Source of the DNA: Fidelibacterota bacterium
GTDB lineage: Bacteria; Fidelibacterota; Marinisomatia; Marinisomatales; SCKK01
Direction of reading: 5' to 3'
Assembly: GCA_004124475.1 (NCBI GenBank)
Contig: SCKK01000022.1
Span: forward strand, 1-54,267
DNA length: 54,267 bases
Both the position numbers and the translations under genes were made by a program. Of this stretch, positions 1 to 54,267 are shown piece after piece (the first letter of the stretch is position 1; each line of letters begins with the position of its first letter). Below the pieces are notes generated by a model, which was given only the letters and a program-made list of their open reading frames with translations, did no database searches and was not told the DNA's origin.

Positions 1-159
1 CAATATTTTCCAAAGGATCGAGACTTTAGAACAATAACCGATGATGAAATAATACATACCATGCAAAGATTAAATAACCGCCCCAGAAAAAGACTTGGGT
101 TCAAAACACCAAACCAGGTATTTTTCGGAAAGAATCAACAAGTTGCACTTACTACTTGA
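1..159 (+). CDS. IS30-family transposase, C-terminal fragment (cut by window start)
   Basis: The frame is open from base 1 and ends at the TGA at 157-159, giving 52 residues. The stretch NNRPRKRLGFKTPNQVF (about residues 25-41) is the typical C-terminal end of IS30-family DDE transposases, just after the catalytic glutamate region. The rest of the gene lies outside the window. Bases 141-161 are the right terminal inverted repeat and overlap the last codons. A second IS30 copy starts at the far end of the window in the same orientation. Confidence 0.85.
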   Translation, partial: QYFPKDRDFRTITDDEIIHTMQRLNNRPRKRLGFKTPNQVFFGKNQQVALTT

Positions 160-161
160 AT
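141..161. repeat. IS30 right terminal inverted repeat
   Basis: The sequence AGTTGCACTTACTACTTGAAT is the inverted partner of bases 53981-54001, matching at 19 of 21 positions. It marks the right edge of the element whose transposase end occupies the first 159 bases. Confidence 0.7.
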
Positions 162-244
162 CCAGGTGGTATAAAATTACTCAATTTAGGTAATAATAAA
201 AAACCGACATGTCGAAAAGGGTTAAGACTCATTTTAGCTGAAAT

Positions 245-703
245 TCAGGTTTTATTTACAAACTGCTCTACGGAATCCAGATAAACTTTTTCCCCTCTGA
301 ACTTTTTCTTTTCAGGGTCCCACGGAAAAAAGATGATGACCTTGAACACCAGTTTTTCTCCAGTTGCCTTAAAATGGAGCCAGTCACCCAGATGAGTGGC
401 GGTCACGTTAGCCTCCTTGCAGACGCCCTGAGGCCCTATAACGATATCCTGAAGGTCGAAGTGGATGTCAGGAAAGGCAGTCAACAAGGTAATGTAAAAT
501 TCTCGGGCGCCATCGTGACCTTCCCATCGGGTGCCCGTCTGAGGCATTTCATAAACGCAGTCCTCCGTGAGGGTGGAAATTAGTCCTTCCAGATCTCGGT
601 TATCCTCAGCCATTGAGTGGGATTTCCATAGTTCGCGGACTTCGTTGTGCTCCTCTATTGATACTTCCCGTCGCATAAAGTCAACAATTGCATCATGGCT
701 CAT
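245..703 (-). CDS. SnoaL-like / NTF2-fold protein
   Basis: A 152-residue soluble protein of the NTF2/SnoaL-like superfamily. The pattern is a helical N-terminus, then a polar core around residues 35-110 with EDCVYEMP, GHDGAREFY and FPDIHFDLQDIV, and a closing strand near VYLDSVEQF. This is the usual length and motif order of small cyclase- or isomerase-like NTF2-fold proteins. The substrate cannot be read from sequence because this fold covers many activities. It is the last gene of a minus-strand run after pntAA-pntAB-pntB and a CBS protein, with a 106-bp gap before it, so co-transcription is possible but not shown. Confidence 0.7.
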   Translation of the reverse strand: MSHDAIVDFMRREVSIEEHNEVRELWKSHSMAEDNRDLEGLISTLTEDCVYEMPQTGTRWEGHDGAREFYITLLTAFPDIHFDLQDIVIGPQGVCKEANVTATHLGDWLHFKATGEKLVFKVIIFFPWDPEKKKFRGEKVYLDSVEQFVNKT

Positions 704-809
704 GTCTTATTCCTTCTTCCTTAAAAGACAACTGAGATACACCTTTTCCCCCTCACCTTAAATCTGCAACCCTAAGAACCTTCTATTTTTTTTTGCAGGA
801 TTGACCAAA

Positions 810-1244
810 CTATGGGACTCCCATAATATAGTGTTCGAGATGCTCAATCATGATCTCTTGTTCAGAAATGACAGCCTTAACCACATCACCAATGGAAATA
901 ACTCCGACCAACTGGTCATTCTCGAGTACGGGAAGGTGTCGGACACGTTTCTCCGTCATCAACGCCATACAATCTTCAACAGACTGATCGAGACAAACAC
1001 AAAAAACCTTATTGCTCATAATTTCTTCGACGGGTGTATCCTTGGAGGATTTTCCCTTCAGAATGACCTTCCGGGCATAATCCCGTTCAGACAAAATGCC
1101 TACCAGTTTATCGCCTTCGACAACCAGCAGGGCACCAATATTTTTCTCAGCCATCTTTTTCAGAGCATCAAAGACAGGCATCTTTTTGGTTACAGACCAG
1201 ATCTCATGTCCTTTTCCTTGCAAAATCTGACCAACAGTTTTCAT
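810..1244 (-). CDS. CBS-pair domain protein
   Basis: Two tandem CBS domains make up almost the whole protein (about residues 3-62 and 70-130). Key pieces are the GALLVVEGDKLVGILSERD strand-turn and the second repeat RVRHLPVLENDQLVGVISIGDVV. Such pairs usually bind adenine nucleotides and act as energy or redox sensors. I start it at the ATG at 1244, which has GGAG just upstream; a TTG five codons earlier is also open. It lies 72 bp downstream of pntB in the same direction. This suggests, but does not prove, a link between nucleotide sensing and transhydrogenase function. Confidence 0.85.
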   Translation of the reverse strand: MKTVGQILQGKGHEIWSVTKKMPVFDALKKMAEKNIGALLVVEGDKLVGILSERDYARKVILKGKSSKDTPVEEIMSNKVFCVCLDQSVEDCMALMTEKRVRHLPVLENDQLVGVISIGDVVKAVISEQEIMIEHLEHYIMGVP

Positions 1245-1316
1245 TACTCCATTCCTCAAATTAGGTTATTTGAACTTACAACCCTATCATCACATTTTGC
1301 ATACCTGACATGGTTC

Positions 1317-2723
1317 TTATGTTTCCTTAAGAGCCGTCGTCAGATCCATAGCCATCTCCTTGGCGTCACCAAAAAGCATAAGCGAATTGTCTGCAACAAA
1401 AAGGGGATTGGCAATCCCTGCGAATCCCGGACTGAGGCTTCGCTTAACAATGACAACAGAATGAGCCTCGTCTACATTCAGGATCGGCATGCCAGCGATG
1501 GGAATGGATGGGTCAGAATCTCGCGCCATAGGGTTGACCACATCATTGGCTCCAAAGACCAGTACCACATCCGTCTGGCGAAAAGTAGGATTGATCCGTT
1601 CCAGTTCTATCAGCTTATCGTAGGGAATATTTGCCTCCGCTAACAGAACATTCATGTGTCCCGGCATTCTGCCCGCAACGGGATGAATTGCAAAATCAAC
1701 CTCTATCCCTCTGGATTCGAGCAGAAGCATCAGATCCTGAATTGCATACTGAGCTTGAGCCACTGCCATTCCGTATCCGGGAGCAATTACCACCCGCCGA
1801 GCATCAGAAAGCAGCATTGCCACTTCCTCCGGTGAAGCTGATTTCACACGCCCAGCGTAAATATCTTCTGTCTCGGTTTCCGTAGCAACAACCGTACCGA
1901 CTCCGGCAAATATAACATTAGCCAGGGACCGGTTCATGGCCCGGCACATCAGTGCGGTAAGGAAGAAACCCGCGGCGCCGACCAGCGAGCCCGCAATGAT
2001 GAGAACGCTGTTGTTCAGTACCCACCCGTGTCCTGCGGCCGCCAGTCCTGAATACGCATTGAGCAGTGAAATAACTACGGGCATGTCTGCCCCGCCTATG
2101 GGTATCACCAGCATGATCCCAAGCAGAGATGCAACCCCTACCATGGCCCAGAAAGGAAATGACCCTGTCGGATCCACCACCAGCCATGTACCCAAACCAA
2201 GACATATCAAAAGCAGGGTTACGTTGATCACGTGTCGACCCGGAATCAAGACGGGTCTCTCCTTGATAAGTCTCTGAAGTTTTCCAAACGCAATCGCACT
2301 GCCCGTCAGTGCAACTGCACCAATCAAGCCAGCCATAGCCACAGACGATGTGAACTGGATGGTGATCTCCTCAATCCATTCTCCCTTGAGTGCTTCCATG
2401 TAAGCGGCACCGACCGCGATGGCCGAAGCGCCACCACCAAAGCCATTGAAGACAGCCACCACCTGGGGAATCGCAGTCATGGAAGACCGATAGGCCATGA
2501 TGACCCCAACCAATCCTCCCACCACAAATCCTGCAACGATGATTTGGAAACTGACAATACGCTGGTCCATGAGAGTGACCACAATGGCAAGGAGCATTCC
2601 CAAAGCCGCAATAATATTACCACGTACCGCCGTGCGGGGATGGGTCAGTCCCTTCAGGCCAATGATAAATAGGACCGCAGCGGCTAAGTATAAAAGTTTT
2701 GCAAATGCCTCTTCTTTTGGCAT
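1317..2723 (-). CDS. pntB: NAD(P) transhydrogenase subunit beta
   Basis: Membrane and NADP(H)-binding subunit of the proton-translocating transhydrogenase, which drives NADPH formation from NADH with the proton gradient. At 468 residues it matches the family (E. coli PntB has 462). The first about 270 residues are hydrophobic helices rich in Gly and Ala. The C-terminal third is the NADP(H)-binding domain III, with APGYGMAVAQAQ as the nucleotide loop, AGRMPGHMNVLLAEA, and FGANDVVNPMARDSDPSIPIAGMP. The KRSLSPGFAGIANPLF segment is also diagnostic. Its start lies one base past the pntAB stop, so the three subunits form one operon. Confidence 0.97.
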   Translation of the reverse strand: MPKEEAFAKLLYLAAAVLFIIGLKGLTHPRTAVRGNIIAALGMLLAIVVTLMDQRIVSFQIIVAGFVVGGLVGVIMAYRSSMTAIPQVVAVFNGFGGGASAIAVGAAYMEALKGEWIEEITIQFTSSVAMAGLIGAVALTGSAIAFGKLQRLIKERPVLIPGRHVINVTLLLICLGLGTWLVVDPTGSFPFWAMVGVASLLGIMLVIPIGGADMPVVISLLNAYSGLAAAGHGWVLNNSVLIIAGSLVGAAGFFLTALMCRAMNRSLANVIFAGVGTVVATETETEDIYAGRVKSASPEEVAMLLSDARRVVIAPGYGMAVAQAQYAIQDLMLLLESRGIEVDFAIHPVAGRMPGHMNVLLAEANIPYDKLIELERINPTFRQTDVVLVFGANDVVNPMARDSDPSIPIAGMPILNVDEAHSVVIVKRSLSPGFAGIANPLFVADNSLMLFGDAKEMAMDLTTALKET

Positions 2724-2724
2724 T

Positions 2725-3006
2725 CTAATCCTTTCGACGAAACATTCCGAGCATACGGTGAGTCACCAGGAAACCTCCCACCACGTTCGCTGTTGCCATG
2801 GCCACTGCCAAAAACCCCAGGATCTCTGTAGCAGTGGTCAACCGTGCACCAGAGGTTATCAACGTTCCCACCAACGTAATCCCCGATATGGCATTAGCGC
2901 CGGACATTAGTGGAGTGTGCAAAAGTGGAGGCACTTTGGTGATGACCTCAAAGCCCACAAAAAGTGCCAAGATGAATATGGTTAGAGCGGGTACAAAAGT
3001 TTCCAT
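2725..3006 (-). CDS. pntAB: NAD(P) transhydrogenase membrane subunit alpha-2
   Basis: A 93-residue protein with three predicted membrane helices (about residues 5-23, 32-54 and 60-83). It corresponds to the part of domain II carried at the C-terminus of PntA in enterobacteria. The split form (alpha-1, alpha-2, beta) is known from Rhodospirillum rubrum and many other phyla. Characteristic features are GFEVITKVPPLLHTPLMSG and NAISGITLVG. The start overlaps the pntAA stop by one base (TGATG), and pntB begins one base after its stop, so translation is probably coupled. Confidence 0.96.
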   Translation of the reverse strand: METFVPALTIFILALFVGFEVITKVPPLLHTPLMSGANAISGITLVGTLITSGARLTTATEILGFLAVAMATANVVGGFLVTHRMLGMFRRKD

Positions 3007-4199
3007 CAGGAATCACTCCTTTCATTTGAAGCTGGTTGGGAAGACACAGGAAGTCCAAGAAGTTCCCGCACCATTGGATTGACGACCTCACCCTTATGAG
3101 TAAGGAGGGTGTCTTTTATAATGGGATCTTCCAGATTCAGGTTAAGTTCACCATCCTTCACCAGATTTTCAAGGAAAGTGGTCACATTTTTTGCGTACAT
3201 CTGGCTGGCGTGGTAAGGGATGGTTGAGGGAAGATTTAGGGGGCCCAGAATATGAACGCCATGAACTTCTATCGTCTCTCCGGGCCGGGTAAGGTCGCAG
3301 TTGCCACCTCCTTCAGCAGCCAAGTCTACAATCACAGAACCGGGGTGCATTCCCTGAACCATTTCCTCCGTAATCAGGACCGGAGCCTTTTTACCGGGCA
3401 CCGCTGCCGTAGTGATGACAACATCACTCTCAGCTACTACCTGTTTCATCATTTCTCTCTGGCGACGGTAGAATTCCTCATCCATGGCTTTGGCGTAACC
3501 ACCGGATGTCTCAGCCTCTTCGGTTTCCAACTTAAGTTCCAGGAATTTGGCTCCAAGGCTTTCTACCTGTTCCTTAACCGCTGGCCGGATATCGTAAGAT
3601 TGCACGACGGCACCCAATCGACGGGAGGTGGCGATAGCCTGAAGACCAGCCACACCTGCTCCGACGATGAAGACCCGGGATGGGGAAATGGTGCCGGCGG
3701 CAGTAATCATCATAGGGTAGATCTTATTCAGCGCTCCCGCAGCCAACATTACAGCCTTGTAACCGGCAATGGTAGCCATGGAACTCAAAACATCCATTGG
3801 CTGTGCCCGGCTTATGCGTGGGACCAATTCCAGGGCAAAAGTGGTGATATCCTTTTCTGCAAGATATTCTGCGATTCCGGGGTTGCCCAGAGGATTAAAG
3901 AGTCCTATCACTACCTGCCTGGAATGAACCAGCTCCAGATCGTTATCGCTTGTAATGGAATTGAATCCTAAACCGTGTACCTGCAGGAGCACATCAGCCG
4001 AAGAGAAAAGTTGCGAGCGCTCCGCCACGAGATGTGCACCCTGCTCTACGTAGGCAGAGTCAGGAAAACCAGCGTTCAAACCGGCTCCTTGTTCCACGTG
4101 GACTTCCAGTCCAACTTTGGCTAGGTTAGGTATGAAAGCGGGCACAAGTGCGACCCGTTTTTCATCTGGAAAGGATTCGGCGGGAACTCCAATTATCAT
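3006..4199 (-). CDS. pntAA: NAD(P) transhydrogenase subunit alpha-1
   Basis: Soluble NAD(H)-binding domain I of the transhydrogenase, 397 residues, related to alanine dehydrogenase. Seen in order: the N-terminal MIIGVPAE...RVALVP segment, a Rossmann loop VGAGVAGLQAIATSRRLGA near residue 175, the RRQREMMKQVVAESDVVITTA mobile-loop region, and YHASQMYAKNVTTFL near the end. Together with the downstream alpha-2 and beta subunits it makes a complete enzyme. The ATG start gives the canonical N-terminus. The 185 bp upstream hold only a decayed ComEC fragment further along, so the operon promoter should lie there, but I see no clear sigma70-type boxes. Confidence 0.96.
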   Translation of the reverse strand: MIIGVPAESFPDEKRVALVPAFIPNLAKVGLEVHVEQGAGLNAGFPDSAYVEQGAHLVAERSQLFSSADVLLQVHGLGFNSITSDNDLELVHSRQVVIGLFNPLGNPGIAEYLAEKDITTFALELVPRISRAQPMDVLSSMATIAGYKAVMLAAGALNKIYPMMITAAGTISPSRVFIVGAGVAGLQAIATSRRLGAVVQSYDIRPAVKEQVESLGAKFLELKLETEEAETSGGYAKAMDEEFYRRQREMMKQVVAESDVVITTAAVPGKKAPVLITEEMVQGMHPGSVIVDLAAEGGGNCDLTRPGETIEVHGVHILGPLNLPSTIPYHASQMYAKNVTTFLENLVKDGELNLNLEDPIIKDTLLTHKGEVVNPMVRELLGLPVSSQPASNERSDS

Positions 4200-4384
4200 T
4201 TTTATTTCTGTAGTAACACGCTGGTTTTCGGATTTTCGACTGCATTTACCATTTTATATCAATGGGTTGGATCTGAACTGACAGCACAGTTAGGATGATG
4301 CGGATATCAGGAACCCCAACAACATATTAATTAAAACTTGATGAATTAGTCAAGCACTTTAACTGTTTGCCGCTTTATTCATCT

Positions 4385-4645
4385 TCAACTGTGCAACCAG
4401 ACTGATTTCCCGTCAGATTTGAACCAGACTGCTCCAGTCTGGTCCGTTCGAAATACAGCAACACACATATTCCCCCGGCGATTTATGATAATCTCAGACG
4501 AGTGGCCAAATTTGTTCCGCTCCCCGACTGAAACAATGGCATAATTCGGATCCACATTTCCCAATAACAGCTCCGTCGTGCATGTTATGGAACCGTGGTG
4601 ACCAACTTCCAGGACGTCCGCCTCATTCGATGTCCCCAAAGACAT
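4385..4645 (-). pseudogene. ComEC/Rec2-type metallo-beta-lactamase domain relic
   Basis: An 86-residue remnant that matches only the end of the MBL-fold domain of ComEC-like proteins: ADVLEVGHHGSITCTTELL, DPNYAIVSVGERNKFGHSSE and a final FRTDQTGAVWFKSDGK. The membrane channel, OB-fold and HxHxDH metal motif of the full protein (usually 700-800 residues) are absent. The frame stays open upstream but runs into the end of the crotonase gene, which starts the next unit. It is therefore a 5'-truncated fragment. The small open frame may be transcribed from the crotonase promoter, but it is unlikely to function in DNA uptake. Confidence 0.7.
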
Positions 4646-4670
4646 GTACTTCTTTATCCCACTTTCCTTT

Positions 4671-5444
4671 CTATTCAGGCGAACGTTTTTTGAGGAATGC
4701 TTGTAGCGCTACCTTTCTATCCTCACTATTTATTATCGTCTTGTATGCCTTCTGTTCTACTGCTAACCCCATCTTGAGTGGCAGATCCAATCCTTCGTTA
4801 ATCGCCCTTTTTACTGCTTTTAAAGCCAGAGGAGAGTTTGAACCAATTAATTGACAAATGTCATTAACTGTGATACTTAAATCACCAACGTCCACTAACC
4901 AGTCGATGACACCATCATCTAATGCCTCTTCAGGGGTAAAGGATTGAGCAGAATAGATCCAATGTTTCGCAAGGCTAACACCAATAAGACGAGGAAGTCG
5001 TTGTGTACCACCACCTCCGGGAATAATTCCTAAAGATGTCTCTTTAAAACCAATAAATCCCTGATCAGCCATTATGCGGAAGTCACAAGCCAGTGCAAGC
5101 TCTAAACCACCACCCAGGCAGGTTCCATTGATGGCAGCAAGCGTAGGAATTGAAATATCGAAAATTTTTTGAAAGGTATCGGATATATATTTTACAATTT
5201 TCTCCACCTCGTTATTCGACATTAATATCCGTTCTTTGAGATCGGCGCCAGCACAGAAATGCTTCCCTTCCCCATTGAACACAACAACACTGATATTTTC
5301 CTGTCGTTGAATCCAATCACAAACACTATTAAGGTCGGAAATAAGCTGTTTTGACAAGGCATTTACCGGTGGGTTGGTAAGGATAACCGTAGCGAAATTG
5401 TGTTCACTTTTTATTCTTAAGGTCTCGAAGTTTGGTGTACTCAT
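4671..5444 (-). CDS. Enoyl-CoA hydratase/isomerase (crotonase family)
   Basis: A 257-residue crotonase. The oxyanion-hole segments FCAGADL (residues 63-69) and NGTCLGGGLELALACD (106-121) are intact. So are both glutamates used by true hydratases, E115 in GGGLEL and E135 in FKETSLG, followed by IPGGGGTQRLPRLIG. It can therefore be expected to hydrate 2-enoyl-CoA thioesters. The chain length or branch specificity is open. The AtuA-like and carboxyltransferase genes nearby hint at branched-chain or terpenoid acyl-CoAs. It is divergent from the plus-strand alcohol dehydrogenase, with 112 bp between the two starts. Confidence 0.92.
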   Translation of the reverse strand: MSTPNFETLRIKSEHNFATVILTNPPVNALSKQLISDLNSVCDWIQRQENISVVVFNGEGKHFCAGADLKERILMSNNEVEKIVKYISDTFQKIFDISIPTLAAINGTCLGGGLELALACDFRIMADQGFIGFKETSLGIIPGGGGTQRLPRLIGVSLAKHWIYSAQSFTPEEALDDGVIDWLVDVGDLSITVNDICQLIGSNSPLALKAVKRAINEGLDLPLKMGLAVEQKAYKTIINSEDRKVALQAFLKKRSPE

Positions 5445-5556
5445 GAAAGAATCTAAATCGTTTCAATCTCACTTTAAAGTAAAAATGACTGTAGATTACC
5501 GAGTAGATAAATACTACATTTAATTATTAATTCAAGTAAAAAAGGTTGTTACAAAT

Positions 5557-6558
5557 ATGAAAGCAATGGTACTCAAAGAGACGGGCGATATCGAAAAAAA
5601 TCGTCTTTTTTTATCAGAAAAAACTACTCCTACGATTGGAAATAACGCTATCCTGATTCGTAATCGATTTTGTGGTGTTTGCCGAACAGACCTCCATATT
5701 ATTGAAGGCGATTTGTCCATTCCTAAATTACCTGTCATTCCGGGTCATCAAATTGTAGGCATCGTAGAATCGATCGGAAAAAATGTAACCGGCGTAAAAG
5801 TGGGAGATCGAGTTGGTGTTCCCTGGATGAGTTCCACATGCGGTAAATGTGATTATTGTAAAGCGGGAAAGGAAAACCTTTGCGACAATGCCCGGTTTAC
5901 CGGTTTGCATCAAGATGGAGGTTATGCTGAGTTGACTGTCGTTCCTCAGCAGTTTGTTTACCCCATCCCAAAACAATTCCCTGATGAGCAAGTTGCCCCT
6001 CTTCTATGCGCAGGTATCATCGGATACCGCACCCTGAAATTGAGTGGCGCTCAATCAGGACAACGAATCGGACTATATGGTTTTGGCGCTTCGGCTCATG
6101 TCACAATTCAAGTGGCTCGTCATTTTGGGTGTGATGTATATGTGTTTACACGGAGTAAGGATCATCAAAAACACGCTGAATCATTAGGCGCTATTTGGAC
6201 AGGCACTGCGGAAGACGATCCTCGGATTGAGATGGATGCCAATCTAATATTCGCTCCGGCAGGCTGGTTGATGATTGAAGCATTAAAACGAGTAAAAAAA
6301 GGAGGTATTGTCGTCTCTGCAGGAATCCATATGACGGATTTACCTCAATTCCCATACAATTTAATTTATGGGGAAAGAACTATCACAACCGCTGCTAACG
6401 CTACATATGAAGACGGAACAGAACTATTAAAATATGCAAGCGAGATACCAATTATAACGGAAATAGAAATATATCCATTAAGTAAAGCCAATCAAGCTTT
6501 ACAGGATTTGAAGAACAGTAAAATTAAAGGTGCGGCGGTACTGGCGATAAATAATTAG
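5557..6558 (+). CDS. Zinc-dependent alcohol dehydrogenase
   Basis: A 333-residue medium-chain dehydrogenase/reductase. The catalytic zinc ligands are visible as C42 in GVCRTDLH, H64 in PGHQIVG and C151 in LCAGIIGYR. The structural zinc site is the four-cysteine CGKCDYCKAGKENLC lobe (C95, C98, C101, C109). The nucleotide-binding loop is GFGASAH (175-181). It resembles the AdhA-like zinc alcohol dehydrogenases, so alcohol-aldehyde interconversion with NAD(P)H is likely; the substrate is unknown. It is the only plus-strand gene in the first 38 kb apart from the IS30 fragment. Confidence 0.93.
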   Translation: MKAMVLKETGDIEKNRLFLSEKTTPTIGNNAILIRNRFCGVCRTDLHIIEGDLSIPKLPVIPGHQIVGIVESIGKNVTGVKVGDRVGVPWMSSTCGKCDYCKAGKENLCDNARFTGLHQDGGYAELTVVPQQFVYPIPKQFPDEQVAPLLCAGIIGYRTLKLSGAQSGQRIGLYGFGASAHVTIQVARHFGCDVYVFTRSKDHQKHAESLGAIWTGTAEDDPRIEMDANLIFAPAGWLMIEALKRVKKGGIVVSAGIHMTDLPQFPYNLIYGERTITTAANATYEDGTELLKYASEIPIITEIEIYPLSKANQALQDLKNSKIKGAAVLAINN

Positions 6559-6590
6559 TGCTTTACCGAAAAACAAAAAACCGGATGAAG

Positions 6591-6688
6591 AAAGATGTCA
6601 TCTTTTCCGATGGATCCTTTGGATAGTTTGAATGTTCATAAGATCTTCGTTGAACAATTGGAAAATTGGTGATAAAGATGACATCTTT
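6591..6688. repeat. Pair of inverted 15-bp palindromes
   Basis: AAAGATGTCATCTTT (6591-6605) and AAAGATGACATCTTT (6674-6688) are each palindromes around a central base and are exact reverse complements of each other. They lie 30-130 bp downstream of the alcohol dehydrogenase, between two convergent genes. The pair could fold into a long hairpin acting as a bidirectional terminator, or be paired protein-binding sites. The 249-bp gap around it has no other clear feature apart from the palindrome at 6753. Confidence 0.45.
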
Positions 6689-6752
6689 TACCCAGAAAGT
6701 TAGGGACTGACGTCGACGGTGACTACCAGCAAGAATCTCAACAGCAGGGTCG

Positions 6753-6768
6753 TCCCGAAGGTTCGGGA
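6753..6768. repeat. REP-like palindrome TCCCGA-TCGGGA
   Basis: TCCCGAAGGTTCGGGA is an inverted repeat with seven-base arms. Palindromes with the same TCCCGA/TCGGGA ends but different centres occur at 14155-14170 and 38019-38040, all intergenic. They look like a dispersed repetitive extragenic palindrome family. Confidence 0.55.
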
Positions 6769-6807
6769 CAGCTTGATCGTAATTTTGGTACGAAAAACAG
6801 GTAATAC

Positions 6808-7134
6808 CTAAATCAGGTTTTCAGGTACATCAACCTCCATCATCAAAAGCCTTTGACCGTATGTTTTCCCCTGGGCATCAATTTGAAGTGTTTCACTTCC
6901 TCCACCACCGAGGGAATCTTCCAAGATAAAATTGAATGCCAGTAAATTTGGCAATTCATAACGGATTACTTTTCCTTTTACGATTTGTCCAAAATGATCC
7001 TTTACTCTTTTTGATGTGATGTAATCTTTTGCCCAGTTATAAATCCCTTTCGATCTAAATATCAATCCAACATTGGCATTTCCACCTTTGTCTCCCGAAC
7101 GGGCATGGGCAATATCAAAAAGAGTTATTTTCAT
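6808..7134 (-). CDS. AtuA C-terminal-domain protein
   Basis: A 108-residue protein matching the small domain found at the C-terminus of fused AtuA proteins or as a stand-alone partner. Diagnostic stretches are IAHARSGDKGGNANVGLI at the N-terminus and FILEDSLGGGGSETLQIDAQGKTYGQRLL. In Pseudomonas, AtuA is required for acyclic terpene (citronellol/geraniol) use, but its reaction is not established. Here the N-terminal domain is encoded separately at 7437-8792, with a cupin between them. All three run on the minus strand in close succession and probably form one operon. Confidence 0.85.
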   Translation of the reverse strand: MKITLFDIAHARSGDKGGNANVGLIFRSKGIYNWAKDYITSKRVKDHFGQIVKGKVIRYELPNLLAFNFILEDSLGGGGSETLQIDAQGKTYGQRLLMMEVDVPENLI

Positions 7135-7140
7135 TATCGG

Positions 7141-7404
7141 CTAATCACCAAATGTGTAATGTTTTCTTACTTTCTCTATGACTTTCCATGTACAGGATAA
7201 CCCTTCCGGGAAAGTGACTAAATCGCCAGCGCCAAATTCCACATCTCCTTCATCTGTTTTGACGATAACTTTTCCAGTTAGCAAATAACAGGATTCTGTT
7301 AAAGAATAATGCCATGGAAATTCCGAAGGTTCACATTCCCAAATTGGATTCTGTTTCATTTCCTCAATTTCATCTTTTGCTGGTTAACGAACATTTATTT
7401 CCAT
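7141..7404 (-). pseudogene. Small cupin with in-frame stop at codon 7
   Basis: The family start is visible: ATG at 7404 followed by EINVR, then TAA at 7384-7386, then PAKDEIEEMKQNPIWECEPSEF in the same frame. Reading CAA for TAA would restore a roughly 87-residue cupin of the DUF861/EutQ-like type, with the barrel motifs FGAGDLVTFPEGLSCTW and VRKHYTFGD intact. An internal ATG at 7359 leaves a 72-residue open frame that lacks only the N-terminal strand, so restart may still give a product. Its position between the two AtuA parts suggests a role in the same pathway. A sequencing error is an alternative explanation. Confidence 0.7.
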
Positions 7405-7436
7405 AGTTATATTCCCTTTGTCTCAATCTTTACTGC

Positions 7437-8792
7437 TTATATTGTTTCAATTCTAACTGTCACTGAAACTTCTTCTTTAGGTATCAATGTTGGCCAAAAG
7501 GCGATAATCTCCTGTGGTTTTGGCCTTCCTCCCGCAAAGCCAGTGATACCGGGTGGACCGTTGGTGATGACTGGTGCAATCTCTTTTCCGAATCGGGTGA
7601 TTTTATCACGATTTTCATCCCGGACGCTCAACCGGAGAACAACCTCGGGCAAGTCATATAATTCTTTAACACCTTGTGATGCTCCTGTACCTAATAATTC
7701 CGTTTTGATTTTATCGTATTCATATCCTGCATTCTTCAATCTGTCCCAGACAATCTCCGCCACTTTTTTTGCCTTCTCTACTGCCCTTGGACCGCTAATC
7801 GTTAATTCCCCTGTTGCTTTGTATCCTGCATGATACGCCATGGAAACTTTATAGTAATTCGTGGGTAGACTGCCTTTAACATGGTCTATCTTGATTCGAT
7901 TATCCCCATCTTCCTCCAAACGAAAAGAAGTAAAGTCCACCACAACATCGGGTGAAATATAATTTTTGGGATCTCCGATTTCGTAAAGAATCTGTTCTGA
8001 GACAGATTGAATATTAATCAATCCTCCGGTATTCTTTTGTTTGGTGATGACAAATGACCCGTTGGGATATGCTTCCACGATGGGATACCCTATATTGGCA
8101 TAATCCGGAACTTCCCACCAGCGACTGTAATTCCCACCTGTCGCCTGTGCCCCACATTCCACGATGTGACCTGCTACGGTTCCTGCTGCAAGAAGATCAA
8201 AGTCCTTCTCCGTCCATCCAAATTCAAATATCATGGGGGCAAGCACCAAGCCGGGATCCGTCGCTCTTCCGGTCAAAACGATTTGCGCCTCACGGTCTAA
8301 CGCCTCCGCCAATGGAAATGAACTGATGTAAGCATTAGCTGCGGTTATCGATTGTATTCTTTCTCCTAAGGGTTCTCCGGTGTCCAGATGTTCAAATTTA
8401 TATCCCTTTGAAACTAATTCCTTAAGTCGAGGAAGTAGATCATCTCCTTCTACAATCCCAACCGAAACTTTCCCCAAATTTTGCTTTTTGATAATTTCGT
8501 TTAATTTGGAAAGACAAGCTTTAGCATTGACCCCGGCTGCATTGGCTATAACCTTTATATCCCGTTCAAGAATATCAGGGAGAATCCTGTCGATGAGTTC
8601 AACAAAATCGGTTGCGTAGCCACGACTGGAATCCCTCCGTTTCTGTCGTTGAAGAATGGACATAGTCACCTCAGCTAGATAATCCAATGTCAGATAATCA
8701 AGGGGTCCGCCACGAACCAGATTCACAGGAGCATCAATACTGTCTCCCCAGAACCCTTGACCATTTCCAATGAGAACCGGTCTATCCATCAA
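7437..8792 (-). CDS. AtuA-like acyclic terpene utilization protein (DUF1446)
   Basis: A 451-residue DUF1446 protein. The hallmark N-terminus IGNGQGFWGDSIDAPVNLV is followed by NAAGVNAKACLSKL (about residues 83-96), VLTGRATDPGLVLAPMI, and ECGAQATGGNYSRWW near the centre. The C-terminal part has GFAGGRPKPQEIIAFWP. The family is needed for acyclic terpene catabolism in Pseudomonas, but its biochemical role is unknown. In this genome the C-terminal AtuA domain is a separate gene downstream. The neighbouring crotonase and carboxyltransferase beta subunit would fit geranyl-CoA or methylcrotonyl-CoA type degradation; the biotin-carrying subunit is not in the window. Confidence 0.87.
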   Translation of the reverse strand: MMDRPVLIGNGQGFWGDSIDAPVNLVRGGPLDYLTLDYLAEVTMSILQRQKRRDSSRGYATDFVELIDRILPDILERDIKVIANAAGVNAKACLSKLNEIIKKQNLGKVSVGIVEGDDLLPRLKELVSKGYKFEHLDTGEPLGERIQSITAANAYISSFPLAEALDREAQIVLTGRATDPGLVLAPMIFEFGWTEKDFDLLAAGTVAGHIVECGAQATGGNYSRWWEVPDYANIGYPIVEAYPNGSFVITKQKNTGGLINIQSVSEQILYEIGDPKNYISPDVVVDFTSFRLEEDGDNRIKIDHVKGSLPTNYYKVSMAYHAGYKATGELTISGPRAVEKAKKVAEIVWDRLKNAGYEYDKIKTELLGTGASQGVKELYDLPEVVLRLSVRDENRDKITRFGKEIAPVITNGPPGITGFAGGRPKPQEIIAFWPTLIPKEEVSVTVRIETI

Positions 8793-8852
8793 TCAAATCT
8801 CTCAAATCCATGCTAAGAAGTATTTTATCCTATACATAGATTATCAGCAAAT

Positions 8853-9998
8853 TTATAGTTCTTCAAAATGAACTAACTTCACATCAATCATTTTATTCAA
8901 ATATGATTCTAAGAATGGTTTATGTCCAACACCTATTATTACAAGCATTCGTTTACCGGGATTTAATACAGTGACACGGCGAATATGTGAAACAATATTT
9001 AAATTTCTAACTTCCCAAAGAGCCATCCGACTACGGTCTAAACCACTTTCTAAGTTTGTTCTTAAAAATAATCCCCACTGAGTATCAGTGTCTTTTTTTG
9101 TGTAGTCATTAGAGTTTAAATATCGGTAATACGGGAGTAAATCCCCCTTTTCAATGGCTTCTTTCAAACGATTTTGAGAATCAATATATATTGGAGATTC
9201 AGTTGTAGTTTTATATAAGGGATGACTTTGGATTTGTTTGATCAAATCTGGAGCAAATTCTAAAAACAAATCTTTATCTTGGTGATCATCAATGGATGAA
9301 ATTTTATTGAGTCCTAACTTTTTACCAAGGCGAATACCAATTGCAGGAATTTCATTTGGGGCTTCAAGCCGTTCGTTAAGAAAAGAGGCAGCCGTTGATG
9401 GAAAAGTTTCATTATTCAATCGAATGTTTTCTGTGAGGTAAGACCATTGAAGTAAAGCAGAATTAAGATCGTAGGAGGCAAGAAGTATGAGAACCAGATC
9501 CAGACGTGATTTCTCAGAAATTGGATTTTGTTTAGTAAAACTATGCAACAATGAATCGGCTTTTTGTTTCGCTTCCAATCTTGTGAGATTTAACAAGTCT
9601 TGTGCAATTTCCCCATATTCCAAATTGTCTTTACTAAACTGTTTAACTACTTGGGCATAATAACCACCTTTACGATCCATATATTCAATGAGATGAGGTG
9701 GTATACTTTCAACACCGATTATATCTGGTCTGAATTGTTCAAGTACAATTAAAAGTGAGTCCAGTAATGATTGTTGAAAATTTTCACCTATTGTTATCAA
9801 ATGGGGTGTTCCAAGAATTAGGATTTGTGTTTTTAAACTATCTGGGAGAAGTTTTCTTAGTGAATTGATTGAATCCTCATTTCGTGGGGTTGGAGAATCT
9901 ATCTGACCAACCATTACGGAATTTCCTAACAATGAAAATAGTATGGCTAAATGGAAAATTAATTTGATTTTATATATCATTCTGTTTAAGTATAGCAT
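8853..9998 (-). CDS. Secreted DUF5694 / TraB-like protein
   Basis: A 381-residue protein with an N-terminal hydrophobic segment (about residues 8-30), probably a signal peptide or anchor. The core begins with QILILGTPHL and DIIGVESIPPHLIEYMD and closes with LVIIGVGHKPFLESYL. The LGTxH and GxGHxxxL pattern is that of the DUF5694 group within the TraB/ChaN-like superfamily. Some members of that superfamily are metalloproteases or haem-binding proteins. The start at 9998 has GGAG eight bases upstream. No partner gene is evident; the region upstream is a decayed, duplicated segment. Confidence 0.65.
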   Translation of the reverse strand: MLYLNRMIYKIKLIFHLAILFSLLGNSVMVGQIDSPTPRNEDSINSLRKLLPDSLKTQILILGTPHLITIGENFQQSLLDSLLIVLEQFRPDIIGVESIPPHLIEYMDRKGGYYAQVVKQFSKDNLEYGEIAQDLLNLTRLEAKQKADSLLHSFTKQNPISEKSRLDLVLILLASYDLNSALLQWSYLTENIRLNNETFPSTAASFLNERLEAPNEIPAIGIRLGKKLGLNKISSIDDHQDKDLFLEFAPDLIKQIQSHPLYKTTTESPIYIDSQNRLKEAIEKGDLLPYYRYLNSNDYTKKDTDTQWGLFLRTNLESGLDRSRMALWEVRNLNIVSHIRRVTVLNPGKRMLVIIGVGHKPFLESYLNKMIDVKLVHFEEL

Positions 9999-10030
9999 GT
10001 CAACTACTCCTGTGAATGTATGGATTTTTA

Positions 10031-10149
10031 TTAAACCTGTAAAACCCCAAAAACAGGAGCAGGCATTTTCGGTTGGTTTTCACAAATTTCAAGTGATCGA
10101 ATGATAATATCCCGGGTTTTTTCAGGGTTGATAATAGCATCTATCCACA
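10031..10149 (-). pseudogene. Duplicated 3' end of carboxyltransferase beta gene
   Basis: These 119 bp match 10971-11089, the true 3' end of the carboxyltransferase gene, with ten mismatches. The reading frame is kept, from WIDAIINPEKTRD through the final FGVLQV and stop. The changes are mostly silent or conservative (V to I, K to N). It therefore looks like the end of a diverged second copy rather than a recent slip. The 820 bp between the two copies hold a broken ORF6N gene and a small open frame, as if a segment was inserted or an intervening gene copy deleted. Confidence 0.85.
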
Positions 10150-10298
10150 TTCAACTGTTCAGTGGAGCGGGAGTCGTCCCATTCTGTATCTTCGGTGTTG
10201 GTGAGCTTTTCCTGTAAACCACAGGTTGCTGACAAAAGTTGAATATAACCCAATGCCGCTTTGAGAATTGTTTCCAGTGTTTCAGTAAACTCTCTCAT
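10122..10298 (-). CDS. Small hypothetical ORF, 3' end fused to duplicated segment
   Basis: A 58-codon open frame beginning with an ATG immediately after the ORF6N stop (TAAATG). The first about 50 residues (MREFTETLETILKAALG...) look helical and amphipathic. The last eight come from the duplicated carboxyltransferase segment read in another frame, so the native C-terminus has been lost. Adjacency suggests it once formed a pair with the ORF6N gene. I recognise no family, and it may not be expressed. Confidence 0.3.
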   Translation of the reverse strand: MREFTETLETILKAALGYIQLLSATCGLQEKLTNTEDTEWDDSRSTEQLNVDRCYYQP

Positions 10299-10810
10299 TT
10301 AGAATCCTATTCGTCTTTTAGGTTTAGGTGCAGGTGGTTCCATTAATTGTTTAATGGTTTGCACTAACTCAATTATTGTCTTGTCATGTGCTCCAACTCT
10401 CTGTTCTAATTCTTCCAATTTGCTCGCCAACTCTTTATGCGTTGCGACCAGTTCCCGCAGTCTCACAAATACACGGACCACAAATACGCTCACTTGAATA
10501 GCCTTTCAGTATTTAATACCGATGCTGCCATCAATGCGCCGTGTTCTGTAAATGCATATGGTAAATGGGGTGAATATTTTAATTTAGCAAGGTGGTCACA
10601 ATTTGTGACAACCTCAGATTTTTCATCTTCTGTAAGTTGAAACATAAAATCATATGGGAAACGATCTTTGTTGCGTCCGACCGCTTGGTTCAGCCTTTTT
10701 GTTGTTGTGCCATAAATCGCTGCCAAATCGGCATCTATAATTACCTTCTGTCCCTGGATTTCTAAAATAGTCCGCTCTATCCGATCTACAGGAATAATTT
10801 GTTTACTCAT
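10299..10810 (-). pseudogene. ORF6N (KilA-N-type) DNA-binding protein, frameshifted
   Basis: Two overlapping frames together give one ORF6N-domain protein. The first (from ATG at 10810) has the ORF6N core VDRIERTILEIQGQKVIIDADLAAIYGTTTKRLNQAVGRN and PHLPYAFTEHGALMAASVLNTER, then runs off into LFK and a stop. The second frame supplies the missing continuation AIQVSVFVVRVFVRLREL, a coiled coil, and the usual PKPKRRIGF end. Adding one G near 10504 would restore a protein of about 171 residues. Such proteins are typical of phage and mobile islands, but no other phage genes occur here. A sequencing indel is an alternative. Confidence 0.8.
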
Positions 10811-10970
10811 ACAACACCCTTGCTAATTTCTGGTGGTCACATTTTGCAACCACCTTTGTACGGTCGTTCCTACCTACCCCAGTACGCTCGTTCCTCGCTA
10901 TTGAGCTGGTAGGGCAGGTACTCACCAATAACCAGTTACTATTCACCAATAAACAATATACAAACCAACT
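10811..10970. repeat. Intergenic repeat-rich spacer upstream of ORF6N gene
   Basis: This 160-bp spacer holds two imperfect hairpins: GGTGGT...ACCACC at about 10832-10854 and CCTACC...GGTAGG at about 10872-10914. It ends in a low-complexity stretch of ACCAATAACCAGTTACT-like units. Similar TTGGTTACTGGTTA units occur at about 14040-14130, downstream of the acyltransferase operon start. The first hairpin may be an operator for the ORF6N gene, but this is a guess. Confidence 0.35.
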
Positions 10971-12617
10971 TCACACCTGAAGCACCCCAAAAACAGGAGC
11001 AGGCATTTTCGGTTGGTTTTCACAAATTTCAAGTGATCGAATGATAACATCCCGGGTTTTTTCAGGCTTGATTATCGCATCTGTCCACAGTCTTGCTGCT
11101 GCATAACGAGGATCGCTTTGAATGTCATATATCGCTTTGATTTTTTCCACCATTTGTCGTCGCTGTTCTTCAGAAACATTCTCCTTCATTTTTGCCAAGC
11201 GAATTTCTACTAATGTATTTGCAGCTTGACTCCCTCCCATCACTGCTAAATTCGCAGTGGGCCACATGTACATAAATCTCGGCTCATATGCCCTGCCACT
11301 CATGGCGTAATTACCGGCACCAAAACTCCCCCCGATTATAATGGTGATTTTCGGAACCACAGAGTTGGAAACTGCCTGCACCATTTTTGCTCCATCTTTT
11401 GCGATGCCTCCCCACTCAGCCTTCTTTCCTATCATAAATCCATTCACATCGTGAAAAAATATGAGGGGAATTCTGTCTTGATTACAATTCATAATAAATC
11501 TGGCTGCTTTATCGGCAGAATCACTATAAATCACACCCCCCATCTGCATCTCGCCCAGTTCAGATTTCATTACGTCTTTCTGGTTGGCAACGATGCCCAC
11601 ACTGTACCCTCCAATTCTTGCATGTCCGCAAATGACTGTTTTCCCGTATTCCACTTTGTACGGCTCAAACTCGCTTCCATCAATAATTCGGGCAAGCACC
11701 TCCTCCATGTTATATGTACCGCCATCTTTCGGTACAATTGCATTCAGGTCATCGACAAGATATAGTGGATCATTGGAGGCTTTCCGGTTAAAATGACCTC
11801 TATCCCTGACCCCCAAATTCCCAATCAATTGACGTATAAGCTCAATCGCCTCACGATCGTTTTTTGTGTGGTAATCAGCTGTGCCGCTAATCGCATTGTG
11901 AGTAGTTGCACCCCCTAAAATTTCTTTATCGATATCCTGACCGATTGCTGCTTTTACGAGAGCAGGTCCAGCTAAAAATAAATTTGAACCTTCCGTCATA
12001 ATAAATTTATCGCACATAACAGGGAGGTATGCTCCCCCGGCTACACACGGACCCATAACGGCGGCTATCTGAGGGATTCCCAAGGCTGAAAGTCGGGCGT
12101 TATTGAAAAAAATCCTCCCAAAATGAGCCTCATCGGGAAATACCTGATCTTGCAACGGGAGAAAAACGCCGGCTGAATCTACAAGGTAGATAACGGGAAT
12201 ATTGTTTTCCAAAGCTATCCTCTGACCCCGAAGATGTTTTTTTAGGGTAACTTCAAAATAGGCACCAGCCTTTACTGTGGCATCGTTGGCTATGATAACA
12301 CAGTCATTGCCACTTACTTTTCCGATACCGACAACAACACCCGCACCAGGTGGAGAGCCGTACTCCTCATACATCCCCCAAGCTGCATATAATCCAAGTT
12401 CAAGGAAATCTGAACCTTTATCTAACAGCACATCAATACGCTCTCGAGCAGTCATTCTTCCCTTATTATGCTGAATCTCGATCCTCTTGTTTCCACCCCC
12501 CAATTTTAAATTGGTTTCCTCCTCCCCATATTTCTCAAGCAGGTTCAACATATATTCCCTGTCAGCTTTGGTTTTTCTCTCTGACCACGATACAATATTT
12601 GACCCAATCTGTCTCAT
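10971..12617 (-). CDS. Acyl-CoA carboxylase carboxyltransferase beta subunit (MCC/GCC type)
   Basis: A 548-residue biotin-dependent carboxyltransferase beta subunit. It contains both crotonase-like lobes: GRMTARERIDVLLD near residue 52, then LGIPQIAAVMGPCVAGGAYLPVMCD and LFLAGPALVKAAIG in the N-lobe, and VPKITIIIGGSFGAGNYAMSGRAYEPRFMYMWP in the C-lobe. These match methylcrotonyl-CoA or geranyl-CoA carboxylase beta subunits better than propionyl-CoA or acetyl-CoA ones. The matching biotin carboxylase/BCCP alpha subunit is not in the window. Its ATG overlaps the acyltransferase stop by four bases with GAGGAG just upstream, so the two are translationally coupled. A partial second 3' end lies at 10031-10149. 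Confidence 0.92.
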   Translation of the reverse strand: MRQIGSNIVSWSERKTKADREYMLNLLEKYGEEETNLKLGGGNKRIEIQHNKGRMTARERIDVLLDKGSDFLELGLYAAWGMYEEYGSPPGAGVVVGIGKVSGNDCVIIANDATVKAGAYFEVTLKKHLRGQRIALENNIPVIYLVDSAGVFLPLQDQVFPDEAHFGRIFFNNARLSALGIPQIAAVMGPCVAGGAYLPVMCDKFIMTEGSNLFLAGPALVKAAIGQDIDKEILGGATTHNAISGTADYHTKNDREAIELIRQLIGNLGVRDRGHFNRKASNDPLYLVDDLNAIVPKDGGTYNMEEVLARIIDGSEFEPYKVEYGKTVICGHARIGGYSVGIVANQKDVMKSELGEMQMGGVIYSDSADKAARFIMNCNQDRIPLIFFHDVNGFMIGKKAEWGGIAKDGAKMVQAVSNSVVPKITIIIGGSFGAGNYAMSGRAYEPRFMYMWPTANLAVMGGSQAANTLVEIRLAKMKENVSEEQRRQMVEKIKAIYDIQSDPRYAAARLWTDAIIKPEKTRDVIIRSLEICENQPKMPAPVFGVLQV

Positions 12618-13993
12618 CGATTCTCCTCAGATGTTCGTTTTTGCTCCTCGACCATACTTAGAAATTCTTCCTTTGCCTCATTTAGTGACTCAATCAAAGC
12701 CATCCTCTTCTGAATTAATCCATAAATGAGACTTCGCTTTCGATAAAATAGTGATAAGAAAATTAAATGCTGTCTATAGTTTTGGGCTCTTCTATAATAT
12801 TCTAATGCAAAATTCCCGGAGGGGACAAGTGTCAATCCATAGATTATCGATATTGATTTATCATGAAACAGGAACCAACTTAACCATATTTGAATTGTGT
12901 AAAATAATACAAATGCAGCGATGCCAACCATCAGTTTTACCGATGAAATAAACGTATCCTGATGTGTTATTCGGACCGTAAGAACTCTCGGAATTTTGTA
13001 ACCCAGAAAATTGTTTATGGCTCCCCAGAGAAAAACCGGAAAACCAATTACCAGGAAAAACCACGATTTCAGTCGTCGCCTGAATTTAATCCCCTTTCTT
13101 GCTGGTGAGAGAAAATCATCTCTTAATTGAAGACGCTGAAGTGTCTTGAGATAATTCCCCATTTCCTTCGACATGATTTTTGTTCTATCCGGATGATGAT
13201 GTTTGTACCACTCCACTGCATCAATGATTCCCTTCGTTACAAAAAATTCATCTTCCACCGATTTTGACTCCAAACCCATTTCAACTATAAGGTCTTTTTT
13301 GTAGATAGTATTAACAAAATCGACCAGGTCAGAGATTTCACTTTCCGGTAATGTTGTGGTAACTTTTTCTAACTGATATTTTATTTTTTCTGTGACTTCC
13401 TTAACCGCTTGGACAGGATTCTTCTCATAATTATCTCTGTATTCGTTAATGAAAATAGGATATCCGAAACGACAGTAGACATCACTTCTGAATTTTTGAT
13501 AATCCGAATAATTTAAACCAACGGGAACAATTTGTACATTTAATGAAAATTTATTCCTTACCTCAGCGCCAAAGGCAATACGAGCGGCTCCTGTTTTAAT
13601 TTCGTGTAATAATCTGTCTGAAATACTTATCCCTTCTGGAAAAATTAAAAATGAACCCCCTGTTTCGAGGTGTTCGTACAACCGGATAAAAATATCTTCA
13701 TTTTTTCCCATCTGATCTGGATTATCTTCCCTGCGATATATGGGGACTAACCCTATTTTTTTAAGAAACCAACTTGCAACCGGATTAGCAAATATTGTGC
13801 TTTTTGCGGTAAAGTGTATTCTCTTACCCACAGCGTATCCTGCCACCATAGCATCCATCATCGTATTAGGGTGGTTTGCAACATATATGGTCGGGCAATC
13901 AGGATGGATTCTTTCTCTATGTTCTACAATTATTTTATCAAAAAATCTTTCCAAGGAAAGGACAGCGAGAAATTTGATTAGATAGTATAACAT
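12614..13993 (-). CDS. Membrane glycerolipid acyltransferase (PlsC-like) with C-terminal membrane extension
   Basis: A 459-residue protein whose N-terminal about 220 residues form a PlsC-type acyltransferase. The catalytic motif is NHPNTMMD (an HX5D variant of the usual HX4D), followed by KSTIFANPVASWFLKKIGLVPIYR and the FPEGIS motif. After about residue 300 come three or four hydrophobic helices, not part of standard PlsC. The HX5D version and the extension resemble the glycerol-3-phosphate/DHAP acyltransferase subgroup. It likely transfers fatty acyl chains to glycerol phosphate or its lyso form at the inner membrane. It is the first gene of a two-gene operon with the carboxyltransferase. 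Confidence 0.82.
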   Translation of the reverse strand: MLYYLIKFLAVLSLERFFDKIIVEHRERIHPDCPTIYVANHPNTMMDAMVAGYAVGKRIHFTAKSTIFANPVASWFLKKIGLVPIYRREDNPDQMGKNEDIFIRLYEHLETGGSFLIFPEGISISDRLLHEIKTGAARIAFGAEVRNKFSLNVQIVPVGLNYSDYQKFRSDVYCRFGYPIFINEYRDNYEKNPVQAVKEVTEKIKYQLEKVTTTLPESEISDLVDFVNTIYKKDLIVEMGLESKSVEDEFFVTKGIIDAVEWYKHHHPDRTKIMSKEMGNYLKTLQRLQLRDDFLSPARKGIKFRRRLKSWFFLVIGFPVFLWGAINNFLGYKIPRVLTVRITHQDTFISSVKLMVGIAAFVLFYTIQIWLSWFLFHDKSISIIYGLTLVPSGNFALEYYRRAQNYRQHLIFLSLFYRKRSLIYGLIQKRMALIESLNEAKEEFLSMVEEQKRTSEENR

Positions 13994-14154
13994 TCAGTTC
14001 AATTGTATCCTGGAGGATTCTGGAAATGTTTATCGTCGATAAAATTAGTTATTGGTTAATTGGTTACTGGTTAGTTAGTTATCATAACTCACTACTCACC
14101 AGTTACCACACCACCGCTCACCAATTTCTTAGCCTCAACCTTAGCCTTTTTAAT

Positions 14155-14170
14155 TCCCGATGCATCGGGA
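14155..14170. repeat. REP-like palindrome TCCCGA-TCGGGA
   Basis: TCCCGATGCATCGGGA is a perfect 16-bp palindrome in the 190-bp spacer between the acyltransferase and thioesterase genes. It shares its ends with palindromes at 6753 and 38019. The rest of the spacer is made of short TTGGTTACTGGTTAG and ACTCACCAGTTACC units, with no gene. Confidence 0.6.
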
Positions 14171-14183
14171 CACAGCTATGTTC

Positions 14184-14597
14184 TTATTCTTCTACCCAGT
14201 GATTTTTTAAAGCGTCTAAGAATATTTTCGGGGGTCTAATAGGTTGTCCTGTTTTTTTTATGAAGGAATGAACCGTATAACCTTTTGCGATCACTGCCTC
14301 ATTTCCATCTTTAAAAACTTTGTAATCAATTCGAATCTTCGCCTTCGGGAATTGATTTATAGATGTATGTATGATGAGATTATCTTCAAAAGTTGCAGCG
14401 CCTTTATATTCACAATGAGCTTCTATTACGGGAAGGAAAACACCCATCTTTTCCAATACAGAGTAAGGGAGATTTATTGCCCTTAACATGTGTGATCTTG
14501 CGGCTTCGAAATATTCGAGGTATTTTCCATAGTACACTCTCCCCATCATATCCGTATCCGCATAGATGACACGGAGATCAAACCTATTAGAAATCAT
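14184..14597 (-). CDS. YbgC/4HBT-type acyl-CoA thioesterase
   Basis: A hot-dog-fold thioesterase of about 137 residues. The N-terminal motif VIYADTDMMGRVYYGKYLEYFEAARSHMLR contains the DTDxxG catalytic aspartate region of YbgC/4-hydroxybenzoyl-CoA thioesterase-like proteins. The rest fits the family (CEYKGAATFEDNL, AKAKIRIDY). I start it at the ATG at 14597, one base past the accA stop and with GGAAG upstream. A TTG seven codons earlier is open but lies inside accA. The coupling to accA points to a role in acyl-CoA or acyl-ACP turnover. Confidence 0.9.
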   Translation of the reverse strand: MISNRFDLRVIYADTDMMGRVYYGKYLEYFEAARSHMLRAINLPYSVLEKMGVFLPVIEAHCEYKGAATFEDNLIIHTSINQFPKAKIRIDYKVFKDGNEAVIAKGYTVHSFIKKTGQPIRPPKIFLDALKNHWVEE

Positions 14598-14598
14598 T

Positions 14599-15555
14599 TT
14601 ATTCTTCCCAGACGCCAATCTTTTCGTACTTTTTCAATCGACGATCTAGTAACTCACTGGTATTAAATGTTAAAAGTCGGTTCAATTCTTCGATAATGAT
14701 ATTTTTTAAAATCTCAGCCATTTTATCATTATTCCGATGGGCGCCCCCTAATGGTTCCTTAATAATCCTATCGCAAATCCCCATTTCATAAAGATCCTGA
14801 GCAGTAACTTTCATGGCGTCTGCTGCCAATTCAGCCTTACTTGCATCCCGCCAAAGTATGGAAGCACATCCTTCAGGACTAATAACAGAGAACCATGTAT
14901 TTTCCAGCATGATCAATTTATCTCCCACGCCGATACCCAACGCCCCACCACTGGCGCCTTCTCCAATAATAATGATCAAAATCGGCACTTTGATGGATGA
15001 CATCCTTAATAAATTTCTAGCTATAGCTTCTGCTTGTCCTCGTTCTTCAGCGCCAATACCCGGATAAGCGCCTGGAGTATCTATCAGGCAGATGATGGGT
15101 CGATTGTACTTTTCCGACAATTCCATAACTCTAAGCGCCTTCCGGTACCCTTCCGGTTTAGACATGCCAAAATTACGGTATAGATTATCTTTGGTATTCT
15201 TTCCCTTCTGCTGACCAATCCAGACTACCTGCATCCCGTCAATTGACCCAATACCGGTGACAATCGATTTGTCATCTGCAAAATTACGATCACCGTGTAA
15301 TTCAAAAAAATCAGGTGAAATTCTTGTAATATAATCAAGGGAATAAGGCCTTCTTGGATGCCTCGCCAACTGTACACGCTGCCATCGTGATAAATTACTG
15401 TAAGTTTTTTCGATCAGTTTTTTATGTTTATCTTCAAGTTTTCTGATCTCTTGTGACAGATCTGTATTACCTGCAGCGTTTATCGACTTGAGATCATCGA
15501 TTTTCCTCTCAAGTTCAATGATCGGTTTTTCAAAATTTAAGTGGAATTCAGCCAT
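14599..15555 (-). CDS. accA: Acetyl-CoA carboxylase carboxyltransferase subunit alpha
   Basis: A 318-residue AccA, the usual length. It has the coiled N-terminal region, then LARHPRRPYSLDYI, DRNFADDKSIVTGIG, and the core CLIDTPGAYPGIGAEERGQAEAIARNLLRM. The oxyanion and biotin-binding segment IGEGASGGALGIGVGD and NTWFSVISPEGCASILW follow. With AccD, not in this window, it moves the carboxyl group from biotin to acetyl-CoA to make malonyl-CoA for fatty-acid synthesis. It is the first gene of a pair with the thioesterase downstream. Confidence 0.97.
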   Translation of the reverse strand: MAEFHLNFEKPIIELERKIDDLKSINAAGNTDLSQEIRKLEDKHKKLIEKTYSNLSRWQRVQLARHPRRPYSLDYITRISPDFFELHGDRNFADDKSIVTGIGSIDGMQVVWIGQQKGKNTKDNLYRNFGMSKPEGYRKALRVMELSEKYNRPIICLIDTPGAYPGIGAEERGQAEAIARNLLRMSSIKVPILIIIIGEGASGGALGIGVGDKLIMLENTWFSVISPEGCASILWRDASKAELAADAMKVTAQDLYEMGICDRIIKEPLGGAHRNNDKMAEILKNIIIEELNRLLTFNTSELLDRRLKKYEKIGVWEE

Positions 15556-15581
15556 AATTTTCTAACCTAATCTATTCATCA

Positions 15582-15729
15582 GCCGCTAAGAAACACGAAG
15601 TTACACTAATATTTTTATTAAGATTAGTTATAAGACAAACATTGCCAGCATCAAAATATTTATACAACAATATATTTCTCGTATTCATTAATTTCTTTTA
15701 CTTTTGTGTTCCTTTGCGTTCTTCGTGGC
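15582..15729. repeat. Imperfect inverted repeat around a 90-bp AT-rich core
   Basis: The left arm (15582-15609, containing AAGAAACACGAAG) and the right arm (15701-15729, containing TTCTTCGTGGC) are imperfect inverted copies. They share GCC, AAGAA, AAG and ACAC blocks. The 148-bp unit fills the spacer between accA and the glycosyltransferase gene and has no open frame. It resembles CCACGAAGAACGCAAAGG-type extragenic repeats or a small MITE relic. Confidence 0.4.
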
Positions 15730-15741
15730 AAATATTCCAGG

Positions 15742-17826
15742 CTAAAACGCAAACATTGTCCGTATTATGATTTCGACATCGAACATCATCGATTGGTGCT
15801 GAATATAATATTGTTCGAGAGCGACTCTCTCGTCCGAGTCAAAAGAGGCGTTTTTTATTCTGTCAAGTCCGGTAAGTCCCGGTTTACATAACAGATTAAG
15901 GTTATCGCCTGACGTCGGAATGAGTAAATTCCCTACAAAGCTCATTTGCCCTGTAAAAATTTTTATCAAAAGGGGTAATTCACGTAGAAACCGACTCTTT
16001 GATGGCGCAATCCACCCCTGAAATTTTGATCCATTTACACCCCAGAACTTAACATTTTCCCACATTGAAAACCTTAACAGTAATATGAAGAATATGGGAC
16101 TAAAAAGTAATAATAGAATAAATGACATTAATATATCGAATGTACGTTTCGAAATCTGGTGTACTCTGTTATATAACGAATACTCAATATTGACAAAAGG
16201 AATATCACTTAAGTCTTCCACAGAAGCTTTACCCAACAGGATATCGCGATCCTGGGGAACAATTCGATACGTCAATCGGAGATCACGTGTGTTATTCATA
16301 ATCCTTAAAATATCTTCATTTGATAATATATCCGAAGTAAATATTATTTCCCTGATGGAATGGGCATTTATAATTCCTCTGATATCCTCTGTAGTCCCGA
16401 GGAATTGGGAAGATATCCTATGCTCAATGTTTTGTCCGTTTTGGTTGACAAATAATTTATAAGAATCATCAATAAATCCGACAACTTCGATCCCGGTATC
16501 TAATCTTTTCCTAATTCTTTGGGCTATTCTTTTACCTTCAAAACCTGCACCAACAATCACAGCTCTTCGTGAAAATATTGGTGATTGTCCAACTTTTACT
16601 TTTCGGATTATTCCTCTGGATATGAGTATATGCGCCACAAGTCTCCAACCTGGGATACCAAACATAATAACAGTGGCGGCTATCAGGATGACAGCTCTCG
16701 AATAGGCAAACTGCTTGAAAAAGTAAGTAAATGCCACAATGATCAGAAATCCCAGAAATGAAGACAACATAGCCCGGTTATAGGATAAAACGAACCGGGA
16801 ATAAAGTTGGAATATGGACCCAACTAAAATCCAAAATATTGAATAGATAATCAGCACAGGAATGTATGATTCGAAAAGATGCTCAAATGTACCAAAGCGT
16901 ATTGGAACGGCTATTGCAAAACCACTAAAGACAACCAATATATCTAACAAGGCAGGTATTAATTGTGTCATTGCTGATGAAATAAATGCAATGAACTTTC
17001 TGGCGATAATTCCAAATTTCAGACCTAATCGTGTTACAAATGAGGTCGTCGGAGAGAAATGTTTTTCCACAAAAAGCGACATGGCATCGTAGAAATAACG
17101 GATACTGTCAAATGGGGCAATTTTGACACTTTCACCCTTGTAATGGATGATTTGAGTTAAAGGAACATAATGGATTTCAAATCCGGCTTCATTGGTCCGA
17201 AAACAGTAATCAAGATCTTCTCCAAACATAAAAAACTTTTCGTCAAAATTCCCGATTGTTTCAATCACTTGTTTACGAACAAACATAAACGAACCACTTA
17301 ACGCATCGACTTTGTGGATTTGGTCAGGATCCAGGTAGGTTAAATTATATCGTCCTGCCCACCGAGCGTGTGGAAACAATCGATCTAAACCAAGAATTTT
17401 AGGTAGTGCAACACCGGGTGTCGGAAAACTTCGTTTACAAGAGGCTTGGATAGATCCATCCGCATTCATGATTTTTGGTCCGCATATACCTACATTGGGA
17501 TGGTCTTCAAGGTATTTTAATAATATACTCAGGGTACTTTCCTCTAATATTGTATCAGGATTTAAGATAAGGATATAGTCACCTGAAGCAGCGGCAATAC
17601 CGATATTTACACCCTTGGCAAATCCAAGGTTTTTCTCTTTAGGTATGACTTGTACTTCAGGAAATTGCGTATTTATCATCCCTACCGACCCGTCGTAAGA
17701 ATGATTATCAACAACAATTACCTCAACTTCGGCATCAACTTCAGACTGCCTTATTGAGAGTAGACAATTTGAAAGAAAGTCTTTGACATTATAGTTGACG
17801 ATAATGATTGAGATAATAGGAGACAT
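15742..17826 (-). CDS. Fusion of GT2 glycosyltransferase with a degenerate polyprenyl-phosphate sugar transferase
   Basis: A 694-residue fusion. Residues 1-250 are a rhamnosyltransferase-like GT2 domain (SIIIVNYN, VIVVDNHSYDGS, LILNPDT, and FMFGEDLDYCFR). Residues 275-400 hold several membrane helices. At 420-550 lies a CoA-binding-like Rossmann segment with VGAGFEGKRIA. Residues 558-694 resemble the bacterial sugar-transferase domain (KRTFDILMSFILLL, then LRELPLL and SFVG). The catalytic Asp-Glu of that family (normally LDELPQ) reads LRELP here, and the FRTM and GPRP motifs are missing. The C-terminal enzyme may therefore be inactive. It belongs to the minus-strand polysaccharide gene group with rfbD and the mannosyltransferase. 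Confidence 0.82.
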   Translation of the reverse strand: MSPIISIIIVNYNVKDFLSNCLLSIRQSEVDAEVEVIVVDNHSYDGSVGMINTQFPEVQVIPKEKNLGFAKGVNIGIAAASGDYILILNPDTILEESTLSILLKYLEDHPNVGICGPKIMNADGSIQASCKRSFPTPGVALPKILGLDRLFPHARWAGRYNLTYLDPDQIHKVDALSGSFMFVRKQVIETIGNFDEKFFMFGEDLDYCFRTNEAGFEIHYVPLTQIIHYKGESVKIAPFDSIRYFYDAMSLFVEKHFSPTTSFVTRLGLKFGIIARKFIAFISSAMTQLIPALLDILVVFSGFAIAVPIRFGTFEHLFESYIPVLIIYSIFWILVGSIFQLYSRFVLSYNRAMLSSFLGFLIIVAFTYFFKQFAYSRAVILIAATVIMFGIPGWRLVAHILISRGIIRKVKVGQSPIFSRRAVIVGAGFEGKRIAQRIRKRLDTGIEVVGFIDDSYKLFVNQNGQNIEHRISSQFLGTTEDIRGIINAHSIREIIFTSDILSNEDILRIMNNTRDLRLTYRIVPQDRDILLGKASVEDLSDIPFVNIEYSLYNRVHQISKRTFDILMSFILLLLFSPIFFILLLRFSMWENVKFWGVNGSKFQGWIAPSKSRFLRELPLLIKIFTGQMSFVGNLLIPTSGDNLNLLCKPGLTGLDRIKNASFDSDERVALEQYYIQHQSMMFDVEIIIRTMFAF

Positions 17827-17898
17827 AGTTTTATAACAGGCGGTGCCTATGTTCTATTACAGGGCTGAAATAATACAAGTATTCAAAGCCTATTACGT

Positions 17899-17953
17899 AA
17901 CTCATCCCCTGACCCCTTCTCTTTTGGTAAGAGAGGGGGCTGGGGGGTGAGTT
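17899..17953. repeat. Long GC-rich extragenic hairpin
   Basis: A 55-bp near-perfect inverted repeat. AACTCATCCCCTGACCCC pairs with the GGGGCTGGGGGGTGAGTT end, with a TCTCTTTTGGTAAGAGA tip. Elements of this ACTCACCCCCCAGCCCCCTCTC type recur in many bacterial genomes as repetitive palindromes. It lies between the mannosyltransferase-like gene and the GT2 fusion and could attenuate or terminate transcription between them, although no T-run follows. Confidence 0.55.
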
Positions 17954-18020
17954 CCTGAAAAAGGTTCAATATATAAATCTGGCATAAATCAACCAATTAT
18001 CAGAACAGAGCCAATGCAGT

Positions 18021-18737
18021 CTATTTGCTCCACCCAAATATTTTCCATAATTTTAGTCGCCAGACCATAAATATCGCTTCATACATAATAGATTTACTCA
18101 TTTTGGATTCACCAATTGTACGGTCAATGAAAATAATGGGTATTTCTTTTATTTTGAATCCTTTAAGCCATGCCCGGAATGTCATCTCAATTTGAAAGGA
18201 ATATCCTTGCGAGCGGACATTCTCTAAATCCAAGGATTCTAGGACCTCTCTGCGCCAGCATTTGAATCCTCCTGTTGCATCCTTCACTGGCAATCCTGTT
18301 ACAATTCTTGTATAACGGTTCGCACTGTAGCTAAGGATCAATCGTCGAATTGGCCAATTAACTACACTCACACCGTCACAATAACGACTACCAAGTACAA
18401 GGTCAGATTCGTTCAATGCGTTTATTAATCTTGGAACATCATTGGGGTCGTGGGACATATCTGCATCCATTTGGATTATTATATCGAAATCCCGTTCTAA
18501 TGCAAATTGAAATCCTGCGATGTAGGCTGTTCCCAATCCAAGTTTTCCCTCCCTTGAAATAATATGCAAATTGGGGTGCGAATCCATAAGAGTTGTGACA
18601 AGTAAACCGGTCCCATCCGGGGAATTATCGTCTACAACAAGCAAGTGGTAATCCGGATCGATTTCAAAAAGTTTCCGGATAAGTTCTCCGATATTTTCCC
18701 GTTCATTATAAGTCGGAGTCACAATCAATGTTTTCAC
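18021..18737 (-). CDS. Polyprenol monophosphomannose synthase-like GT2
   Basis: A GT2 enzyme of about 238 residues in the DPM1-like group. Motifs are TLIVTPTYNERENI, LLVVDDNSPDGTG, GKLGLGTAYIAGF, QMDADMSHDP (the DxD nucleotide-sugar site), VLGSRYCDG, and TGGFKCWRREVLE. It should move a sugar, typically mannose from GDP-mannose, to polyprenyl phosphate on the cytoplasmic face. There is no fused membrane domain. I start it at the GTG at 18737, which overlaps the rfbD stop as GTGA. An upstream start at 18770 would add residues with no family support. Confidence 0.9.
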   Translation of the reverse strand: MKTLIVTPTYNERENIGELIRKLFEIDPDYHLLVVDDNSPDGTGLLVTTLMDSHPNLHIISREGKLGLGTAYIAGFQFALERDFDIIIQMDADMSHDPNDVPRLINALNESDLVLGSRYCDGVSVVNWPIRRLILSYSANRYTRIVTGLPVKDATGGFKCWRREVLESLDLENVRSQGYSFQIEMTFRAWLKGFKIKEIPIIFIDRTIGESKMSKSIMYEAIFMVWRLKLWKIFGWSK

Positions 18738-19627
18738 GCAACTACACCTTCTTTTACCTTCCTGAGACAATACTCAACTCCATAAAGACGTAATCCCAAT
18801 GTTTCCTCAATTTTTTCCGTTTTCAAACCGGATTTCAGAGGTCTTTTAGCAGGTTGATTTAATTCATCGGTAGAGATTGCAGTAATCAAATTTGCATCAA
18901 GGTCATAGACTTTCGCAATTTTTTGAGCAAATTCATAACGTGTCAAGAATTCCGCTCCTCCATAGTTAAAAATACCTTGAATATCCAGAATTACCGCCAT
19001 TTTAATTGCCTCTGCAATTCCGCCTGTCCAGGTTGGGTTTCCCCATTGGTCTGAGACAACTCTAATGAATTTTCTTGCTTTCAACGATTCAACCACCCAA
19101 TTAACAAAATTTGCTTTTGTGTGTGACGACACGCCGTAGAGAACATTTGTACGGAATATTATCCAGGGGACAGTACCCCCCCTTACAACATTTTCACCCC
19201 CTAATTTGGATTTGCCATAATAGTTTATAGGTGAAGGAGGTGAATCTTCATCATAAGGACCATATTCTCCATCAAAGATATAGTCCGATGAAATATATAT
19301 GAACTTAAGATTCCGACCTTTTGCCGAAATAATCAGGTTTTCTGTCCCCTTTACATTTACATTCCAAGCAAGTTGCTTATTAGTCTCACTACCGTCTACG
19401 TTAGTATAGGATGCAAGGTGAAGGATAACATTTGGCTGAAATGAGTTAATGATTTGGTTACATTGCTTTCTGTCTGTTACATCGATAGAATCTACTTCAC
19501 ATAGATGTAAATATTTTTCCGGAAGGTGATGCCCGGTTGCCAACAATTCAAAATGGGGCTGAAGCTCCCAGACGACAGCTTCCCCTAATTGACCAAACGC
19601 ACCAGTAATTAATATTTTCTTTACCAT
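18734..19627 (-). CDS. rfbD: dTDP-4-dehydrorhamnose reductase
   Basis: A 297-residue extended-type SDR. It has the N-terminal ITGAFGQLGEAVVWEL nucleotide loop, HLASYTNVDGSETNKQLAWNVNV, ISSDYIFDGEYGPYDED, and the catalytic YYGKSKLGGE (YxxxK). These match RfbD/RmlD, which makes dTDP-L-rhamnose, the donor for the rhamnosyltransferase-like domain encoded downstream. The rfbA, rfbB and rfbC genes are not in the window. It is the first gene of a three-gene minus-strand group, and its stop overlaps the next start. Confidence 0.93.
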   Translation of the reverse strand: MVKKILITGAFGQLGEAVVWELQPHFELLATGHHLPEKYLHLCEVDSIDVTDRKQCNQIINSFQPNVILHLASYTNVDGSETNKQLAWNVNVKGTENLIISAKGRNLKFIYISSDYIFDGEYGPYDEDSPPSPINYYGKSKLGGENVVRGGTVPWIIFRTNVLYGVSSHTKANFVNWVVESLKARKFIRVVSDQWGNPTWTGGIAEAIKMAVILDIQGIFNYGGAEFLTRYEFAQKIAKVYDLDANLITAISTDELNQPAKRPLKSGLKTEKIEETLGLRLYGVEYCLRKVKEGVVA

Positions 19628-19723
19628 AATGACTATACTCTGGTTTCATCGGATTCAAATCAAAAACAGAGTCATGTCCTTTCACAAAATTTAGGAATCA
19701 ATATACAAAACTCCGATGATTTC

Positions 19724-19737
19724 ATTTGTGCACAAAT
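19724..19737. promoter_or_regulatory. 14-bp perfect palindrome upstream of rfbD
   Basis: ATTTGTGCACAAAT lies 97 bp upstream of the rfbD start, in the right position for an operator. It could bind a dimeric repressor or activator, but no regulator gene is next to it. The wider spacer 19628-20148 (521 bp) has no gene. It also holds a small GTCTCC...GGAGGAC hairpin near 19861 and the inverted repeat at 19949-20073. Confidence 0.35.
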
Positions 19738-19948
19738 AGATATTAAAATTGACTAAAAGATAAAAGAAATCTCAGCAGTCATTGAAACTTTGTCTGCCAA
19801 GCTCTCAACGGGTTCGACCTCAGTCGGACTACAGGATCAGTCTTTTTTCTTTCCCAAGGGGTCTCCTATTGTCGGAGGACTTTGAAGGCTTAAATCAGGC
19901 TAGTATATCGATTCATAAAAATCTTTACAATACCGCATGATAGTGCTC

Positions 19949-20073
19949 AAGTGTTAACGTGTTTCTCAAAGAGATTCCGTTGGAGCATGTGTTTAAGTGA
20001 ATTCAAGACCGGACAACATAAACACTTTCTCCAGAGGAGTCCCTACGGGAAATACTCAAACACGTAAACACTT
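19949..20073. repeat. Inverted repeat with 16-bp arms
   Basis: AAGTGTTAACGTGTTT (19949-19964) and AAACACGTAAACACTT (20058-20073) are inverted copies with one mismatch. Weaker complementarity continues inward (ATTCCGTTGGAG against CTCCAGAGGAGTCCC). The 125-bp unit lies just downstream of the cation transporter gene at the low-coordinate edge of the cassette array. It does not carry the RYYYAAC/GTTRRRY core of attC sites, so it may be a small MITE-like relic. Confidence 0.4.
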
Positions 20074-20148
20074 AGTGTTTTAGTTTAGATGGAAACGGAC
20101 AGTGGTGAGAAGGGAAATAAAGGATACTACCGAAGGTTTAGTTCAACG

Positions 20149-20787
20149 TCAAAGCTCAGCGGTGTGCGCTTTGTCATGCGCTGCATAGGTTGCAGTGGCG
20201 TCTTGGTAGACGTGGAACGCTGAGAACAAAAACAGTAATGCAATACCCAGTCCCACGAGAAGATCTGGCCACTGCGAGTTGGTGATCCACACACCCAACG
20301 CAGCAAACAAAACCGAAATATTAGCAATAATGTCGTTGCGTGAGCACAACCAGACGGAACGCATATTCACATCTTCTGCGCGGTGGTGTATCAGCAGGGA
20401 AAGACAAACCACATTTGCTGCTAGAGCAAGCAGTCCTATCAGACCGATTGTCTCGAAATGAGGAGTCATCGGGTTGAGAAACTTGTGGGCAACCTGGCCA
20501 AGCACAAACAGTCCAAACAGAGCTATGACCCCGCTTTTGATCAGGGCTGAAACCGCCTTCCAGGTGTCGTTGCGTGAGACGACATACAAGCTAAACCCGT
20601 ATACTAAAGCATCACCGAGCATGTCCAAAGAATCCGCAAGCAGCGCTGTCGATCCGGCGATAAGACCCGCCAGGAACTCAACCAGAAACATTCCAACGTT
20701 GATGCCGAGCACTACCTTCAGCGTCTTGGATTGCCTTGTCTGGAGCTTTTCGATTTCACATGTGATATTTGTACAGTTGTCTGTCAT
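20149..20787 (-). CDS. Cation efflux (CDF-like) transporter
   Basis: A 212-residue membrane protein with about six helices, related to cation diffusion facilitators. It has GLIAGSTALLADSLDMLGDALVYGFSLYVV, where the Asp pair marks the helix-2 metal site, and WLCSRNDIIANISVL, where the second site's usual His-x3-Asp is NDIIAN. It lacks the long cytoplasmic C-terminal domain of ZitB or YiiP. Near-identical proteins are, to my knowledge, common in gammaproteobacteria, so lateral transfer is likely. It is the last gene of the cassette array in transcription order. It probably exports a divalent metal; which one is not clear. Confidence 0.82.
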   Translation of the reverse strand: MTDNCTNITCEIEKLQTRQSKTLKVVLGINVGMFLVEFLAGLIAGSTALLADSLDMLGDALVYGFSLYVVSRNDTWKAVSALIKSGVIALFGLFVLGQVAHKFLNPMTPHFETIGLIGLLALAANVVCLSLLIHHRAEDVNMRSVWLCSRNDIIANISVLFAALGVWITNSQWPDLLVGLGIALLFLFSAFHVYQDATATYAAHDKAHTAEL

Positions 20788-20806
20788 GCCTCAATTATCC
20801 TTTAGT

Positions 20807-20890
20807 TAATAACTTCAAATTCACAGACTGGCAAAAGTGAGGGTCATAGACCGAAGTTTTTGACTGTCCGAGCGCAATTTTTTGTTAGAC
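20807..20890. other. attC-like site (cassette end of DJ-1 gene)
   Basis: Read on the minus strand, GTCTAAC overlaps the DJ-1 stop codon and begins an 84-bp imperfect palindrome that ends in GTTATTA. The arms pair around AAATT blocks just inside the ends. The second core (GTTATTA) departs from GTTRRRY, so only the GTT is kept. Position and orientation agree with the two clearer sites upstream. Confidence 0.5.
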
Positions 20891-21487
20891 AATTTTCATC
20901 TCCGTCTTGTAACCCATCAATTCTCTAACTTGATTGGCTGTGTCTGTCCCAGTAAGTTTTTCTAACAAGAGCAAAGCCACTTCCGGTGCGCTAGCAGGTG
21001 AAGTGGAAGTGATTATGTTACCATCACTAACAATCATTGCATCTATAACATTAACACCATATTCAGCCAGCTGTCGCCTTCTTCTTCCACCCATCAGGTG
21101 ATAGGTTGTTGCTTTCTTGTCTTTCAAGATTCCAGCGTTCGCAACGGGTAATGCTCCCACACAGATGGACGCTATTGGTTTTCTTAGTTCATGAAAGCAT
21201 TTAATTAATTTGGAGACAGTTGTTGAAAAGGCATCATCATAGAAATTAAATTCATCAAACCCACCTGGAATTGCAAGTGCATCATAATCTTCAATATTTA
21301 TTTCAGAAAACAAGATATCCGGTATGACCTTCATGCCAAATGTGCATACAATAGGGCTGTTAGAACCAGCAGTTATTACTTCTACATGCTCGAACCCTGC
21401 GCTTCCCGACCATCCCAAAACGTCATAAAAAGAAGCCGCTTCCAGCATTTCCGTACCATCACACATTAGTAAAAGAACTTTTTTCAT
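20885..21487 (-). CDS. DJ-1/PfpI family protein
   Basis: A 200-residue DJ-1-like protein. Visible landmarks are VLLLMCDGTEMLEAASFYDVL with the conserved acidic residue, LAIPGGFDEFNFYDD, and the nucleophile-elbow cysteine in ASICVGALPVANAGIL. LNGR-like GGRRRRQLAEYG and IITSTSPASAPEVALLLLEKL complete the fold. Members include glyoxalases, chaperone-like proteins and amidase relatives, so the activity is undefined. It stands as a single-gene cassette between two attC-like sites on the same strand as its neighbours. Confidence 0.88.
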   Translation of the reverse strand: MKKVLLLMCDGTEMLEAASFYDVLGWSGSAGFEHVEVITAGSNSPIVCTFGMKVIPDILFSEINIEDYDALAIPGGFDEFNFYDDAFSTTVSKLIKCFHELRKPIASICVGALPVANAGILKDKKATTYHLMGGRRRRQLAEYGVNVIDAMIVSDGNIITSTSPASAPEVALLLLEKLTGTDTANQVRELMGYKTEMKIV

Positions 21488-21524
21488 GTTTAATTGCTTT
21501 CAAAAACAGGTTATTTATGTTGTT

Positions 21525-21586
21525 GTCTAACGGCCTCGGTATCAGCTGCGGTGCGGAGCGAGGTCAGCTTCAGTCGCTGGTTCGAC
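21525..21586. other. attC site (cassette end of M24 peptidase gene)
   Basis: A 62-bp imperfect palindrome starting GTCTAACGGCC and ending GTTCGAC; read on the minus strand it runs GTCGAAC to GTTAGAC. AGCTG blocks near both ends form the inner paired box, with unpaired bases between them. The GTTAGAC end and the length are typical of integron attC sites. It is the clearest of the four candidates here. Confidence 0.7.
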
Positions 21587-21642
21587 AGCGCACATTCTGG
21601 CGTTCGAGGTAACTCGAGGGTTTCATTACGTCTGCTGATCCG

Positions 21643-22782
21643 TCAGTCAACCTGTGAGTCCATGGAATAGTCGTGGAGAGCCTCCCCTCCATCTTGTGTC
21701 ACGAGGTAGACATCCTCGAACCGCACACCACCAATCCCGGGGGTCGCGAGTATTGTGTGCCCCACTGTTACAGTCATGTGCTCTCGTAACCTCGTCCTAC
21801 GGTGCGCTGGGATGATCGTCGGCGCAGGCGTCTCTTCGAAACGTAAGCCGATACCGTGCGAGATCCCTTTCAAATGAAACTCTCCCAAGCGGTGACGGAC
21901 GCATATCTCCTCACCAATGGCGTCGAGCTCTGAGACAGTAATTCCCGGTCTTAACATTCGACATGTTGCCTCGTGCATTTCACGGTAGGTATCCAGCAAC
22001 CGAGTCTGGATTTCATCTGAATGCCCAAGGATGAAAGTACGTGCGAGATTAGCGCAGTAGCCTTCGAACTGGGGCGTCAAGTCGATAACGACGAGGTCTC
22101 CCGCCTTTATTGACGTCTTGTCGACCTTGCCATGAATCCAGCAACTACGAATTCCCGAGTTAATGTGAATCGGCGTGCTCGTGCCCTCTGCTCCCGCCTT
22201 CATCATCGTGTAGAGCACCTCTGTCGCGATCTCGTGGCCAGTCACTCCGGGTCGCAGCAGGTGCTTGGCTCGGTCCATTCCCAAAGCGGCAATGGACTGC
22301 GCCTTTCGCATGAATTCGATCTCCTCAGGGTCCTTAACCATTCGAAGCTCGTCCATCACCGGGTCAGAGGATATGAGCTCAACTTGTGGATTCACCTTTC
22401 GAAAGAGGTCAACTAAGAACGCCGGAGTGTGAAACCACATTTGCATTCCAACACTCGGTTTTCCGCTTGACGGAGATTTGAGCCCAGGCGGTGGGACGCC
22501 GAATAAGGAGCGGAACGTTTCTCTTACATTCGAGATTTGTTCTCCCACGTGGCTGAACACCTTGATAGGTTCATTGCCGAGTTCCTGACGCAGCTCTGGC
22601 TCTTCCGCGGAGAAGCCAATGAAGATGGGTGGACCGACAGCGGGAATGATGGCGCGCGGCTGTGAGCGGATGTCGCCAAAGAAATACCTGTAATCATCAT
22701 AGTTCATAATCATGAGGCCAATCATACCGTGTTGAGCCATGAGTTCTTGCGCACGACGAATGCGGTCATGATTTACCTGCAT
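21643..22782 (-). CDS. M24 family (Xaa-Pro aminopeptidase/creatinase-like) protein
   Basis: A pita-bread-fold protein of 379 residues when started at the ATG at 22782, which has AGGAGGT at ideal spacing; a start at 22821 would add 13 residues before this site. The C-terminal domain keeps most dimetal ligands: D in VVIDLTPQ, H in SHGIGL, E in RFEETPAP and E in VRFEDVYLV. The second aspartate (normally YxxDxxR) is Asn here (YCANLART). This may weaken or abolish metal binding, as in creatinase-like relatives. The gene is visibly GC-richer than its surroundings. It is an integron-type cassette of foreign origin. Confidence 0.88.
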   Translation of the reverse strand: MQVNHDRIRRAQELMAQHGMIGLMIMNYDDYRYFFGDIRSQPRAIIPAVGPPIFIGFSAEEPELRQELGNEPIKVFSHVGEQISNVRETFRSLFGVPPPGLKSPSSGKPSVGMQMWFHTPAFLVDLFRKVNPQVELISSDPVMDELRMVKDPEEIEFMRKAQSIAALGMDRAKHLLRPGVTGHEIATEVLYTMMKAGAEGTSTPIHINSGIRSCWIHGKVDKTSIKAGDLVVIDLTPQFEGYCANLARTFILGHSDEIQTRLLDTYREMHEATCRMLRPGITVSELDAIGEEICVRHRLGEFHLKGISHGIGLRFEETPAPTIIPAHRRTRLREHMTVTVGHTILATPGIGGVRFEDVYLVTQDGGEALHDYSMDSQVD

Positions 22783-22903
22783 CGGAACACCTCCTGTACA
22801 CGAACCTCTGAGAAATGGCAACCTTGAGATAATCGTATACGGTAATCCAGTGTGTTACCTCTACAAAGCTCGTACCGCGATGAACCAAGGTTCTTGCTGC
22901 GCT

Positions 22904-22981
22904 GCCCAACGTTAAAATTCACCCGCTCGCTCAACGGGTCTGGTGCAATGCATTGGTAGCCATGAGCTTTAAAAGTTAAAT
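22904..22981. other. attC-like site (cassette end of membrane protein gene)
   Basis: A 78-bp imperfect palindrome bounded by GCCCAAC and GTTAAAT, which fit RYYYAAC and GTTRRRY exactly. Just inside, TTAAAATTCA pairs with the inverted TTTAAAGCTCA, leaving an extra unpaired base, as is usual in attC. The high-coordinate end overlaps the last codons and stop of the 22969-23451 gene. Confidence 0.62.
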
Positions 22982-23451
22982 CCATGCGACCCCGCCACGG
23001 CACCTAATACAGCTAACATACTTAAAGTTAACAATGCCATATGCATTCTGTGAAGCCATGCAAAGGCATTTTCACTATTTTTTGAGGCTTGCTCTCGGAA
23101 CCAACGATGTAGAAACAAGGGTTCAAGCACAAACAGTACAACAGTAAAGACTGCCCATATGAATGTCATCAGATGCATCCACCAAAATTGCAGATGCAGA
23201 TAACGATCCCATGCATTCAAAAAATCCAGCATATAGTACCCGGAAACACCCGTAATCAGGGTTGCGATTTTCGCCTGAAATGCAAACTTTCCTTCAAGTT
23301 GCTCAAATAATTCCAGCCTGTCATGGGTGTCTGTTATTTTCTTAAGAGATGGAATCAGAACAGTAGTAACAAAAGCAACGCCACCAATCCAAATCACTAC
23401 TCCAATAACATGTAGTATGCGAGCTAAAACAAGATAACTAATATTTTCCAT
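22969..23451 (-). CDS. Four-helix integral membrane protein (CopD/DUF2269-like)
   Basis: A 160-residue protein with about four membrane helices. The first helix has LARILHVIGVVIWIGGVAFV, the His-containing pattern of CopD-like and DUF2269 proteins. Other histidines occur in QFWWMHLMTF, EPLFLHRWF and WLHRMHMALL, so haem or metal binding is possible. The protein ends near GAVAGSHGFNF. Its stop lies within the attC-like palindrome at 22904-22981. It is the first remaining cassette of the array; the attC of the preceding cassette is cut by an IS110-family remnant. Confidence 0.65.
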   Translation of the reverse strand: MENISYLVLARILHVIGVVIWIGGVAFVTTVLIPSLKKITDTHDRLELFEQLEGKFAFQAKIATLITGVSGYYMLDFLNAWDRYLHLQFWWMHLMTFIWAVFTVVLFVLEPLFLHRWFREQASKNSENAFAWLHRMHMALLTLSMLAVLGAVAGSHGFNF

Positions 23452-23467
23452 AAGCTTCCTATTGTAT

Positions 23468-23474
23468 GCCTAAC
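23468..23474. other. Half attC core left of IS110 remnant
   Basis: GCCTAAC (GTTAGGC on the minus strand, the classical attC end) lies 17 bp upstream of the membrane protein start. The rest of the expected palindrome is absent; about 10 bp later the IS110-family sequence starts. It looks like an attC interrupted by insertion. Confidence 0.45.
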
Positions 23475-23567
23475 GATATCTATGTTCCCCTTTTCTGGGA
23501 ATAGTAATTTATGATGAAAAACCTGATGGGGTGTCAGGTTTAAACCTTGAACCAACAATGGGGAACT

Positions 23568-23717
23568 ATGATGAATAAACATAAACATTCACTAATTGAA
23601 AAGCGTCAATTTGTACAGGGGAAAATAATCATAGGGATCGATCCTGCCAAGGATAAACACCAAGTTAGAATCATCGATGCTAATAGTATTCCAGTAATCC
23701 GGAATAAGTGAGATATT
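23568..23717 (+). pseudogene. IS110-family transposase, N-terminal remnant
   Basis: Beginning at ATG 23568, the frame gives MMNKHKHSLIEK then KIIIGIDPAKDKHQVRIIDAN, the first DEDD-motif segment of IS110-family transposases. A stop at 23715-23717 ends it. The same frame continues as DIYLQNFDELLW before a second stop near 23768, so only the first about 65 codons survive. GTTCCCC (23484) and GGGGAAC (23560) form a short inverted repeat just upstream. Some IS110-family elements (the IS1111-attC group) insert into integron attC sites, which fits the half attC next to it. Confidence 0.7.
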
Positions 23718-23839
23718 TACCTGCAAAACTTTGATGAACTTTTATGGAAGAGGTGTATCTGAAACAGGCTAAAAAATATTAATAATGAACCCGGATTAGG
23801 CTCTTTTTGATGAATTTATCGTGAACACCTTAAAATCTT

Positions 23840-24712
23840 TTATTTAACTGTTTGAATAGATGGCATAAATTCTTTACTGCTCCTAAAAATTACAACAATC
23901 AAAATTGCTCCATAAATTATCTGACGCATATTTGCTGCGATAGCACTAGGCATACCGAGAAAACGCAGCGCTTCAGGAAGCAAAACAAGGAAAGCCGCTG
24001 CTATAGCAATCTTAAACATGTTACGCATTCCGCCAATGATAACAATACTTAAAATGAAAATTGATTCGTCTATTGTGAAACTTGTCGGGTCGATATAACT
24101 GATGTAGTGTGCATATAAAACGCCGGGTATAGCGGCAAACATTGCGCTTAATGTAAAGGATATTACCTTTGCTTTATAAACATTTTTGCCAAGACTTTGA
24201 GTAAATATCTCATCTTCGCTCAATGCAATTAAGATTCTTCCGAAAGGCGAACGGCTGATATTATTTAGTAAAAACCAAACAACCCCAACAAAAAACAGAC
24301 CAAGCAATAAAAAAGAAATTTTATCTTCAAACGGGAACCCGAAAATCTCTATTGATGGAATTCCCGGTATTCCGAGCGGACCTCTTGTTAGGGATTGCCA
24401 ATTATTCATTATTGAAAAAACAACTACTTGAATTCCGAGAGTGATTATAATAAAATAATCATCAACTGTTCTGAGTGAAATCGTTGAAACAATAATGGCG
24501 GTAATTCCGCAAAAAAGCATTGCCAAAGGCAGAGTGATAAGAAACGGCAACCCAAAATTTACGGTTAACAACGCGGATGTATAAGCGCCTATTCCATAAA
24601 ACCCGGCGTGAGCCAGTGAAATTAAACCGGAATAACCTGCGGCTAAACTCAAACTTTGTGAAAGTAAAATGTAGATTGAAATAAATATGAATAGATGTAA
24701 AATATATTCCAT
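23840..24712 (-). CDS. livM: Branched-chain amino acid-type ABC permease
   Basis: A 290-residue polytopic permease of the LivM type, with about eight to ten helices. Characteristic pieces are AAGYSGLISLAHAGFYGIGAYTSALL near residue 25, the conserved LTRGPLGIPGIPSI loop, and FILSIVIIGGMRN near residue 225, which contacts the ATPases. It would form the membrane channel with LivH for import of an amino acid or small amide-like substrate. It is the last gene of an eight-gene operon and starts one base after the livH stop. AT content is high, as in the whole operon. Confidence 0.93.
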   Translation of the reverse strand: MEYILHLFIFISIYILLSQSLSLAAGYSGLISLAHAGFYGIGAYTSALLTVNFGLPFLITLPLAMLFCGITAIIVSTISLRTVDDYFIIITLGIQVVVFSIMNNWQSLTRGPLGIPGIPSIEIFGFPFEDKISFLLLGLFFVGVVWFLLNNISRSPFGRILIALSEDEIFTQSLGKNVYKAKVISFTLSAMFAAIPGVLYAHYISYIDPTSFTIDESIFILSIVIIGGMRNMFKIAIAAAFLVLLPEALRFLGMPSAIAANMRQIIYGAILIVVIFRSSKEFMPSIQTVK

Positions 24713-24713
24713 C

Positions 24714-25592
24714 TCAAATTTCTACTTTTCTTAACCGCTTGCCGCTAAAACCAAGCGGTTTCCAAACTAAGAACAAAATTAAAATTACATAAGCGGTTGC
24801 GTCCATCCATTTGCTGTCAATGTAGTAGGCTGAAAGATTCTGTGCAGTGACAAGAATTAATGCGCCTGCGATCAGGCCTTTAAAGTTGCCAACTCCCCCA
24901 ATAATCATTGCGACCACACCATAAAACAGATATTTGAAACCGGTGGAAGGTGTCATATCTGTATCAAGAATAATTAAGATGCCAGCAATTGCAGCTAATG
25001 CAGAACCCACACCAAAAGACCATAAAATAACATGATTAGAGTTAATACCGAATATATTGCTCAATTCTTCGTTTGAAGAAACAGCCTGCATTTTTTTACC
25101 GAGGTTTGTGTATTTTAAAAAAAATAAACTTAAAACAATTAAAATTATACTAACAATAATTATAACAATTTGAATGTCCGTTATATACGCCCCCAAAAAA
25201 ATATTACCGACCTCAACTTCTCCCACACGTATTGTTTTTGAATCATCACCCCAAAAAATAGAAATGAGATTTTGCATAATAACATAGATGCCAAGTGAAG
25301 CAATAATCATGAAAAATGTCTCACTACTTTTTTTTCGCAGGTTTTTGAAGATAAAAAATTCAATAAACAAACCAAGAAGGCCTGTAATTATGATACTTGA
25401 AAATATTGAGATTGGAAGAGATACTCCAAATTTTCTATGAAAGAAGAAGGTAAAGTAACCACCAAGTGCAATTATTGCAGAGTGATGAATTGCGTAATAC
25501 TTACCTGTATTAAAGATTAAGAAAAATGAAATTCCCACCAGTGAAATAATAGAGAATTGTAATGCAATATTTATTATTATTTGAAATGACAT
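24714..25592 (-). CDS. livH: Branched-chain amino acid-type ABC permease
   Basis: A 292-residue LivH-like permease. It begins with several helices including GISFFLIFNTGKYYAIHHSAIIALGGYFTFFF, has the DTDMTPSTGFKYLFYGVVAMIIGGVGNFKGLIAGALIL segment typical of the family near residue 205, and ends in basic residues. It pairs with LivM. Its start follows the stop of the 220-residue membrane protein with no gap, so all three membrane genes are translated from the same message. Confidence 0.93.
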   Translation of the reverse strand: MSFQIIINIALQFSIISLVGISFFLIFNTGKYYAIHHSAIIALGGYFTFFFHRKFGVSLPISIFSSIIITGLLGLFIEFFIFKNLRKKSSETFFMIIASLGIYVIMQNLISIFWGDDSKTIRVGEVEVGNIFLGAYITDIQIVIIIVSIILIVLSLFFLKYTNLGKKMQAVSSNEELSNIFGINSNHVILWSFGVGSALAAIAGILIILDTDMTPSTGFKYLFYGVVAMIIGGVGNFKGLIAGALILVTAQNLSAYYIDSKWMDATAYVILILFLVWKPLGFSGKRLRKVEI

Positions 25593-26255
25593 TTATTCCG
25601 TTTCTTCAAAAAAAATAACTGCTTCTTTTATTTCGGTAAATAAAGGTCTATAAATAAATAGAGGAAAGATCCACGAGATTGAAGATATAATAATCATTAT
25701 TGTTGAAGTTGATACCATCCAGAGTTCAATACCTTTAATATCAACGGAACATCCTTTACAAATACCGCAACTTAAGATAAGACTTAAGATAAGCTCGATT
25801 AGGGAATAAGCGATCATAGTTAGAAATGTAATATGGATGAACCTTTTCCTAAACTTCCAATGCTTCGAAATAGACTTGGTGACCTCAAACGAATGCCTCC
25901 ACAAATAAAGACTAAAAATTAAATACAAAAACCACAAAATATTTATGATAATCAGTAAGTACAATCCTGCATTTTTTGTAAATATATAAAGCATTAAATT
26001 ACTTAAAGAGGTAAAAAGAATAAGGAATATTATCATGGATAATATTAAATCGAGAGAAAGCGAAAAGCCTACTATAGTCTCTACTTTGTTTTTGTGATCC
26101 TCATTAGTGATTTTATATGTACGATTCCTAATATTGTCGATCATTTTTATTGTAAAACCACTATAATAAGAATAAACCAGTGCTGGCAAAAATGCAGCTA
26201 CGGAAGTAGATATTGCCAATAAATTAAAAATATTCTTTATAATTTCAGAATGCAT
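25593..26255 (-). CDS. Unknown five-helix membrane protein of the Liv/prenyl operon
   Basis: A 220-residue protein of no recognised family with five likely membrane helices, at about 12-32, 62-90, 100-117, 140-165 and 182-203. A cysteine cluster CGICKGC lies between helices four and five, which could be a metal or redox site. The C-terminus is acidic (EETE). It sits between the M28-like peptidase (nine-base gap) and livH (no gap), so it is surely part of the transporter operon. It may be an accessory membrane component or act on the transported or prenylated compound. Confidence 0.75.
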   Translation of the reverse strand: MHSEIIKNIFNLLAISTSVAAFLPALVYSYYSGFTIKMIDNIRNRTYKITNEDHKNKVETIVGFSLSLDLILSMIIFLILFTSLSNLMLYIFTKNAGLYLLIIINILWFLYLIFSLYLWRHSFEVTKSISKHWKFRKRFIHITFLTMIAYSLIELILSLILSCGICKGCSVDIKGIELWMVSTSTIMIIISSISWIFPLFIYRPLFTEIKEAVIFFEETE

Positions 26256-26264
26256 TTTTGTGTT

Positions 26265-26957
26265 TTAAGTCTTGAAAATTAATTGACAAAGTTTATCATT
26301 TACGTGGTCAATATTTTTATTATTATACTTCTCTTTAAAAAATGATATTGAATTATATTTTTTAAAAGTCAAATAAATATTACTGCTATTTTTGGCATTT
26401 TTGAAATCTTCCTTAAAAGCTGAAAAATGACTTATGGATGGTATATTTTTTTTCAGAAATTCATCACTGTCACAAAGGAATAAATCATTGTCATTATTGG
26501 TGTTTTTTGTCAATTCTGAAACACAAAAGAGTTCATCACCAATGCCAAAACCATCAATATTGATATTTTTGTTTATTATGTGATCACTTAATTTTTCATT
26601 GATAAAATGTGCTGCGCCTTGTTGATATATTTCTTCCTGATCAGTGAACAGAATCACAACTGAAAAAGGTAGTTCTAAATGTCGAATTCTTTTTGATAAA
26701 TCCAATAAGGCATTTACACCACCTGCATTATCAAATAAAGATTCCCCATCATAATGCGCGGATAAAACAATTTTGTTCTTTTGATTGTCATTATTAATTT
26801 CAGCAAATATATTTCTTCCCTCACCGAAACTCGAAAAAAAATTCTGTATCTTAGGACTAAATCCATTTTTTTTTAGCTTTGCATATAAAAAAGAAACTCT
26901 CTCTTCCTTGTTTAAATTACTAAACAAGATTACATTGCTTAAATAGTTATCAGCCAT
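26265..26957 (-). CDS. M28-like metallopeptidase
   Basis: A 230-residue cytoplasmic M28-type di-zinc peptidase domain without a signal peptide. The ligands are visible in order: H68 and D70 in LSAHYDGES, D76 in FDNAGG, E108-E109 in FTDQEE, D135 in NINIDGFG, and a C-terminal His in IDHVNDKL. The spacing matches the aminopeptidase family, so it should be active on peptides or on related amide or acyl-amino-acid substrates such as glutaminyl groups. It is shorter than most (about 280-300). The start overlaps the isoprenyl synthase stop by eight bases, implying joint function. Confidence 0.82.
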   Translation of the reverse strand: MADNYLSNVILFSNLNKEERVSFLYAKLKKNGFSPKIQNFFSSFGEGRNIFAEINNDNQKNKIVLSAHYDGESLFDNAGGVNALLDLSKRIRHLELPFSVVILFTDQEEIYQQGAAHFINEKLSDHIINKNINIDGFGIGDELFCVSELTKNTNNDNDLFLCDSDEFLKKNIPSISHFSAFKEDFKNAKNSSNIYLTFKKYNSISFFKEKYNNKNIDHVNDKLCQLIFKT

Positions 26958-28023
26958 CTATTTGCTGTATGATTTGATCTATAATTACTTTAGAATTTTT
27001 CGAGGCATTAACTTTATGAAAACTTGAGATGGCTGTTTGCAAAAGTTCCTTTTTAAGCTTGTTGATGTAGCCGAGAACAAAATCGTCACTGATTAAGGAA
27101 GATAGTTTAATTTTATCATCTGCATTTAATTCTTCTTTTTTCAAAAGGTATTGAATTGTTTCTTTATCATTTTTATTACCAAACCTATATGCAATAATTA
27201 TTGGAAGTCGTTTTTTCTTGGTCTCAAAATCCCTAAACGGCTCTTTATTAATCAACTCGCTATTATTAACGTAATCCAGCAAATCGTCTCTTACTTGCAT
27301 AGCGGTCCCTAATGCTACTCCAAATTCATAAAGGGATTTTTGTTGTTCTTTTGAGCCACCGCCCAAGACACAGCCTAACTCGAAACAATAGCCGGCATCT
27401 ACTCCAGTAGAATTTTTTATCATATCAAGATAAAAGCTATCTGTAATTTCATCTATTTCCAAATTTTCAGATTTTAAATCTGCCAATTGACCTAAATAAA
27501 CCTGGTAGTGTGTATACTCGTCTTTTATATTAATATCTATAAATGACTCCGGGTCAATATTTAAATCTTTGAAGTTTGATAATAGCGCGATAGATGAAAG
27601 TGATTTAAGAATTGCTGCGAGTGATAAAGCTGGATTTTGACCATATTTAATAGGCATGCTTGCTTTACCCATTCTTTCATCATTGGCATCAAAAACATCA
27701 TCGATGGCGGTTCCCGAAGCGTATCTAAACTCAACTGATGCCATTGCAGGTAATACCTTGTAAAAGTTCCCATCAACAGATTCACACCCAATTTTAACAA
27801 AAAACGCCCTATCAAAATGTGCCTTATTGATTAGAGAATACTCAAGCTCGTCCCAGATAGACTTATCGATATATTGATGAATTAATTTCTTTAAAATGGG
27901 GGAAATTAATTGATCAGTTTCATTCAAGGATTGTTCAAGCAATTTGGATTGAAATCCAATATCATTTGATTCATCATTTAATGATTTTGAAACCTGTGAA
28001 ACTTGAGTTAATATCTGTGCCAT
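26950..28023 (-). CDS. Trans-isoprenyl diphosphate synthase-like protein
   Basis: A 357-residue all-helical class 1 isoprenoid synthase. Both aspartate-rich motifs are intact: DDVFD at 108-112 in the FARM position and DDLLD at 246-250 in the SARM position, with the GVALGTAMQVRDDLLDY context. Basic FARM-adjacent residues are weaker than in housekeeping enzymes (NDERMGKAS in place of the usual RRG). The first about 40 residues are an extra amphipathic extension. It may build an isoprenyl chain or transfer one to a peptide, as ComQ does to ComX; sequence alone does not decide. Its location inside an ABC importer operon is unusual. Confidence 0.82.
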   Translation of the reverse strand: MAQILTQVSQVSKSLNDESNDIGFQSKLLEQSLNETDQLISPILKKLIHQYIDKSIWDELEYSLINKAHFDRAFFVKIGCESVDGNFYKVLPAMASVEFRYASGTAIDDVFDANDERMGKASMPIKYGQNPALSLAAILKSLSSIALLSNFKDLNIDPESFIDINIKDEYTHYQVYLGQLADLKSENLEIDEITDSFYLDMIKNSTGVDAGYCFELGCVLGGGSKEQQKSLYEFGVALGTAMQVRDDLLDYVNNSELINKEPFRDFETKKKRLPIIIAYRFGNKNDKETIQYLLKKEELNADDKIKLSSLISDDFVLGYINKLKKELLQTAISSFHKVNASKNSKVIIDQIIQQIDG

Positions 28024-28034
28024 TTTATACCTAC

Positions 28035-29174
28035 CTAGTTAAAATTATTAATGAACCATTTAAATTTGCCATCAAGGATGATTTTAATTCCCGCAGTCTT
28101 ACTTACATCACCATTTTTATCAAAAGAAGTCTTTCCAGTAACACCTTGATAATCTATGATATTATATAAAGCAGTTTTAATCTTCTCAGAACTTTCTGAA
28201 TTATCCTTAAGTGCCATTAATGTGATACCAACAAGATCATAACCATATGCTCCCAATACATCAGGATTATTTCCATATTTATTTTTATAATCAGATACAA
28301 ATTCCTTAACAACATTATTGCTGCTATTAACTTGGAAGGAAGGATAACTGTAGAAAACACTATCAGCACCTTTGCCTGCTACTTCCACTACTTTGTGGTT
28401 TTCTACAAGGCCAACGGTAAATGTTTTTGTCGTCAATCCAAGTTCAGTTTTTTGTTTTAATAAATTTCCTAATTCTGATGTAGCAATAATGTACAGTCCA
28501 TCTGGATTTTTTTCTTTAATTGAAATCAATATTGTCTTAAAATCTTTTGTGTCCGATTCAAAACTCTTTTGAATCGCGATTTTTCCTCCATAGTTCTCAA
28601 ACTTATTCATAAATACTTTTGATATACCAAGTCCATAATCATTATTAACATATAAGAGAGCAACATCTTTTAAGCTAAGTTCATAATATGCAAATTTTGC
28701 CATTATCTCACCATCAAAATTATCCGACGGGGTAGTTCTAAAAATGTAGTCCCCTGCACTAGTGATACTCGGAGATGAAGCAGTAGGTGAGATCAAAACA
28801 ACTTTATTTTTTTCAGCAATTGGAGCCATAGATAAGACTTCTGAACTTGAAAATCCACCTAGAATAATTTTACAATTATCAATAGATGATAATTTTTGAA
28901 ATGCACTAACAGCAAGCTTAGGTTCTGCTTTGCTATCCTCATAAATTATTAGAATATCTTTATACTCAGGATTTTCTTCTCGAAAAACTTCGAGCGCAAG
29001 ATTCATACCATTTTGCAGACTTTTACCATATACCGCTACATCGCCAGAAAGTGGTAATATTGCCCCAATCTTTATAACTTCTTTCTCATTTTCACTTTGC
29101 TTAGGCATTAAAACAAAATATCCAAGAACAACAATCGCTATTAGAAATATCCCAACAATCATTCCTTTTTTCAT
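28035..29174 (-). CDS. livK: Liv-type ABC substrate-binding protein
   Basis: A 379-residue type 1 periplasmic binding protein. An N-terminal hydrophobic segment (about residues 4-23, without a lipobox cysteine) probably anchors it in the inner membrane. The core begins IKIGAILPLSGDVAVYGKSLQNGMNLAL and contains GGFSSSEVLSMAPIAEKNKVVLISPTASSPSI, the ligand-facing loops of amino-acid/amide receptors. It should deliver the substrate to LivHM. Its ATG overlaps the livF stop by four bases. The ligand is unknown. Confidence 0.92.
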   Translation of the reverse strand: MKKGMIVGIFLIAIVVLGYFVLMPKQSENEKEVIKIGAILPLSGDVAVYGKSLQNGMNLALEVFREENPEYKDILIIYEDSKAEPKLAVSAFQKLSSIDNCKIILGGFSSSEVLSMAPIAEKNKVVLISPTASSPSITSAGDYIFRTTPSDNFDGEIMAKFAYYELSLKDVALLYVNNDYGLGISKVFMNKFENYGGKIAIQKSFESDTKDFKTILISIKEKNPDGLYIIATSELGNLLKQKTELGLTTKTFTVGLVENHKVVEVAGKGADSVFYSYPSFQVNSSNNVVKEFVSDYKNKYGNNPDVLGAYGYDLVGITLMALKDNSESSEKIKTALYNIIDYQGVTGKTSFDKNGDVSKTAGIKIILDGKFKWFINNFN

Positions 29175-29869
29175 ATCATCACCTCATTAGTTTGTTCAAT
29201 TGAGATTAATTGTTTATTAAAAATGTTTCCAAGTTTTAAACCAATCACTTTATTGGCAATATCAAAAACATTTTTTACTCTGTGCTCAACAAGTAAAATA
29301 CTTATTCCAATATTCTTCAATTTTTCTAACTGTAATATAATATCTTTTAAATTTTTAGGGCTAACCCCGGCAAGAGGTTCATCGAAAATTATCAGCTCAG
29401 GTTTGTTAATTAAAGCCATGGCCATGCTTACTTGTTTGCGTTCACCACCGCTCAATCTGCTGCATTCTCGTTTTGTTAACTCTTTCAATGCAGGCAATTG
29501 CTCTAAAACCTCTCCAATTCTATTTTTTAGTTCTTTCTTTTGTATGGTCTGCATTCCGGCAATTTCTATGTTTTCAATTACGGTTAGGTTTTCAAACAGT
29601 TCATTTTGCTGCGGTATGTAAACCATTCCTTTTTTAATCAACTTCGCTGGTTTGTTATTAGTTATATTTTCTCTGTTAAATAATATTTGTGCTTCTTTAT
29701 TCCATCGTTTAATTAACCCGTAAATCACTTTCAGCAACGTGCTTTTACCGCTCCCGTTTGAACCTATTATCAGAGTTGTTTCTCCTTTCTGCATTTTAAA
29801 TGATACGTCAAAAAGTACTTGTTTTTTGCCGTAGCCGGCGCTTAAATGTTCAACACTTAATATATTCAC
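29171..29869 (-). CDS. livF: ABC transporter ATPase
   Basis: A 232-residue ATPase of the LivF type. Walker A is IGSNGSGKSTLL (about residues 33-44), the signature is LSGGERKQVSMAMAL, Walker B is LIIFDEPLAGVSP, and the switch histidine is in VEHRVKN. It begins with GTG overlapping the livG stop (GTGA) and ends overlapping the binding-protein start (ATGA). It works as a heterodimer with LivG to power import. Confidence 0.95.
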   Translation of the reverse strand: MNILSVEHLSAGYGKKQVLFDVSFKMQKGETTLIIGSNGSGKSTLLKVIYGLIKRWNKEAQILFNRENITNNKPAKLIKKGMVYIPQQNELFENLTVIENIEIAGMQTIQKKELKNRIGEVLEQLPALKELTKRECSRLSGGERKQVSMAMALINKPELIIFDEPLAGVSPKNLKDIILQLEKLKNIGISILLVEHRVKNVFDIANKVIGLKLGNIFNKQLISIEQTNEVMI

Positions 29870-30609
29870 AAGTAAGCTTGCTGTACTTTTGAATCATTTT
29901 TCAAATTTTTATAACTGTCAAAATTGGTAATAGTCCCGTTTGAAAGAAAGAATAATTTATCACTAATCTCACTTATAAAATCAGCATTATGTTCAATAAG
30001 CAAGATGGTTTTCCCATTGGCTTTAATATCCTTCAGCAATATAGCTATCTTATTCTGGTATTCTGGGTTTATACCGGCAACTGGTTCATCAAATAAAAAA
30101 AGTTCGGCGTCATTAACAAGACAGCATCCGAGAGTTAATAATTTCTGCTGTCCGTAAGATATCTCTCCTGCTTTACTTTCGGCAACATCACTTAGAAATA
30201 TTTGTTCAATAATTTTTTCAGCTCTTTCATCGAAAGAATTGTAATATTCTTTTAACATAATTCTGGGAAGCATAGCATTAAAAATATTTTCTCCTTTATT
30301 ACCTTTGAAAGATAGCAGAATATTTTCTTTAACAGTTAATCCTTCAATCAATCGCAGATTTTGAAATGTGCGGGTAATTCCAAGATGATTAATATTTATC
30401 GGAGAGTTATTTGTAATGTTTTTTTCCTTGAAATAAATCGATCCGTTATCAGCGCTAAGGAAACCGGTTAAAATATTAAACAAAGTTGTCTTGCCTGACC
30501 CGTTAGCTCCCATTAGAGAATAGATCTGTTTTGGTTCGAGTGCAAGGTTCAAACCTGATAATATTTTCCTATTTCCAAAAGATTTTGATATGCTTTTGAT
30601 TTTTAACAC
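29866..30609 (-). CDS. livG: ABC transporter ATPase
   Basis: A 247-residue LivG-type ATPase. Walker A is MGANGSGKTTLFNIL, the signature is the variant EISYGQQKLLTLG, Walker B is LFLFDEPVAGINPE, and the switch is IEHNADF. ITRTFQNLRLIEGLTVKENILL is the family Q-loop region. It is the first gene of the eight-gene operon, starting with GTG and without a clear Shine-Dalgarno. A TATAAT box lies about 25-35 bp upstream on the minus strand, but no good -35 is seen. The operon begins about 125 bp from the attC-like site at 30733-30855. Confidence 0.95.
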   Translation of the reverse strand: MLKIKSISKSFGNRKILSGLNLALEPKQIYSLMGANGSGKTTLFNILTGFLSADNGSIYFKEKNITNNSPININHLGITRTFQNLRLIEGLTVKENILLSFKGNKGENIFNAMLPRIMLKEYYNSFDERAEKIIEQIFLSDVAESKAGEISYGQQKLLTLGCCLVNDAELFLFDEPVAGINPEYQNKIAILLKDIKANGKTILLIEHNADFISEISDKLFFLSNGTITNFDSYKNLKNDSKVQQAYL

Positions 30610-30732
30610 GATAATTAATATGATGATAATAAATTTTATTATAATAAGATTACAAATTAAGTATATTGAAGTATTTTAATATCAAATCGTTTGCTCTAAT
30701 ATCATTATTCAATAATTGGACTTATTGTTATT

Positions 30733-30855
30733 AACGGTCTGGCTATGCCCAGTAAGGGATTTTATAACACTACCGTTTCAATTTATTATTAATTTTTGTT
30801 ACTTAAATTTACTTTCATTTTAGCACTAAAACCCTTATTGGGTATAGCCTTTGTT
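30733..30855. other. attC-like palindrome between Liv operon and unknown gene pair
   Basis: A 123-bp palindrome with AAC at its left end and GTT at its right. Arms of 24 and 23 bases (30741-30764 and 30827-30849) pair with two mismatches and one extra unpaired A, the kind of bulge attC sites carry. The outer cores do not fit RYYYAAC/GTTRRRY fully (TATTAAC, GTTGTAA). Similar AACGGTCTGGCTATGC...GGGATTTT elements are, to my memory, frequent between small unknown genes in Bacteroidota. It lies 14 bp beyond the stop of the 30869-31552 gene, as expected for that gene's cassette end. Confidence 0.55.
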
Positions 30856-30868
30856 GTAAATAGTTCGT

Positions 30869-31552
30869 TCATTTTGCTTTCTCTTGTGGCTTTTCTTGAA
30901 TTGTTTTAGGCAGCTTGGTTATTTTAAGTCTAATATCTTGCATTACTGTTTGAAATACGCCTCTATCATCGGCTTTACCAAGATTAGTAATTAGTAATTC
31001 AAGGTCGCGATTTATGTTTATTTTTAAGTCGTCAATTTCTTCTTTAGAGAGGTGCGGTAAACAGTCTGACAGAATCAGATTTAAAGCTATTTGAAGATTT
31101 TGATAGTCATCCGATTCTATAAAACTAAAGGAAGCGGAAACTATGTCTCCTAATGCAAGTTGGTGATAGCTTTTCTCGAGATTTAGCTTTCCTTGGATAA
31201 GAAATGTCTTAGCATTGGCAGAAGCATTTAGTTTTTTGATTTCAGTCTCGTATTTCCCAAATTGAGTTTTGATCTCTACTGAAACAATTTCAATAATTTC
31301 AGACTTGATTTTCTTAACTTGTTCAGAAATATCTTTCTTCAAAAGTTCTTCGCTTAACTTTAGTGTTCTTCGCTGATACCATTGAACAATTAATGGAACC
31401 GCCACACCCATAATAACGAATGCTACCGAACCAATTATTATTAATTTGTCCCAAGCACTATTATAAAAGGCGTCAACTTTTTGAATTATGTCAATGTAAT
31501 CTGCTAAAGTCTGTTGATATATTGTTTTGACGGTATCTAAAGTTTCTTTCAT
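30869..31552 (-). CDS. Membrane-anchored coiled-coil protein of unknown function
   Basis: A 227-residue protein of no recognised family. A single membrane helix (about residues 36-58, LIIIGSVAFVIMGVAVPLIV) is followed by a charged coiled coil (about 65-115) and a helical C-terminal domain. The C-terminus is basic (KPQEKAK). It follows the 110-residue gene upstream by 13 bases, so the two form a pair. The attC-like palindrome 14 bp downstream suggests both belong to one integron-type cassette. AT-rich composition fits this. Confidence 0.6.
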   Translation of the reverse strand: MKETLDTVKTIYQQTLADYIDIIQKVDAFYNSAWDKLIIIGSVAFVIMGVAVPLIVQWYQRRTLKLSEELLKKDISEQVKKIKSEIIEIVSVEIKTQFGKYETEIKKLNASANAKTFLIQGKLNLEKSYHQLALGDIVSASFSFIESDDYQNLQIALNLILSDCLPHLSKEEIDDLKININRDLELLITNLGKADDRGVFQTVMQDIRLKITKLPKTIQEKPQEKAK

Positions 31553-31565
31553 AATTAGAGCCTTT

Positions 31566-31898
31566 TTAGAAATAATCTGGTTCTGTTTTCACAGCAGTTG
31601 CTTGGACTTGATTAAAGTCGCTGTCAAAGTGATTCAATAACATTTCTATGAATCGCCCATGATATACGCCATATAAATATTTAGTCAGTTCTGTGTCTTT
31701 TTGTCCCAGTATGCCAAACCTCAGTTCATTTGAATAGACTTTTGGTCTTAACCAAGCTTTATTTTTCCATTGTTCTGGCTTGTGTGTGAAATCTCCGTCA
31801 CTATCGTACGACCAAGTATCAATAGATTTGTCGTTTATAGCTTTTTTTATTTTACTCAACAAACCACTTGGGTTTTGAGTTTTTACTATGATTGCCAT
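31566..31898 (-). CDS. Small hypothetical protein, cassette-associated
   Basis: A 110-residue soluble protein I cannot assign. It has a conserved-looking core (IDTWSYDSDGDFTHKPEQWKNKAWLRP and LRFGILGQKDTELTKYLYGVYHGRFIEMLLNHFD) resembling small unknown proteins often found in mobile cassettes. It lies 13 bp upstream of the membrane-anchored coiled-coil gene on the same strand. The two may act together, for example as a cytosolic effector and a membrane partner, which is a guess. Upstream to 32072 there is only a short palindrome (CCGCCAAATTGGTGG). Confidence 0.55.
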   Translation of the reverse strand: MAIIVKTQNPSGLLSKIKKAINDKSIDTWSYDSDGDFTHKPEQWKNKAWLRPKVYSNELRFGILGQKDTELTKYLYGVYHGRFIEMLLNHFDSDFNQVQATAVKTEPDYF

Positions 31899-32072
31899 AT
31901 TATAGGATATATTGATTTTTCATTATTTATATTCTCTTTTCGTATTAGTTAAAACATTTGTATATATTCATTGTTCTTACACCGCCAAATTGGTGGAATA
32001 TAAACAATTGCTTATATCTTTCATTTACAATTATGACACTTCTATTCAAAAAAATCATCTACAGAATTCCGT

Positions 32073-33899
32073 CTACTTTATCAACACAACTTTCCGTGTC
32101 TGAGTAAAATTGCTTTCCCTTCGTTGGGAAATAGTACCTTCTGTTCCGGAATCATGCGGGTCAATATACCACAAAATCCGAAGTTGAACAAAATAGATAC
32201 CGCTTGGGGTTCCTCTCGCTGACCATCTAACATCATACTCCCCCGCTTCTTCAACATCATCCACAATCGTAGCAATCTCCTCCCCTAAGAGGGAAAATAT
32301 TTTAATTTTAACCCGGCTTATATTAGGAAGTTCGTATTTTATTGTGGTCACTTGATTAAAGGGGTTGAAAGGATTGGGGTAGATTTGTGAGAGAGAAAAT
32401 TTTTCAGGAAGTGGAGGTTCCGGACCCTCTGAAAATGAGTCAAACCGGATGGCTTCCCACACATCGATGACACCCCACCCATATGAGTTATCCGGATAAT
32501 CAGCCCTGGACGCCGTCTTCATGAGGGCTTCCCTGACCATCATGGGTGTCCAGTCCGGATGAGCGCTGAGGATGACTGCTGCTGCCCCCGCCACCAAAGG
32601 AGTAGATAGAGATGTTCCGCCCTTTCGAGTATATTGATCAACATTAAAAGGTGATGCACATACCGTACTGACGCCTCTTGCACACACCTCCGGTTTTAAC
32701 CGCCCATCGTAAGTGGGACCGTGAGAACTGAATCCGGCAATCACACCATTCATGTCAACAGCTCCAACTGAGATTACCGAATCGGCATCGGCAGGAGCTA
32801 TGATGTAATACCAATCATCATCTCCCTCATTTCCAGCAGCTGTCACGCAAACTATTCCAACAGAAGCTGCAATATCCATGGCTTTTGTGGTAACCGCTGT
32901 GTTGCCGTCCATATCAGGATATGTATACCAGTCAATATATCCTAAAGAACTTGATACTACATCAGCTCCCAGGCTATCACCCCATTCCAGAGCTGCCACA
33001 TAATTGTCTTCTTCCTGCTGAATTTCTTGATCCACTATTTCCGTCTTCGCCAGTAAAAAGTGAGAATCAAATGCAGGTCCGATAAGGTTTCCCGGAGCAT
33101 ATCCCCCCAAAGCTGATAGCGTGTAAGTGCCGTGATCATGCTGAGAACTGGGATCGCCAACTTCGTTCTGCGTATTCCCATCGTTATTGATAAAATCCCA
33201 TTCCGCAATAATGTTTTCCTGTTGTATGGATTCGTGATCCTTAAAATATCCTGTATCCAACATAAGAACGACTACCCCTTCTCCTGTGTAGCCCGCTTCG
33301 TGGGCAAGGTGGATGTTAATCTGCTGGATCTGTTCAAGACTGCTGCCATAGTCCAGAGTATCATACTGAGTTTTACTTATGGTGCTTGGGGGGATCAAGA
33401 TCGATGATATTTCATCTGGTGTGGCTTCCGGAATCGGTCTTTTGTGAACACGAACAGGATCGATCTTTGCCACAAAGGAGAACTGGGATACGACCTCTAA
33501 TTGTGAGCGTGTTGCTGCCACAGAAACGGCATTGAGCCACCGGCTCCTGTGCCTGAGACTCACACCCGTTGAAAGAATCCGGGAAACATATTCCTGATGA
33601 ACTGGAATATCCCGAAAAGAGACAATATCCGACTTTGATAGTTTTTGTCTCCGTAACAGGTTTTTCTCAGTCAACTGACCTTTAATTTTTCTCAATACTG
33701 CAGCATATTCTTCGGGATGGTGAATCCCCTTATCGGTAAAGTATATCCAAGCGTGGATCAATCCACCGGAACGGATTCCTACTTGTTCTAAATTGGGATT
33801 TATTACAGGATATTGGGGGGTTCTTTTGGGAGGTAATTGCGATGCATTAAGAGAGGATGCAGAAAAAATCAGAAGAAAAAAATATAAAATTCCATGCAT
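32073..33899 (-). CDS. Secreted subtilisin-like serine protease (S8) with sorting domain
   Basis: A 608-residue exported protease. Signal peptide 1-20, an inhibitor-like pro-region to about 160, then the S8 domain with D215 (VLMLDTGYF), H256 (HDHGTYT), oxyanion N near 356 (TAAGNEGD) and S430 (GGTSLSTPLVAG). The C-terminus carries a type IX-like sorting domain with YPNPFNPFNQVTTIKYELP and a last strand RKVVLIK. Between FVQLR and TQTRKVV lie about 23 residues (575-597, WYIDPHDSGTEGT...) not seen in normal sorting domains, suggesting a small insertion. It follows the M14 carboxypeptidase gene by five bases. Confidence 0.93.
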   Translation of the reverse strand: MHGILYFFLLIFSASSLNASQLPPKRTPQYPVINPNLEQVGIRSGGLIHAWIYFTDKGIHHPEEYAAVLRKIKGQLTEKNLLRRQKLSKSDIVSFRDIPVHQEYVSRILSTGVSLRHRSRWLNAVSVAATRSQLEVVSQFSFVAKIDPVRVHKRPIPEATPDEISSILIPPSTISKTQYDTLDYGSSLEQIQQINIHLAHEAGYTGEGVVVLMLDTGYFKDHESIQQENIIAEWDFINNDGNTQNEVGDPSSQHDHGTYTLSALGGYAPGNLIGPAFDSHFLLAKTEIVDQEIQQEEDNYVAALEWGDSLGADVVSSSLGYIDWYTYPDMDGNTAVTTKAMDIAASVGIVCVTAAGNEGDDDWYYIIAPADADSVISVGAVDMNGVIAGFSSHGPTYDGRLKPEVCARGVSTVCASPFNVDQYTRKGGTSLSTPLVAGAAAVILSAHPDWTPMMVREALMKTASRADYPDNSYGWGVIDVWEAIRFDSFSEGPEPPLPEKFSLSQIYPNPFNPFNQVTTIKYELPNISRVKIKIFSLLGEEIATIVDDVEEAGEYDVRWSARGTPSGIYFVQLRILWYIDPHDSGTEGTISQRRESNFTQTRKVVLIK

Positions 33900-33904
33900 T
33901 CAAG

Positions 33905-36172
33905 CTAATCGCCTACAATTGACTGAACCATGAGCACGATGTCAAACACATCAACCATCCCATCATAGCTCATATCCGCTGATTTGCTCTCCTCCTCTGT
34001 GATTGTTTCAGGGGATAGGATGAAGTCCACAACTAATAGAATATCCATAATATTCAGTATGCAATCTCCATTTACGTCACCTTCGGAAAGCTCCAAATCA
34101 GGAAACGCAAGAATTTTTATTTCGTCCACATAAAACCCGTCCCCCTCTGTATAGTTGTCACTCATTACCACAAATCGGACAAATACACTGGGCTCTCCGG
34201 CGAAAGCTGAAAGGTCACATTCTTCTTCCACCCATTGAGACTGGACGCCATCATACCCCGGTTCACCCACCGGTTGCACACCCCTCCCCGAACCTGGTCT
34301 GGTATGTTTCCCCTTTAGGGATGTCCAGCTAATTCCATCGGTTGATGCTTGAACCTGAACAAAGTCCCACGTCGCTTCAATATCCCATTTCGCAGAAAAA
34401 CTAAGAATGGGTTTTGCAGACAGCGTTAGATCGATGGTATCAGCCCACTCAAATGGATTGGAATCATAACTGTCATAATTACCGGTTGGGCTATCGGTAA
34501 AAGAAGAATCCCCTTGGGGAGCATCGTCAGATAAACCCCAGCTTCCTCCTGTCCAATTGTCCATGCCGGATTCAGCATCATCCTGGATGGCTATAACAGG
34601 TTCTCCAATGATGAATGTGACTGTATCGTGAAATGTTTCATACTCACCGTCCGTTATTTTTATGATGATACCCGAATGGCACCCTTCACCTACTGAACTG
34701 CCGACCACAATGTCAAAGGGAGAGGGAAAATTCACTAACTGCCGACTTTCGATCACACCCAATTCCACTACACTTTGCACTATACTGAGATTGTTATTCA
34801 TAGGCATCACAGTGACAATCACAGAGCCGAGAGAATTCCGTAGTCCAATATTTTGTATATCAAATGACAACGATAAAGTGTCGCCAGGATTGAAAAATTC
34901 CTGATCTACTTCGACATTTACCACCTTTAAAAGGGAACCGGCAATTTTAGCGAAATAGAGGTTTGGCCTAACGTTTTCTTCACACAGGGGAATGATTCGA
35001 TCTGGCGATGGCCAGAATCCATCGGAGAATCTTCCGATTTCAGGTGTATAACTCACCAGTCCTTGATCTCCGTAAGACCAGTCTACTGCATCGCCATTGA
35101 CGTAATACCCCACGGTTTCGATCCCTGTCCCCACCAGATAGTGATTAAATTTTGTCATCTCAGCCCCAAATTCCCGAAGCATGCTCAAATCGGGTTCGGG
35201 TGGATATTCTCCCATCCCAAAGGAATGGATCAACAAGTTGGAATAGACATGGTAATGAAGGACATTCTTAAAATTCTTACTCTCTATAAAATCCCTGATT
35301 ACGGATGTTTCCGGTTCAGAAAAAGGTCCCTCCCCTCGATAGAGATCTGAGCAAGAGTCAGGGCTGGAACCCTGTTTATTAAGTCCCCAATCGTATGAGT
35401 AATTACGGTTAAGATCGACTCCCTGATTTCCCTGGGTGCAGACGGGCCGCCGGTTTTTCCTGTGCATCCCTCCGCCACCGGGATGGTTGGATTCATTATA
35501 GACATACCCATCCGGGTTGATAACAGGGATAAACCACAGTTCCCGATTTTCTATGATGTCCGTTGCCCAATCATCATTGCCATAATTCTCGCACAGAAAA
35601 TAGATAAAGTAAATCAGGTTCATCATCCCGAGCGGTTCTCTCGCATGAGTCACGCCCGTGTAGAGAACCAATGGCTCAATATCACCTCCCTGATTTTCAT
35701 CTAAGTCCACATTATCAGATACTTTCACCGCCCAGATATCCCGACCCTCATAAGAAAGTCCAATGCTCATCTTTTCAGATACCAATGTTGGATAAAGACC
35801 GTGGAGAGAGTCTAATTCTGATACAAACTCATCGAATGTGTAATTGCCTCCCATGGACCCCAGCTCAAAACCCCTATGACGTTTTACTGCCAGCTGGAAT
35901 CTCTCCTGGTAAAACCGGGTTAAATTTTTCTGTATAATCTCAACTTGAAAACCTTCGTTAATCAGTTTTCCCACCTGATCCTCAGTAGCCGCCAATTCCA
36001 CGAATACCCCTTTTTTTATCAGTACATGATCAAGGGGAATGCCTATAACGGTAATCTTATCCAAATCCGAAATGTCGGTATAATAAATTCGTACCTGCTG
36101 ATAGACGGTTTCAGCAGAAATTATAGATATCATAAAGAAAATTAGAAATGTGTTTAAAAATCTTTTCATCAT
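33905..36172 (-). CDS. Secreted M14 carboxypeptidase with dockerin-like end
   Basis: A 755-residue exported zinc carboxypeptidase. After a signal peptide (1-20) and a pro-segment, the M14 domain spans about 105-410. The zinc ligands H176 and E179 lie in THAREP, the third His near 308 in HVYSN, the substrate-binding RKNRR and DLNRNY follow, and the catalytic glutamate is E378 in YTPEIG. Then come a beta-sandwich region, an immune-inhibitor-like jelly roll (DDAESGMDNWTGGSWGL), and a C-terminal dockerin-type calcium repeat (GDVNGDCILNIMDILLVVDFIL). The protein likely digests peptides outside the cell together with the S8 protease encoded next to it. Confidence 0.94.
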   Translation of the reverse strand: MMKRFLNTFLIFFMISIISAETVYQQVRIYYTDISDLDKITVIGIPLDHVLIKKGVFVELAATEDQVGKLINEGFQVEIIQKNLTRFYQERFQLAVKRHRGFELGSMGGNYTFDEFVSELDSLHGLYPTLVSEKMSIGLSYEGRDIWAVKVSDNVDLDENQGGDIEPLVLYTGVTHAREPLGMMNLIYFIYFLCENYGNDDWATDIIENRELWFIPVINPDGYVYNESNHPGGGGMHRKNRRPVCTQGNQGVDLNRNYSYDWGLNKQGSSPDSCSDLYRGEGPFSEPETSVIRDFIESKNFKNVLHYHVYSNLLIHSFGMGEYPPEPDLSMLREFGAEMTKFNHYLVGTGIETVGYYVNGDAVDWSYGDQGLVSYTPEIGRFSDGFWPSPDRIIPLCEENVRPNLYFAKIAGSLLKVVNVEVDQEFFNPGDTLSLSFDIQNIGLRNSLGSVIVTVMPMNNNLSIVQSVVELGVIESRQLVNFPSPFDIVVGSSVGEGCHSGIIIKITDGEYETFHDTVTFIIGEPVIAIQDDAESGMDNWTGGSWGLSDDAPQGDSSFTDSPTGNYDSYDSNPFEWADTIDLTLSAKPILSFSAKWDIEATWDFVQVQASTDGISWTSLKGKHTRPGSGRGVQPVGEPGYDGVQSQWVEEECDLSAFAGEPSVFVRFVVMSDNYTEGDGFYVDEIKILAFPDLELSEGDVNGDCILNIMDILLVVDFILSPETITEEESKSADMSYDGMVDVFDIVLMVQSIVGD

Positions 36173-36309
36173 TAACTAAAAGTTACAGTACCGATTGGAG
36201 AAATCAAAAGAGGTGTTTACCTGTCTAATTTAAAATCATAGGTGAAGCTTCGCTTGATTTTTTTCTTAACCTATACCATCTCCTATCAACCATCAACCAC
36301 CAACCATAA

Positions 36310-37320
36310 TTAATCATGCTCATATATTAACTCCCGTGTCATAAGTCTTTTGACAGCATGCTCAGGATTAACATCATTGAATAGAACATCATAGACTGCA
36401 GTACAAATAGGCATTTCGACTTCAAGTTTCTTAGATAACTCATACACAGACTTAGACGTTTTAACCCCCTCAGCCACCATGTGCATTTCGTCTAAAATTT
36501 CTTTTAACTTCATTCCCTTTCCTATTTTTTCGCCAATGGAACGGTTTCGACTATATTGACTGAGACAAGTCACGATAAGGTCACCAATTCCACTGAGACC
36601 TGAAAATGTTTCTCTCTTGGCTCCCAAAACCTCACCCAGACGAGTGATTTCCACAATTCCCCGTGTGATTAAGGCGGCGATCGTATTGTCCCCATATCCG
36701 ATACCATTGCAAACACCAGCAGCAATGGCGATCACATTCTTAACAGAACCTCCTAATTCCACTCCAATGATATCTTCATTCGCATAGATTCTAAAATATT
36801 CCGATGAGAATATGGACTGGATATACTCAAGAGTTTCATTACTGACGCCTGCTGCAACAACGGCGGTTGGTGTTTTGTTCATCACTTCTTCTGCATGACT
36901 CGGTCCGTACAAACTGACCACATTCGAGGGATCGCACCCTCCCACCTCTATAATAATTTCACTCATTCTCATGAGTGTTTCATTCTCAATCCCCTTTGCC
37001 AGATTGACTATAACGGTATCACGGTTGATATTTCCCAGTTGAGTCATAATATCCCGCACACCATGGGATGGAACTGCAACAACAAGAACATCTCTCTGCA
37101 AAAGTTCACTCAATGTAGATGTAAATATAATGGTTCTTGAGAACCTCAATTGTGGTAGAAAAGGATGTCTCTTTTCTTTTTCCATCAGGTTCAGTTCATC
37201 CTCGTTTCTGTGCCAGACAATAATGTCATGACCCAATTCAGCTAAATGTTGGGCCATCGTTCCACCCCAGGAGCCAGCTCCAATAACGGAAATTCTACAA
37301 GATTTTATCTGCCTGTTCAT
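36310..37320 (-). CDS. gpsA: Glycerol-3-phosphate dehydrogenase [NAD(P)+]
   Basis: A 336-residue GpsA making sn-glycerol-3-phosphate from DHAP for phospholipid synthesis. It has the nucleotide loop VIGAGSWGGTMAQHLAELGHDI, VAVPSHGVRDIM, NLAKGIENETLMRMSEII, YGPSHAEEV, the catalytic lysine region GGSVKNVIAIAAGVCNGIGYGDNTIAALITRG, and SGIGDLIVTCLSQYSRNRSIG. I start it at the ATG at 37320, preceded by GAGG. A TTG 13 codons upstream is open but unsupported. The 180 bp between it and the tRNA gene should hold divergent promoters. Confidence 0.96.
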   Translation of the reverse strand: MNRQIKSCRISVIGAGSWGGTMAQHLAELGHDIIVWHRNEDELNLMEKEKRHPFLPQLRFSRTIIFTSTLSELLQRDVLVVAVPSHGVRDIMTQLGNINRDTVIVNLAKGIENETLMRMSEIIIEVGGCDPSNVVSLYGPSHAEEVMNKTPTAVVAAGVSNETLEYIQSIFSSEYFRIYANEDIIGVELGGSVKNVIAIAAGVCNGIGYGDNTIAALITRGIVEITRLGEVLGAKRETFSGLSGIGDLIVTCLSQYSRNRSIGEKIGKGMKLKEILDEMHMVAEGVKTSKSVYELSKKLEVEMPICTAVYDVLFNDVNPEHAVKRLMTRELIYEHD

Positions 37321-37437
37321 CAGTCCCTCATTGATTAATGATTTTCTTAGTTGTTCCAAAAAATTGTGTCTTTTTCACAAGACCTTACATAAAACCGATT
37401 TCACAAAATAATTCGCTCTCTTGCAATTCAAAATATA

Positions 37438-37467
37438 TTGACTTTTTTCCAATGTAACTTCTTATTT
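37438..37467 (+). promoter_or_regulatory. Putative promoter of tRNA-Leu
   Basis: TTGACT at 37438-37443 and TTATTT at 37462-37467 are separated by 18 bases, about 35 bp upstream of the mature tRNA. It resembles the TTGACA-17-TATTTT pair seen at 44677, so both may show the local sigma70-like consensus. Confidence 0.4.
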
Positions 37468-37501
37468 TTGGCAGCGATTTTGGGCTAAATTTATTCGCAA
37501 A

Positions 37502-37585
37502 GCCGGGATGGCGGAACAGGGAGACGCGTTGGTCTCAAAAACCAATGGCCATTTGGCCGTGGGGGTTCGATTCCCCCTCCCGGCA
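37502..37585 (+). tRNA. tRNA-Leu (anticodon CAA)
   Basis: An 84-nt class II tRNA. The acceptor stem GCCGGGA pairs with TCCCGGC, the anticodon stem TTGGT/ACCAA holds the loop CTCAAAA with CAA at 37536-37538, and the long variable arm is TGGCCATTTGGCC. The T arm is GGGGG-TTCGATT-CCCCC, with discriminator A. No 3' CCA is encoded. It reads UUG codons. Confidence 0.97.
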
Positions 37586-37597
37586 CTTAACCACATA

Positions 37598-37620
37598 ACA
37601 GGCATCCTGCCTGTGGTTTC
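37598..37620 (+). terminator. Hairpin terminator after tRNA-Leu
   Basis: ACAGGCA and TGCCTGT form a seven-pair stem around a TCC loop 12 bp past the tRNA, followed by the T-rich GGTTTCTT. This fits an intrinsic terminator. Confidence 0.55.
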
Positions 37621-37980
37621 TTAACCTGTTATATTGACTCAAACCTGACAGGGCAATTTTGTATTTGCCTATTTTATACATTAATTCCATCTAAATTGAG
37701 CGATTCTATCCAGATAATAGACGATACCGAAATTTTGGGACAAGATTCTGCGAATAATGACAAGGACAAACTGGCAGTTTATCCCACGAGAATTGTTTAA
37801 TTTAGGTCCATCTACCTATTTCTCCATACATTAAAGATTTGGTTCTTCTGCAATTTTGTTGCAAGTATCAATTAATTGTGTACTACTCTCATCTTTAATC
37901 TGCCATTCTGATCAAAGCAAAAAATCTACAGGATTCCCTCCTTTTTTCATGTATATGTACTTTTCTTAGCGTAAGACCCG

Positions 37981-38040
37981 CCTGTCGGCGGACAGGAAAG
38001 TACCAAAAGAAACTGTCGTCCCGACATAATTATGTCGGGA
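37981..38040. repeat. Two REP-like palindromes beside a RAYT relic
   Basis: CCTGTCGGCGGACAGG (37981-37996) is a short hairpin of the CCTGTC/GACAGG type that recurs at 50171. Bases 38019-38040 are a perfect 22-bp palindrome with TCCCGA and TCGGGA ends, the same ends as at 6753 and 14155. They lie in the 962-bp gene-free region between the tRNA and the next operon. That region also holds the tyrosine transposase relic and a small CCAAAA...TTTTGG hairpin near 38333. Confidence 0.6.
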
Positions 38041-38050
38041 TAAAACCGTC

Positions 38051-38241
38051 TTATCCTTCGGCAAATACTCCCTCTTTATCCCAGATTTTTCCAATGCGAC
38101 GAATGAAATATTTCACTTGCTGGTTATTGTTTCTCCAATGGTTAGCACAGGTAGATTCTTCACTCCTATAAATTACCCGGATATGATCTGGGAGAACGAC
38201 AACTCCGGATATCGTTAGATAGTTTAGGTCAAAGTTTTATC
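38051..38241 (-). pseudogene. REP-associated tyrosine transposase (RAYT) relic
   Basis: An open frame of about 62 codons without a proper start. It reads LTISGVVVLPDHIRVIYR, then HWRNNNQQVKYFIRRIGKIWDKEGVF. This is the Y1-transposase pattern around the HUH motif (usually VVMPDHIHxIW) and the following KQxVKxFxRRIG segment. The second HUH histidine is Arg here, and both the N-terminus and the catalytic tyrosine region are missing, so it is inactive. Its position directly beside a REP-like palindrome fits the known RAYT-REP association. Confidence 0.55.
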
Positions 38242-38547
38242 AGAATTGCATCTATTAACATTTAGTTACTCAATTTCTACTACACCTGAACACCAACTAA
38301 ATTGCATAAGACCCAAAGATTTACGCGTTCCAACCAAAAAATCGCGATGACCTTTTGGTCGTGGGGATTATCCTATAGGGACCACTTATTTCCAGTATCT
38401 CGGCGTTCTCTATGGCTTATAAAAGATTGTATATAGCCAAATATATTTAGTCAGGAACATTTTTCATCAAAAGGTTCATAAATAATTATAATCAAAAAAA
38501 GCTCCCAAACAATTGACACCTACCCTAAATCCTTACTACCTTTAAGT

Positions 38548-41415
38548 ATGAAGTCTTGTTTTAAGGTCGGGATTGTCCTGCTACTATTTTTTTCTTCAAT
38601 CTCCGCCCAATTTTATTTTGGTCGTAATAAAATACAGTATCATCCTTTTGACTGGCAGGTATTAACCACTCCTCATTTTGAGATTTACTACTACTCGGAA
38701 GAAGAGGAACTTGCAGCTGCTGGCGCATTTTTTGCGGAGGAAAGTTTTTCTGAATTCGAGAAAAAATTCAATTTTACCCTGATTAAGAAAGTACCCCTGA
38801 TTTTTTACAACTCTCATCTTCATTTTCAGCAGACAAATACAATCCCCTATTTAATCCCTGAAGGTGTTGGTGGATTTTTTGAGTTTATCAAAGGAAGAGT
38901 TGTAATTCCCTTTGATGGTTCGACCTACAATTTCAAGCGTGTGATCAGACATGAATTGGTCCATGTCTTTATGCGTAACAAGATCGGGCAGATTTTACGT
39001 CTCCATAATGTACAAAACTACCGATCACCCCCACTCTGGTTCACGGAAGGATTGGCTGAATTCTGGGCAGCAGGGTGGGATTCAAAGGCAGAAATGGTCA
39101 TCCGGGATGCCCTCATAAATGACTACTTGGTACCCTTAGATCGGCTGGATCTTTATACCTCAGGATTCCTTCTCTATAAAGAAGGTCAATCATTTCTCCG
39201 ATTTATAGATAAAATATATGGACATGATAAAATACTTTTAATCCTTGAAAGTGTGTGGAGAGATGATGACTTCTATCATCTATTTAAAGTTATCCTTCAA
39301 AAAGACTTCAAGGAACTCCTTAATGAATGGCAATATTTTTATAAAAAGGATATTTACCCTCTTTTGGAAAAAGAAGATACTCCGGCTATGGTATCTATTC
39401 CCCTCACAAAAACGGGAATAAATGCCGCCCCGTCATTTTACCAGTCTGAGAATGAATCCGGGATTGTCTTTATCACAAACCGTACGGGGTATTCCGATAT
39501 TTATTGGAAAAACCTTTCAGATGACCCTGATCAATCCTCTGATAAAATAATTCTCAGAGGAGAACGAATTCCCACTCTGGAGTCTCTTCACCTGCTTCAA
39601 ACAAGAATCGATATTAATGATAGTGGAATTCTTGTATTTTCCTCCAAATCGGGTCCAACAGATGTACTGAACTTTTTAGACATTTCTTCAAAAAAGGTGA
39701 TTAATTCATTTAAACATCCAGCTCTAATATCCATTTTTTCCCCAGCTTGGTCACCCGATGAAAAGTTTGTGACATTTTCGGCATTGAATTGGAAGGGAGA
39801 TCAAAATATTTTTCTGTTTGATACAGAGCAATATCACCTTATCCAATTAACAAATGATTTCTATTCTGATCGTGACCCATCCTTTTCACCTGATGGAAAT
39901 ACAATTGTTTTCAGTTCTGATCGTGGGGAATTTGGCAAGGATGGCTTCTTTAACCTCTTTATTTACTCCACGCAAAATGGAGAAATACTAAGCCTCACTA
40001 ACGGGAAATTCAACGACATCACCCCTGTATGGTCAAAATCAAATCCCGATCGCATGATATTTATTTCAGATCGAACAGGCACTAACAATATTTGGATATT
40101 AGAAGGATCAGAATCTTTATATTCCTTTAGTATTGCCGACACTTCTGAGAATAAACCAAAAATAAAAAGAAAGAAAAGCCACTATACCTTATATCCTTTA
40201 ACTAAAATAATTACAGGCGTTTTTGATCCTCATTTCGCGGGAAAAAACGAAGAGGATATCATCTTTACAGCGTTTGAAAATTTCCAGTTTCAAATCCATA
40301 AAATAGATCAATACAAAGAATCTATAAAAATCACACATGATTCATCATTTACAGCCGTTCCATTCCAAAGCCAATCAAAGTGGATTAGGCAGAAATATAC
40401 CGCAAAGAAAGGAGTTAGTACTTTACCCTACCGTCGAAAATTCACTTTTGACATAGCTCAGACAGCCGTAGCCTACGATCCCATTTTTGGATTCATTGGT
40501 GGTGCCCAGGTAACGGTGTCTGACCTATTGGGAAACCAATATTACCATTTTCTTCTCTTCAACACAGCCCAAACATCCTCGGAATTCTTGGGTAGATTTA
40601 ACATAGGAATTACAAAAGTCGATCTGCGCCGAAGGTTAAACCTTGCTTACGGTGTTTTTCACTTTGCCCGCGAATATTTTACTTATAGTCAGGGATTTTT
40701 CTTCGAACGGAGATATGGAGGAACATTCAGTTTAAGTTACCCACTTTCTGTATATTCCCGGTTTGAAGCTACCACCAGTGGATGGAAAAGTGAACGCAAC
40801 TTTTTTATTGGAGGAGGAATAGATGAAGCCGTCCTTGTCTCCAATTCAGTCTCCTATGTAGTCGATAATTCAATCTGGGGTCCAGTCGGTCCCTTTGACG
40901 GTATGAGATTCCGTTTAACTGTCGGTCAGACCATCGACTTCCAGCGCTCTAATATTTATTATTCAGGAATTCTTGTGGACTATAGGAAATATTTTCGCAT
41001 CTCGTTAAAAACATTGTATGCATTGCGTTTTATGACTTGGATTAACCAAGGTAAAGATCTCATAAGATTTCAAATTGGGGGCAGCTGGGGAATTCGTGGG
41101 TACAATCGATTCGACATATCCGGGCGTAGTTTTTTCCTTGTAAACAATGAATTCAGATTTCCCTTTGCGCAACATCTCGCCCTGCGATTCTCCACTTTTG
41201 ACATTGGTCTTGCCCCTATACGAGGTGCACTGTTTTTTGATGTGGGAAATGCATGGTCAAATTCTCCTAAAAACTTATTGGGCAGTTTTGGTGTAGGTTT
41301 ACGCGGCAATCTATTAGGAGTCATCGTTCTAAGGCTGGATATCGGAAAAACCACCGATTTTAATTCAATGAGCAAGGGACTATTTACACAATTCTTTTTT
41401 GGCTGGGATTATTGA
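38548..41415 (+). CDS. Peptidase MA-like / TolB-propeller / Omp85-type barrel protein
   Basis: A 955-residue exported protein with three parts. After a signal peptide (1-20), a peptidase-MA-like domain carries HELVH (135-139) and the third ligand E167 in WFTEGLAEF. From about 290 to 560 come WD40-like TolB repeats (AWSPDEKFVTFSA, PSFSPDGNTIVFSSDRG, FISDRTGTNNIWIL). From about 630 to the end is a BamA/surface-antigen-like beta-barrel with GGSWGIRGYNRFDISGRSFFLVNNEFRFP. It probably sits in the outer membrane and exposes a propeller and protease-like domain. It leads a four-gene plus-strand operon. Confidence 0.85.
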   Translation: MKSCFKVGIVLLLFFSSISAQFYFGRNKIQYHPFDWQVLTTPHFEIYYYSEEEELAAAGAFFAEESFSEFEKKFNFTLIKKVPLIFYNSHLHFQQTNTIPYLIPEGVGGFFEFIKGRVVIPFDGSTYNFKRVIRHELVHVFMRNKIGQILRLHNVQNYRSPPLWFTEGLAEFWAAGWDSKAEMVIRDALINDYLVPLDRLDLYTSGFLLYKEGQSFLRFIDKIYGHDKILLILESVWRDDDFYHLFKVILQKDFKELLNEWQYFYKKDIYPLLEKEDTPAMVSIPLTKTGINAAPSFYQSENESGIVFITNRTGYSDIYWKNLSDDPDQSSDKIILRGERIPTLESLHLLQTRIDINDSGILVFSSKSGPTDVLNFLDISSKKVINSFKHPALISIFSPAWSPDEKFVTFSALNWKGDQNIFLFDTEQYHLIQLTNDFYSDRDPSFSPDGNTIVFSSDRGEFGKDGFFNLFIYSTQNGEILSLTNGKFNDITPVWSKSNPDRMIFISDRTGTNNIWILEGSESLYSFSIADTSENKPKIKRKKSHYTLYPLTKIITGVFDPHFAGKNEEDIIFTAFENFQFQIHKIDQYKESIKITHDSSFTAVPFQSQSKWIRQKYTAKKGVSTLPYRRKFTFDIAQTAVAYDPIFGFIGGAQVTVSDLLGNQYYHFLLFNTAQTSSEFLGRFNIGITKVDLRRRLNLAYGVFHFAREYFTYSQGFFFERRYGGTFSLSYPLSVYSRFEATTSGWKSERNFFIGGGIDEAVLVSNSVSYVVDNSIWGPVGPFDGMRFRLTVGQTIDFQRSNIYYSGILVDYRKYFRISLKTLYALRFMTWINQGKDLIRFQIGGSWGIRGYNRFDISGRSFFLVNNEFRFPFAQHLALRFSTFDIGLAPIRGALFFDVGNAWSNSPKNLLGSFGVGLRGNLLGVIVLRLDIGKTTDFNSMSKGLFTQFFFGWDY

Positions 41416-42614
41416 TGAGCAAATCTATCATCAGGAATTTTACGTCATTTTACTATATCAAAAGGATTTTAAAACTGTTTTTAACCTATACGGTTATCAT
41501 TTCCTTTTTTTCCTGTAGCGGCAGTATCAAACTGAATAACCTCCACCCTAATGCTTTTGAATGGCAGACCGAAGGTAAATTATACGATCGAACCAATTAT
41601 TTACCAGACAGCAAGTTGAGTCATCCACTTTCTCTGGCATGGAAAGAACGATTTATCGCAGGAGTATCAAGTTCACCTGTCCTCTCTCAAAAACTCATCA
41701 TCATACCCTTTTTAAATAGTGAAGTTTTTGTTCTAAGACTGTCCGATGGGAAAAAAATTGGACGTAAGAAATTTGGAGTTGGACCCATTGCGGGACTATC
41801 AATTATAAAAGAAAAATTATTGTTATCCCTTCCCAGTAACAAGCGATCACTCATAGCATACAACTTGAACAGTGGAAAAATTATTTGGACAAAAGAAATA
41901 GGATCTGGTATCACCGCACCAACAGTAATGAATGACTTTGTTTACTGTGGCACATTACGAAGTGAGCTATACTGCATATCCATGACAGATGGTGAAAAGA
42001 TATGGAAATTCAGAACAAAATCGCCTATCCATTCAACATCCGCAGTATCCCATGGAATTCTTGTTGTGGTTGACAGAGATGGCACTATTTATGCTTTTAA
42101 AGATCATCAAGATTCACCCATTTGGGAAAGACAGTTAGAAAATGTAAAGGAAGGTAGTTTTGAACAGTTATACAGGAAGCCTGTTATAGGAAAGGAAAAA
42201 ATATTCATCGCAGCCCAAACCGGAAATCTATATGCACTTAGTCTGGTCGATGGCAAAATATTATGGACAATAGATCTCAAAGATCCCATTTACTCTTCGG
42301 TTTCAATAGACGAAACTCACCTTTTCATTGGGACATCAAGTGGAAAAGTATTTTCAATTGACCAGGTGAGCGGTAAAATCAATTGGACATTCGATCAAAA
42401 TGAAATCATTAATCAAGAGATTTTGGTATTGAAATCAGGAATAATGGTCCCCACACTAAGGGGAGAAATTCTCTGGCTTGATAAAAACACGGCAAAACTT
42501 TTGGATAAAATTGAAGTTGAAGGTCGTATCATTACAGCACTGGTAGCAACGGATAGATATGTGATTGTATCAGACGATAAGAAATGGGTATATGCTTTTA
42601 CGGTTGAAAATTAA
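41415..42614 (+). CDS. PQQ-like beta-propeller lipoprotein
   Basis: A protein of 399 residues with a signal sequence ending in a lipobox-like FFSCSG, so likely a lipoprotein. The rest is a PQQ-type propeller: repeats such as LSDGKKIGRKKFG, LNSGKIIWTKEIGSG, MTDGEKIWKFRTKS, LVDGKILWTIDL and VSGKINWTFDQ occur at about 40-residue spacing. This resembles BamB, the propeller lipoprotein of the outer-membrane assembly complex. Pairing with an Omp85-type barrel gene upstream strengthens that comparison. The ATG overlaps the previous stop by one base (TGATG); a TTG one codon earlier is also possible. Confidence 0.8.
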   Translation: MSKSIIRNFTSFYYIKRILKLFLTYTVIISFFSCSGSIKLNNLHPNAFEWQTEGKLYDRTNYLPDSKLSHPLSLAWKERFIAGVSSSPVLSQKLIIIPFLNSEVFVLRLSDGKKIGRKKFGVGPIAGLSIIKEKLLLSLPSNKRSLIAYNLNSGKIIWTKEIGSGITAPTVMNDFVYCGTLRSELYCISMTDGEKIWKFRTKSPIHSTSAVSHGILVVVDRDGTIYAFKDHQDSPIWERQLENVKEGSFEQLYRKPVIGKEKIFIAAQTGNLYALSLVDGKILWTIDLKDPIYSSVSIDETHLFIGTSSGKVFSIDQVSGKINWTFDQNEIINQEILVLKSGIMVPTLRGEILWLDKNTAKLLDKIEVEGRIITALVATDRYVIVSDDKKWVYAFTVEN

Positions 42615-42615
42615 T

Positions 42616-43290
42616 ATGAAAAATATTACGAAGATAAAGTATAACATAATTATATTGACTTTTCTAATGTCTATTCTTACTCAAAAGGGAATTACACAGA
42701 ATTTCTTAATAGATAATCAAAACTTTTTTATCACACCCAATACCACTGTTTACAAATTGAATAACACATTTGATTATTATATAAACGCATCGCGATTTAT
42801 CCTCTCACAAGAAATATCTGAACCAAATATTATGTTAAAGAATTTGCCTGTCAGAAGTCTTTATCAGAGACAAAACAAGGTAAATAACAATGTACTCCAC
42901 TCTGACTCTCTACAACAACCCTTACCGGATATCATATATGGTAATAATCTCATGAATAAACATAAAACAAATAATGAGCCTGGTGATTTAGATCTTGGAC
43001 TAATGATGCCACTCAAAGAAAAGAGAATATTCCTGAGTGGAAAAAAAAGGAAAATCACTATGATTTCATTCGGAGTACTTACGGTGACTTCAGCTTACAT
43101 AGCACAAAAATATATGTCAAAAGCCGATGTATCTTACAACAGATATCTGAATGCCGGTACTCCGGAAAAGATGAACAAATACTTTCAACAAACAGAAAAA
43201 TACGATCATATTGCAGGATACGGTCTTATCAGTTTTCAAGTTAATTTTTTATTCACAGTGTATTCTATCATCAGGGCGCTTCCAAAATGA
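42616..43290 (+). CDS. Hypothetical exported/membrane protein of envelope operon
   Basis: A 224-residue protein without a recognised domain. It begins MKNITKIKYNIIILTFLMSILTQKGITQN, a signal peptide. Near the C-terminus are two hydrophobic segments (about 143-165 and 200-220), similar to the DUF5683-like tail of FCB envelope proteins. The start at 42616 is one base beyond the preceding stop, and its stop overlaps the next start as ATGA. It is therefore part of the barrel-propeller operon and probably acts in the envelope. Confidence 0.65.
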   Translation: MKNITKIKYNIIILTFLMSILTQKGITQNFLIDNQNFFITPNTTVYKLNNTFDYYINASRFILSQEISEPNIMLKNLPVRSLYQRQNKVNNNVLHSDSLQQPLPDIIYGNNLMNKHKTNNEPGDLDLGLMMPLKEKRIFLSGKKRKITMISFGVLTVTSAYIAQKYMSKADVSYNRYLNAGTPEKMNKYFQQTEKYDHIAGYGLISFQVNFLFTVYSIIRALPK

Positions 43291-44564
43291 ATTTACAGAA
43301 TAGTCTATTATTCACATTGACATTTCTTCTAATCATATCTTGTTCAGATAGGAAAAGATCCAATCCTCTCGATCCTTTGAATCTAAAAACAGAGGGAATA
43401 CCTTCCAGCTTGTCCCTTTATTCTGATAAGAAAAAAATATATATGAGTTGGAGCAAGGCGAACGATATAAATATATCACACTATAATATTTGGGTTAAAA
43501 CAGAATCCGAAGATAAATTCGAATTCATTAGCTCAATTTCCGATACGGTTACTCACATTTTTACAGAAGTATCAGAATATGATCAAAGATACGAATTTGC
43601 GATTTCAATCGTAAGTTCGGATGAATATGAAACTCCTTATTCTGAGCCACAGAGTATTGTCCCCGGACCCTATAATTACTGGATTTCAGATTATTATCAG
43701 GGACTTCTACTTAAAATATCTTATGATGGAGCACATGTAATCAATGAGAAAATAATATACTTCCCGGTAGATTTGGATGTCTATTCCAACGAAGGCACTG
43801 TGTGGTTGGCAATTAATTATCCACCTCGACTACAGAAATTTGATTCCAATGGTGACTCCTTAATTATAGTGGATCTTCCAGGCAATCCAAGTGGATTGAC
43901 AATCAATCAATCATCCGGTGATGTTTTTGTTTCCATGGAAGGTCACCCGGAACTTCTGGTTTTTAGCAATACCGGTGATCAATTACCATCCCTCATTACC
44001 AGTATTCCTTTAACTCGAAATACAAATTTAGCCATCGATTCTACTAATTCTCTTGTCTGGATTTCAGTACAAGATTCCAATAAAGTCATAAAGATGAATT
44101 ACTCCTCAGGGAAAATAGACACAATTTTTAGCAATTTACATTACCCTCATAAAATAAAAATATCTTACGATCTGGAAGTCACTTGTATTGCAACAGATTC
44201 AGGTTTGGTTATGATCCATTTGGATAACACAGATACCTTGTTTTTTAGAGACAGCAGAATAATAGATTTAGATATCAACAGGGTAAAAAATGAATTTTGG
44301 ATGATCATTTTTAGAGAAAATGAATCTCAATGGGGTATTGAAATATTATCTAAACAAGATGGAAATTGGTCTACCGAACCATTCCCTACCGTTGATGATT
44401 ATCTATATTTAACTTCGATTGCTGTGAATCCGGATATTGAAAATCCGGGTATACTTTTGCATGAAGCATATACTTCACAATTGGTTCGCCTCGATGAATC
44501 AGGTAAGGAAATCGGTTCAATGTCATCCTTTTCTTCTCGGTTATCGATGGGAATTGAATGGTAA
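43287..44564 (+). CDS. Lipoprotein with fibronectin III-like and NHL-type propeller regions
   Basis: A 425-residue predicted lipoprotein (LLIISCSDRKRSNPLDP lipobox at about 16-20; NPLDP after the Cys is common in FCB lipoproteins). Residues about 35-125 resemble a fibronectin type III module (MSWSKANDINISHYNIWVK). The remainder has NHL/SMP30-like strands (LDVYSNEGTVWLAI, LQKFDSNGDSLI, GLTINQSSGDVFVSMEG, LVWISVQDSNKVIKMN). It is the last gene of the operon, overlapping the previous one by four bases. A role in binding or signalling at the cell surface is inferred. Confidence 0.72.
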   Translation: MNLQNSLLFTLTFLLIISCSDRKRSNPLDPLNLKTEGIPSSLSLYSDKKKIYMSWSKANDINISHYNIWVKTESEDKFEFISSISDTVTHIFTEVSEYDQRYEFAISIVSSDEYETPYSEPQSIVPGPYNYWISDYYQGLLLKISYDGAHVINEKIIYFPVDLDVYSNEGTVWLAINYPPRLQKFDSNGDSLIIVDLPGNPSGLTINQSSGDVFVSMEGHPELLVFSNTGDQLPSLITSIPLTRNTNLAIDSTNSLVWISVQDSNKVIKMNYSSGKIDTIFSNLHYPHKIKISYDLEVTCIATDSGLVMIHLDNTDTLFFRDSRIIDLDINRVKNEFWMIIFRENESQWGIEILSKQDGNWSTEPFPTVDDYLYLTSIAVNPDIENPGILLHEAYTSQLVRLDESGKEIGSMSSFSSRLSMGIEW

Positions 44565-44676
44565 AAGTGAGGTTTTTAATATAAACTATTACTTAAAGTA
44601 ATCAGTACAACAATACTTATAATAGCAATTGTCTAAAAGAGGATAATTTTTTTCATATAAATATTTACATTTAGAC

Positions 44677-44705
44677 TTGACACATAATAATATTAACCGT
44701 ATTTT
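44677..44705 (+). promoter_or_regulatory. Sigma70-like promoter for small RNA
   Basis: A perfect TTGACA at 44677-44682, a 17-bp spacer and TATTTT at 44700-44705. No gene starts within reach; a hairpin-terminated transcript follows. Confidence 0.6.
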
Positions 44706-44711
44706 TACCTA

Positions 44712-44797
44712 AGGCGATAAAAAGCCTTTCCCGCGAGGTAGGGGTAGAACTTCCTATAGCTCCGAGGTCAATAAGAAGTCTGCCCCTATTTTCTTTT
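44712..44797 (+). ncRNA. Candidate small RNA of unknown class
   Basis: The promoter at 44677 would start a transcript of about 85 nt. It holds a small AGGCGATAAAAAGCCT hairpin, then a long hairpin whose arms are TAGGGGTAGAACTTC and GAAGTCTGCCCCTA. The run TATTTTCTTTT follows, an intrinsic terminator. There is no open frame or ribosome site. It does not match tmRNA, SRP RNA or RNase P as I know them; 6S-like function is possible by size only. It lies in the 274-bp gap between convergent genes, so the hairpin could instead just terminate the operon upstream. Confidence 0.5.
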
Positions 44798-44838
44798 CTA
44801 ATTTGAAGTCCCATTTATTAATGTGGTTCGTCTGCAAT

Positions 44839-45177
44839 TTAGGGCGTATCCGTATGCTTAATTACAGGATGACTTGAGCTTACGTCCCTGTAGTAATCAA
44901 ATAATTCCCGGTTAAATGACTCCCATCTAATGTATGCTTTCCATTCTGCAGATATCTCTTTTTTAAAAGCAGGAACAGAATCAGGCTCAAGAAAAAATAC
45001 GAACGATATTTCACTTGAGGAAATAGCTTCCTTTTTAACCTCATAAATGGTTTCAAACCATTTCCACGGAAATGAATGAGATTCAGCCCACTGAAATAAA
45101 TTTTCGATTGTTTTCCTCTGACTCTTCCATAAAGAGACTTTGGCGACCATTGAAAAGTTTGGCGATTTTTTATTCAT
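44839..45177 (-). CDS. Small hypothetical protein
   Basis: A protein of 112 residues with no recognised family. It contains MVAKVSLWKSQRKTIENLFQWAESHSFPWKWFETIYEV and later ISFVFFLEPDSVPAFKKEISAEWKAYIRW, alternating strand and helix as in small ferredoxin-like folds. I start it at the ATG at 45177 with AGGGA upstream; an upstream TTG at 45201 is less likely. It faces the candidate small RNA and the plus-strand operon end. Confidence 0.5.
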   Translation of the reverse strand: MNKKSPNFSMVAKVSLWKSQRKTIENLFQWAESHSFPWKWFETIYEVKKEAISSSEISFVFFLEPDSVPAFKKEISAEWKAYIRWESFNRELFDYYRDVSSSHPVIKHTDTP

Positions 45178-45286
45178 ATTATCCCTATTAATCCCTTCCA
45201 ATTAGATGAATAACCCATATTATATTATGAAAAAAGGGATTCACGAAGAATCCCTTTATGATTTTCAAATAAATATTAAAGTATGT

Positions 45287-45781
45287 TTATTTTTTCTTCC
45301 TTCCCTTTTCAATCTCCTCAAGTATTTCGATATCCTTTTCCGCAGTGGACAATCTCTGGTCAAGATCACCAATTTCACGATTTGTCAATCGTTTATATTT
45401 TTTGAACCTGTCTATCTGGGTTTCGATGTCTTTTTCAATGTTCCTGAAACGAGCGTCAGCAGTTCTGCTATAATCATCGAGGTTCAACTGAACAGTTTCA
45501 ATCTTGTTAGACAGTGAATCCGTAACATGATGGATTAAATTGGTATTCTCGATAATATCCTTTTGTGCTTTCCGTACGTGTTTACCTCTCCCGATAAACT
45601 GTAAATTCAGAGTTCTCAGATCTTTCCGAAACTCCTTGTTAACTTCATCAACATGTTTATCTATAAGTTGATCCATTTCATCCATTCTACTAGACATATT
45701 ATCCGTCGTAACTTTGAAATAGACAGCAGCCACAATCCAAGCAACCACAATTACTATCATTACTTTATCTCTTGTTTCCAT
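45287..45781 (-). CDS. Membrane-anchored coiled-coil protein
   Basis: A 164-residue protein with one N-terminal membrane helix (about 7-25, VMIVIVVAWIVAAVYFKV). A long coiled coil fills the remainder (about 30-158), ending in KGRKKK. The N-terminus is short and cytoplasmic or periplasmic. No catalytic motif is present. It lies 11 bp downstream of another coiled-coil gene on the same strand, and the two probably interact. A structural or scaffold role is inferred. Confidence 0.65.
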   Translation of the reverse strand: METRDKVMIVIVVAWIVAAVYFKVTTDNMSSRMDEMDQLIDKHVDEVNKEFRKDLRTLNLQFIGRGKHVRKAQKDIIENTNLIHHVTDSLSNKIETVQLNLDDYSRTADARFRNIEKDIETQIDRFKKYKRLTNREIGDLDQRLSTAEKDIEILEEIEKGRKKK

Positions 45782-45792
45782 TTATTCTACCT

Positions 45793-46119
45793 CTATGATT
45801 TTCCCATGGATTCGAGCCTTCTCTCCCACTCGCTCATTTCCTGTTTGGCTTTAGTTTCCTCAACCTTTTCTTCCAACGTATCAAACTCACCTGCCTTAAT
45901 CTTTTCGAGAAGCTCCCCCTTTTTTTCACTGTTTTCTTTCAATGTATTCATTAAACTTTGTACTTCTTTATTGAATTCGCTTACAGTCTGCTCTAGACGT
46001 GAAATTAACTCATCCATTAAAGCGGTTCCATAAGTAGCATTAATGCCATCCAAAAGATCGTCTAACTTTTCTGTCAAATAAGCTTTTCTATTATTTGCAT
46101 CTTGAAAGTCAATTGACAT
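45793..46119 (-). CDS. Coiled-coil protein
   Basis: A 108-residue charged, almost entirely helical protein (DDLLDGINATYGTALMDELISRLEQTVSEFNKEVQ...). It has no membrane segment or known family. It precedes the membrane-anchored coiled-coil gene by 11 bases and likely pairs with it. Nothing notable is seen in the 148-bp spacer upstream. Confidence 0.62.
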   Translation of the reverse strand: MSIDFQDANNRKAYLTEKLDDLLDGINATYGTALMDELISRLEQTVSEFNKEVQSLMNTLKENSEKKGELLEKIKAGEFDTLEEKVEETKAKQEMSEWERRLESMGKS

Positions 46120-46267
46120 AGAGATCTCCTCTTTTATTCCTAATGTGTCGAGTGAATTCGCCTATTTTGCTTGTCTATAATCCCCAACTAACATATCATA
46201 GACGACGCCTAATTTATACTTTTCAAATAAAATTACGAATAATAATTCTATCTTGTAGAAATAACTG

Positions 46268-47488
46268 TTAATTATCAAAAAGTGTCCCTTTAATTAATTC
46301 CAATGTATCAGGTGGAAATTTTTCTATTACATCGACAATCTTAGGTCTGAAAAGTCTGAATTTTATATTGTGATAATTCCCTGAATATTCAATTAACCGG
46401 TTTAGTCGAATAAAATGGGTTTCACTTTCTGATGGACGAAAAAACCACTTCTTAATTTCATTTGTAATCTTGTAAACCAATTCTTTTTCCTGAGTATAAG
46501 GTGTCGTCTCCACTTCAACTGATACATCACGTACGGTTCCTAACGGAGTGATTATCCAAGAAATATCATACTTTCCTGAATAACCGGGTTGTTCGGTGAC
46601 TACCGAGCGTATTATCTCCTTAAGAGCTTCATCATGACTTGAAATAATTTGACTTATGCTTATAAATGACCACTGAAACGAATCCACATTTGATAAATTC
46701 TTTGAGTAAAGTATGTCAACATAATGTTCCGCTTCCTCCATTGCATCAAGTCTTTCATAATCTTTTTCTGCAAGATATATTTCGGAAAGTATAATCTTTT
46801 TTGTTTTTTCGTTTTCTATAGTCTTCTTCCTGTGCAACATTTTTTTCCCTTTTATGTTTTTTACTGCTTCTCTTATTTCCAAATCATCCGCTCTGTTTTC
46901 CTCATATTCATTCCAATATACCATCCCGATACTTACAAACGATTTGATAATTGGATTGAAAATAACCTTTTGAAAACCAAGTGGTAGGTTATCTCTACTT
47001 TTGTATATGGTCAGATCTCCTACACCCAATCCCCGTTCGGAAAATCGAGTAAATATTCTTGTTTCAGCATATATGTAGACTCTAACTCTGTCCTCAATCT
47101 TCACAAATAATCGATATTTTGCTTTTCTTAAGCTGACTCTGATCGTTCGCATTTTTGTCACTAAATGCCTATCTAAAGGTTCAAACAATGCGATTTCGTA
47201 ACCCAATTTTACCAAAGCTGATTGACAATTAGACAGCGCCTCGATTTGAGATACAGTATAATTAAAATGTTTAACCATAGGGGGAGGGCTTGGGCATGTA
47301 GACAGACGAAATGTAGTAAGGAAAATAAGAGATAAACTTAATCCGCATTTCTCACCAAGAAATCTACTACAACGGTGTATCTGTTCACGACTACTGCGTT
47401 TTCCTCGAAAAATGTACTCGACGTACTGTCCAGTACGCCTTCGTGCATTTTTCTTCGGAAGTCTTGTATTCGCAAACATCTCCACCAT
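46268..47488 (-). CDS. Unknown lipoprotein-like protein with MITE-derived N-terminus
   Basis: The open frame is 406 codons, but the first about 48 lie inside the 175-bp MITE at 47343-47517 and are basic, foreign-looking residues (MVEMFANTRLPKKNARRRTG). Directly after comes LSLSLIFLTTFRLSTC, which looks like the end of a lipoprotein signal with its lipobox cysteine at about 65. The MITE therefore seems to have removed the native start codon. An internal ATG at 47278 gives a 336-residue cytosolic version. The C-terminal region (SGKYDISWIITPLGTVRDVSVEV..., KKWFFRPSESE) resembles TonB/AgmX-type C-terminal domains of FCB proteins. Expression is uncertain. Confidence 0.6.
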   Translation of the reverse strand: MVEMFANTRLPKKNARRRTGQYVEYIFRGKRSSREQIHRCSRFLGEKCGLSLSLIFLTTFRLSTCPSPPPMVKHFNYTVSQIEALSNCQSALVKLGYEIALFEPLDRHLVTKMRTIRVSLRKAKYRLFVKIEDRVRVYIYAETRIFTRFSERGLGVGDLTIYKSRDNLPLGFQKVIFNPIIKSFVSIGMVYWNEYEENRADDLEIREAVKNIKGKKMLHRKKTIENEKTKKIILSEIYLAEKDYERLDAMEEAEHYVDILYSKNLSNVDSFQWSFISISQIISSHDEALKEIIRSVVTEQPGYSGKYDISWIITPLGTVRDVSVEVETTPYTQEKELVYKITNEIKKWFFRPSESETHFIRLNRLIEYSGNYHNIKFRLFRPKIVDVIEKFPPDTLELIKGTLFDN

Positions 47489-47517
47489 CTCGCTACGATT
47501 CTTGGTGAGAAATGCGG
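47343..47517. mobile_element. 175-bp MITE-like element with 19-bp perfect terminal inverted repeats
   Basis: CCGCATTTCTCACCAAGAA and its exact inverse TTCTTGGTGAGAAATGCGG bound the element. Inside are further inverted blocks (CGAAAAATG with GCATTTTTC, and GTACTGTCCAGTAC). No transposase is encoded and no clear target-site duplication is visible. It overlaps the 5' end of the 46268-47488 open frame. Confidence 0.75.
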
Positions 47518-47552
47518 GTTAGCGGCTGTCGCAAATTCTCAACAAGAAAAAT

Positions 47553-48404
47553 CTAATACGATTTGAGTACTTCTTCCTCAGTTATTACTGTTGTCGTATC
47601 CGGTTCAATAATTCCAAAATGAGAAGGATTGTAATAATACAGTAACAGTGACGGTTTTAAATCATCAAAGATAGGAATCCCCGTTACTGATGAACTTGAT
47701 ACATGAGCCGTAAAAATTAATTCTACATTAGTCAAATCCACTAACCAGGAAGATCTGAAATATGCATGATAAAGTTTGGGGAAATTTGAAAAAAGGTATT
47801 CCCTGTCGGTACCCATTTCATTCCGAGTTGTTCGAGTAGGAGCGCCATACCGTTTTGTCAATAATTTTTCTACTTTCTTGAATTGGTTGATATAATCATC
47901 TAAGTCTTCACCTATAATATCATATCGGATTTTTACCTTCCAAAAACCCAGGTCGGAAAAGGAATATGAAAAAGTAACAGAGTCTTCTCCCATGGCTCCC
48001 CTGATAACGACGGAATTATCCGTTTCCTTAAACTCAGTGAAATTCAAATCGACATAATCGGGTAACTGTTCCTTTGTCATTCCCCAACCGAATCCTTTGT
48101 ACCCAGCATCTAAAGTCGGTGCAACTTCTATGAGGTCAACTACCATTGAAGTATCAATGACTGTCGTATCACTTCCCAACATTTCGTCTTCAACTGCAAA
48201 TGTATCTGATTCTACTGATATCTGGCTTTCTGATGGTAATTCTTCGACTAATTTCGATGGTTCTGATAACGAAGTATCCTTAGCTGTATCAATTTCCACA
48301 GTATCCTTAGTTGTATCAATTTCTACAGTATCCGACAGGACTTCTACCTGCGCCAGAACTATTGATACAGAAATTGTTAAAATAACAAAAATTCTGTAAA
48401 TCAT
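47553..48404 (-). CDS. Secreted hypothetical protein with acidic repeat linker
   Basis: A 283-residue exported protein of no recognised family. Signal peptide 1-18 (MIYRIFVILTISVSIVLAQ). A Ser/Thr/Asp/Glu-rich linker to about residue 100 contains a tandem nine-residue repeat (DTVEIDTTK, DTVEIDTAK) encoded by two 27-bp units at 48274-48327. The folded part (about 105-260) starts GYKGFGWGMTKEQLPDYV, a GWGxxxxxVxxL-type opening common in secreted FCB proteins. It contains LLTKRYGAPT, which fits that type. Function unknown. Confidence 0.68.
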   Translation of the reverse strand: MIYRIFVILTISVSIVLAQVEVLSDTVEIDTTKDTVEIDTAKDTSLSEPSKLVEELPSESQISVESDTFAVEDEMLGSDTTVIDTSMVVDLIEVAPTLDAGYKGFGWGMTKEQLPDYVDLNFTEFKETDNSVVIRGAMGEDSVTFSYSFSDLGFWKVKIRYDIIGEDLDDYINQFKKVEKLLTKRYGAPTRTTRNEMGTDREYLFSNFPKLYHAYFRSSWLVDLTNVELIFTAHVSSSSVTGIPIFDDLKPSLLLYYYNPSHFGIIEPDTTTVITEEEVLKSY

Positions 48405-48489
48405 TGCCGTTCCCTCCCAATAAGTAAGGACTCTCGAAACAACTGCCTCACCCTCATAGTGTGTAAATCATTTTTGTTGATTAAAAATT

Positions 48490-48897
48490 CTATTCCTCTG
48501 TATTCTGATTTTGATTTAACAACGTTGGAAGAAAATTTATAACATAATAGGAAATCGCTGTCAATATTACTGCTTGTAGAAACATCCATGCTCCCACACA
48601 CATCCCTATCACTGCCACGATCCATAAGGGAATTACGGATTGTAATGCGTTTGCCCAATTTTTTTCTTTTTGAAACTGGCTATATGAAATAATCCCTATT
48701 GCAATAAAAAGCGACCCCGATATGAGTCCCTGACCGATCTCTCGAGATATTATGATCAACGTACAAGCAACGATAGAAGCCAATGCATAAATACCCACCT
48801 TATCTCGAGATATTAAATTCGCTTTTGTGAATGATAATGGTATGACCAGTAATCCGGACAGAAAAATTTGAATGGCAAATCCTATTGCGCTAAACAT
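48490..48897 (-). CDS. Small polytopic membrane protein
   Basis: A 135-residue protein with about four membrane helices: roughly 4-22, 34-52, 58-75 and 88-122. The ends are polar (NQNQNTEE). No family or motif is recognised. It lies between lepB and the secreted acidic-repeat protein, on the same strand, with 85-122 bp gaps. Confidence 0.55.
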   Translation of the reverse strand: MFSAIGFAIQIFLSGLLVIPLSFTKANLISRDKVGIYALASIVACTLIIISREIGQGLISGSLFIAIGIISYSQFQKEKNWANALQSVIPLWIVAVIGMCVGAWMFLQAVILTAISYYVINFLPTLLNQNQNTEE

Positions 48898-49019
48898 GAT
48901 AATATTATGTTAACTCATTTGTTTGGACATAAGAAAGGTAATGTGTATTCAAAATATAATACACAACTTGAGACGGATTGTCAAATGAATTTTATTTGTG
49001 TTGTGTTTTTAAAAACTGG

Positions 49020-50078
49020 TTAGGAAATTATCTCTCCAATGCGACTGAATCGAGGTTTACCATTTTTGAAATCCCATGACATATAGATAAATAACGCTTT
49101 TCCCAATACCCAGTCATGAGGAACAAATCCCCAATAACGAGAATCTGCACTATCATCCCGGTTATCCCCCATCATCCAGTAATAATCTTGTTCTACAGTA
49201 TATGAATCCATTTCATTAACAGGTTTCCCGTCAATTTTCAGATATTTGATTATCTCGTCTGATAATTTGAAGTTCCAAACATTGATGAATTTTCCATGTT
49301 GATTATTAGACCTGTAATATTGACGATACAGCTTGTCGATCTTTTTTGATCTGGAAGGTCGACGAGTGAAGAAACTTCGAATTTTCAACAACAACCCCGA
49401 CGAATACCTCCGAGTAAGATCTCCCGGATCATCCATAATGAAAATGTATTCACGATCCTGAAAAGTAATATCTAACGTAACACGATGACCATCCATGATC
49501 ATGACGGGAAGTAAATAATCCCAATTTGTACCATTCTTAATTGGAATTTCGTCACCCTTTTTGGGTATCCTGAGAGGATCTAAGTTATCCCGATTTCCCC
49601 CTTCACGCAAAAACATCACCTCCCCCCTGCGTTTGTTATCTGGAGATAATATGCGTGAGTCTTTGAATTTCCCGTTTGTTGGTAGTAAATACTCTTTCCC
49701 ATCAATGTAGACTTTCTTTTCCCTGATTTCTATGGTTTGCCCAGGCATTCCGATTAGCCTTTTCACATACTTTTGGAAAACATCCCTAGGGTATTTGAAA
49801 ATAATCACATCACCCTGTTTAGGGGACCTGAATTCCGGAAACCGAGTCCAAGGGATATCAAACCCAATATCCGTGTACGGAATGCCGATCCAATCAGGAG
49901 TTCGCATGCCAAAAATGAACTTATTCCCGATGAGAAAATCACCTGTCATGATAGTGTTTTCCATGGATCCTGTAGGCACAATATAGGCTTCAATCACAGT
50001 TGCCCTGAGAGATAAAGCAATAAGAACAATGATGAACAGGGATTTTATCTCCCTTAATATTTTCCTGGTTGTGCTCAT
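49020..50078 (-). CDS. lepB: Signal peptidase I
   Basis: A 352-residue S26A signal peptidase that removes signal peptides at the inner membrane. One N-terminal anchor (about 12-30) is followed by box B VPTGSMENTIMTGDFLIGNKF with nucleophile S38. Box C/D is KRLIGMPGQTIEIREKKVYIDG with the general base K106, and box E is MGDNRDDSADSRYWGFVP. The central insert (about 150-260) makes it longer than the family's usual 200-300, as in many FCB enzymes. The many secreted proteins here depend on such an enzyme. Confidence 0.95.
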   Translation of the reverse strand: MSTTRKILREIKSLFIIVLIALSLRATVIEAYIVPTGSMENTIMTGDFLIGNKFIFGMRTPDWIGIPYTDIGFDIPWTRFPEFRSPKQGDVIIFKYPRDVFQKYVKRLIGMPGQTIEIREKKVYIDGKEYLLPTNGKFKDSRILSPDNKRRGEVMFLREGGNRDNLDPLRIPKKGDEIPIKNGTNWDYLLPVMIMDGHRVTLDITFQDREYIFIMDDPGDLTRRYSSGLLLKIRSFFTRRPSRSKKIDKLYRQYYRSNNQHGKFINVWNFKLSDEIIKYLKIDGKPVNEMDSYTVEQDYYWMMGDNRDDSADSRYWGFVPHDWVLGKALFIYMSWDFKNGKPRFSRIGEIIS

Positions 50079-50170
50079 GATGCAGGTGAGAATTTAAGAT
50101 ATATGTGACGAAGTCACAAAGAAACTATATTCATAATTTTTCCAAATTATTTATTTCCTATACCTTCCTG

Positions 50171-50213
50171 CCTGTCGCCTGCCCGCTTAGATTTGTCAGG
50201 TGGGGCAGACAGG
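50171..50213. repeat. CCTGTC-GACAGG extragenic hairpin
   Basis: CCTGTCGCCTGCCC (50171-50184) pairs with GGGGCAGACAGG (50202-50213), with a GCC bulge. The ends match the hairpin at 37981-37996. It lies in the spacer between the rnhB-yraN fusion and lepB and may separate their transcripts. Confidence 0.5.
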
Positions 50214-50257
50214 TGAGTTACTTCGTCCCAAGGCGTCGGGGCTGCAAATAATCCAAA

Positions 50258-51187
50258 TTAGTTAAGGCAATCAATAAAATGCTGAATTTTAGGTTTCCCT
50301 TTTCCTAACAGCACCGTGATGATATCAAACCTAAATTCTCCCTGCTGATCATGCTCACTCGTATAAATTTCAAATACGTTTTCTAATTTTTCTAATTTTT
50401 TTTCATCCACTTGTGATTCCGGATCTCCGAGTTTGGTTTGTGAGGCAGTTTTTACTTCTACAAAAATCGTCGACCCCATGTTCCACGCTATGATGTCAAT
50501 CTCACCATACGGTGCTGCATTATAATTCATATCTACAATTTCATAGCCGTTATGAATCAAATACCGGGCAGCCAATCGCTCACCCCATTTCCCCAACATT
50601 CTTTCCTTTTTCAAATTAGATAACGTGGGTAAGTACTTTTTAACGGGATTGAACGATTTCCGGTGAATTGGACACGCGAGGTACTTCTGAAGATTCTCCA
50701 GATGCTCTCGTGTGCCGTACCCCTTATGCTGAGCAAAGTTATATTCAGGAAAGACTTCATGATAATTTCGCATCATTCGATCCCGGGTGACCTTTGCAAT
50801 GATGGATGCAGCGCTAATGACAGGTACTTTATCATCTCCATTAATAATACCACGGTTTTTTACGATTTGATCGGGTAGTGCATACCCATCAATCAACGCC
50901 TCGTCAGGCTGTGGACTCAATTTTCCGATTGCTATCCGCATGGCTTTCCGGGTTGCGGATAAAATATCTGTGTTATCGATTTCATCCTCGTGAACGATGC
51001 CGGTACCTAAAGAAATAGAACTCTTAGAAATCACCCGAAAAAGGTCTTCCCTCCTCTTTTCTGAGAGCTTCTTAGAATCACGCAGTCCCTCGATACTGTG
51101 CTTATCGGGAAGGATCACAGCCGCTGCTACCACGGGACCAGCCAAGGGTCCGCGGCCGGCTTCGTCAACACCAGCGATAAGTGTCAT
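50258..51187 (-). CDS. rnhB: RNase HII fused to YraN-type (UPF0102) nuclease-fold domain
   Basis: A 309-residue fusion. Residues 1-190 are RNase HII: D8 and E9 in GVDEAGRGPLAGPVVAAAV, D100 in LIDGYALP and D136 in AKVTRDRMM complete the active site, and HKGYGTREH is typical. Residues about 196-309 are a YraN domain: KWGERLAARYLIHNGYEIV, YGEIDIIAW and FVEVKTASQ have the endonuclease-fold (GExD...ExK) residues. The genes are neighbours in many bacteria, so the fusion unites two RNA/DNA maintenance functions. There is no stop or frame change between the two parts. Confidence 0.94.
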   Translation of the reverse strand: MTLIAGVDEAGRGPLAGPVVAAAVILPDKHSIEGLRDSKKLSEKRREDLFRVISKSSISLGTGIVHEDEIDNTDILSATRKAMRIAIGKLSPQPDEALIDGYALPDQIVKNRGIINGDDKVPVISAASIIAKVTRDRMMRNYHEVFPEYNFAQHKGYGTREHLENLQKYLACPIHRKSFNPVKKYLPTLSNLKKERMLGKWGERLAARYLIHNGYEIVDMNYNAAPYGEIDIIAWNMGSTIFVEVKTASQTKLGDPESQVDEKKLEKLENVFEIYTSEHDQQGEFRFDIITVLLGKGKPKIQHFIDCLN

Positions 51188-51353
51188 TCAATAATCCCTC
51201 GCACTCATTGCAATCCCGATTCATAGGGAGAAGCAATCTCGTTGGTTTAGCAAATCCTGTATTATGGGATTGTTTCGTCGTTCCTCCTCGCCTGTCTGAC
51301 GACAAGACACGCAATTAATGGATTAATAGTAACATAATTAGTGAAGCGCCATT

Positions 51354-51614
51354 TTAATCACAACAACAATCATCCACAATCTTGACAGTAGTCTCCTCTA
51401 TTTCAGTGCCGCCGATCAATTTAAACCTCATACAGGCTTCTAATTCGATATCAGGTATATCACCCAAGGTCGTCAAATCTTCTGCCGTTACCATACGAAA
51501 AATAAATCCTTGGGCAATTGTCCCGCCACAGTCCGAACAGTCTTCATTCTCACATGATAATGAGATAAGTGTAATCACCGCAACCGTACCTAAAAGAATT
51601 GCGATACTTTTCAT
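51354..51614 (-). CDS. Small cysteine-rich lipoprotein
   Basis: An 86-residue protein with a lipoprotein signal (ITLISLSC, lipobox Cys at about 21), CENEDCSDCGG after it, and a final DDCCCD. Seven or more cysteines in a short chain suggest a metal or disulfide-bonded fold. No family recognised. It lies just downstream of the large glycosidase gene with 18 bp between, and may be co-transcribed. Confidence 0.55.
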   Translation of the reverse strand: MKSIAILLGTVAVITLISLSCENEDCSDCGGTIAQGFIFRMVTAEDLTTLGDIPDIELEACMRFKLIGGTEIEETTVKIVDDCCCD

Positions 51615-51632
51615 TTTTTATCCCCTTTATTT

Positions 51633-53918
51633 TCAATTTAATAAAAGCATCTTTTTGGTCTGGACAGCGTCACCCAATTTAATCTGGTAAAAATAAATTC
51701 CGGAACTTACCCTTTTTCCCAATTCATTAGTCCCATCCCATGAAACTTGATGAGATCCTTTATCCTGCCATTCATTTTGTAACTTCCGGACTTGACGTCC
51801 CAATACATCGAAAATTACTAATTTTACAGGTCCATTTTCGGTTAAATCATATCGTATTTGTGTAATTGGATTAAATGGATTCGGAAAGTTCTGATATAGA
51901 ATAAAGGATTCAGGGAGTGTAGTTCTTTCTTCACCTACAGATGCACTACTCACCAATTCATTATACAAGTTAGCATAAGGACTTAATGCAGATTTGGGGA
52001 TATCAGTATCTTTCCTTATCAAACCTGAGAATCTCATAAAAGTTGCAAGATCACCTCCACCCCCGACACTTTCATCTTCTTCAGAAGTTAAGGAAAAATA
52101 GAAAAAGCCATTGATCCCATTTTCAACAGCTGATGAGAGTGCAGATTGGATATAATTTATCTGGCGATTTTCGGAATAGTAAACAGCATCTTCAGCCAAA
52201 AGAATTGTGTCAGGAGGATCATCAAATTCAATTCCTGGATAGCCGGTTTCAATGAGCCAGACCGGTTTATCAGGATAACCCAACCCCTTCAATGCTCGGC
52301 GGACTGCCCATACGTATTCACCTACGGAAAATCCCATAACCGGTAACGCAGAAATCTGATTGGGATAATAGTTAAATCCTATAATGTCCAGATCATCTAC
52401 CCAACTCTCCAATGATCTCATAAAACCTAACATATGCAGATCGTGTGTAATCAAAGCCGTTGGATCTTCCGTTCGAACAGCATCGACCAATATTGCCATC
52501 ACCTGGTCTCTGAAATCCGTATCTAACCAGATATCCCCCTTTCGCCACCACTCTGGCAGGGATGCTGCAAATCCGGCAGCATTCAGTTCATTTTCCACCT
52601 GCCAAACGGATATCTGATCTGCGAACCTTTTTACAGTGGCAAAAGCATATATTTTTAAATTGTATAGATACGTTTGGGCATTAACGCCTACAAATCCATC
52701 TGCAGGAACCCAATCCGGGGAAGCTGGAGCGATCCTTAACCCGGAATCGTCCGGAGGCATCCTGTCCTGATGTCCTACTCCAATCGCCATGAATGGAGTA
52801 AATCCCAGTTCTGTACTCAAATCAAGAATATTCTGTACATCGTCAAACCCGCTAACATCCCAATGCTCTGTATCAGATAGTAGACTATCGATCTGGTCAG
52901 GAGTTACACTTGCCGGATCTAAACCATCGCCGGTGTAAGCTTTTATCTGGATTTTTCTCCAAAATGTCTCCATACGGAATCCATTGATTCCAAGTGAATC
53001 CATAATACCAAACGCTGTGGATACGCGTTGAGACTCCTCCCAATCTGTGTGCCAATGAAATCCACGCTGTAACTGGTGATATAAAAAGCTGAATCCACCC
53101 AATTCGAATTGTGAACCCGATATTACGGCGGGTTCAATCCCCACGAAGGCGAGAGAATCCTCTGTCGTCCCTGTAAGGAAATTAATTTCGTGGATGAGTT
53201 GTGTTACATCCTGTTCCGGGTCATATTCCGTCAATAGTTTCATGTCCATGGGAAAGCTTGCTAAGGCTTCCTGTACCAATTCAGGATTATCAATCCCAAA
53301 AGAAGAAATCAGGTCACCCATTCCGAAAACTGATCCAAAGTCCAGGCTATCAAAGGCAGCTACTAATTCATCTAAAACCTGATTTAATAATATGGAGATA
53401 CTGGATTCAATTGTGTCGGTCAGAGCTCCACAGAAAGGTGCACCACTCGCATTTACATCAACCACAGGTTCCAAGACTTCCGGCTCACTGGCCTCAATTA
53501 AAAAATCTCCATAAGAAAACTGACTTGTACCCCCGGAAATAAATCCAAGGTTTGAGATGACAGTAGTAAAGTCGCAACCTAATCCGGAAATTAAAATTGT
53601 CCATCCATCCAATGATATCTGCCACATAAAATCATTCGTTCCTGTTGTATCGACCAAATACCGAACATTGATATCCTCCGGAGGCGTAAAACCGGTTATA
53701 ATCAAGCTGGTATTTTGCTCAAGACTATCAACATGTGCCGAAAAATCAATACTGTCCATTGCCGCATCATATCCCTCTTGAATAGCTCTATCCACAAAAT
53801 CTTCTTCCATGTTGTGTTTATGACCATTCATTCTGAAGGCAAAAGTCGATAATTCTTGTGTAGATATATTAGATGTGGTAAGGATTAATAATAAAAAAAA
53901 CTGAATTTTCATCTTCAT
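51633..53918 (-). CDS. Secreted clan GH-A-like glycosidase with sorting domain
   Basis: A 761-residue exported protein. After a signal peptide (about 1-20) there is a non-catalytic N-terminal region to about 270. A TIM-barrel like clan GH-A hydrolases follows, with the acid/base in VWQVENELNA and the nucleophile in VWLIETGYPG. The C-terminus carries a type IX-like sorting domain (YQNFPNPFNPITQIRYDLTENGPVKLVIFDVLGRQV) and ends TKKMLLLN. It should hydrolyse or bind an extracellular polysaccharide; the exact family (GH5, GH39 or GH53-like) is not resolvable here. Confidence 0.8.
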   Translation of the reverse strand: MKMKIQFFLLLILTTSNISTQELSTFAFRMNGHKHNMEEDFVDRAIQEGYDAAMDSIDFSAHVDSLEQNTSLIITGFTPPEDINVRYLVDTTGTNDFMWQISLDGWTILISGLGCDFTTVISNLGFISGGTSQFSYGDFLIEASEPEVLEPVVDVNASGAPFCGALTDTIESSISILLNQVLDELVAAFDSLDFGSVFGMGDLISSFGIDNPELVQEALASFPMDMKLLTEYDPEQDVTQLIHEINFLTGTTEDSLAFVGIEPAVISGSQFELGGFSFLYHQLQRGFHWHTDWEESQRVSTAFGIMDSLGINGFRMETFWRKIQIKAYTGDGLDPASVTPDQIDSLLSDTEHWDVSGFDDVQNILDLSTELGFTPFMAIGVGHQDRMPPDDSGLRIAPASPDWVPADGFVGVNAQTYLYNLKIYAFATVKRFADQISVWQVENELNAAGFAASLPEWWRKGDIWLDTDFRDQVMAILVDAVRTEDPTALITHDLHMLGFMRSLESWVDDLDIIGFNYYPNQISALPVMGFSVGEYVWAVRRALKGLGYPDKPVWLIETGYPGIEFDDPPDTILLAEDAVYYSENRQINYIQSALSSAVENGINGFFYFSLTSEEDESVGGGGDLATFMRFSGLIRKDTDIPKSALSPYANLYNELVSSASVGEERTTLPESFILYQNFPNPFNPITQIRYDLTENGPVKLVIFDVLGRQVRKLQNEWQDKGSHQVSWDGTNELGKRVSSGIYFYQIKLGDAVQTKKMLLLN

Positions 53919-53980
53919 ATTTTCTTATTACTCATGTATACAGGATTAATTAAATGTAAAGGAATTTACATACTACTTGA

Positions 53981-54001
53981 ATTCAACTATTAAGTGCAAC
54001 T
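53981..54001. repeat. IS30 left terminal inverted repeat
   Basis: ATTCAACTATTAAGTGCAACT is the inverted partner of 141-161 (19 of 21 bases). It opens the second IS30-family copy, which runs past the window end. Confidence 0.7.
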
Positions 54002-54076
54002 CAAACACTGTTTGTAAAGAAAGCGGAGCTGCTGTAGGCTCTCCTCTTTTCTTTAAGACAAAAATGAGGAGCACAA

Positions 54077-54267
54077 ATGAGACACTACAGCCAGGTCACG
54101 CTGGAACAAAGATACGGAATATATTCTTTGCTTAAAACAGGTCATAATCAATCAGAAATTGCTGAAGTGATTGGCGTCCATAAATCGACAATTAGCCGAG
54201 AAGTGAAGCGGAACCGTGGCCAACGCGGCTATCGACATAAACAGGCTCATGCCAAGGCGCTAGATCA
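54077..54267 (+). CDS. IS30-family transposase, N-terminal fragment (cut by window end)
   Basis: Begins MRHYSQVTLEQRYGIYSLLKTGHNQ and continues into the helix-turn-helix SEIAEVIGVHKSTISREVKRNRGQRGYR, typical of IS30 transposases. The frame is open to the last base, 63 codons in. TGAGGA lies about 10 bp upstream of the ATG. With the fragment at 1-159 it shows both ends of similar elements in the same orientation. Confidence 0.88.
   Translation, partial: MRHYSQVTLEQRYGIYSLLKTGHNQSEIAEVIGVHKSTISREVKRNRGQRGYRHKQAHAKALD

Follow-up and report, generated by a model that had tools for sequence, protein, structure and literature searches.

Importers of the Liv/HAAT type (LivKHMGF) are built from two BPD_transp_2 permeases, two ATPases and a Peripla_BP_6 binding protein (SBP). 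In the pocket of LivJ, the Ser/Thr positions bind the carboxylate and the Glu binds the amine. An importer is combined with signal-processing enzymes in the Lsr AI-2 operon. Isoprenyl synthase-like proteins are found in ComQXPA, in which polymorphic synthase and recognition parts lie beside conserved parts (PMC4008528), and ComQ itself needs ND or GD at the second motif (PMC5331326). Ord1 is an enzyme of the synthase fold that farnesylates free tryptophan (PMC13290415), and prenylation of a free amino acid by this fold therefore exists as chemistry.

We analyzed a window of 54,267 nucleotides, the whole stretch of DNA considered here, from a genome of 3.15 Mb. Eight ORFs on the minus strand (23840-30609) follow each other in the order livG, livF, SBP, synthase-like, M28, five-helix, livH and livM, and their junctions are overlaps of 4, 4 and 8 nt and gaps of 11, 9, 0 and 1 nt. 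An earlier note, made from the letters of the window, had described these ORFs with the same order, overlaps and gaps, all of which match the ORF coordinates; the operon is confirmed as genuine. Its family calls were borne out by Pfam except for the five-helix protein, which it had called unknown and which has no family match. The aspartate-rich motifs and M28 metal ligands that it called intact are present in the sequence. The GC content of the operon block is 0.30-0.33, as compared with 0.37-0.45 in adjacent stretches. The features are as follows.

29866..30609, minus strand: livG-type ATPase, conserved frame gene (ABC_tran, 4.4e-28; 77% identity to L070)
29171..29869, minus strand: livF-type ATPase, conserved frame gene (ABC_tran, 1.8e-32; 79% identity to L070)
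28035..29174, minus strand: Liv-type SBP, within the exchangeable block (Peripla_BP_6, 4e-47)
26950..28023, minus strand: trans-isoprenyl-diphosphate-synthase-like protein (polyprenyl_synt, 9e-28; AlphaFold; Foldseek)
27688..27702, minus strand: first aspartate-rich motif of this protein, DDVFD, residues 108-112 (sequence, alignments)
27274..27288, minus strand: second aspartate-rich motif, DDLLD, residues 246-250 (sequence, alignments)
26265..26957, minus strand: short, cytoplasmic M28-type metallopeptidase (Peptidase_M28, 5e-16, 59.4 bits against a cut-off of 21.3)
25593..26255, minus strand: five-helix membrane protein, cargo (no family match)
24714..25592, minus strand: livH-type permease (BPD_transp_2, 3.8e-34; 61% identity to L063)
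23840..24712, minus strand: livM-type permease, the most conserved frame gene (BPD_transp_2, 3.3e-43)
25311..28735, minus strand: exchangeable cassette, no DNA match to L070 (blastn, coordinates converted)
23843..32065, no strand assigned: stretch missing at this place from G001 of the same genus, comprising the operon and two small upstream ORFs (DNA comparison)

Pfam placed the two permeases, the two ATPases and the binding protein in the families of a Liv/HAAT importer. The Urt urea importer was rejected as an assignment, the NCBIfam UrtA-E models all scoring under their curated cut-offs; livG also scored under the cut-off of the NCBIfam UrtD/LivG family. The genome of G001, with ~95% DNA identity, matches the window to ~23842 and again from ~32066, and the left break is no more than a few bases away from the stop codon of livM. 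Since the two flanks lie on different G001 contigs, one of which runs into transposase-like sequence and the other towards selD, an intact empty site was not seen in G001.

A search with the SBP reached L063, a locus in genome G013 from another family of the same order, in which livG, livF and the SBP gene are followed by a methyltransferase and other genes, in place of the synthase and peptidase, and then by livH and livM. The identity between the window and L063 is 72% for LivM, 61% for LivH and 36% for the SBP; the window LivM is 92% identical to that of L069 and 88% to that of L070, the closest relative of the window with a complete operon. A scan of 84,980 species genomes with the LivM pair of the window and L063 yielded 38 loci with LivM 64-92% identical and the order livG-livF-[variable block]-livH-livM. 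They are labelled Bacteroidetes, Chlorobi, Ignavibacteria, Calditrichota, Planctomycetes and others, and some carriers are cultured isolates such as Porphyromonas loveana. A farther group with the order SBP-cargo-livH-livM-livG-livF also has variable cargo. The frame family is rare and patchy: two phylum samples, counted with their centres, had LivM at E < 1e-140 in 6 of 395 and in 3 of 294 genomes. The literature covered, outside which most subscription papers fell, contained no description of such Liv operons or conflict systems. The importer family with an exchangeable block thus appears to be previously undescribed. To our knowledge, the new element, at the level of the system, is a Liv importer with an exchangeable block of receptor and enzyme, the single parts being of known kinds.

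Among 29 complete operons, the mean pairwise identity was 51% for livG, 48% for livF, 30% for the SBP, 53% for livH and 68% for livM. At LivM identities above 76%, the SBPs were 22-41% identical in the 57 pairs with different cargo and 68-83% identical in the 3 pairs that share their cargo; in ordinary Liv operons taken from the same scan as a control at the same LivM threshold, they were 78-93% identical (n=5). Pairs of the same cargo class had SBPs more alike by 12.8 points, a difference reached by 0 of 5000 label permutations, with no excess likeness in LivM. The DNA itself is mosaic. L093 and L104, which occur in one genome, match at 90% over livG-livF, do not match for ~3.6 kb, and match again at 86% over the stretch that begins ~200 nt into livH and ends with livM. 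The match between the window and L070 covers livG, livF and ~435 nt of the SBP gene and restarts ~280 nt inside livH, so the first ~90 codons of livH fall inside the exchangeable block. The borders thus lie in the 3' portion of livF or an early part of the SBP gene on one side and 200-280 nt into livH on the other. The co-segregation of SBP and cargo, together with these borders, shows that the variable block is replaced as a unit. The conserved frame consists of LivG, LivF, LivM and most of LivH, and the block of the SBP, at least one enzyme and, as a rule, a membrane protein.

The cargo of the variable blocks is diverse. By Pfam, radical SAM proteins are the commonest, and there are B12-binding radical SAM proteins, methyltransferases including EgtD-like ones, and aminotransferases, as well as class II tRNA-synthetase-like, RelA/SpoT (L086, L105), GGDEF (L092), TIR (L093), calcineurin-type phosphoesterase (L085, L139), glyoxalase and polyprenyl synthetase proteins. 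Many cargo proteins have no family at all. Judging from their sequences, the RelA, GGDEF and phosphoesterase cargo, and most of the radical SAM cargo, apparently have intact active-site motifs. Many operons encode a membrane protein, often one that has a pair of helices at its N-terminus. A single domain common to all membrane cargo was considered and rejected, as profile comparison backed only L101/L193 besides L073/L093. The last two loci share the same radical SAM enzyme; its partner domain bears a membrane helix in L073, while in L093 it bears a TIR domain. The AlphaFold model of the L093 TIR protein had a pLDDT of 31. AbiEi-like genes lie inside two related operons.

Synthase-like cargo is present in seven Liv operons, those of the window, L075, L102, L108, L113, L124 and L194. 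Because this synthase type recurs in the seven operons, a chance grouping of genes is excluded. Modelling of the synthase gave a confident AlphaFold model, built from the seven sequences (pLDDT 85, pTM 0.87), which has the trans-IDS fold by Foldseek; Pfam and PDB comparisons also give trans-IDS. The window protein thus agrees with a canonical trans-IDS in fold, Pfam family and both aspartate-rich motifs, but departs from it at the IPP diphosphate site. In human FPPS, Lys57, Arg60, Gln96 and Arg113 hold the diphosphate of IPP (PMC4106277). In the window protein, GKRxRP is changed to AHFDRA, in which Arg60 is retained, the Gln96/His position is Tyr, and RRG is changed to RMG. The alignment revealed that the equivalents of Lys57 and Arg113 are missing in all seven proteins, while that of Arg60 is retained in some of them, the window protein included. 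Both aspartate-rich motifs are retained in five of the seven and are missing in L075 and L102, whose proteins have the same fold and operon place as the others. With the IPP site lost and the aspartate-rich motifs retained, chain elongation with IPP appears unlikely, and prenyl transfer to an acceptor other than IPP is the probable reaction. The loss of the motifs in L075 and L102 suggests that prenyl transfer is not universal and that these two members may be binding proteins only, possibly with a sensing role. No synthase ortholog was found among 60 related genomes, and a single-sequence search with the synthase gave no match in GTDB contigs or IMG/VR. The change at the IPP site and the membership in a family with exchangeable cargo were beyond what could be seen from the letters of the window.

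The M28 protein has the ligands of its family as read from the sequence (H68, D76, E108/E109, D135, H218), but among the operons examined it is cargo of this operon only, and a search of the remaining 244 genomes of the phylum gave no ortholog. A fixed module of synthase and M28 was therefore rejected as regards the M28 protein. The functional link between importer and synthase that had been proposed is supported by the seven Liv operons and by the SBP travelling with the cargo; the expectation that both enzymes would recur beside Liv genes held for the synthase type and failed for the peptidase, for which a general role beside the importer is not borne out. The five-helix protein may be related to a protein of L113 (L113:1828-2463, 23% identity, E 0.006), which also adjoins a synthase; this likeness is suggestive, and a profile comparison of the two proteins gave no support. 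A single-sequence search with the five-helix protein in IMG/VR gave no match.

The ComQ-ComX pair had been named as the nearest known idea. The first aspartate-rich motif of the window synthase agrees with that of ComQ. The second motif is an intact DDLLD instead of ND or GD. ComX is expected as an adjacent precursor of 52-73 residues with a Trp near the C-terminus, and the minus strand upstream of livG holds no such ORF: those present there have 20 and 27 aa and lack Trp. ComQ membership was rejected because of this second motif and the absence of a ComX-like ORF upstream. A search of the genome for the ComX family gave no match, and control genomes also gave none.

The SBP has a hydrophobic anchor at the N-terminus without a lipobox Cys, and its nearest solved chain is 3td9. 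At the positions of the LivJ pocket (S79, T102, Y150, E226), the Ser, Ser/Thr and Tyr residues are retained, and the equivalent of Glu226 is missing. This comparison favours as ligand a carboxylate molecule without the usual free amine. Because the carboxylate-binding Ser/Thr positions are retained but not the amine-binding Glu, it is doubtful that free amino acids are imported. The assignment of the importer to the Liv families stands.

We tentatively read the operon, with slightly less than even confidence, as an uptake-coupled recognition and modification module with exchangeable specificity. The SBP would catch a carboxylate-bearing molecule, which the importer would carry into the cell. 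The synthase-like protein, in which the donor-diphosphate and metal site is retained, would put a prenyl group on the imported molecule or a derivative, the M28 enzyme would cut an amide or peptide bond in it, and the five-helix protein would handle or sense the product at the membrane. The SBP and the enzyme would act on the same molecule and must for this reason move together. Of the earlier suggestion of a prenylated amino acid or peptide, the loss of the IPP site favours the part that concerns a prenyl acceptor other than IPP, and a general role of the peptidase drops out. Because the machinery stays the same and the specificity changes, the likeliest use would be chemical recognition of a private kind among cells, as a signal or in conflict. 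That it represents a new class is possible rather than probable: a constant ABC importer whose cassettes jointly replace the SBP, the modifying enzyme and the membrane partner, much as pherotypes or effector sets are exchanged, with the window version recognizing or making a prenylated small molecule. An exporter or a precursor peptide, needed for a signal, was not found in the operon, and TIR, RelA/SpoT and GGDEF cargo fit poorly with substrate modification.

Such cargo would suit an immune or conflict system, in which the importer and SBP are the sensor and the cassette supplies an effector together with an enzyme for producing or modifying a messenger. TIR, RelA/SpoT, GGDEF and calcineurin-type proteins whose motifs look intact in sequence, the radical SAM partner domain joined to a membrane helix or TIR, the AbiEi-like genes and the patchy, rare occurrence in the two phylum samples all point this way. 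However, the cargo of the window has no PADLOC match, PADLOC matches in the flanks showed no clear excess over random regions of the same genome kinds (118 flank genes against 93 control genes), and biosynthetic enzymes such as the synthase, aminotransferase and EgtD-like proteins predominate in many cassettes. We also know of no precedent for an importer as sensor. This explanation is unlikely. Cargo such as TIR and RelA/SpoT fits conflict; the swapping of specificity on constant machinery fits recognition best.

It is also conceivable, though unlikely, that the cassettes serve to take up and process uncommon nutrients or natural products, a different one for each cassette, as food or cofactor. 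Liv importers are normally nutritional, enzymes adjoining importers often process the imported compound, and the retained carboxylate-binding positions of the SBP would agree with such a role, but there is nothing catabolic about TIR, GGDEF, RelA/SpoT or a degenerate prenyl transferase, and ordinary Liv operons do not swap their SBPs on a constant permease. A still different role for the synthase-like protein, that of a sensor or pseudoenzyme which binds prenyl diphosphate or a similar compound and controls the importer or membrane partner, would explain the loss of the IPP site throughout and the unchanged fold and operon place of L075 and L102. It is quite unlikely for the group, in which most members keep both aspartate-rich motifs that a pure sensor could dispense with. 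An ordinary synthase and peptidase lying in a Liv operon by accident would agree with the trans-IDS assignments by Pfam, PDB and Foldseek but is very improbable, as the same synthase type recurs in Liv operons of several phyla with the IPP site altered in each, and two more synthase homologues lie at other places in the genome.

Under the preferred reading of a recognition and modification module, SBP and enzyme exchanged as one unit form a natural series of matched receptor-enzyme pairs, in which the SBP is a direct handle for fishing out the acceptor of the synthase-like proteins. Should the ligands be signals or toxins, the family would be a new bacterial communication or conflict system across several phyla; otherwise it would still be a lead to many small molecules not known so far. 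A further gain is a prenyl-synthase-like group that lacks the IPP site and stands outside the ComQ rule.

The locus differs from the Liv/HAAT importers, whose five components it shares, in its exchangeable block of SBP and cargo, in the position of the cargo between SBP and livH, and in an SBP without the LivJ Glu226 equivalent. The Lsr operon is unlike it in having a sugar-type importer, fixed cargo and other enzymes. CBASS-type systems resemble it in their constant core, variable enzyme and membrane cargo and scattered distribution, but its core is a nutrient-type importer, and no clear enrichment in defence islands was seen for this family. With Ord1, PalQ and ComQ it would share the use of the trans-IDS fold on an acceptor other than IPP. 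As in Ord1, a Gln lies three residues ahead of the second motif, which is not decisive for the Ord1 type because canonical synthases share this Gln; the window synthase shows no special closeness to Ord1 (structural rank 39 by Foldseek, profile rank 30), and it differs from the Ord1 type in its place in an importer operon. ComQXPA is alike in having a synthase-fold protein with the first aspartate-rich motif and variable parts adjoining conserved ones, but where ComQXPA has a histidine kinase and a response regulator, the window has an importer.

The proteins encoded at L073:7075-7992 and L093:6642-8000, two loci of related importer operons, have one unknown domain in common. The fusion partner of this domain is a membrane helix at L073 and a TIR domain at L093. 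The same radical SAM enzyme adjoins the shared-domain protein in both loci. The difference in the fusion partner is an effector swap. The importer frame (livG, livF, livH and livM) is present twice in each of two genomes, G254 (L093 and L104) and G250 (L077 and L099), with differing cassettes of binding protein and cargo.

Among other cargo, the RelA/SpoT domain (L086, L105) and the GGDEF domain (L092) are each preceded by ~400 residues without a Pfam match. Class II tRNA-synthetase-like cargo of two kinds was found at:
L101:7016-8095
L193:7912-8967
L091:5925-6830

In the last locus, a transposase with an integrase core (rve) interrupts the binding-protein gene:
L091:4150-5196

An AbiEi-like antitoxin gene followed by a second gene, probably a toxin-antitoxin pair, lies within two operons, where the two genes have cargo on one side and livH on the other:
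L184:6976-8609
L187:8799-10417

Extra GxxExxY-like and DUF1016-like genes, assigned by eye, are inserted at the livG/livF or livH/livM junction, and the same kinds recur in unrelated operons:
L063:7265-7642
L063:13736-14860
L070:8924-9970
L095:9427-9834

In the window, an imperfect palindrome (GGCTATACCCAATAAGGG...CCCTTACTGGGCATAGCC, 30700-30870) lies immediately 5' of livG, with two small ORFs upstream:
30869-31552
31566-31898

These ORFs may be gene cassettes in the integron sense, and the palindrome resembles an integron attC-type site.
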